Shown: positions 1 to 37,308 of the stretch, one piece after another
Position numbering within the stretch: the stretch's first letter is position 1
How the letters are laid out: the number at the start of each line of letters is the position of its first letter
Origin: Acidobacteriota bacterium
GTDB lineage: Bacteria; Acidobacteriota; Terriglobia; Acidiferrales; UBA7541
DNA: 37,308 bases
Assembly (NCBI GenBank): GCA_003152355.1
Contig: PMAA01000193.1
Location: 1-37,308 of the forward strand
Reading direction: 5' to 3'
Translations under genes and position numbers: made by a program
The notes under the pieces: generated by a model
Told to the model about the DNA's origin: nothing
Databases searched by the model: none
What the model saw: the letters and a program-made list of their open reading frames with translations, nothing else

Positions 1-43
1 CCCTTCGGCTACGCTCGGGGCAGGCTGAGGGGTTCACTCCAAT

Positions 44-130
44 CTTCCGCGGCTGAAGCCGAAGAGATCGAAGTGCAGATCTTTTCGGAGCGCTGAAGCG
101 CTCCTCTCCCGCATAAATGCGGGAGCTCCC
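44..130. repeat. Array of short intergenic hairpins (REP/BIME-like)
   Basis: GGAGCGC-TGAA-GCGCTCC (87-104), CTCCCGCAT-AA-ATGCGGGAG (106-125), palindrome GGGAGCTCCC (121-130), CGGC-TGAA-GCCG (50-61); no convincing ORF. Confidence 0.6.
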
Positions 131-218
131 ACCAAGCCGGAAAGACCTCACCTCTGGTGCGTGTCGTCCGGCAACGATCTCGCACGCATGCTCGATTGCG
201 CGATTCTCGTCTGAAGAT

Positions 219-246
219 GCCGCACGAAAACCGGTGCGGCGCTACA
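219..246 (-). repeat. REP-like hairpin with TGTAGC edge, copy 1
   Basis: GCCGCAC-8nt-GTGCGGC (219-240) followed by GCTACA; minus strand reads TGTAGCGCCGCAC...GTGCGGC. Confidence 0.55.
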
Positions 247-340
247 GGTGAAGATCAAGAGATTCGTTGCGGACGGAATTGACATCTTCGGCGTTTTGTC
301 CAATCCTTGAATGTTTCAAGCGTCTCTCGAGAGGGTATAG

Positions 341-1516
341 ATGGCATCCGGCGGAAAAATCGGCATCCTGACGGGCGGCGGCGACGTTCCCGGGCTCAAT
401 TCGGTGATCAAGTCAGCGGTATATCGCGCGAGCGAGATGGGCCGCGAAGTGATCGGCATTCGTAGAGGGTGGGAAGGGCTCACGCATCTTGATGCATCGC
501 AGGAAGTGGATGCGCGCTACATACGGCATCTGACGCGCGAGAGCACGCGCGCCATCGATCGCAGCGGCGGGACTGTGCTGCACACTTCGCGGACGAATCC
601 CATGCGCATCTCGAAAAACCGGCTGCCCGCGAACATTCCGCAGTCGGAACTCGATAAACTTACGACCGACGGAAAGACGTATAACTTCACGCCAATCGTG
701 CTACGCAATCTCGAACGGCTGGGCATCGGCTGCCTGATCGTCATCGGCGGCGACGATACGCTGGGATTCGCGGCCGCGCTCGATAAACTCGGCGTCCCAT
801 TGATGGCGATTCCGAAAACGATGGATAACGACGTCCAGGGCACTGAGTACTGCATTGGCTTTTCGACCGCGATTACGCGCGCGAAAGAGTTGATCAACCG
901 GCAGCGAACCACACTTGGCTCGCATGAACGCATCGGGATATTCCGGATTTTCGGACGGGATGCGGGATTCACAGCGCTCTACACGGCTTACGTTACGTCG
1001 GCGCGTTGCGTGATTCCCGAATATCCGTTCGACCTCGATCTTCTTGTGAAACTTCTCATGGACGACAAGCGGAACAATCCTAGCAACTACGCTTTCATTA
1101 TCGCGTCGGAAGGCGCGGTGTGGACGGGGCAGAAGGCCGAGGATTACGGCGAAGCCGACGCGTACGGACATCGCAAAAAAGTGGACATCGGCCACGCGCT
1201 GGCCGAAATCCTGCGCCAGCGAACCGGCGAAGAAACCATGACGAGCGACCTGACTTACGATTTGCGAAGCGGCGATCCTGATGCCGTGGATCAGGTGGTG
1301 GCAACGACATTTGCGAACGTTGCGTTCGATCTGATCGGAGACAAAGTTTACGGACGAATGATGGCCATTCGGGAAGGGCTATACTCCCATGCGCCGCTTC
1401 CCGACCACGCGCTCGGGCCGCGCACGGTAGATATCGAGAAACTTTACAACACTAAGCGCTACCGGCCGCGTTACGCCGGAAAACTGGGCGCACCTGTGTT
1501 TCTTATTTCCGCGTAG
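341..1516 (+). CDS. 6-phosphofructokinase family, probably pyrophosphate-dependent
   Basis: GILTGGGDVPGLNSVI, IGGDDTLGFAAAL, PKTMDNDV, GRDAGF motifs of the PFK family; Asp in GGDD and Lys in PKTxDND are PPi-type determinants. Confidence 0.92.
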   Translation: MASGGKIGILTGGGDVPGLNSVIKSAVYRASEMGREVIGIRRGWEGLTHLDASQEVDARYIRHLTRESTRAIDRSGGTVLHTSRTNPMRISKNRLPANIPQSELDKLTTDGKTYNFTPIVLRNLERLGIGCLIVIGGDDTLGFAAALDKLGVPLMAIPKTMDNDVQGTEYCIGFSTAITRAKELINRQRTTLGSHERIGIFRIFGRDAGFTALYTAYVTSARCVIPEYPFDLDLLVKLLMDDKRNNPSNYAFIIASEGAVWTGQKAEDYGEADAYGHRKKVDIGHALAEILRQRTGEETMTSDLTYDLRSGDPDAVDQVVATTFANVAFDLIGDKVYGRMMAIREGLYSHAPLPDHALGPRTVDIEKLYNTKRYRPRYAGKLGAPVFLISA

Positions 1517-1656
1517 TCTTGGCATAACCTTGCGGCCGCCGATATACCGAGGCGGAATACGGCCGCTGACGAGCCGGATTGGGTCATGTTCTCTTTCGTA
1601 AACACCTCAAATGGCACGAGATTGAGAAAACAGTAAAATATTGGTACGTTGGTTCG

Positions 1657-2001
1657 ATGGCAATTCAGCCGAGCCCGGATACGAAGTCGCAAAAGCGCCG
1701 CCGAAGCCAGCGTTTGAAAGCCCGCGTAACGATTGAAGTGAGGGCTCAAACTGCGGAAAAGCAGAGCGTTACGGAAAAGACCGAAGCATTGATCATCAAC
1801 GCTCACGGTGGGCTGATCCTTCTCTCGATGAAAGTTGCGCCAGATCAGCTGGTTACTGTGGTGAATTTGAAGACCGGGGACGAACTGCTGTCGCGGGTGA
1901 CTTCACTTGGGCCGAGCTTTATGGGGAAGACGGAAGTCGGAGTGGAATTCATCAAGCCATCTCCGCAATTTTGGGACGTATCGCCAGTATCGAGCCACTA
2001 A
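1657..2001 (+). CDS. PilZ-like domain protein (degenerate c-di-GMP motif)
   Basis: RRSQRLKARVTIEV near the N-terminus, INAHGGLILLS, terminal VGVEFIKPSPQFW; start chosen at internal ATG 1657 (ORF open from 1579). Confidence 0.6.
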   Translation: MAIQPSPDTKSQKRRRSQRLKARVTIEVRAQTAEKQSVTEKTEALIINAHGGLILLSMKVAPDQLVTVVNLKTGDELLSRVTSLGPSFMGKTEVGVEFIKPSPQFWDVSPVSSH

Positions 2002-2320
2002 GCCTGCGCGGCGTATTCCGCGTTGTTAGCCATTCAAAGACAATCCACGTTTCAGAGCCAAGACGCTCCAGCGTTAGGTGATGGACGTCGATTGCATGGG
2101 TTCCCGGAGGCGGGGGCTTGCGGGCTCTGATTGAATTCGTGCCGCCCCCTGACCTGGATGTTTGGTGGTCATCTCTCGATGAACCGCCGTCTAGCCGCTT
2201 CTCGATTGGATGTTTCGTGGCGATCTCCTACCTCGACTAACCGGCTCACTTTAAGTCCGAATCGGAGTCCAACTTCGAAGCGTCTAATGTGGAGTTTGGA
2301 GTTGAAGTGTCCTAAGATGT

Positions 2321-3556
2321 TTGGTCTGCCCTTCAGGAGAATTTTCGCGCTGTATGTGTGTTACACCAAGTAAACGCTCGGAGTTGCAGGTGCGTCCCGC
2401 GTATCGCAAAAGGCGAGCCACGTTGGCGGACGTCCGCGCGCTGAGCGTTGCGGCCGTCCTCCTCATGGTGGTCTCGGCGAGCTGCGCCGGTTGCGCGAAG
2501 AAGGACGCCTCGGCGGAAGGGCCGCCGCCTGCTGTCGCCGTGAAAACGATCGTCGCGGAGAACGCCACGATCCCGGATGAATCGGAGTATCTCGCCACGC
2601 TGAAGTCGCGGAACTCGGCTACGATCAATCCGCAGGTCGAAGGGTCGATCACAAAAATCTTCGTTAAATCGGGTGACCGCGTTGCGGCGGGCAAATCGCT
2701 GATGGAAATTGATCCGATCAAACAGCAGGCGACGTTGCAAAGCCAGACGGCGGCACGGTCTGCGCAAGAGGCAACTCTCTCCTACGCGAAGGTGCAGCTC
2801 GATCGAGAGAAAAAACTGTACGACGCGGGCATCGTAGCGAAGCAGGAGCTCGACCAGGCACAAACTACGTACGATGCCGCCGAGAAGCAGCTCGAATCAC
2901 TGCAAGCGCAGGAAAACGAACAGCAGGTCGAGCTGCATTATTACAGCGTCATCGCGCCTTCGAGCGGACTTATCGGCGACGTGCCGGTACGCGTGGGGGA
3001 TCGCGTCACGACGACGACGATGCTAACGACCGTGGATGAACCAGGGAGCCTTGAAGCGTACATTTCTGTTCCCGTCGAAAACGCAAAAAATCTGAAGATT
3101 GGGCTGCCCGTGCAGTTGCTCGATCCTACCGGAGCGGTAACCGACGAGACGCGGATTGATTTCATTTCGCCGCAAACCGATTCTTCGACCCAATCCGTGC
3201 TGGCGAAAGCCACGGTCAGCAATCCGAAGGATATCTTGCGCACCGCCCAATTCGCGCGGGCGCGGATCATCTGGGGAACACATCAGGGAACGTTGATTCC
3301 GGTACTCGCGGTGTCGCGGATCAACGGCCAGTATTTCGCGTTCGTCGCCGAGAAGTCCGGCGCCGCAACGGTCGCGAAACAGCGCTTGCTGCACGTCGGC
3401 GATCTCGTCGGTAATAGCTACGCTGTGCTCGACGGAATCAAGCCGGGCGATCACATCATCGTCGAGGGAACGCAAATCCTCGGCGACGGGTCCCCAATCG
3501 TCGAGTCTCCGGCCGAAACTTCCGCAAGGGCTGCTGCCGGGGCGCCACAATCCTGA
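2321..3556 (+). CDS. RND efflux periplasmic adaptor (HlyD/MFP, AcrA-like), probable lipoprotein
   Basis: Lipobox-like SASCAGCAKK; PQVEGSITKIFVKSGDRVAAGKSLMEIDP biotinyl-lipoyl-like region; coiled coil; C-terminal GIKPGDHIIVEGTQILGDG. ATG at 2354 is an alternative start. Confidence 0.93.
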   Translation: MVCPSGEFSRCMCVTPSKRSELQVRPAYRKRRATLADVRALSVAAVLLMVVSASCAGCAKKDASAEGPPPAVAVKTIVAENATIPDESEYLATLKSRNSATINPQVEGSITKIFVKSGDRVAAGKSLMEIDPIKQQATLQSQTAARSAQEATLSYAKVQLDREKKLYDAGIVAKQELDQAQTTYDAAEKQLESLQAQENEQQVELHYYSVIAPSSGLIGDVPVRVGDRVTTTTMLTTVDEPGSLEAYISVPVENAKNLKIGLPVQLLDPTGAVTDETRIDFISPQTDSSTQSVLAKATVSNPKDILRTAQFARARIIWGTHQGTLIPVLAVSRINGQYFAFVAEKSGAATVAKQRLLHVGDLVGNSYAVLDGIKPGDHIIVEGTQILGDGSPIVESPAETSARAAAGAPQS

Positions 3557-3576
3557 GGCCGGGCTAAAACGAATTC

Positions 3577-6500
3577 ATGTTCGTTGACTTCTTCATCAAG
3601 CGGCCAATCTTTGCCACGGTTTGCGCGCTTCTGATTATTCTCGCGGGCGCCGTTTCGATTCCGACGCTGCCCGTGGCGCAGTTCCCCAATCTCGCCCCTC
3701 CGCAAGTAACCGTATCGGCTTCCTACAACGGCGCGAGCGCGCAGACGGTGGAGACTTCCGTCACGATTCCGCTGGAGCAGCAAATCAACGGCGTCGAGGG
3801 CATGAAGTACATGACTTCGACGAGCGGAAACGATGGCTCGTGCGGGATCACGGTGACGTTCGACGTGTCGCGCAACGTGGACCTTGCCGCGGTGGACGTG
3901 CAAAATCGCGTCAACACGGCGCTCGGGCGTATGCCGAACGAGGTTAAGACCACTGGCATTACGATCACGAAGGCGGCGAGCGGTTTCGTTCTCGGAGCGG
4001 GCGTTTATGCCGAGAACGGCGAGTACGACAGTCTGTTTATCAGCAACTATGTGGACATCTACGTTCGCGACGCTCTGAAGCGCGTACACGGTGTCGCCGA
4101 CGTCTTTAATTTTTCGCCGCGCGAATACTCGATGCGACTTTGGCTCGACCCCACGCGACTCGCGAGCCGCGGGCTGACTGCCACGGATGTCGTCAGCGCG
4201 CTCACCGAACAAAATGTTCAGGTGGCGGCCGGCGAAGTCGGGCAGCCGCCGTCCATTCCCGGCCAGATGTATCAGATAAGTGTCCGCGCCGTTGGCCGGC
4301 TTACAGAACCTTCCGAGTTCGACAACATTATTTTGAAAACGGGAAATGACGGCACGCTGATTCGATTGAAGGATGTTGGGCGAGCGGAGCTTGGCGCCGA
4401 AAGCTACGCTTCGAATCTGCGATTCAACGGCCACGATGCGATCGGGTTCGGCGTCACGCAGCTTCCCGGCGCCAATGCGCTCGATGTGGATCGCGAAGTG
4501 AAAGCGGAATTGATACGCCTTTCGAAGCGGTTCCCTCCCGGATTAAAAGCCGCCGTTGCGTTCGACTCGACGACGGTGATCGGCGAGTCCATTCGAGATG
4601 TTCTCTACACGTTGCTCGAGGCAATTTTTCTCGTCATCGCGGTCATCTACATTTTCCTTCAGGATTGGCGCACAACGATTATTCCGGCAGTGACGATTCC
4701 CGTTTCGCTCGTCGGCACGTTTGTGTTCGTGAAGATGCTGGGGTTTTCGATCAACACGCTGACACTCTTCGGAATTACGCTGGCCACCGGACTCGTCGTA
4801 GACGACGCGATCGTGGTGATTGAAAACGTCGAGCGGCATATCGCCGAGGGCGTTGCAGACGCGCACGATGCTGCGTCGGTTGCGATGGACGAAGTTGCCG
4901 GCGCTGTGGTGGCGACGTCGCTCGTGCTCGTGGCCGTGTTCGTTCCGGTGGCATTTTTTCCCGGGACAACGGGAATTCTCTTCCGCCAATTTGCGCTGAC
5001 GATCGCGTTCTCCGTGTCGATATCGGCGTTCAACGCTCTGACGCTGACTCCGGCGCTCTCCGCGCTATTGCTGGGGCACGTGCGTGGGGAGACGGGCGCG
5101 ATTTGGAGGGCGTTTAATCGCGGCGTGGCGGGAATGACGCAGGCTTATCGAAAAACGCTCCATCACATCATGCGATGGCAAGTTGCCGCGCTCATCGTGT
5201 TTCTCTGCGGGCTCGGACTCACTTACTTTCTTTACCAAAAAGTTCCGCGCGGCTTCATTCCTGACGAGGACGCCGGCTATTTCATCATCGCGGTGCAAGC
5301 GCCGCAGGGCGCCTCGCTCGCCTACACGACGAACATTTTTGGACAGGTGGAAGCGGCGCTAAGCAAGTCTCCGGAAATTGAGGGCGCATTCAGCGTCGTG
5401 GGATTCAGCTTCAGCGGCAGCGCGCCGAATCTGGGCCTCGCGTTCGCGAGCCTTAAACCATTCGATCAGCGGCAGGGCGAGCAACACTCGGTGGCCACGG
5501 TGATCGGCCGGTTGCGCGAACCTTTGAGTCATATTTCGGGCGCCATCGTTGTTCCGTTTTCTCCGCCTGCGGTGCAGGGACTCGGAAATTTCGGGGGCTT
5601 CCAATTCATGGTGGAAGATTTGGGCGGGAATACGGTGCAAGCACTCTCGCAAGCGACGAACGCATTGGCGGCCCAGGGAAACGCGAGCAGCGATTTGCGG
5701 GGTCTCTTTACGAGCTTCACGGCAAACGACCCGCAGTTTGTCGTCACCTTCGATCGCGAAAAAGCGAAGGGCCTCGGCGTGCCATTGAGTCAAATTACCG
5801 ACGCGCTGCAAGTCTACATGGGGTCAATTTACGTGAATGATTTTGACTTCAACAATCGCGCGTATCGCGTCTACATCCAGGCGGATAAACAATTTCGTTC
5901 GTCACCGCAAGACTTGCAGCAATATTACGTGCGAGCGGCGTCGGGCGCGATGGTGCCGCTGCAAAGCGTGATTCGCGTCGAGACGGTGGCCTCGCCGCAA
6001 GTGATCAGCCACTACAATTTGTTCCGCTCCGCTGAAATTGACGGCTCGGCCGCGCCCCGCCGCAGTTCGGGCGATGCCATCGCGGCGATGGACAAGCTGG
6101 CGACTCGCGTGCTGCCGCGAGGATTCGGATACGAATGGACGGGGCTGTCTCTCGAAGAATTGCAATCCGGCAGCACGACTGTGGTGCTATTCAGTCTCGG
6201 CTTGCTCGTGGTGTATCTGACGCTCGCCGCGCAATATGAAAGTTTCTCCCTGCCATTGATCGTTCTTTTTGCGGTGCCGATGGCGCTGCTCGGAGCGCTC
6301 GCCGCTCAATCGCTGCGCGGTCTCGAAAATGACGTGTACTGCCAAATCGGTCTGGTCATGCTGATCGGGCTTTCGAGCAAGAACGCGATTCTGATTGTCG
6401 AATTCGCGGAACAGTTGCGCCGCAAGTTTGGCCTCAGCATTGTGGAGGCGTCCATCGAAGCGGCGCGAATCCGGCTGCGGCCGATTCTGATGACTTCGCT

Positions 6501-6723
6501 CGCGTTTATTTTCGGCGTTCTTCCACTCGTGCTGGCGCGAGGCGCGGGACGAGTGGGGCGGCAATCGGTGGGAACGACCGTGTTCGGCGGAATGATCGCG
6601 GCGACGTCGCTCAATCTTCTATTTATTCCCGTGCTGTACGTGATCGTGAAGGGTTTGCAGGAACGGTTGATGCCGGAACGCCATGCTGCTACGCCCGCTA
6701 CACATCCGGAAACCGGCGACTGA
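3577..6723 (+). CDS. RND efflux transporter permease (AcrB/MexB, HAE1 family)
   Basis: 1048 aa; N-terminal MFVDFFIKRPIFATV, TM4 motif GLVVDDAIVVIENVERH, GLSSKNAILIVEFA; directly downstream of the adaptor gene. Confidence 0.97.
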   Translation: MFVDFFIKRPIFATVCALLIILAGAVSIPTLPVAQFPNLAPPQVTVSASYNGASAQTVETSVTIPLEQQINGVEGMKYMTSTSGNDGSCGITVTFDVSRNVDLAAVDVQNRVNTALGRMPNEVKTTGITITKAASGFVLGAGVYAENGEYDSLFISNYVDIYVRDALKRVHGVADVFNFSPREYSMRLWLDPTRLASRGLTATDVVSALTEQNVQVAAGEVGQPPSIPGQMYQISVRAVGRLTEPSEFDNIILKTGNDGTLIRLKDVGRAELGAESYASNLRFNGHDAIGFGVTQLPGANALDVDREVKAELIRLSKRFPPGLKAAVAFDSTTVIGESIRDVLYTLLEAIFLVIAVIYIFLQDWRTTIIPAVTIPVSLVGTFVFVKMLGFSINTLTLFGITLATGLVVDDAIVVIENVERHIAEGVADAHDAASVAMDEVAGAVVATSLVLVAVFVPVAFFPGTTGILFRQFALTIAFSVSISAFNALTLTPALSALLLGHVRGETGAIWRAFNRGVAGMTQAYRKTLHHIMRWQVAALIVFLCGLGLTYFLYQKVPRGFIPDEDAGYFIIAVQAPQGASLAYTTNIFGQVEAALSKSPEIEGAFSVVGFSFSGSAPNLGLAFASLKPFDQRQGEQHSVATVIGRLREPLSHISGAIVVPFSPPAVQGLGNFGGFQFMVEDLGGNTVQALSQATNALAAQGNASSDLRGLFTSFTANDPQFVVTFDREKAKGLGVPLSQITDALQVYMGSIYVNDFDFNNRAYRVYIQADKQFRSSPQDLQQYYVRAASGAMVPLQSVIRVETVASPQVISHYNLFRSAEIDGSAAPRRSSGDAIAAMDKLATRVLPRGFGYEWTGLSLEELQSGSTTVVLFSLGLLVVYLTLAAQYESFSLPLIVLFAVPMALLGALAAQSLRGLENDVYCQIGLVMLIGLSSKNAILIVEFAEQLRRKFGLSIVEASIEAARIRLRPILMTSLAFIFGVLPLVLARGAGRVGRQSVGTTVFGGMIAATSLNLLFIPVLYVIVKGLQERLMPERHAATPATHPETGD

Positions 6724-6764
6724 TACTCGCGCTTCGCGCGCTTTCGTCTTCGTTTATTCCTGTT

Positions 6765-6781
6765 ACCGTTTATTAAACGGT
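6765..6781. promoter_or_regulatory. 17-bp perfect palindrome ACCGTTTATTAAACGGT, candidate operator upstream of GH2
   Basis: Arms ACCGTTTA/TAAACGGT around T6773; half-site CGTTTATT at 6751; core repeated upstream of the APC gene (11032-11044). Confidence 0.6.
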
Positions 6782-6844
6782 GCGAGCATCAGACGGCGTG
6801 GTAGAATGCGCGGACGCTTTTCGCATTTCGATTCGAGGGATTGC

Positions 6845-9574
6845 ATGCCGAAACTCTCATTGAGGCTCGAAGCACGCCTGCACACCACCGAGGACGTGTT
6901 TCATCGAACCATCGGAACCATTTCAAGATGTTTTTTGGTGGCTGCCGTGGCTTTCGCGGCCGCCACGCTATGGCCAGTTGCTGCCGCCGCGCAAACATTC
7001 GAAACCCCGACTCTTGCACTCAAATCAGAGTGGAAAGTTCAATCTTCGGCGCGAATCTTCGGCGGAGGCGGCAGCGCAGTTTCTCAACCGGGCTTCCCTG
7101 CTCCGGATTGGTATCCAGCGACGGTGCCGAATACCGTTGTGGCTGCGCTCGTCGACGACAAAATATACCCGGACCCAAACTACGGCATGAATCTTCGCAC
7201 TTATCCGGGAATGAGCTACAAGATCGGCGAAAATTTTTCGTGGGAGGAAATGCGGAAAGACAGTCCATTTCGCGTGTCGTGGTGGTATCGGACGGAATTT
7301 CAGGTTCCGGCGGACTGGCGCGGCAAGAGCATCTGGCTGAACTTTCAAGGAATTAATTACCGCGCGAACATCTGGCTGAACGGGCGGCAAATCGCCAACT
7401 CGAACGATGTCGCCGGCGCATTTCGCCGTTACGAATTTGAAGTCAGTTCGGCGCTGGCGATCGGTAAAGCGAACGCCCTGGCCGTGGAAATCTTTCCGCC
7501 GACTTCGCACGATCTCGCGGTGACATTCGTGGATTGGAATCCGCTGCCGCCCGATAAGGACATGGGCATCTGGGGCGATGTGTTCCTGGTGGCGAGCGGG
7601 CCTGTGGCCGTCCGCAACGCGCAGGTGGAAACCAAACTCGATCTGCCAAGCCTCGACAACGCGCACTTGACTGTCCGCGCGGAGGCGCACAATTCGACGC
7701 CGCAGCCCGTCGAAGGAGTTCTGCGCGGAACATTGGGCGACGTGAAGTTCGAGCAGAACGTTTCGCTCGCCGCCAACGAAACAAAAGAGATTACTTTTAC
7801 GCCCGAGCAATTCGCGCAGTTGAATCTCGCCGCGCCGCACATCTGGTGGCCGTACGGCATGGGCAAGCAGGACATGTATTACCTTCAACTGGAATTCGAT
7901 GTCGGCAAGAAGACTTCGGATCGCATGGGGCTCAGGTTCGGCATCGATCAAATCACGTCGAGGCTCACTTCGAAAGGCGGCACTCAATTCAGCGTGAACG
8001 GAAAAGACGTCCTGATTCGCGGCGGCGGCTGGACGCCGGACATGTTTCTTCACCAGGATCCCACGCGCTGGGAAGATGATTTGCGCTACGTTCGCGGCAT
8101 GAACTTGAACACGGTGCGGCTGGAAGGCAAGTTGATGTCCGACGATTTTTTCGATCTGGCCGACCGGTACGGAATTTTGGTGATGCCGGGCTGGTGCTGC
8201 TGCGATCACTGGGAAAAGTGGGGCAAGTGGAAACCGGAAGATCGCAAAGTGGCCACGGCATCGTTGCACGATCAGATCGCGCGGCTGCGGAATCATCCGA
8301 GCGTTTTTGTGTGGCTCAACGGCAGCGACAATCCGCCGCCCGCTGAAATCGAAAAAGCCTATCTCGAAGTGCTGAAGCAAGAGCACTGGCCGAAGCCGGT
8401 GCTTTCTTCAGCGTCGGAGAAACGAACATCGGTGACAGGCCCGTCCGGCGTGAAGATGACGGGACCGTACGACTACGTTCCGCCGAATTACTGGCTCGAA
8501 GACCACGAACATGGCGGAGCCTTCGGATTCAACACCGAGACGAGCCCAGGCCCCGCGATTCCGACGGTGGACAGCTTGAAACGCATGCTGCCGGAAAAAG
8601 AGCTATGGCCGATCAACGATGTCTGGGATTATCACGCGGGCGGCGGGCAATTCAAAAACCTCGGCTTATATAATTTAGCTCTCGACAAGCGCTACGGCCC
8701 TGCGAAAAATCTGGCAGATTACGAGTGGAAATCGCAAGCGACGGCGTACGAGGGCGAACGCGCGATGTTCGAGGCGTTCGGGAGAAACAAAGGCACGGCG
8801 ACCGGCGTCATCCAATGGATGCTGAACAATGCGTGGCCTTCGACTATCTGGCATCTCTATGATTTTTACCTGCGGCCTGGCGGCGGATATTTCGGAACGA
8901 AGAAAGCTTGCGAACCGCTGCACGTTCAGTATTCCTACGACAATCAGTCCGTTGTCGTGGTGAACGATGAACGGACTTCTTTCACCGGATTGAAAGTAAC
9001 CGCGAAAGTTTACGACATCAACGCAACAGAGAAATTTACGCACAGCGAGACGATTGATTCGCCAGCCGGCAGCGTGACCACGGCTCTGAAAGTGCCCGAC
9101 GTGCGCGGGATTACGACGACCTATTTCCTCAATCTGACGCTTGAAGACTCCACGGGCGCGGCCGTGAGCTCGAATTTCTATTGGCTCTCAACCAAGCCCG
9201 ACGTCCTCGCATCGGACGCCTATACCTGGTACACGACGCCGCAAAGATCGTTTGCCGATTTGCGCGATCTCGCACGGCTTACGCCCGTGACGCTGAAATA
9301 TTCCATTGATACTCAGAACGAAAAGGACGAGGGCACGACGACGGTTCACGTTTCCAATCCGAGCGAACATCTGGCGTTTCTCGTTCACTTGCGCCTCACC
9401 CGTGGAGCCGGCGGTCAGGAAATATTGCCGGTTTTGTGGGATGACAATTATTTCGAACTGCTGCCGGGTGAATCGCGCTACGTCAAAGCCAGCTACTGGT
9501 TGCGAGATCTTGGCAAGGACGAGCCCGAGCTTGAGGTGAGCGGATGGAACGTGACGAGCGCCGCGCCGAACTGA
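6845..9574 (+). CDS. Secreted glycoside hydrolase family 2, exo-beta-D-glucosaminidase-like
   Basis: Signal peptide (FLVAAVAFAAATLWPVAAAAQ), GH2 sandwich WLNFQGINYRANIWLNGRQIA, WLNGSDNPPP and GFNTETSPG catalytic regions, MLNNAWPSTIWHLYDFYLRPGG. Start ATG 6845; the open frame extends to 6683 but overlaps the RND gene. Confidence 0.88.
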   Translation: MPKLSLRLEARLHTTEDVFHRTIGTISRCFLVAAVAFAAATLWPVAAAAQTFETPTLALKSEWKVQSSARIFGGGGSAVSQPGFPAPDWYPATVPNTVVAALVDDKIYPDPNYGMNLRTYPGMSYKIGENFSWEEMRKDSPFRVSWWYRTEFQVPADWRGKSIWLNFQGINYRANIWLNGRQIANSNDVAGAFRRYEFEVSSALAIGKANALAVEIFPPTSHDLAVTFVDWNPLPPDKDMGIWGDVFLVASGPVAVRNAQVETKLDLPSLDNAHLTVRAEAHNSTPQPVEGVLRGTLGDVKFEQNVSLAANETKEITFTPEQFAQLNLAAPHIWWPYGMGKQDMYYLQLEFDVGKKTSDRMGLRFGIDQITSRLTSKGGTQFSVNGKDVLIRGGGWTPDMFLHQDPTRWEDDLRYVRGMNLNTVRLEGKLMSDDFFDLADRYGILVMPGWCCCDHWEKWGKWKPEDRKVATASLHDQIARLRNHPSVFVWLNGSDNPPPAEIEKAYLEVLKQEHWPKPVLSSASEKRTSVTGPSGVKMTGPYDYVPPNYWLEDHEHGGAFGFNTETSPGPAIPTVDSLKRMLPEKELWPINDVWDYHAGGGQFKNLGLYNLALDKRYGPAKNLADYEWKSQATAYEGERAMFEAFGRNKGTATGVIQWMLNNAWPSTIWHLYDFYLRPGGGYFGTKKACEPLHVQYSYDNQSVVVVNDERTSFTGLKVTAKVYDINATEKFTHSETIDSPAGSVTTALKVPDVRGITTTYFLNLTLEDSTGAAVSSNFYWLSTKPDVLASDAYTWYTTPQRSFADLRDLARLTPVTLKYSIDTQNEKDEGTTTVHVSNPSEHLAFLVHLRLTRGAGGQEILPVLWDDNYFELLPGESRYVKASYWLRDLGKDEPELEVSGWNVTSAAPN

Positions 9575-9605
9575 GCCGATCCCGGCCGCTGCGTTCAGTT
9601 CGGCG

Positions 9606-10964
9606 TTATTCCGCCGCGACAGCGCGGAATGGCCACGTTGCCGAAAGCTTGGCGCGAATCAGAAACACCACGATGCCTACGGCCAGCGTCAGTATCCCCA
9701 CGCCGACATAGCCCCATCCTGACGTAGTAAAGACGAACGCCCAGCCGAAAAACGCAATCACGGCCGGCAATGGATACAGCCACATCTTGAAGGGTCGCGC
9801 TGAGTCCGGAAATTTCTTGCGCAACAGCGGAATTGCATACACCTGCCCGAGAAACTGCACGAGGATTCGCGTGGTAATCAGCGCGCTGATCACCTGATCG
9901 AGTTTGAAGAACGCCGCGCCGATGGAAACGGCGCCAAGAACGAGCAGCGAAACATACGGATAATTCTTCGTAGGGTGCAGCTTTCCGAAAACGCGAAAGA
10001 AATAGCCGTCGTTCGCCGCCGCATACGGAATGCGCGAGTATCCGAGAAGAAGCGCGAAGACGGAGCCGAACGCCGTCCAGAGAATCATCACCGTGATAAC
10101 GATCGCGGCGTTGCGTCCGTACAGGCGTTGCATGAAATCGGAAACGAGGAACGTTGAATTCATCGCTTCGCGCCACGGCACGACCCCTATCAACGCGAGG
10201 TGGATGAGGATATATCCAACGGCGCAAACGGCAATCGAATACAGGATCGAGCGTGGAATCACGCGGCCGGGATCGCGGACTTCATCGCCGATATAGCATA
10301 CGTCGTAATAGCCCATGTAGTTGTATACGGCGACGAGGGTCGCGCCGCCGAGACCCAGGAAAAATCCGCGCTGGAATGCGAATGCTCCTGGCGGAAAATC
10401 AAACGCGAGTTTCGCGTTGAAATGCGGAAAGCCGACGATGAGTACGGCCGCCATGGTGGCAAGGGTTCCAATCCACAGCGTGACCGTGACTTTGCCGAGA
10501 AAATTGATTCGCCTGCTCAACAGAATCACGGCAACGACCCCGACGCCCGCTGCTACAAACTGCTGGCCGCGCATCGTGAGCCCAGGCCAAAGATACGCCG
10601 TGTAATTTCCGAAGCCGATCATTCCAGACGCAATTTCAAGCGGCCCGCTGATCACGAATTGCCAAATGAAGAGGAAAGCCATCAGGCGGCCCCACGTCTG
10701 ATGCCCGTAAGCCTCCCGCAAGAAGTGGTACGTGCCGCCTGAACCGGGCAAAGCCGCGCCGAGTTCGCTCCAGATCATGCCGTCCGCCACGACAATCAGC
10801 GCGCCAGTGATCCAGCCAAGCATCGCCTGCGGGCCGTTCATTGTCGCCATTAAGAGAGGAATGGTGATGAACGGGCCGACGCCGACCATATTTGTGATGT
10901 TGAGCGCGGTCGCTTGAAGCAGGCCGAAGCCGCGAGTCAGGTGCGGATTGGAATCGTTGGCCAT
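9606..10964 (-). CDS. APC-superfamily amino acid/amine permease
   Basis: 452 aa, multiple hydrophobic helices; LLQATALNITNMVGVGPFITIPLLM and ALPGSGGTYHFLREAYG motifs of APC transporters; ATG start. Confidence 0.92.
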   Translation of the reverse strand: MANDSNPHLTRGFGLLQATALNITNMVGVGPFITIPLLMATMNGPQAMLGWITGALIVVADGMIWSELGAALPGSGGTYHFLREAYGHQTWGRLMAFLFIWQFVISGPLEIASGMIGFGNYTAYLWPGLTMRGQQFVAAGVGVVAVILLSRRINFLGKVTVTLWIGTLATMAAVLIVGFPHFNAKLAFDFPPGAFAFQRGFFLGLGGATLVAVYNYMGYYDVCYIGDEVRDPGRVIPRSILYSIAVCAVGYILIHLALIGVVPWREAMNSTFLVSDFMQRLYGRNAAIVITVMILWTAFGSVFALLLGYSRIPYAAANDGYFFRVFGKLHPTKNYPYVSLLVLGAVSIGAAFFKLDQVISALITTRILVQFLGQVYAIPLLRKKFPDSARPFKMWLYPLPAVIAFFGWAFVFTTSGWGYVGVGILTLAVGIVVFLIRAKLSATWPFRAVAAE

Positions 10965-10984
10965 TTCTTAAACTGAGGCGCGCC

Positions 10985-11013
10985 ATTGTAGCCGCGGGAT
11001 ATGAGCGAAGCAA
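10985..11013 (-). promoter_or_regulatory. Candidate sigma70-type promoter for the APC permease
   Basis: Minus strand TTGCTT-17 bp-TACAAT (-35 at 11008-11013, -10 at 10985-10990), about 21 bp upstream of the ATG. Confidence 0.4.
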
Positions 11014-11031
11014 TGGAAGAGATGGGCCCGG

Positions 11032-11044
11032 CGTTTAATAAACG
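11032..11044. promoter_or_regulatory. 13-bp palindrome CGTTTAATAAACG, candidate operator upstream of APC permease
   Basis: Reverse complement is CGTTTATTAAACG, identical to 6767-6779; 68 bp upstream of the APC start codon. Confidence 0.6.
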
Positions 11045-11206
11045 GGAAAGGTTTCGGCGTCTTTTTCGAGAATTTGAACAAATCGGAGGCCGGCGACATT
11101 TGGCAACAGAACCGGAAGGCGGAGGCCTGCGGGCTCTGAATTCATCGTATATCTCCGAGTGGATCAGCGGCGACGATTCATCTGCGACGATTCGAGACTT
11201 GTTGAA

Positions 11207-12529
11207 TCAGTCCGCGTCGTGATTCGGTGGGATCTCGACCCCAGACTGCTTTCGAACGAGACGCAGCGGCCTCAGCAGAGACTGCATGGCCGCCGACCAG
11301 ACGCTTCCATGCGCGGCGGTCCATTCGTCTTCGGCCGGTTGCGTCGCGACACGCCAGAGGTATTTCATACCTTCGAAGCGTTGCGGAACCAAACGAGCGC
11401 GGAACCAAGCGCGTTGCAGCAGATTCCATTCTTCAGGACGCGCGGAGAGCAGTTTTCGCTCTACGTGCTGCGTGAGAGAGCCCACCGTGCGGTCGGCTTG
11501 GATTCTCTCAAATACCGGCACTGGAAGCCGCGTGTCGAGCATATCGTGCGCCAGCGAAAGTCCCAGAAGCAGCATTCGCTCGGTGTTCAGCGATTCAGCG
11601 GTATCGAACACGAGATCCCAATTCACGCGGCCCGCCGAGCTAATCAATTCGGAAAGATCCGTAACCCAGGCCAGCTTGGCCCAAAAATCCTTGGCGCCGT
11701 GCACACAGAGCACAACGAGAGCGTCCTCTGTGCAGAATGTGCGCACGTTCGTGCCACCGACGGAAACGTTGACGAGTCTCTCTCCAAAGGTATCGAGATC
11801 GGCGCGCACGGGAAAATGACGCATCGTGTATTCGGTATGCAACTCAAGTAGGCACTCGCTATCTTCACCGCGATAAGTGTACTCGCCAGGAATGCGCACG
11901 AGTGGCATGCCCGGTTCGTGAGGCCATGGAAAACGCGCGCGAAAGCCGGAGGATAGCAGCGCGGAGTTTGCCTCGGCCATGCTTTGCTGGGGCACGATGA
12001 TGTCAATATCGTGGAACTGCCGGTACGCGAGATCGCCGTACGCCTGAGCCGCGAGGACGGGTCCTTTGTACGGAATCGCGTTGATATTGCGAGATTCGAA
12101 AAGTTCGAGAACTCGAAGCAGTTCGGTGGAGAGGTAGAGCGAGCGAGTGGCGTTCGTTCGAAAAGCCTTTTCGAGACGCTCGAGCCAAAGCGGCGGCACA
12201 CGAGTTTCAAATTTTCGAAGGTGCTCGAAAACGAGCGGAGTCAACCCCATCCGATCCGCAGCGGCAATGACAGCTGCCCAATTCAGGTCTGGTCGCACGA
12301 GGAGGCGAATGCGATCAATGTAAGCGGCGCTCAATCGCGTGCGTGCGCAGCAGAGCACGAGTTGAATTTCGGGGCGTAGTTCGTCTCGGCGTCCTGGGGT
12401 CACTTGGGGAGGGCTCGCTTGGGAGGTGTCGCGTTTCGGCACAACCAAGAGGTTCCGGTCGCCCGGGCCCGATATCTGAGGCGCAAATCCACGCTTGCAT
12501 CTTAAATCAACGGCAGGCCAAGAGACCAC
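11207..12529 (-). CDS. Nucleotidyltransferase family protein (NTP_transf_5-like)
   Basis: INAIPYKGPVLAAQAYGDLAYRQFHDIDIIVPQQSMAEANSALLSSGF (KGx..., DxDxx nucleotidyltransferase motif). GTG start; exact start uncertain. Confidence 0.8.
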   Translation of the reverse strand: MVSWPAVDLRCKRGFAPQISGPGDRNLLVVPKRDTSQASPPQVTPGRRDELRPEIQLVLCCARTRLSAAYIDRIRLLVRPDLNWAAVIAAADRMGLTPLVFEHLRKFETRVPPLWLERLEKAFRTNATRSLYLSTELLRVLELFESRNINAIPYKGPVLAAQAYGDLAYRQFHDIDIIVPQQSMAEANSALLSSGFRARFPWPHEPGMPLVRIPGEYTYRGEDSECLLELHTEYTMRHFPVRADLDTFGERLVNVSVGGTNVRTFCTEDALVVLCVHGAKDFWAKLAWVTDLSELISSAGRVNWDLVFDTAESLNTERMLLLGLSLAHDMLDTRLPVPVFERIQADRTVGSLTQHVERKLLSARPEEWNLLQRAWFRARLVPQRFEGMKYLWRVATQPAEDEWTAAHGSVWSAAMQSLLRPLRLVRKQSGVEIPPNHDAD

Positions 12530-12550
12530 TGCTGTGCGTGCCAGGTAACA

Positions 12551-12859
12551 TCAAGCAGCATAATGCAATCGTTGGCGGGTTTCCGGGAGCGGGCCGTTCC
12601 GTAGCCGCTTTAGTTTCGTCCTGAGTGTGGAGGGATCGAGGCCTGCACCGTGGCAGACAGTGTCAAAATCCTTGCCGCCTTCAAATAGAAATACTTCGGC
12701 CTCGCGATGGGTTCTCGCGTTGTTTGACCGCCATTCGTCCACGGCCAAAAGCAGCACTGCCGCCCAAAGCCTGCGTTCGGGATCGGGGCCTTCCTCGCGT
12801 TCCGATACTCGATCGTCTAACTGATCGCGAAATTCAATTACCGCCGTTGTGGTCTCCAT
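12551..12859 (-). CDS. Conserved-looking hypothetical protein with C-terminal HTH-like segment
   Basis: 102 aa from ATG 12859; FDTVCHGAGLDPSTLRTKLKRLR; 21 bp upstream of the nucleotidyltransferase ORF, same strand. Confidence 0.55.
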   Translation of the reverse strand: METTTAVIEFRDQLDDRVSEREEGPDPERRLWAAVLLLAVDEWRSNNARTHREAEVFLFEGGKDFDTVCHGAGLDPSTLRTKLKRLRNGPLPETRQRLHYAA

Positions 12860-13107
12860 GGTTCCCGCCGTAAGCGCGTCTGCTGTGTTCCGATGAATTG
12901 CTGTGCGCCATATGAACAGCTGCACGATGGAGGCCAACCCCGGCTCGACTTTGGGACAGGCATGTGATGTACCAAGTCGGTTGTCTGCCTATACTTGGCG
13001 TACTTATCAACATTTTGAGTACGGCCTGTGGAATTGTCACATCGGGAAACTATCCCGTTTTGGAACAAACGGGCGTTTACTACATGCTCGGGGGGCTCTA
13101 GCGGTGG

Positions 13108-15993
13108 TTACAATTTTGTGCGTTTTGTGGCCAGCGCCTCGCGCAGTTTGTGCGCAAGCGTGCTCATCGTGAACGGCTTCTGAAGGAGCAGGACGTCCGA
13201 AGAAAGAATACCATGATGAATAATAGCCTGATCAGTGTAGCCGGACATGTATACGACGCGGATATCCGGCCGCAGAGATTCCACCCTCTTCGCAAGATCA
13301 CTTCCGCTGATGCCCGGCATCACGATGTCCGTCATGACGAGATCGATCGGGCCAGAATGCTTTGACACGAGCTCAATAGCGGCGTTGCCGTCTTCGGCGA
13401 CGAGCACTTTGTAGCCACAACTTTCGAGGTATTCCTTGGCGAGATTCCTGACGCCTTCTTCATCCTCGACCAGGAGCACCGTTTCCGTGCCGCGCGGAAG
13501 CGCAGCCGCGGCCGGCTTTTTTTCTTGCGGAGCGACTTCCTCTTCAACGGAGGGCAGATAAATCTTGAAAGTCGTGCCTTTGCCGATTTCGCTATAAACC
13601 CAAACGTATCCGCCACTTTGTTTCACGATTCCATAGACGGTCGCTAGCCCGAGCCCCGTTCCCTTCCCTTTTTCCTTGGTGGTGTAGAAGGGCTCGAAGA
13701 TGTGCGCCTGTGTGTCGGCATCCATGCCGCAGCCATTATCAGTGACCGCGAGCATCACGTACCGGCCGGGCATCAGGACCATAGGGGCCCGAGAATAGCT
13801 ATTGTCGAATTCGACGTTTGCGCTTTCGATGGTGAGCTTGCCGCCGCGCGGCATGGCATCGCGCGCATTGACCGCCAAATTCATGATCACCTGTTCGATC
13901 TGGCTTCGATCGGCTTTGACGCGCTTAAGATCGGGTGCGTTCACGGTGACGAGCTCGACGTCTTCGCCGATCAGGCGACGCAGAATCTTGCCCATATCGG
14001 ACACGACCGCCTGAACATTCAACACCACCGGCGCGAGCATCTGCTTGCGGCTGAAGGCCAGAAGCTGGCGCGTGAGCGAAGTTGCGCGCTGCGAGGCTTC
14101 TTGAATCTGTTCCGCGTTGCGGCGCAGGGACTCGCCCGGCTTCATGCGATCGGTAAGCAGCTCGGCATGACCCTGGATGACCATCAGGAGATTGTTGAAG
14201 TCATGGGCAATTCCGCCGGCCAGGCGCCCCACGGCTTCCATCTTCTGCGCTTGACGGAGTTGTTCCTCGAGCTTCTTGCGGTCGCTGACGTCAAGCGCCA
14301 TGCAAATCGCGCCTTCGCAGCGGCCGTTTTCGTTGCGGAGCGGTTCAGCGTGACACGCATAGGAGCCGTTGCGCCATTCCATGTGAAATGTGTTTGGCTC
14401 GCCCATCACGGCGCGGCGGTGCGAAGTGATTGGCAAAAAATTGGCGTCACTGGTTTCGAAGAAATCCGACAACGTCTTGCCGACGATTTCATTGGCATGC
14501 AGGCCGACACGCGTGAGACCGGCGCCCATGGCGGATGTGAACCGGAGGTTCTTGTCGATCGTCCATAGTATGGCGGGCAACTGCTCGATGAGGACGCGGA
14601 GACGCGCTTCACTCTCGCGCAACGCCACTTCGTGGCGTTTCCGCTCGATCGCCAGCGCTATCTGACCCCCGACCGAAGAGAGAAACTCGAGATCACGCTG
14701 CGTGTATGCGCCCGGATCCTGGTAATGCTGGACCACCAAAACACCAATCGTTGCCGACGGAGATCGCAACGGGACACCGAGCCATGAGGGCGAAGGGGTG
14801 CCCACCAGTTCAACTTTTCCCTGTTCCACCAGCCGGTCAAACACCAGCTGCGGAATCAGCATCGCCTTGCCGGTTCGAAAAACGTAGGCCGTGCAACTCT
14901 GGCCAACTCTTTGCGGGGGAGGCGCCGTGTCGAACTGATCGGCGAGAAACGGAAAATGGAACATGTCGGTGGCAGGTTCGTGCAGCGCCACGAAACAATT
15001 CTCGGCGTACAGAACTTTTTTGAGCGCGGCGTGGATGCCGCGCAGCAAGTCATCCAGATTGTCCGTCATGCTGACGCTGCGGATGATTTCCATCGAAGCC
15101 TGGCGTTCAGTCTCGGCGCGCTTTCGTTCGGTGATGTCTTCGACGGTACCTTCGTAATAGAGTAGCTTGTCCTGTTCGTCGCGAACGGCGTGCGCATTTT
15201 CGTTGATCCAGACGCGCTTGCCGTCGCGCCGGATCAGTTCGTATTCGAAGCCTTCGACGTGATCCTGCTCCTCCATGATTCGCTTGAACTCTTCGCGGCG
15301 CCAAGGGTCGGCATATAGCTGGTTTCCGATATTCTCGATTGACCCCATCATGTCGGCGGGCGAGCTGTAACCGAAGAGACGCGCGAGCGCGGGGTTGGCG
15401 CTCAGATAGCGGCCTTCGGCGGTTGTCTGGAAGATTCCCTCGATGGCGTTCTCGAAAAGCGTGCGGAGACGTTCCTCGGCCACGCGCTGTGCGCGCTCGG
15501 CACTCTTTCGCTCGGTGATGTCCTCGTACATGCCGATGGTGCCGATTTGGCGCCCGTGCATGACGAGCGGGACGCCGATGATTTGAACGTCGAGAAAGAA
15601 TCCATCACGGCGGCGGCGGCGCGTCGTGGCGCGTACCGTCGATCCGGTGCCGACGCGTCTTGTCAGGTCGCTCGCCTCATTCGCCAGATTCTCTGACGCA
15701 ATCAAATGGTCCAATCCCTGGCCTTTCAATTCGCGCTGCGTATGCTGGAACAGCCGCTCAAATGCGGGATTGCACATCTCCACGCAGTCGTTGGCGTCCA
15801 GAACGACGATGGCGATTGGATTATTTTCGGTAAGGGACTGCAGGTAAGCGGTCTGAAGATCCTGCGCGCTATCGGAGGCGCGCACTGCGGGGCTCGCGTC
15901 CGTCTGCGAACGCGGACGCTCAATTGAATCAACCGAATCAACAATTATTCGAGTCGTATCCGCCATGCGAGCGGTCAAGCCGGCCAAGGGCAC
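13108..15993 (-). CDS. Hybrid sensor histidine kinase: PAS-PAS-GAF-PAS-HisKA-HATPase-REC
   Basis: PAS segments, GAF (CTAYVFRTGKAMLIPQ...WLGVPLRS), H-box GRLAGGIAHDFNNLLMVIQGHAELL, GKGTGLGLATVYGIV, REC TVLLVEDEEGVR...VMTDIVMPGISG...LLQKPF. GTG 15993 or ATG 15966 start. Confidence 0.95.
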   Translation of the reverse strand: MPLAGLTARMADTTRIIVDSVDSIERPRSQTDASPAVRASDSAQDLQTAYLQSLTENNPIAIVVLDANDCVEMCNPAFERLFQHTQRELKGQGLDHLIASENLANEASDLTRRVGTGSTVRATTRRRRRDGFFLDVQIIGVPLVMHGRQIGTIGMYEDITERKSAERAQRVAEERLRTLFENAIEGIFQTTAEGRYLSANPALARLFGYSSPADMMGSIENIGNQLYADPWRREEFKRIMEEQDHVEGFEYELIRRDGKRVWINENAHAVRDEQDKLLYYEGTVEDITERKRAETERQASMEIIRSVSMTDNLDDLLRGIHAALKKVLYAENCFVALHEPATDMFHFPFLADQFDTAPPPQRVGQSCTAYVFRTGKAMLIPQLVFDRLVEQGKVELVGTPSPSWLGVPLRSPSATIGVLVVQHYQDPGAYTQRDLEFLSSVGGQIALAIERKRHEVALRESEARLRVLIEQLPAILWTIDKNLRFTSAMGAGLTRVGLHANEIVGKTLSDFFETSDANFLPITSHRRAVMGEPNTFHMEWRNGSYACHAEPLRNENGRCEGAICMALDVSDRKKLEEQLRQAQKMEAVGRLAGGIAHDFNNLLMVIQGHAELLTDRMKPGESLRRNAEQIQEASQRATSLTRQLLAFSRKQMLAPVVLNVQAVVSDMGKILRRLIGEDVELVTVNAPDLKRVKADRSQIEQVIMNLAVNARDAMPRGGKLTIESANVEFDNSYSRAPMVLMPGRYVMLAVTDNGCGMDADTQAHIFEPFYTTKEKGKGTGLGLATVYGIVKQSGGYVWVYSEIGKGTTFKIYLPSVEEEVAPQEKKPAAAALPRGTETVLLVEDEEGVRNLAKEYLESCGYKVLVAEDGNAAIELVSKHSGPIDLVMTDIVMPGISGSDLAKRVESLRPDIRVVYMSGYTDQAIIHHGILSSDVLLLQKPFTMSTLAHKLREALATKRTKL

Positions 15994-16160
15994 AGAAACC
16001 CCTGGGATGGCCCCAGACTCGTATCATGTATGGCGACCGCAAAACTGACAATGGTACCTTCGTACCAACGATGAAGAAAACACAGGGGTTATCAACGCGG
16101 AACAGCGGGTAAACATATTCTAAAATTGGTCTTGAATGAGTGTTGAAAACGCGCCCACGA

Positions 16161-17849
16161 CTATGGCTTCGCCGGCGGAGGTTCCGGGATCGCCTCGCCA
16201 TCTTTTCGCGGATCGGAGGCGCCAAAATTGATTTTGTTCTTGAAATCGCGAAGCACCGCCTGGCCTCCGCCAAAGTGCGAAGAAAAGCCAAGCCACTCCG
16301 TGATCAAGTGTCCGCGCGAGGTTAAGTCGTCGCGAACTGCCTGGGGGACGCGATGTTCCATGTCCACGTCGCAGCCGGAGAATGTGTACTTCGTGAAACG
16401 CGGTGTCTCGAGGGCGGCTTGTATGTTCATTCCGCCGTCGGCGATGTCGGAGACAAATTGCGCGTGAGCCTGCGCTTGATTGAAACCGCCCATGATACCG
16501 AAGGCGATTCGCTCGTCCCCGCGCGTCATGAAGCCCGGAATGATCGTGTGCAGCGGACGCTTGTGGCCCGCAAGCGCGTTAGGAGACGCCGGGTCGAGGC
16601 TAAAGAGGCCGCCTCTGTTCTGGAGCACGAAGCCTGCGCCGCCGGCGACAACGCCGGAGCCAAACCCGCTGTAATTGCTCTGTATCAGCGAGACCATGTT
16701 GCCTTCGGAATCGACGACGGTGAGATAGGTTGTGTCTCCGCCTGCTGGCAGCGTCCCCGCCGCAACATTGCAGTTGGCGCGCTTCATGTCAATTTGCGCG
16801 GCGCGATTTTTGGCGTACTCCTTCGACAGCATTTGCGCGACGGGAATCGCGCTGTATTTCGGGTCGCCGACATATCTCAAAAGGTCCGCGTAGGCCAGCT
16901 TCTTGGACTCGATCATCACGTGCAACGCATCTGCCGACAACGAGCCAAACTGCGCCACGGGAAACCGCTCCATCAGATTCAGCATTTCAAGCGCGGCGAT
17001 TCCCTGCCCGTTCGGCGGAATTTCGTACACGGTCCAGTCGCGATAGGTCGTCGAAATCGGCTCGACCCACTCGCTGGAGTAGGCGGCAAGGTCGTCGAGG
17101 TTCATCGTGCCGCCCAGGCTGCGAGATGTTTCTACGATGGCGCGCCCGATCGGGCCTTCGTAATACGCATCCCGGCCCCCTGCAGCGATTTTTTCGAGGG
17201 AATTCGCGAGATCCGCGTTGCGAAACACCTCGCCTAATCTCGGAGAGTGGCCGCCAGGAATGTAAGTTTTCGAGAAGTTCGCGTCCGCTGCAAAACTGGG
17301 AGAATCTACCACCCAATTTTCGGCCGTTCGCTCGGGAACGGGGAAACCTTCGCGCGCATAGTGAATTGCCGGCGCAAGCACTTCGGCGAATTTCTTCCGT
17401 CCGAAGCGGTCGAGCAATTTCGCCCAGCCATCCACCGCGCCGGGAACTGTTACGGAATTGATGCCCGATTGAGGCATCGCTGTAATTCCATGCGATTTCA
17501 GAAAATCAATCGTCAAGCCGGCGGGCGACCAGCCGCTTGCGTTGATCCCGTACAGTTTCCCCGTCTTCGCATCGTAAACAATTGCGAAGAGGTCGCCGCC
17601 GATGCCGTTCATCATCGGCGCGACCACGCCCATCACGGCATTCGTGGCCACCGCCGCATCAATTGCGTTGCCACCATGCGCGAGAATCGTCGCGCCGGCT
17701 TGAGCCGCGAGCGGGCTTTCGGCAGACACAATCCCGCCGCGGCTCACAACCATCGAGCGCCCTTGATCTCGATCTTGGGCGTGGATACCGAGCAAAAAAC
17801 TCATCCCCGCGAGCAAAACGAACAACAGGCTGGCAGCAACGCTCTTCAT
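16161..17849 (-). CDS. ggt: Gamma-glutamyltransferase (secreted)
   Basis: GGIVSAESPLAAQAGATILAHGGNAIDAAVA, catalytic region AGGDTTYLTVVDSEGNMVSLIQSNYSGFGSG, FGIMGGFNQAQAHAQ; signal peptide after ATG 17849. Confidence 0.93.
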   Translation of the reverse strand: MKSVAASLLFVLLAGMSFLLGIHAQDRDQGRSMVVSRGGIVSAESPLAAQAGATILAHGGNAIDAAVATNAVMGVVAPMMNGIGGDLFAIVYDAKTGKLYGINASGWSPAGLTIDFLKSHGITAMPQSGINSVTVPGAVDGWAKLLDRFGRKKFAEVLAPAIHYAREGFPVPERTAENWVVDSPSFAADANFSKTYIPGGHSPRLGEVFRNADLANSLEKIAAGGRDAYYEGPIGRAIVETSRSLGGTMNLDDLAAYSSEWVEPISTTYRDWTVYEIPPNGQGIAALEMLNLMERFPVAQFGSLSADALHVMIESKKLAYADLLRYVGDPKYSAIPVAQMLSKEYAKNRAAQIDMKRANCNVAAGTLPAGGDTTYLTVVDSEGNMVSLIQSNYSGFGSGVVAGGAGFVLQNRGGLFSLDPASPNALAGHKRPLHTIIPGFMTRGDERIAFGIMGGFNQAQAHAQFVSDIADGGMNIQAALETPRFTKYTFSGCDVDMEHRVPQAVRDDLTSRGHLITEWLGFSSHFGGGQAVLRDFKNKINFGASDPRKDGEAIPEPPPAKP

Positions 17850-17887
17850 TCGTTCCACTCGCTTTGATTTGCTGTGCTGTGCGGCGG

Positions 17888-18424
17888 CTACGATGCCTTC
17901 TTGCGCGATGCGGGAGGCACGACGCCATTGTTGCGGTAATACACGACGAGCTGGCCGTAGTGCTCGCCCATATGCTCGATGTAACCAGTCCAATAATCGA
18001 GATGCTTCAGAATTTCGGCGTCGCCGCTTTGTTGAATCGCGGTCGCGCCATCGGCCACCGATTTCTTGAGGTAATCAACGATCTGCGCTTTGGTCTTAAA
18101 CTGGTCTGCCGGCGGATTGTCGCCCTCCACTCCCAATTTTTTCTTCACCGCCAGGTTGACCATCTCATAATTCGATCCCGCGAGGTGGCGCATCACGTCG
18201 GCAAAGCTCCGGACGTCGGGGTTCGGCCGATAGCCGTACTTGTCTTCCGGCCAATCTTCAGCCATGGCCACGAGCCGATTGCCGATGTCGTTCCAGTTAT
18301 CGAGGATCGCTGACGTCGGCGTCACCGGCTTCTTCTGTGCACTGTCCTGAGCGCGTGCCGCAGTCCCTGCGATCAAGAATGCGAGTGCGGCCAAGATACT
18401 CCCTGCAAACAAACGTCTCTTCAT
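17888..18424 (-). CDS. DinB-family protein, exported
   Basis: Signal peptide; WNDIGNRLVAMAEDWPEDKYGYRPNPDVRSFADVMRHLAGSNYEM...HMGEHYGQLVVYYRNNGVVPPAS; RBS AAGGAG before ATG. Confidence 0.87.
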   Translation of the reverse strand: MKRRLFAGSILAALAFLIAGTAARAQDSAQKKPVTPTSAILDNWNDIGNRLVAMAEDWPEDKYGYRPNPDVRSFADVMRHLAGSNYEMVNLAVKKKLGVEGDNPPADQFKTKAQIVDYLKKSVADGATAIQQSGDAEILKHLDYWTGYIEHMGEHYGQLVVYYRNNGVVPPASRKKAS

Positions 18425-18578
18425 GAATTTTCTCCTTCGGAAATTTACCCCGCCGCGCGCCCCAGGGCGGGCCTAAGACTATCCATGTTGGGCCACCAAG
18501 TCTAGAGGAACACTCTTTGAACGCTCTTTGCGGAGAAGGATTGCTGGGAACAATCGATTCGCTTTGCGCCGCGATACT

Positions 18579-19265
18579 TCACGCCGCTGTGACGACGATA
18601 CCCGTGCATCGCTCGCGCCCGGTCCGGCGATATCCGTGCAAAACGCTCGAATCGAAATAGATGGCGTCACCGGCAACGAGCGAATTTTCCTCCGAGCCGA
18701 CCCGGATCGCCAATTTGCCCGTCATCACGTAAATCATCTCGACGCCGGTGTGATGATGCAGCCGGATTTTATCGGGCGCAACCGATTCGAACTCGGCCCA
18801 GTAGGAATTCAATTTGCGGTCGACGACCGAAAAATCCAGAGATTCGAAGTGGTACGAGACGTTTTTTCCCGCAGCGGTCTCGGGAAACTTCTTGCGCTCC
18901 CGCTTCCGGACGACCGCCAGCGGGTGACGGGCGCGGTCGTCAACGAAGAAGCTGTCCAAACCGACGCTGAAGACCATCGCGATTCGCAGAAGTGTTGGCA
19001 AAGTCGGATGCAGCTTTCCGCGCTCGAGCTTTGAGAGCATGGCGGGCGATAACCCTGTATGCCGGCCCAACTCCACCAGTCCGAGCTTCTTCCGCAGCCG
19101 CAGCGCCCTCAATTTTTCGCCGATCGCGTATCGCGTGAGACCCTTCTGTAAGGCTTCTGAGAGCATGCGCTTCCCTTTTCCGATGTCGAATTTCCCCTGA
19201 GGAAAACAACGGGCGGAAATTTTCACGCCATTCACATCACTTTCTATTGTTGTCTGTATTTTCAT
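18579..19265 (-). CDS. XRE-family HTH transcriptional regulator with C-terminal cupin domain
   Basis: LRALRLRKKLGLVELGRHTGLSPAMLSKLERGKLHPTLPTLLRIA plus cupin HHHTGVEMIYVMTGKLAIRVGSEENSLVAGDAIYFDSSVLHGYR. ATG 19265 preferred over TTG 19274. Confidence 0.92.
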   Translation of the reverse strand: MKIQTTIESDVNGVKISARCFPQGKFDIGKGKRMLSEALQKGLTRYAIGEKLRALRLRKKLGLVELGRHTGLSPAMLSKLERGKLHPTLPTLLRIAMVFSVGLDSFFVDDRARHPLAVVRKRERKKFPETAAGKNVSYHFESLDFSVVDRKLNSYWAEFESVAPDKIRLHHHTGVEMIYVMTGKLAIRVGSEENSLVAGDAIYFDSSVLHGYRRTGRERCTGIVVTAA

Positions 19266-19292
19266 TGCAGTCAAATAGTTTTTCTCTATGAT
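19265..19292 (+). promoter_or_regulatory. Candidate sigma70-type promoter for fasciclin gene
   Basis: TTGCAG (19265-19270)-16 bp-TATGAT (19287-19292); overlaps the XRE-cupin start codon region. Confidence 0.5.
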
Positions 19293-19300
19293 ACATCTTA

Positions 19301-19337
19301 GAAACGGGAGTAGCGCAAGCAGGGCTGTTCCCGTTTC
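19301..19337 (+). promoter_or_regulatory. 5'-leader hairpin of fasciclin mRNA
   Basis: GAAACGGGA (19301-19309)/TCCCGTTTC (19329-19337), perfect 9-bp stem, 19-nt loop, at the predicted transcript 5' end. Confidence 0.45.
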
Positions 19338-19403
19338 GCAAATGCGGTTCGTCCTACGGTTTCAAACGGACTCGATCAGGAATCCGATTCACGAGGAGAA
19401 AAG

Positions 19404-19922
19404 ATGAACGCTTTATCGCAACACAATTTAATTCGCTTCAGCGTCGTCGGCGCATTGGCGCTGGCGGCGGTTCTTGCGCTCACTGTCTTCGGTGCCGCCA
19501 CGCCTCCCCAGAAGAAGGACATCGTTGATACTGCGGTTGCCGCCGGGCAATTCAAGACTCTCGCCGCTGCTCTTCAAGCCGCCGGTTTGGTGGACACACT
19601 CAAAGGCAAGGGTCCTTTCACAGTGTTTGCGCCGACCGACGAAGCTTTCGCCAAGCTGCCAGCAAGTACGGTGGAAGATCTCTTGAAGCCCGAGAACAAG
19701 GCAAAGCTCCAAGCGATTCTGACGTACCACGTCGTTGCCGGACGCGTCACTGCCGCTCAAGTGATGAAAATGTCGTCCGCCAAGACATTGAACGGTGAAG
19801 ATTTAACCATTCATACCGACGGCGACGCCGTGATGGTTAACGACGCCCACGTCGTGAAAACCGACATCCTTTGCAGCAACGGCGTGATCCACGTGATCGA
19901 CACCGTCCTGCTGCCAAAGTAA
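19404..19922 (+). CDS. Fasciclin (FAS1) domain secreted protein
   Basis: Signal peptide; [66 protein letters not shown]...[21 protein letters not shown]. Confidence 0.96.
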
Positions 19923-19990
19923 AGGCTCAGACGGGTCCGGCCAAACTCTAAAACGAGGGACGGGGCAGGTCAGGCCGGCTCGAGTGAGGG

Positions 19991-20023
19991 AGGGCGCTAT
20001 CCCACAGGGGTGGATGGCGCCCT
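19991..20023 (+). terminator. Rho-independent-type terminator downstream of fasciclin gene
   Basis: AGGGCGCTATCC/GGATGGCGCCCT 12-bp stem (one G-U), 9-nt loop, followed by TTCATTTCTT. Confidence 0.6.
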
Positions 20024-20112
20024 TCATTTCTTGTGCACGCGTTTCGCTCGACAATCCGGGGTATCGCGCGACGCCCGCACAGGATTTGGCGTACAGTAAG
20101 ACCTCCGCTAGA

Positions 20113-22449
20113 ATGAGGGCGCAATCCCAGGCGTGCCGCACCAGCGCGCCGCTTCCCTTGCCCGATAAACGACAATCCGATGGCGGCGCGCAAGCCGCGC
20201 CTGCTCACGATCTGCTCTCAATCGAGCTGAATGCCCTCGTACGCGGGGAGCATTCGGATCCATTCCATATCCTGGGACCGCACTACGAAGAAGTTAGCGG
20301 CAAGAATTCCGTCATCGTGCGCGTGTTCCGGCCCGGCGCCGAATCGGTTGCTGTGATTTGGAGCGGCCGCACTTCGCCGGTTGCCGCGGCGCGCACTGCG
20401 GTTGACGACATTTTCGTTGCCGCGATTCCCGTGCAAGTGCCGGAGCTCGCTGTCGGCCAGAAATTAGGGCCAATTAATCCGACGACGTATCGTCTCCGGG
20501 TTACCTACTCCGACGGCCGCGTCGAAGAAGGCTACGACGCCTACGCCTTCCCGCCGGTCCTGACGGAATTCGATCTGCACCTGATCGGCGAAGGCACGCA
20601 CTATTTCAATTACGAAAAGCTGGGCGCGCACGTCCGCGAGCAGGAAGGCGTTCGCGGCGTGCACTTCGGCGTGTGGGCGCCGAACGCGCGGCGCGTGAGC
20701 GTCGTCGGCGATTTCAATCACTGGGACGGCCGAACGCATCCGATGCTGAGCCGCGGCTTCTCTGGAATCTGGGAGCTTTTCGTCCCCGGCCTCGATCACG
20801 GCGATCTCTACAAATTTGAAATTCTCTCGCAGGTAGAACATCAGCTCGCGCTGAAGGCCGATCCATACGCCTTCTACGCCGAGCTTCGGCCGAATACGAG
20901 CTCGATTGTCTACGACGTGGATCGTTACCACTGGAACGATGCCGAGTGGCTCGAGCAGCGCGCCAAACGCGATCTATTGCGCGCGCCGCTTTCCATTTAC
21001 GAAGTGCACCTCGGCTCGTGGCGCAAGCGCGACTCCGAAGGCGGGCGTTGGCTTACCTATCGTGAGCTCGTCGACGAATTAATTCCTTACGCCAAAGAGA
21101 TGGGCTACACGCATCTTGAGCTGATGCCCGTGATGGAATACCCGTACGACGGATCGTGGGGCTACCAGACGGTCGGATATTTCGCCCCGACCAGCCGCTA
21201 TGGCGAGCCGGATGATTTCAAGTTCTTTGTGGATCGCTGCCATCAGGCGGGACTCGGCGTCATTCTCGATTGGACGCCCGCACATTTTCCGCGCGACGCG
21301 CACGGCCTGGCATACTTCGACGGTACGCATCTCTACGAGCACGCCGACCCTCGTAAGGGCACGCAACCGGACTGGGGCACGCTCGTCTTCAATTACGGCC
21401 GGAACGAAGTGCAAAATTTCCTGGTGTCCAATGGGCTTTTCTGGCTCGAGAAGTATCACGCCGACGGCCTTCGCGTGGATGCCGTCGCCTCCATGCTCTA
21501 CCTCGACTACTCGCGAAAAGAGGGCGAGTGGATTCCGAATCAGTTTGGCGGCAGAGAAAATCTTGAGGCAATCGCATTTATAAAGAAACTGAATGAAGTC
21601 GCCCACACGCGAAACTCCGGCATCCTGATGATTGCCGAGGAATCCACTTCCTGGCCGGCGGTCTCGCGTCCTACTTATGTCGGAGGGCTTGGCTTCGATC
21701 TGAAATGGAACATGGGGTGGATGAACGACACGCTGAAATATTTCTCCGAGAATCCGATCCACCGGAAATATCACCACAATCAGCTTACGTTCTCGATGAT
21801 GTACGCTTTCACCGAGAACTTCGTCCTTCCGCTGTCGCACGACGAAGTCGTGCATGGCAAGCAATCGCTGCTCTCGAAGATGCCCGGCGATGATTGGCAG
21901 CAATTCGCAAATCTGCGGCTGCTGTTCGCGTATCTCAACGCGCATCCGGGCAAGAAGCTGCTGTTCATGGGCTGCGAACTCGCGGAGCGCCACGAATGGG
22001 GGGAAACCCGAAGCATCGAATGGTCGCTCGAAGAATCTCCGCCGCACAGAGGAATGCAGCGCTTAGTCGCCGACCTGAACCGTCTGCATACGTCCAACCC
22101 GGCGTTTCACGAAGTGGATTTCGAGTGGAAGGGATTTGAGTGGCTCGAAGTCAACGACTTGGATCGCAGCACGTTGGCATTCATCCGGCGCGCGGCTGAT
22201 CCAAGTCAGTTCGTGCTCGTCGTCTGTAATTTCACTCCAGTCGTTCGGGCCGATTATCGAGTGGGCGCGCCTGTGGCCGGCTCCTATCAGGAGTTCTTCA
22301 ATTCCGATTCTTCCTATTACGGCGGCGGCGACGTTGGCAATCTCGGCGGAGTCATGACTGAGCCTATACCGTGGAATGGCCAGCAATTCTCCCTAAAGAT
22401 CACGTTGCCGCCCCTTGCCGTGATCTACTTCGCGCTCCAGCGCGAGTAA
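20113..22449 (+). CDS. glgB: 1,4-alpha-glucan branching enzyme (GH13, CBM48)
   Basis: NPFHILGPH-like N-terminus, [92 protein letters not shown] 20113 chosen because the longer frame starts before the terminator. Confidence 0.97.
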
Positions 22450-22627
22450 CCGCTGGCGTTTGAACGCCGCAACGGAGAATACCTTTTCAGAGCCTGGAGC
22501 CTCCCGCCTCCGGGAGCCAATCGAAATCGAAGGCAATTGCCGCGCATAAAGATTCTTCGCCTCGAAGGAACTTTTCGCAACCCAGCTCCGTATATCCCTC
22601 CAGCAGTTCGAAAGAAAGGAATATGAA

Positions 22628-23269
22628 ATGAATAAAACGCTGCAGTTGGGTGCTGTTCTCTGTCTGTTGGCCGGTTTCGTGGTCATGGGCGCAGTAGCCG
22701 TCAAGAAAACGGCCGCCGCTGCCACTCCCGAAAAGTTCATCCACGTTCGAGTCAACGATGTTTCGAAAGGGGAGATGGTCAGCGTCAATCTTCCACTATC
22801 TCTCGCTGAGAAAGTCATCCCCACAATTCACAACGGCAACCTCCACAACGGAAAAGTCACCATCGGGAATATGGACATGCAAGACGTCGACGTTCGCGCG
22901 CTCCTCGCCGCGGTAGCCAGTTCCCCAGACAACGAGTTCGTAACCGTGAAGGAAAAGGACCAGGAAGTGCGCGTCGCGAAGTCAAAAGGCAACTTCATCA
23001 TCCACGTGACCGACCTGAACTCGGATTCAGACGAATCGAACAAATCAGACAAGTCAGACAAAAAGTACGAAAAGCGCGGCCAGAAAGTGGATATAACCAT
23101 TCCGATATCGGTCGTCAACGCGCTCGTCCCGAACGAAAGGCAGGAGCTCGACCTCGTGGCCGCAATTCACGCGTTGAGCAACGCCAGTGAGGCGCTTCTC
23201 GTAACTGTGCACGACGGAACCCAAGACGTAAGAATCTGGATTGATTCGCAGAACGACGGCTCGAAGTAG
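22628..23269 (+). CDS. Secreted protein with two LiaX/YvlB N-terminal-like repeats and Ser/Asp/Lys linker
   Basis: RBS AAGGAA; N-terminal hydrophobic segment; repeats VSVNLPLSLAEKVIP...LLAAVASSPDNEFVTVKEKDQEVRVAKSKGNFIIHV and VDITIPISVVNALVP...ELDLVAAIHALSNASEALLVTVHDGTQDVRIWIDS. Confidence 0.75.
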   Translation: MNKTLQLGAVLCLLAGFVVMGAVAVKKTAAAATPEKFIHVRVNDVSKGEMVSVNLPLSLAEKVIPTIHNGNLHNGKVTIGNMDMQDVDVRALLAAVASSPDNEFVTVKEKDQEVRVAKSKGNFIIHVTDLNSDSDESNKSDKSDKKYEKRGQKVDITIPISVVNALVPNERQELDLVAAIHALSNASEALLVTVHDGTQDVRIWIDSQNDGSK

Positions 23270-23300
23270 CCGCGTCGCGGCGCTCGAAAGTGATGACACG

Positions 23301-23777
23301 ATGATACTGCTTGCCAAACTGGCTCTCGGAACTCTGGGAACGGTAGTCGCTGCGGGCGGAGTGATTTCAAGCGAAGGCTTCGTCAGCGTGCGGGTGCACG
23401 AGAAGAAGCCGGACGGAACGCACGTCTCGCTGATCGTTCCGGCGATGGTACTCGATAGCGGCCTGCACTTCGTTCCGAAGGAGAATCTACAAGACGCGGC
23501 GGAACAAGTCAGGCCGTGGCTGCCGACGATTCACGCGGCGATTGACGCCATGAAATCGGAGGGCGACACGACATTTGTAGAAGTCAGAGAAGAGAATCAG
23601 CACGTCACGGTCGCAACGCACAACGGCGCCATCGTCGTGGACGTTGACGATGACGGTGAAACGGTGCACGTCTCGACGCCGCTTCGAGCCATCGACAACG
23701 CCATTGACCAGATCGCAGCCGCGGGCCCAAAAAATTTAGCCCCACCACGCGGCGCGTTCCAATCCACCGCGCCTTAG
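23301..23777 (+). CDS. Paralogue of the preceding gene, LiaX/YvlB N-terminal-like repeats
   Basis: VSVRVHEKKPDGTHVSLIVPAMVLDSGLHFVP...TTFVEVREENQHVTVATHNGAIVVDV then VHVSTPLRAIDNAIDQIA; ATG 23301 avoids overlap with upstream CDS. Confidence 0.7.
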   Translation: MILLAKLALGTLGTVVAAGGVISSEGFVSVRVHEKKPDGTHVSLIVPAMVLDSGLHFVPKENLQDAAEQVRPWLPTIHAAIDAMKSEGDTTFVEVREENQHVTVATHNGAIVVDVDDDGETVHVSTPLRAIDNAIDQIAAAGPKNLAPPRGAFQSTAP

Positions 23778-23797
23778 GGCGCCCGAGTGGGTCGGCT

Positions 23798-24562
23798 CTA
23801 CTTCGCCGGCACCCAGTACACTTCTTGTTTCAAAGATGCGTTTGCAAATCCCCTGCGCTTTAAAATCCCCAATCCCATCTCAATCATCCCAGGATGGCCG
23901 CACAAGTATCCGGTGGTATCAGCGCCGGTTAATTTCCAGTGATCCGAGTATTTCCGAATCAAGTCCTCAACGCGGCCAACTTCGCCGGCCCACGAGGGAT
24001 CATCCCAAGGCCGACTGATCGTCGCGACATACTTCAGCCACGGAACCTCGGTCGCAATGCGGTCGAGCTCCTCGCGATAGCCAAATTCCCACGAGCGACT
24101 CGCACCATTGATCAGGTAGAAGCGATGATCGCCCGGTGGCTCGCCATTCTTCCAGTCTCGATAAAAGGTTCGCAGGTAACTGACGAACGGGGCAACGCCG
24201 GTCACCGTGCAAATCATCAGGTGATTGGTGGGTCCGCTACGGAGATCAAGCGTGAAGCGGCCCTTGGCAATCTTGCGAATCTTCAACTCCGCACCCGGCA
24301 GCAGACGGAACAGCAGAGGCGTCAAGTCGCCTTGTGGCACGAGTTCAAAGAAAATTTCGAGGGTCTCTTCGTATGGCGAAGAAACGATGGAGTACGCGCG
24401 TTCGACCAGCTTTTCAGGCGTTTGGACGCCAAGCGTCGCGTACTGTCCGGCGACGAAGCTGAACGGGCCGCCCGGATCAACGCGCAGCTTCCACAGGTCG
24501 TTTGAGACGTCTATGCGCTCAAGAACGCGGGCACGATAAAACTTATCCTCCGTAGAAGCCAC
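23798..24562 (-). CDS. Ferredoxin/flavodoxin-NADP+ reductase-type FAD oxidoreductase
   Basis: FVAGQYATLGV, ERAYSIVSSP (RxYS), TVTGVAPFVSYLR, GYLCGHPGMIEMG, C-terminal KQEVYWVPAK. Confidence 0.92.
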   Translation of the reverse strand: MASTEDKFYRARVLERIDVSNDLWKLRVDPGGPFSFVAGQYATLGVQTPEKLVERAYSIVSSPYEETLEIFFELVPQGDLTPLLFRLLPGAELKIRKIAKGRFTLDLRSGPTNHLMICTVTGVAPFVSYLRTFYRDWKNGEPPGDHRFYLINGASRSWEFGYREELDRIATEVPWLKYVATISRPWDDPSWAGEVGRVEDLIRKYSDHWKLTGADTTGYLCGHPGMIEMGLGILKRRGFANASLKQEVYWVPAK

Positions 24563-24692
24563 TTTGGGTCTCCTCGAAGAGTTCCCGAAATCCTACGTGC
24601 TATGCGCTCCGCTTCCAAGCAGAAAATGAATGAGGCGCCCCAATGGAGCGCCTCTTGCGACATCGCCGGAGATGGAACCGATCCGCTTCGGC

Positions 24693-25364
24693 CTACTGTG
24701 GTTGTTTTCCCTGTTGCATCATGCGCATCGGATCGAACGCTACCGGCGTCCCCGTGATTCGATCCTTCGCATCAGTGATAACGTGGGCGAGAACTATGGT
24801 CGATCCTTCCTTGGATGATGACTTGATCAGGCCGAACGGCGGCGCCTTCGGCGAAATCCAGACGTCACCGCCGTTATTCGAGTGCCAGTGGTCGCAGACA
24901 AACGTTCCGGCCGGAACGGTAATCGTTTCGCTTCCCACGTTCTGTCCCTGGCTGCGGATGTCGGTGTATTTATTTCCCTGCCGCGCGCCCATCATCTGTT
25001 CGGACATTTCCATCGGCGGTTGACCCTGCATCTGGATGATTGTGCGGCTCACTTGGCTATTCGCACCGTCAAAAGCTATAAGAGACTTGGCGACAATCGC
25101 GCCGGGACGCTGGCCGCCTTCGATCGAGATCTCCAGCCAGTATGCGTCCTTCCCGCCGACGCTTTCCTTGCCGGCGATGAACATATCCATATGACGGGTC
25201 TTACCATCGGCAGATTGCGTGTCGTACGAACCTCCCGAGCCGACGACCGGATTCCAGATACCAGCCATGTCCGGGGTTCGCATTATGCCCATCTGAACGA
25301 TTCCCGCGGGCGACAAGCTGACGAGCAGCAGTGCAGCAATCGCGATCCGACAAGCAGCCTTCAT
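24693..25364 (-). CDS. Exported hypothetical protein
   Basis: 223 aa, signal peptide, RBS AGGAG before ATG; good codon usage; no family recognised with confidence. Confidence 0.7.
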   Translation of the reverse strand: MKAACRIAIAALLLVSLSPAGIVQMGIMRTPDMAGIWNPVVGSGGSYDTQSADGKTRHMDMFIAGKESVGGKDAYWLEISIEGGQRPGAIVAKSLIAFDGANSQVSRTIIQMQGQPPMEMSEQMMGARQGNKYTDIRSQGQNVGSETITVPAGTFVCDHWHSNNGGDVWISPKAPPFGLIKSSSKEGSTIVLAHVITDAKDRITGTPVAFDPMRMMQQGKQPQ

Positions 25365-25467
25365 GAGTTTCTCCTGTGGACGTGGAGTGCCAAATCTATC
25401 GAGGCTTCGATCTCAATTCCCTTCCCGGCAGCAATCAGAGATTCCAGATTGTGAGTTATTTCTGCGG

Positions 25468-26469
25468 TTACGACCTTCGCGCCGCGGCCACGCGATCCGC
25501 TCCAACAATGCGCTCGACGCGATAAATGGGCTTGTCACGCCCCTCGAAATGCGTCCGCATTAGCAATTCGCCAATCAAGCCAACGGCAAGCACCTGCAGC
25601 CCAAATAAGAAAAGCATCATGCCCAGAACCAGCAGCGGCCCGTGCTCCTGAAATAAATGCGTCCCGAACAGAATTTTCTCGAAAAATAGAAAAGTCAGAA
25701 TTCCTCCGCCGCCCAAAACGCCCAGGATTCCCGGAGGCCCAAAAAAGTGCAACGGCCGAGTCATGAAGCGCAGAAGAAAACGAATTGTCAGCAGATCGAA
25801 GAACACGCGAATCGTCCTCGAAATGCCGTAGTGAGATTGCCCGCTCGGCCGCACGATATTTTTGATCGGGACTTCCGTGACCTTAGCGCCGTTCCACGCG
25901 GCCAGCGCCGGAATGAACCGGTGCAGCTCGCCGTAAAGTCGAATGTCTTTAATGGTTTCGCGGCGATATACCTTGAACGTCGTTCCGAAGTCGTGGATAT
26001 CCACACCGGAAAACTTCGCCATCATCCAATTGGCCACGCGCGAAGGCAGCCGCCGCAGCAGGTAATTGTCCACGCGCTTCTCGCGCCAGCCGCTGACGAT
26101 GTCGCTGTCAGTCGCCTCGAAAGCATCGAGCATCGCCGGAATATCGGCGGGATCGTGTTGCAGGTCGCCATCCATCGAAATGATGATTTCGCCCGCGGCG
26201 TAGTCGAAGCCGGCGGAAAGCGCTACAGTCTGGCCGTAGTTCCGCTTCAGCCGCAGCGCCACCACGCGCCGGTCAAGACCTGCGAGCTCGGCTAAAATCA
26301 GCGCGGTGCCGTCGAGGCTGTGATCGTCCACGAAAACGAATTCCACCGGCTCGTAGCGGCCGGTCATGACATCGCTCAGCCGCGCGTAGAGCTCGCGGAT
26401 GCTCGACTCCTCATTGTGGAGTGGCACGACGACTGAGTATTTCGGCGGCATTTGTTCTGATTCTCTCAT
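25468..26469 (-). CDS. Glycosyltransferase family 2, polyprenyl-phosphate type (ArnC/GtrB-like) with two C-terminal TM helices
   Basis: YSVVVPLHNEESSIRELYARL, FVDDHSLDGT, GEIIISMDGDLQHDPADIP, RRLPSRVANWMMAKFSGVDIHDFGTTFKVYRR. Confidence 0.93.
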   Translation of the reverse strand: MRESEQMPPKYSVVVPLHNEESSIRELYARLSDVMTGRYEPVEFVFVDDHSLDGTALILAELAGLDRRVVALRLKRNYGQTVALSAGFDYAAGEIIISMDGDLQHDPADIPAMLDAFEATDSDIVSGWREKRVDNYLLRRLPSRVANWMMAKFSGVDIHDFGTTFKVYRRETIKDIRLYGELHRFIPALAAWNGAKVTEVPIKNIVRPSGQSHYGISRTIRVFFDLLTIRFLLRFMTRPLHFFGPPGILGVLGGGGILTFLFFEKILFGTHLFQEHGPLLVLGMMLFLFGLQVLAVGLIGELLMRTHFEGRDKPIYRVERIVGADRVAAARRS

Positions 26470-26497
26470 TGGATCAGCTCAAGTGGCTCATTTTCTC

Positions 26498-27358
26498 TCA
26501 GTTGAGGTCTCGGTAGGGCATAAGCCGCACGCCGGACTCGCAAATCGCTCTCCCGACATCCGCATCAACGAGCGCATTCAGCTCAAGTTGCCGCTGCTGC
26601 TTGAGCCTCGTCGAACATTTTTCGAGCTCCGCATCGCAAATTCCAGGATGGCACATGATTTCGCTCGTGCCCTCCGGCAATTGCTCGATCAGCCGGCGCA
26701 GTGCGCTGCCGCACAATTGACCCGTCAACATTACACCGAAAAAATGGTCTGGAGCGCGCAAGTCGTACGCCTTCAGGCCCCTGCGAAACGCCGGCGCGGT
26801 TATGCTGGCAACCGAAATCAGGAAGCGCTGAGTCACCGCGCCATTCGCTTCCGGCAGTTTTGCCGAGATCTGCGTTTCCTCGAACGGCTTGCGCACTCGC
26901 TTGATACCAAACTCCCGCGCCACGCGGAAAAGCGCTTCCATAACAATAGGATGCGCGTGCGTGTGCTTGTGGCTATCGAGATGCGAAGGGGTAATGCCCG
27001 CCGAGACCACGCGCTCGATTTGAGCCCTTATCTCACGCTCGATATCCTCGCTCGGGATCAGGCCGCTTGTAAGCCGGCCGACCAGCTCCAATAAAGTGCG
27101 CGGCAGCTCGCCATTCTTCTTCGCGAGCGACGGAATTTCGTCTGCCGGAGCCACGCAGTCGCCGCCGACAAGCACGAGGTGGCAGCCAACGTCCATCTCC
27201 GGATTTTCACGGACGCGGGCGACGGCATCGTCGAAAGCACGACCTGTCGCCATCAGCGTGGTGCTAGTGAGAATTCCATCCCGAAACGCTTGGACGATTC
27301 CAGCGTTGACTCCAGCCGTCAATCCGAAGTCGTCCGCATTCACGATCAGCGATTTCAT
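26498..27358 (-). CDS. ChbG/HpnK (YdjC) family carbohydrate deacetylase
   Basis: MKSLIVNADDFGLTAGVNAGIVQAFRDGILTSTTLMATG, VGCHLVLVGG, THSHLDSHKHTHAHPIV-type motif (SHLDSHKHTHAHP), CHPG. ATG 27358. Confidence 0.92.
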   Translation of the reverse strand: MKSLIVNADDFGLTAGVNAGIVQAFRDGILTSTTLMATGRAFDDAVARVRENPEMDVGCHLVLVGGDCVAPADEIPSLAKKNGELPRTLLELVGRLTSGLIPSEDIEREIRAQIERVVSAGITPSHLDSHKHTHAHPIVMEALFRVAREFGIKRVRKPFEETQISAKLPEANGAVTQRFLISVASITAPAFRRGLKAYDLRAPDHFFGVMLTGQLCGSALRRLIEQLPEGTSEIMCHPGICDAELEKCSTRLKQQRQLELNALVDADVGRAICESGVRLMPYRDLN

Positions 27359-27416
27359 AAATTTCGAGGCATCATCTCGTAATGGAATAATATCACGCAG
27401 AGGCACCCAGCCTATC

Positions 27417-27444
27417 GTAGCGCCGGCATCTTGCCGGCGTTTTT
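27417..27444. repeat. REP-like hairpin with GTAGCGCCG edge, copy 2 (also terminator-like on + strand)
   Basis: GTAG-CGCCGGCA-TCT-TGCCGGCG-TTTTT. Confidence 0.55.
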
Positions 27445-27598
27445 CCGCGCGCCCACTCCATCTGTCGCGACAAAGATCCAGCCAGCATCAAAGATTCTCT
27501 CGCGTGTACGTGAGGAGGCATCGCCAAAAAACTCCACACAGCAATTTCACCGCCGCAATTTACAAATTCGCCCCACAAAAAATAATTTCCCGATAAAG

Positions 27599-27632
27599 TT
27601 TTCAACAGTTGTGTTGAAAAGCTTGTGGAAAA
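27599..27632. promoter_or_regulatory. Cluster of DnaA-box-like 9-mers
   Basis: TTTTCAACA (27599-27607), TGTTGAAAA (27612-27620), TGTGGAAAA (27624-27632; complement TTTTCCACA fits TTWTNCACA). Confidence 0.35.
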
Positions 27633-27813
27633 GCCGCCGCTCGCGCACAAAACAGCCCAAGAAACCAATCGTTTATGCGTTTTGCACCACGACAGGGCAA
27701 ATGCGGCCGTTCCCAGTAAAACATTTGGAAGAACGACGCATTCAGAGACGCGCGAAGGAACTGTGGGCAGTTTGAAAAACGCTCTAGACGAAAAAGTCCG
27801 ATCAGCTACGAAG

Positions 27814-28431
27814 CTAGTACCAACGCGGAGGCTTATCGAGCCTGATATTTATTTCTTCTTCGTCCTTTTCGATGTCGTACCATTTCCCGTACGTGTGCCA
27901 ACCCGGCGCGACGATCTGCACCAAAATTTTCCCTCGCGGCACGCTCGGTACCTTCACGCTGCCATCCTGATTCGTTTTGAAATTCATCTCCGCTTCTTTG
28001 TCTTTGTGCGTGAAGAAAGTTTTGCCCTCGGGAAAGCGGATATACACGCTGGCATTCGCCACGGGCTTACCGGTGTCGGCTGCGACGACGCTCACTTTAA
28101 GTTTTGATTCTTCCGCATCGTCCGGCTTGGTCTCCTTCTTCGGTTGCGGATCGGCCGGTTTCGGAGCAGGCACGGGCTTCGCAGGCTGTGCCGGCTCGGG
28201 CGGCTGCTCGGAATGGCCAGTCTGGGCAGACGGCGACGATGACTGTGAAGGCGGATTGTCGCTCTGTTCCTGCGCCGCCACACTCGAGCAGGCAGCGAAG
28301 ACCGCCAGAAGGGTTCCCAGTGTAATTCGACGGAGGGTAAAGCCGCTCAGATGAGTACCTCGAACCTTTGGCCCGATTCCATTCGCCGGTCGCCGTAACA
28401 ATTCTAACCACCGCGTCACACGGGCTAGCAC
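27814..28431 (-). CDS. Exported protein, Pro-rich linker plus carboxypeptidase regulatory-like (CarboxypepD_reg-type) domain
   Basis: Hydrophobic N-terminal segment, Pro/Ala/Lys-rich linker, LKVSVVAADTGKPVANASVYIRFPEGK...NQDGSVKVPSVPRGKILVQIVAPGWHTYGKWYDI; start uncertain. Confidence 0.75.
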   Translation of the reverse strand: MLARVTRWLELLRRPANGIGPKVRGTHLSGFTLRRITLGTLLAVFAACSSVAAQEQSDNPPSQSSSPSAQTGHSEQPPEPAQPAKPVPAPKPADPQPKKETKPDDAEESKLKVSVVAADTGKPVANASVYIRFPEGKTFFTHKDKEAEMNFKTNQDGSVKVPSVPRGKILVQIVAPGWHTYGKWYDIEKDEEEINIRLDKPPRWY

Positions 28432-28640
28432 GCAATTTGACTGCCCGCGTCGCCTGGGCTAACTTCGAAGAGTCAGCTGCGGCGCAAGCACCTTGCCGGT
28501 TACGAACTCTCAGAAACCCGAAGAGTGTGTCGCTGCCGCACGCGCGATCGCGTTCGCCAGCCATTGTGCGCAATCTGGGCGTGTTTCGCAAGCCGCGTCG
28601 CTCGCGGTCTACAACGAGAAAAACTCGAGGAGAAAGCTTA

Positions 28641-29780
28641 ATGGGATTTTCGACCGACGCGATCCACGTGGGCCAGGAGCCTGATCCCGCCACGGGATCA
28701 ATTGTTGCGCCGATCTATCAGACTTCCACCTACCTTCAGGACGCGCTTGGCCAGAATAAGGGATATGACTACGCTAGGACGAATCATCCCAATCGCAAGG
28801 CCCTCGAACGGTGCCTCGCGAAGCTTGAGGGCGCGCCTTCCGCGTATGTTTTCACCACCGGCATGGCCGCCATTGACGCGGTTTTCCGTCTTTTGCGCCC
28901 CGGCGATCATTGCGTGCTCTCGGAATCGGTCTACGGCGGCGTTTTCCGGCTGACGACCCAGCTTCTCGTGCAATTTGGGCTCGAATTCAGCTATGTGGAT
29001 ACGTCTTCCGTCGAAAAAATCGAGGCGGCGTTGCGTCCGAACACAAAAATGCTCTACGTCGAGACCCCGACGAATCCGACGATGATCGTCTCCGATCTCG
29101 CCGCGTGCGGCCGCATCGCCAAGGATCGCCACCTGACGCTGACGGTGGACAACACTTTCCTCAGCCCGTATCTGCAACAACCAATTACGTTTGGTGCGCA
29201 CATCGTCGTCCATTCGATGACCAAGTATCTCAACGGCCACAGCGATTGCACCGGCGGCGTCGCCGTCCTAACACGCGCCGAAGACGCGGAGAAAATCTAT
29301 TTCATCCAGCGCTCGGCAGGCGCAGGCCTTGCCCCGATGGATTGCTTTCTCGTTTCACGCGGCGTGAAAACGTTGGCGGTCCGCATGGAACGCCATGATG
29401 CCAACGGGATGGCGATCGCGAAGTTCCTCCATGGGCACCCGAAGGTTGATCGAGTCGTCTATCCGGGCTTGCCGTCGCACCCGCAGCACGACATCGCCAA
29501 GCGGCAGCAGCGAGGTTTCGGAGCGATGATCTCGTTCGACCTCGGCACTCTCGATGCGGCGCGCAAACTTTTGAATCATGTAAAACTTTGCTCGCTCGCT
29601 GAGAGCCTGGGCGGCGTCGAAACGCTGATTTCGCATCCCGCAACGATGACCCACGCGTCGATCCCGGCGGACATCCGCCAAAGAATCGGAATCACCGACG
29701 GGCTGGTGCGGATATCGGTCGGCATCGAGGACATCGAAGACTTGATCGCGGACCTCGAGCAGGCTCTCGATAAAATCTAG
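28641..29780 (+). CDS. Trans-sulfuration enzyme (cystathionine gamma-synthase/lyase, PLP-dependent)
   Basis: TDAIHVGQEPDPATGSIVAPIYQTSTYLQD, YDYARTNHPNRKALERCLAKLEG, YVETPTNPTMIVSDL, HSMTKYLNGHSDCTGG (PLP lysine), ESLGGVETLISHPATMTHASIP; RBS GAGGAG. Confidence 0.96.
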   Translation: MGFSTDAIHVGQEPDPATGSIVAPIYQTSTYLQDALGQNKGYDYARTNHPNRKALERCLAKLEGAPSAYVFTTGMAAIDAVFRLLRPGDHCVLSESVYGGVFRLTTQLLVQFGLEFSYVDTSSVEKIEAALRPNTKMLYVETPTNPTMIVSDLAACGRIAKDRHLTLTVDNTFLSPYLQQPITFGAHIVVHSMTKYLNGHSDCTGGVAVLTRAEDAEKIYFIQRSAGAGLAPMDCFLVSRGVKTLAVRMERHDANGMAIAKFLHGHPKVDRVVYPGLPSHPQHDIAKRQQRGFGAMISFDLGTLDAARKLLNHVKLCSLAESLGGVETLISHPATMTHASIPADIRQRIGITDGLVRISVGIEDIEDLIADLEQALDKI

Positions 29781-29797
29781 CGTGCGGCCTGCAGAAG

Positions 29798-30145
29798 CTA
29801 CCGCTGCTTTCGCTTCGGCTGAACAGACTCTCCGAGCCAGCGTAGATAGCCGGTCGATCCGTCGGCGATCGGCAAGGCGATAATCTCCGGCACATCGTAG
29901 CTGTGCAGCCGTTCAACTTCTCGGCGGAGCGCGGCGAATCTTTTTCGCGTTGACTTGACGAGAAGCAGGAATTCCTTGGCGCGTTCGACGCGGCCTTTCC
30001 AGCGATACACAGATTCCACCGGCGCAGTAAAAATATTGGCGCAGGCCGCGAGCCTTGCTTCGACCAGTGCGCCTGCCAGCCCCTTCGCTTCCTTCATCGA
30101 ACCGCATGTGACGAGCACAATGATCTTTTCCGTCATGTTCGTCAT
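29798..30145 (-). CDS. cutA: Divalent-cation tolerance protein CutA
   Basis: IIVLVTCGSMKEAKGLAGALVEARLAACANIF...VESVYRWKGRVERAKEFLLLVKSTRKRFAALRREVERLHSYDVPEIIALPI. ATG 30145 or 30136. Confidence 0.95.
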   Translation of the reverse strand: MTNMTEKIIVLVTCGSMKEAKGLAGALVEARLAACANIFTAPVESVYRWKGRVERAKEFLLLVKSTRKRFAALRREVERLHSYDVPEIIALPIADGSTGYLRWLGESVQPKRKQR

Positions 30146-30236
30146 TCCAAATCGCGCCCTCGCGACTCCGTTACCAAATCGAAACACATAAAAGTTTTGT
30201 CATCTCTCCTTGCGCGCCAAGATACAATAGCGCCGC

Positions 30237-31649
30237 ATGGCGAGCAACGCGATCCACTTCGGCACCTCCGGCTGGCGCGGCATCATGGCCGAGGATTTCA
30301 CCTTCACCGGCGTGCGTCGCGCCGCCGCCGCCATCGCCGACCACTGCAAGACCCTGAACCGGTCTCCGAAACTCGTCGTCGGATACGACACTCGATTTTT
30401 TTCCGAAGAATTTGCGCGCGCGGCTGCCGGAATTTTGCGATCGCGGGGCTGCTCGATCCTCCTATGCGACGGTCCCGCGCCCACGCCTGCTATTGCTTAC
30501 GAACTCGTTCGCCGAAAATTTGATGGCGCGGTCAACATCACCGCCAGCCACAACCCGGCCGAGTACAACGGCCTGAAGTTTTCCGGCGCCAACGGCGGCC
30601 CCGCCCTTCCCGAGATCACTGGCGACATCGAAGCCCGCGCGGCAAAATACCTGGCCGAAGAATTTGCGGCACCCGATGACGAACATGCGAGCGATTTCGA
30701 GGAAATTGATATTCGCGGGCCTTATCTCGCGCGCCTCGCGGAACTTGTGCGCTTCAAGACTCTCGCCGCTGGGAAAGGCGCGTACGTTTGTGATGCGGTT
30801 CATGGCTGCGGTGCGGGATGGCTCGACCGCGTCCTCGCAGATTATGGAATTCCCGTGACGGCAATCCGAGGCAGCCGCGATGTTCTATTCGAAGGCCACG
30901 GCCCCGATCCGTCCGATGAAAATCTTGCGCCTCTGCGCAAAGCCGTAAGCGAAAAGAAAGCTGTCGCAGGACTTGCCACCGACGGCGACGCCGATCGCTA
31001 TGGCATCGTTGACCGCGATGGCGCATTCATTTCGCCTAACCACATTCTCGCGATGCTCTTTGACTACTTGATTGAGTCGCGCGGCTGGAAACTCGGCGCA
31101 TCCCGCAGCGTCGCAACTTCACACTTCGTCGATGCAGTCGCAAAGTTACACGGCGTGCCGCTCTACGAAACGCCGGTCGGCTTCAAATACGTCGGCGAAT
31201 TTCTGAAGAAGGACGAAATCGTAATCGGGGGCGAAGAAAGCGCCGGCCTCACAATTCGCGGACACGTTCCCGAAAAGGACGGCATCCTCGCATGCCTGCT
31301 CGTCGCTGAAATGATCGCGGCGCGGGGCACGTCCATCGCCGAACAACGCGCAAATCTCTTTCGCCGGGTCGGGCGCGAGTACTGGCCGATCCGTGTGAAT
31401 CTGCATCTGGAAGCAGACGTTCAGCGGCGGCTGATGAACAAGTTGACGTCGGAACCCAAGCAACTCGCCGGCAAGCGCGTCACAAAAATTGATCGCACCG
31501 ACGGGCTCAAGGTTATTCTCGACGGCGGCGACTGGGTCCTCATGCGCCCGTCAGGAACCGAGCCGCTCGTGCGAATTTATTCCGAATCAACTTCCGATCG
31601 TGCCGCGCAACAATTGGCAGAGGAGGCTCGTAAGTGGATCAATCAGTAA
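30237..31649 (+). CDS. Phosphoglucomutase/phosphomannomutase family phosphohexomutase
   Basis: FGTSGWRGIMAEDF, VNITASHNPAEYNG (catalytic Ser), TDGDADRYGIVD (metal loop), GGEESAGLTIRGHVPEKDG, RPSGTEPLVRIYSES. Confidence 0.95.
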   Translation: MASNAIHFGTSGWRGIMAEDFTFTGVRRAAAAIADHCKTLNRSPKLVVGYDTRFFSEEFARAAAGILRSRGCSILLCDGPAPTPAIAYELVRRKFDGAVNITASHNPAEYNGLKFSGANGGPALPEITGDIEARAAKYLAEEFAAPDDEHASDFEEIDIRGPYLARLAELVRFKTLAAGKGAYVCDAVHGCGAGWLDRVLADYGIPVTAIRGSRDVLFEGHGPDPSDENLAPLRKAVSEKKAVAGLATDGDADRYGIVDRDGAFISPNHILAMLFDYLIESRGWKLGASRSVATSHFVDAVAKLHGVPLYETPVGFKYVGEFLKKDEIVIGGEESAGLTIRGHVPEKDGILACLLVAEMIAARGTSIAEQRANLFRRVGREYWPIRVNLHLEADVQRRLMNKLTSEPKQLAGKRVTKIDRTDGLKVILDGGDWVLMRPSGTEPLVRIYSESTSDRAAQQLAEEARKWINQ

Positions 31650-32020
31650 GCTATCTCGCGCAGCTCCGAGAATTCGCCAAAGCCAACGCGCGCACGATTT
31701 TTATTCTCGGCTTCTTGTTGCTTCTGCTACAGGACGTTTTTGGCACTCACGGCGTGGTGGCCATGCGCCGCTCGCAGCAGGAGGCGGCGCAGATTGGCAA
31801 AGAGATCAAGCAGCTCAACGACGAAAACAAGGAACTCGACCAGCAAGTGAAGGACTTGAAGTCCGACCCGCAAACCATTGAGAAAATAGCTCGCACCGAG
31901 GGCGGACTTGCGCGGCCCGGCGAAGTCATCTTCAAGGTCGCCCCTCCGAAATCCGGCGATTCTACAAGGAACACAAACGTGCCGGACTCGTCTTCAGCCC
32001 CAGCAAAACAATCACCGTAA
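31634..32020 (+). CDS. Septum formation initiator (FtsB/DivIC) family protein
   Basis: One TM helix then coiled coil (SQQEAAQIGKEIKQLNDENKELDQQVKDLKSDPQTIEKIARTEGGLARPGEVIFKV). Confidence 0.85.
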   Translation: MDQSVSYLAQLREFAKANARTIFILGFLLLLLQDVFGTHGVVAMRRSQQEAAQIGKEIKQLNDENKELDQQVKDLKSDPQTIEKIARTEGGLARPGEVIFKVAPPKSGDSTRNTNVPDSSSAPAKQSP

Positions 32021-32044
32021 TTTGAATTCCAACATCGAAATTAA

Positions 32045-33175
32045 TTAGGCGGGCTGTACTTTTCGGCGCAGCGCCGCCCATATCCCCGCGCCACGTCCCT
32101 TTGTCTTTGTTCTGAAGATGGATAGCAGAACCATCGCCGTGAAAATGATGGCGAGCCCCAGCGTCGCCATCGGAATCGTCTGGGCATGCTTCCTGAGAAT
32201 CGAAAAGCGGCCGTAGACAAACTCGATGTGCACCCAATACACGAGCAGCGAAGTCTGACCGAGTTGGATAACCGGACTGAAGGTCCAGCGCGGTAGGCCC
32301 CACCGGCACCACCCATAACTAATCGCGATAATCGCGAACAAAACGCCCACGCGCGCGAGAAAGAAGTTTGGACTGGTGTGCCAGAAATCGTACTCCGAAT
32401 AAATCTGCACCGGCCGCGCGTCAAGCCACAGCGCCAATTTGTATGAAATCACGCCGCCCACGCCAAACGCTCCCACAGCGAACCCTAAATTTTCACGCGA
32501 CCATTCGCTGAATAGCAAAAATCCCGCCGCGAGTCCCGCAAACGCAAACGCCGTCCATGGAAATATCGGGAAGAGCCACGGCTGCGGCTTGTCAAATGTA
32601 TGCACTCCGTTGATGTAGGACTCGAGATACCACGGCAGCCAATGCGGACGCCACGTCGTCCAGAGCGGCGGTGTTGCGAGCGCGATTGCGGCTGAAGTTA
32701 CTGCTGCGAGCATGATATTCGCCGCGCGCGTTTGGGTGAATCGGCAAACGACACCCATCAACATGATCGAAACGCCAATCGTATTCAGAACATCCACGCG
32801 CAGCAGGTCCGACCATGGAGCCCACGGCTGGCCGAGGATGAACTCCTGCACGCGGAAAAGCACGCCGAGGCCAAATATCTCGGCCCCGCGGCGAATCGTC
32901 GTTATCGCGATTTCGTTCGCCGGCACATTTTTTTGCCGCATGCGATCGGTGATAAGCGCAAACGAAACTCCGGCGAGGAATAAAAATAGTGGCGCGGGCA
33001 GAGTTCCGCCAAGCTGCGAAAGCTGAATGAATTTCGATTGCCGCGCCGCGCCGCCGAGCCACGAATCGTAGCAATGCGTCTGGAACATCGCGACGCACGC
33101 GAGTCCCCGCATCCAATCAATGTACGCCAGGCGATTTTTCGACGGCTCAGGCATCGGCCAAAACGCACCAAGCAT
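32045..33175 (-). CDS. DUF1624/HGSNAT-like multi-pass membrane acyltransferase-type protein
   Basis: RLAYIDWMRGLACVAMFQTHCYDSWL, LFLFLAGVSFALITDRM, LGVLFRVQEF, RVDVLNTIGVSIMLMG. ATG 33175; longer frame has a non-hydrophobic, low-plausibility extension. Confidence 0.82.
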   Translation of the reverse strand: MLGAFWPMPEPSKNRLAYIDWMRGLACVAMFQTHCYDSWLGGAARQSKFIQLSQLGGTLPAPLFLFLAGVSFALITDRMRQKNVPANEIAITTIRRGAEIFGLGVLFRVQEFILGQPWAPWSDLLRVDVLNTIGVSIMLMGVVCRFTQTRAANIMLAAVTSAAIALATPPLWTTWRPHWLPWYLESYINGVHTFDKPQPWLFPIFPWTAFAFAGLAAGFLLFSEWSRENLGFAVGAFGVGGVISYKLALWLDARPVQIYSEYDFWHTSPNFFLARVGVLFAIIAISYGWCRWGLPRWTFSPVIQLGQTSLLVYWVHIEFVYGRFSILRKHAQTIPMATLGLAIIFTAMVLLSIFRTKTKGRGAGIWAALRRKVQPA

Positions 33176-33241
33176 CGCCGAGCCATGCCGCCAAATCAAC
33201 TTTTTTAAAGTTCGTGAGTCGCCTGCGATAATATTCTGGCG

Positions 33242-34222
33242 ATGTGTGCGCAATCGCAAACTCGAGAGATGCCGCCCATCGCCGCCGCAATCATTTGGGC
33301 GGCGCTGATCGCGCTCGGCGTAACGTTGGGTATCTACCTCGGTTTCGGTGGAATTCGATTCGCCGCCGCGATGACGGTTTGCGGCGTGCTGCTGGCCGGA
33401 CACATTTTTCCAGCGGCGCCGCGCGTTCGAAATCAGTTACTCAGCTTGTTCGCGAAGTGTGGAGGCGTCTTCGCCGTAGTCATCCCGCTCGGAGCATTCA
33501 TCGTCTACTCGACGGCCGTCGCGGGCAATTGGAAAACGGCGCTGGCCGGCGCTGCCTACGTTCTATTGCCCACTCTCGTTCTCATCGGCGTAGCGCGAAA
33601 AGAAACCGCAACCTTCGTGGACTACCTCGCCGTCTTGCTGATTTGGCTGCCCGTCGAATTTCGCTGGATGTACAAGCTGCTACCGTATCCGCCGCCGCTG
33701 ACGCACACTCTCACCATCCTCCTCGCGGTGAACACCGCGCTCGCGGCGTTCCTATTTTCGCGCCAGCTTTCTGGCATCGGCTACTCGGTGGAATGGCGCC
33801 GCGGATTTGCAATGGCTGTCGCATTCAATTTCCTGGTTTTCATCGCCATCGCAATTCCGCTCGGTGAAGCGCTCGGCTTCTTGCACTTCGCTCCGAGTCT
33901 CACTCGATTGCGTTCGGTCCCGCTCGCCGCCATCGGAATTCTCTTCTTCACCGCATGGCCGGAAGAATTATTGTTCCGCGGCTTGCTTCAGAACTTGCTG
34001 ACGAAATCGCTAAAGAGTGAATGGGCAGGTATAATCGTGGCGGCTCTGGTTTTTGGCGCGTCGCATCTCAACAACGGCGGGTTCCCAAACTGGCGCTACG
34101 GCATTCTCGCGACGATTGCAGGAATTTTTTATGGCCGCGCGTGGATAAAGACGGGCTCGTTGCTTCCCGGCGCAATCGTTCACGCGCTCGTAGACGTCCT
34201 GTGGCACATCCTGTTTCGTTGA
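33242..34222 (+). CDS. CPBP-family intramembrane metalloprotease (Abi/CAAX-like)
   Basis: WPEELLFRGLLQNLL (EExxxR), VFGASHLNNG, LLPGAIVHALVDVLWHILF; multiple TM segments. Confidence 0.92.
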   Translation: MCAQSQTREMPPIAAAIIWAALIALGVTLGIYLGFGGIRFAAAMTVCGVLLAGHIFPAAPRVRNQLLSLFAKCGGVFAVVIPLGAFIVYSTAVAGNWKTALAGAAYVLLPTLVLIGVARKETATFVDYLAVLLIWLPVEFRWMYKLLPYPPPLTHTLTILLAVNTALAAFLFSRQLSGIGYSVEWRRGFAMAVAFNFLVFIAIAIPLGEALGFLHFAPSLTRLRSVPLAAIGILFFTAWPEELLFRGLLQNLLTKSLKSEWAGIIVAALVFGASHLNNGGFPNWRYGILATIAGIFYGRAWIKTGSLLPGAIVHALVDVLWHILFR

Positions 34223-34291
34223 GCCGAACCGAATGGACTCAAGCGTCACCAACCAGCATGCATCACCAACGATCAACGATGACGCAGGGCT

Positions 34292-35068
34292 CTACCGAAC
34301 AACTCCGCTGAACGGGCTAGACGCCGTCGCATAAAGCTTCTTCTCAATGCGCCCGGCGAGAAACGCTTTCCGTCCCGCCGAAACAGCCTCCCGCATTGCC
34401 TCAGCCATCATCACCGCATCCTGCGCCCCCGCGATCGCCGTATTCATCAGCACGCCGTCGGCGCCCAACTCCATCGCCACGGCCGCGTCCGACGCAGTCC
34501 CAACCCCCGCGTCCACAATCAGCGGAACTTCCGTGATTCGCTCGCGCAAAATTCGAAGATTCGCGAGATTCTGAATTCCCATTCCCGAACCGATCGGCGC
34601 GCCAAGTGGCATCACCGCCGCGGCTCCGGCATCAATCAGCTTTCTCGCGACCACGAGATCATCATTCGTGTACGGCAGCACCACAAAACCACCCTTCACA
34701 AGCACTTTCGTCGCGCGGATGAGATCCTCGGTGTCCGGAAAAAGCGTCTGCTCGTCGCCGATCACTTCGAGCTTCACCCATTCCGACAATCCCACTTCCC
34801 TTCCCAATCGCGCCGTCCGAATCGCCTCATCGGCGGAGTAGCAGCCGGCCGTGTTCGGCAAAATAAAAATCTTCGAGCGGTCAATGTAGTCGAGCAGCGA
34901 TTCTTTCGTTCGATCGGTCAGGTTCACGCGCCGCACGGCAACAGTAACCATATCCGCGCCCGACGCCTCGTGCGCGCGCGCCATTTCCTGAAAGCTGCGA
35001 TACTTCCCCGTGCCAACTATCAGGCGCGATCGGAATGCGCGCCCGGCAATAACGAGTTCACCCGGCAT
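34292..35068 (-). CDS. thiG: Thiazole synthase ThiG
   Basis: [95 protein letters not shown]. Confidence 0.97.
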
Positions 35069-35170
35069 GAAAGATCTCCCAATTCAATTCTACTCTGTGC
35101 GAGAAATTGTTTGTAGCACGTGCGGAGAATTCCTGTGCGCGCGACTGCAACTCGCGCGCGGGATGGCACT

Positions 35171-35195
35171 TGTAGCGCCGGGCTTCAGCCCGGCA
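35171..35195. repeat. REP-like hairpin with TGTAGCGCCG edge, copy 3
   Basis: TGTAGC-GCCGGGC-TTCA-GCCCGGC-A; perfect 7-bp stem (35177-35194). Confidence 0.6.
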
Positions 35196-35220
35196 GCCTT
35201 TTTATCGTCGCGCAGCCCTT

Positions 35221-37032
35221 TCAGGTGAGCCGTTGCGGACGCGGCTCTTCGACATCCGCGTACAAGCCTTCGATCACATCTTTGTAGCGCTGTTCGATCG
35301 CGCGCCGCTTCAGCTTCATCGTGTAGGTAAGCTGCCCATTCGCGGCCGTGAAATCTTCGGATATCAGCGCGAATCGCTTCGGCCGCTCGTACTGCGCGAA
35401 TGAAGCGGTCAGCCGCTCCATTTCATCGTTCACGAATTGGCGCACCCACGGATTCGCCACGGCTTCATCGTGAGTCCCGATATCATGTCCTGTGTCGCGC
35501 CCTTTCGCCTCGAGCCCCGCAAAATTTGGCACCAGCAAGACGCTGATAAACTTGCGCCGGTCTCCTACGACAATCGCATTCGCGATATACGGGCTGCTCT
35601 TCAGCCGGTTCTCAATCGGTTGCGGCGCCACAAATTTACCAGCCGAAGTCTTGATCAATTCCTTTTTTCTGTCGGTGACGACGAGATATCCGTCCGCGTC
35701 GAGATGTCCGATGTCTCCCGTTCGCAACCAGCCGTCCGGCGTGAACGTGTCGCGCGTCTGGTCGGGCTTACGGTAGTACCCCTGCATCACGCAATTCCCT
35801 TTCACAAGAATCTCGCCATCGTCCGCAATCCGCACTTCGACATTCGGAATGGGACGCCCGACAGTCCCGACCTTATTCGCGCCCGGAGCATTCGCGGCAA
35901 CGATGGGCGAAGTCTCCGTCTGACCGTAGCCTTGAAAAATAGGAACATCTATTGAAGCAAAAAACTCGCCCAACTCCACGGCCAGCGGCGCGCCGCCCGA
36001 ACAAAACGTCCGCACTCGCCCACCAAGCCCAGCGCGAATTTTTGAATACACCAGCTTGTTTGCTATTTTCCATCTCAGCCGCGTCCAGCCCGACGCCTCG
36101 CGCCCATACGCGCGCCACGGCGTCGCTTCCTGCGCCACTCTCAACGCCCACTCGAAGATTTTCCGCTTGAGCCCAGTCGTCCGGCGCCCCTTTTCGAGAA
36201 TGCTGGCGTACATCTTCTCGAAGAAACGCGGAACCGCGGCGACGATCGTCGGCTGCACTTCCATCAGCGCCTGAACGATCGTGTCAATTTGCTCGACGTA
36301 TGCCACCGGCACGCCGCGAAAAAAATACCCGTAGTCGATCGTGCGTTCGTAGACGTGTGCCAGCGGCAATACCGAAAGCGCGAGGTCTGTCGTCAGGAAT
36401 TCGTGGCAAGCGAGAGCGTCCAGTGCGTTGGACGTAAGATTGGCGTGCGAAAGCATCACGCCTTTCGGCTCGCCCGTCGTTCCCGATGTGTAAATGATCG
36501 TCGCGAGTTGGTCCGAAGTCACAGCGGCGGAATTGCGGCGATACTCAACGATGTCAGCGTCGCCCGCCGCCACAATCAAAGTCTCATAACGCAGAGTCTC
36601 GCCGCCGAGATCGGCAGGCCCAGCCACCGCGATCACATGCTCGAGGCCCGGCAAATGGTCGCGGCACTCAAACAATGTCCGCGCCTGTTTCTCGCCGGCT
36701 GAAATTGCGATCTTCGCGCCCGAATCGTTCAGTATGTACGTGATGCGATCGGGAGACTCGTTGAAATAGAGCGGAACGTTAACGCCGCCGATTCCCTGAA
36801 TCGCAAAATCCGCGATGTGCCATTCCGGGCAATTCGGCGCCAGCAGCCCCACGCGGTCGCCCGGTTTCACGCCGAGCTCTTGCAGCGCCTTTGCGAGGCC
36901 CGCCACGCGCCGCAGCATCTCGCTCGCCGGAATGCTCTCCCAGCCCGCGTCAGTCTTCCAAATCTGCGCGCGCGGGCACGCGTAGCGATCAATTGCGTCT
37001 AGGAAGCATTTCGTCGTGGAAGGATAAGCCAT
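35221..37032 (-). CDS. Long-chain fatty-acid-CoA ligase (AMP-forming)
   Basis: IIYTSGTTGEPKGVMLSHANL, FCSGGAPLAVELGEFFASIDVPIFQGYGQTETSP, GWLRTGDIGHLDADGYLVVTDRKKELIKTSAGKFVAPQPIEN. Confidence 0.96.
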   Translation of the reverse strand: MAYPSTTKCFLDAIDRYACPRAQIWKTDAGWESIPASEMLRRVAGLAKALQELGVKPGDRVGLLAPNCPEWHIADFAIQGIGGVNVPLYFNESPDRITYILNDSGAKIAISAGEKQARTLFECRDHLPGLEHVIAVAGPADLGGETLRYETLIVAAGDADIVEYRRNSAAVTSDQLATIIYTSGTTGEPKGVMLSHANLTSNALDALACHEFLTTDLALSVLPLAHVYERTIDYGYFFRGVPVAYVEQIDTIVQALMEVQPTIVAAVPRFFEKMYASILEKGRRTTGLKRKIFEWALRVAQEATPWRAYGREASGWTRLRWKIANKLVYSKIRAGLGGRVRTFCSGGAPLAVELGEFFASIDVPIFQGYGQTETSPIVAANAPGANKVGTVGRPIPNVEVRIADDGEILVKGNCVMQGYYRKPDQTRDTFTPDGWLRTGDIGHLDADGYLVVTDRKKELIKTSAGKFVAPQPIENRLKSSPYIANAIVVGDRRKFISVLLVPNFAGLEAKGRDTGHDIGTHDEAVANPWVRQFVNDEMERLTASFAQYERPKRFALISEDFTAANGQLTYTMKLKRRAIEQRYKDVIEGLYADVEEPRPQRLT

Positions 37033-37228
37033 CGCCTGAAATTACTCTAACCCAGTGAGCCGGAAGTCCAAATCTAAAATTCGTGTTGCTAAGTCCATCA
37101 CAAACAAGCCAAGTCCCATTGACCGGGGCGATCTTGCCATCCAATGTTTAATGGGGCGGCGGATGTCTACTCGGCGTTGGGAATGTCGAATAATATCGCA
37201 GATTCGAAGGATGCGCGCTGTGCTGGTT

Positions 37229-37255
37229 CGTCCCGAGGCTCGCGCAATCGGGACG
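37229..37255. repeat. Intergenic inverted repeat
   Basis: CGTCCCGA (37229-37236)/TCGGGACG (37248-37255), 11-nt loop. Confidence 0.45.
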
Positions 37256-37308
37256 CTTCTCGCCGCAGAACCACCCGGCCTGCGTCTCGGTGCTCCCTCA
37301 CGTTCAGA

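What the first reader, a model, noticed from the sequence alone, without database searches (positions are those of the whole stretch)
6765..11044. Same palindromic operator upstream of convergent GH2 exo-glucosaminidase and APC permease: candidate amino-sugar regulon
Seen: ACCGTTTATTAAACGGT (6765-6781) is a perfect 17-nt palindrome, and CGTTTAATAAACG (11032-11044) is the reverse complement of its 13-nt core; CCGTTTATTAAACG is shared as an exact 14-mer. The sites end 66 bp upstream of the GH2 ATG (6845) and 68 bp upstream of the APC ATG (10964). Both lie just upstream of -10-like hexamers (TAGAAT 6802-6807; TACAAT on minus at 10985-10990). A given 13-mer is expected about 0.001 times by chance in 37 kb. 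Inference: one dimeric regulator, not encoded between the two genes, co-controls a secreted exo-beta-glucosaminidase-like enzyme and a permease. If so, the APC permease may import a released amine such as glucosamine, which would be unusual for this family.
Basis: partly seen in the sequence, partly recalled or inferred. Interest (0 to 1): 0.68.

Follow-up and report, generated by a model that had tools for sequence, protein, structure and literature searches.

The report
Shared operator for glucosamine scavenging genes
Two matching DNA switches sit in front of a chitosan-trimming enzyme gene and a neighbouring transporter gene in a soil Acidobacterium; the only third copy in the genome lies beside a sugar-sensing repressor gene, and many relatives pair the same enzyme with an amino-acid-type transporter under one shared switch, which suggests that this transporter type takes up the released amino sugar.

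Summary
CGTTTAWTAAACG occurs twice in the 4.58-Mb genome, both times in this window, upstream of the convergent GH2 and APC genes. Among 399 genomes of the class only six others carry it, once each. The 11-mer core GTTTAWTAAAC occurs three times in the genome. The third copy lies between a LacI-family regulator gene (C268:9376-10503) and a TonB-type receptor plus YdjC deacetylase. Orthologues of this LacI (65-69% identity) in two other genera carry the same element at the same place, and in several it precedes the GH2 orthologue. In many other Acidobacteriota, GH2 is convergent with an APC permease (27 of 66 loci with room). In 19 of 26 GH2/APC pairs both promoters carry a CG-centred LacI-type operator, ATTRAAACGWWTYAAT (0 of 400 shuffled pairs). 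Some clusters add a glucosamine-6-phosphate-deaminase-like SIS gene and the LacI itself. The GH2 aligns with CsxA, including D469 and E541. Best reading: a LacI-controlled glucosamine-scavenging regulon. In the window's lineage the operator has become an AT-centred odd palindrome, the regulator's hinge helix has changed, and the usual APC subfamily is replaced by another. Binding, effector and transport are untested.

The parts
6765..6781 (+). Operator 1 (17-nt perfect palindrome ACCGTTTATTAAACGGT; core GTTTATTAAACG reads towards the GH2 gene)
   Evidence: shares the 12-mer GTTTATTAAACG with the site beside the LacI gene at C268:10628
11031..11045 (-). Operator 2 (CCGTTTATTAAACGC on the minus strand; the same core, same orientation relative to the APC gene)
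6845..9574 (+). GH2 exo-beta-D-glucosaminidase-like enzyme with signal peptide; CsxA-type catalytic Asp495 and Glu565
   Evidence: Pfam Ig_GlcNase 1.9e-29; top PDB hit CsxA 2VZS E 1e-196, D469 and E541 aligned
9606..10964 (-). APC-family permease (AA_permease_2), convergent with GH2
   Evidence: orthologues in other genera
6802..6807 (+). -10-like hexamer TAGAAT of the GH2 promoter (weak)
   Evidence: consensus scan finds no full promoter
10985..10990 (-). -10-like hexamer TACAAT of the APC promoter; TTGCTT 17 nt upstream
   Evidence: consensus scan finds no full promoter

Best explanation
The two palindromes are operators of a small LacI-family regulon for scavenging glucosamine from chitosan or deacetylated chitin fragments. 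The likely regulator is the LacI-family protein at C268:9376-10503. Without inducer it would hold down three transcription units: the secreted GH2 exo-beta-D-glucosaminidase, the APC permease, and a TonB-type outer-membrane receptor with a YdjC carbohydrate deacetylase. When an amino sugar or chito-oligomer binds, the repressor would release. The receptor would then bring in oligomers, the deacetylase and GH2 would cut off glucosamine, and the APC permease would carry it across the inner membrane. Shown by sequence: the three unique sites; their likeness to sites beside LacI orthologues; the recurrent GH2 + APC pairing; shared LacI-type operators in relatives; the conserved catalytic residues. 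Inferred: LacI binding to the window sites, direction of control, effector, and glucosamine as the substrate of this permease.
For: GTTTAWTAAAC occurs 3 times in 4.58 Mb: both window sites and the LacI/TonB gap. In G011, G032 and G055 the single genome-wide copy lies about 90 bp downstream of the LacI orthologue. LacI orthologues sit directly upstream of GH2 in G057, G032, G055, G059 and G053. LacI-TonB-GH2-APC occurs in G025 and LacI-GH2-SIS-APC in G057. SIS-APC-LacI, convergent with GH2, occurs in L196 and L197, with ATTGAAACGATTCAAT-type sites before the operon and a related site before GH2. 27 convergent and 3 co-directional APC genes lie within 2 kb of 66 GH2 loci with room. 19 of 26 pairs have the operator in both promoters, against 0 of 400 shuffled pairs. 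37 of 76 GH2 upstream regions carry it, against 0 of 76 shuffled. The SIS protein matches the isomerase half of GlmS and NagB-II/GlmD models. GH2 aligns with CsxA. This genome lacks the usual GH2-linked APC subfamily (best 29%). A window-type APC (62%) lies next to GH2 in a Blastocatellia MAG.
Against: The window operator is AT-centred and odd, not the CG-centred even palindrome seen in relatives and typical of LacI proteins (PMC4052901). The link to this LacI rests on an 11-12 nt core. No close relative with both genes is held, so the exact window arrangement is seen once. The APC orthologue in G032 (75%) has no such site and lies beside an FGGY kinase and an isomerase-like gene, which hints at another sugar. 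About half of the GH2 loci have no adjacent APC gene.
Confidence: 0.72

Rival explanations
1. The shared operator is real, but the regulator is not the C268 LacI protein (another dimeric factor, for example of GntR, ROK or TetR type), and the copy beside the LacI gene means that gene cluster is a target, not the source, of control.
For: The palindrome is odd and AT-centred, which is unusual for LacI proteins (PMC4052901); no binding data.
Against: The element, exact or degenerate, recurs in the promoter next to the same LacI in six or more genomes of two other genera. Relatives with this LacI also have LacI-type CG-centred sites at the same promoters, including the LacI-containing operons of L196 and L197.
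Confidence: 0.17
2. The regulon is real, but the permease carries something other than free glucosamine, for example an amino acid, another released sugar or an oligosaccharide.
For: APC proteins mainly carry amino acids and amines. The 75% orthologue in G032 lies with an FGGY kinase and an isomerase-like gene. APC paralogues lie with LacI, GH3 or GH4 and transaldolase genes.
Against: Two distant APC subfamilies pair with the same GH2, and the SIS deaminase-like gene joins them.
Confidence: 0.4
3. The two palindromes are chance or non-regulatory repeats (terminator remnants, small mobile repeats).
For: A hairpin is possible at each, and operator 1 lies about 41 bp behind the RND pump gene.
Against: Only two copies in the genome, 4.3 kb apart, both upstream of gene starts; one rare copy in six of 398 other genomes. 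No T-run follows and the terminator scan does not list them. The flanks are unrelated.
Confidence: 0.05

Closest known systems
LacI-family local sugar regulons (RegPrecise compendium, PMC4052901)
   Same: LacI HTH plus sugar-binding domain; operators 63-67 bp before starts; few targets; receptor, hydrolase and permease under one repressor; tandem sites 13 bp apart in some relatives
   Different: The paper's text does not mention Acidobacteria, chitosan or glucosamine. The window operator is odd and AT-centred, whereas 1173 of 1303 listed regulators have a CG-centred even palindrome
CsnR regulon of Streptomyces (ROK-family repressor of chitosanase genes, PMC6097792)
   Same: A palindrome shared by a chitosan hydrolase and a transporter operon; GH2 genes can belong
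   Different: The linked regulator here is LacI-family, not ROK; the transporter is an APC permease, not the ABC system CsnEFG
CsxA exo-beta-D-glucosaminidase (2VZS), GH2 subfamily
   Same: Alignment over residues 54-904, both catalytic carboxylates, Ig_GlcNase domain
   Different: Acidobacterial; CsxA continues about 140 residues beyond the aligned part
Archaeal chitin pathway Dac-GlmA (Thermococcus, PMC6566704)
   Same: Deacetylase plus exo-glucosaminidase logic; the SIS protein matches the GlmD/NagB-II deaminase models
   Different: The archaeal glucosaminidase is GH35 and its deacetylase is of another family; no LacI regulator
FrlA fructoselysine permease (APC family)
   Same: An APC permease that carries a sugar-amine compound; weak family match to the window APC
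   Different: Far below the family cut-off (84 against 800 bits); different substrate

Membership tests
LacI-family regulon | Regulator with LacI HTH and periplasmic-binding-like sugar domain | tested here: met
   C268 protein: PF00356, PF13377, PF00532 above cut-off
LacI-family regulon | Even palindromic operator with central CG | tested here: not met
   Window sites are odd and AT-centred; no ATTRAAACGWWTYAAT with up to 1 mismatch in the genome. Met in relatives. About 4% of LacI-family regulators have odd palindromes (PMC4052901), so this is typical rather than strictly defining
LacI-family regulon | Operators 30-140 bp upstream of start codons | tested here: met
   63 and 67 bp; range from PMC4052901
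LacI-family regulon | Regulator linked to, or itself within, the regulon | tested here: met
   Third site adjoins the LacI gene; LacI adjoins GH2 in relatives
LacI-family regulon | Regulator binds the sites and is released by a sugar | not testable with these tools
   needs EMSA or DAP-seq
GH2 exo-beta-D-glucosaminidase (CsxA type) | GlcNase Ig domain and catalytic Asp/Glu pair | tested here: met
   (D495, E565 invariant in 5 orthologues)
GH2 exo-beta-D-glucosaminidase (CsxA type) | Releases GlcN from chito-oligomers | not testable with these tools
   enzyme assay needed
APC family permease | Pfam AA_permease / AA_permease_2 | tested here: met
   6.1e-35, 121 bits against cut-off 27
APC family permease | Known substrate subfamily | tested here: not met
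   No NCBIfam model reaches its cut-off
CsnR (ROK) regulon | Linked ROK-family regulator | tested here: not met
   Linked regulator is LacI-family

The most novel reading that the evidence does not exclude
In Acidobacteriota two distant APC permease subfamilies have been recruited as inner-membrane glucosamine importers in a LacI-controlled chitosan/chitin-fragment regulon. In the window's lineage the repressor's hinge helix and its operator have changed together, from a CG-centred site to an AT-centred site.
Probability: 0.35. Interest if true: 0.75.

Novelty: new variant of a known kind. Interest (0 to 1): 0.6.

Why it matters
Acidobacteriota are abundant in soils and some grow on chitin, but how they import glucosamine is not described in the papers found here. 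A conserved GH2 + APC + SIS + LacI regulon gives a concrete candidate and a small set of sites to test. It also suggests that 'amino acid permease' annotations in this phylum can hide sugar importers, and it offers a natural case of a LacI-type operator losing its central CG along with hinge-helix changes.

Tried and rejected
Exact motif upstream of GH2 and APC orthologues: not found outside the genome except as GTTTAATAAA(C) beside the LacI gene. For the APC orthologues only the plus-strand loci were read in the right direction; whole-locus reading of G022 was not repeated. A near match at C61:11320 (2 mismatches) lies inside an apparent coding frame, not in a promoter. The six other class genomes with the 13-mer have unrelated neighbours. 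Terminator reading: not supported. A first control count included the APC genes and shared promoters, so it was replaced by the position list and shuffles. Literature searches for an APC glucosamine importer or an acidobacterial chitosan regulon gave nothing relevant. No structure prediction was run: a fold would not settle substrate or binding.

Full report
WHAT IS THERE. GH2 (6845-9574, +) and an APC permease (9606-10964, -) are convergent, each with the element 63-67 bp before its start codon. In all three genomic copies (below) the core reads GTTTATTAAACG in the direction of the downstream gene.

IS IT MORE THAN CHANCE. CGTTTAWTAAACG occurs at these two places only in the 4.58-Mb genome. 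The expectation from window base composition is about 0.05. In 399 genomes of the class, 7 have it and only this one has two; the six others have unrelated neighbours. The 11-mer GTTTAWTAAAC occurs three times in the genome. Three such matches are not by themselves clearly above chance: about 0.65 are expected from composition and the reversed control pattern has five. What is unusual is position. Two lie 4.27 kb apart (about 0.006 by simple arithmetic), and the third lies in one particular 135-bp slot (about 1e-4), described next.

THE REGULATOR. In genus g4, GH2 orthologues have a LacI-family gene immediately upstream, and the promoter between them carries GTTTAATAAA repeats just behind the -10 box. 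Searching this genome with that LacI gives a 68% identical protein at C268:9376-10503. The promoter behind it reads TTGACA-17-CAATAT followed by TGTTTATTAAACGTTTTAATGAAAATC: this is the third genomic copy. A TonB-type receptor (OMP_b-brl_4, CarboxypepD_reg) and a YdjC carbohydrate deacetylase follow. In G011 (another genus), G032 and G055 the single genome-wide GTTTAWTAAAC lies at the same place behind the LacI orthologue. G032 and G055 are close relatives and count as about one.

THE WIDER REGULON. A scan of genome contigs with an alignment of five GH2 proteins gave 80 loci, nearly all Acidobacteriota. Of 66 with at least 1.5 kb downstream, 27 convergent and 3 co-directional APC permeases were found within 2 kb of GH2. 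This APC subfamily is only about 23% identical to the window APC. Comparing the two promoters of each pair revealed a shared motif, in full ATTRAAACGWWTYAAT. In 19 of 26 pairs both promoters match ATTRAAACGWWT with at most one mismatch, against 0 of 400 shuffled pairs. Over whole loci of up to 18 kb, nearly all such matches lie before GH2 or about 45 bp before APC. 37 of 76 GH2 upstream regions carry the motif, against 0 of 76 shuffled. In L196 and L197 (the latter Candidatus Acidiferrum typicum) the LacI orthologue itself (64-65%) forms an operon SIS-APC-LacI, convergent with GH2, with the operator before the operon. In L224 a YdjC deacetylase shares the operator region with APC. In G057, G032, G055, G059 and G053 a SIS protein lies between GH2 and APC; it matches the isomerase half of GlmS and the NagB-II/GlmD glucosamine-6-phosphate deaminase models, below their cut-offs. 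These independent combinations point to glucosamine.

THE WINDOW AS A VARIANT. This genome has no ATTRAAACGWWTYAAT with up to one mismatch and lacks the usual GH2-linked APC subfamily (best 29%). Its APC belongs to another subfamily, with 67-75% orthologues in five genomes. One fragment of that subfamily (62%) lies next to GH2 in a Blastocatellia MAG, L231. The simplest reading is replacement of one APC permease by another under the same control. The operator also differs in type. LacI orthologues from CG-centred lineages have the hinge YRPNxxAR[FY]LRS[KR]. Those of G011 and genus g4 have K in place of that N. The window genome has H and TPFM in place of ARFL. The K forms are one clade; the window protein's place is unresolved, so this is one or two events, not a statistical test. 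A published precedent exists: loss of the hinge Ala/Leu coincides with loss of the central CG (PMC2329647).

THE ENZYME AND THE PERMEASE. GH2 carries the GlcNase Ig domain, and its best solved relative is exo-beta-D-glucosaminidase CsxA (E 1e-196), with CsxA D469 and E541 aligned to D495 and E565. That these are the acid/base and nucleophile of CsxA is from general knowledge. The permease is an APC member without a named substrate class. Its 75% orthologue in G032 lies behind an FGGY kinase and an isomerase-like gene, and paralogues lie beside LacI, GH3 or GH4 and transaldolase genes (these neighbours were named from their sequences by eye). APC permeases in this phylum therefore seem to accompany sugar catabolism generally, which weakens glucosamine as the only possible substrate.

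LIMITS. Nothing here shows binding, effector or transport. The source is a draft genome (86% complete, 6% contamination), so further sites may be missing. The exact window arrangement is seen in one genome only. Taxonomy is inferred: contig G028:C32 (47,169 bp) has the same length as QHYI01000133.1, an Acidobacteria 'gp2' MAG, and G028 lies in the same family as the window genome.

Noticed in passing
LacI loci L097-L118 and L196/L197; hinge region after YRP: Hinge-helix residues (N to K or H; ARFL to TPFM in this genome) differ in just those lineages whose operators lack the central CG.
   Followed up: partly
G000 C112:36905-39312 (L077); G046 C243 (L080); G032 C43 (L069): APC permeases repeatedly sit in sugar-catabolism clusters (LacI, GH3 or GH4, transaldolase, FGGY kinase, isomerase-like), suggesting sugar-carrying APC proteins in Acidobacteriota.
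   Followed up: partly
G000 C238:89959-93911 (L079:6960-10912): An APC paralogue overlaps by 4 bp the start of a secreted PIG-L/LmbE-type deacetylase-like gene; similar text lies beside APC genes in other genomes.
   Followed up: no
L174, L175, L194, L234 upstream of GH2: Two LacI-type operators in tandem, 13 bp apart, a spacing reported as preferred in PMC4052901.
   Followed up: no
window 32045-33403 (-): Heparan-alpha-glucosaminide N-acetyltransferase-like (HGSNAT_cat, NagX-type) membrane protein, another amino-sugar gene in the window, with no copy of the operator.
   Followed up: no
window 18579-19274 (-) and 16161-17993 (-): XRE-cupin regulator and gamma-glutamyltranspeptidase genes near each other, of the type seen in amine or peptide metabolism.
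   Followed up: no
L076:9274-9289: A CG-centred site ATTGAAACGAACCGAT (2 mismatches) about 100 bp before the LacI gene: possible autoregulation.
   Followed up: no
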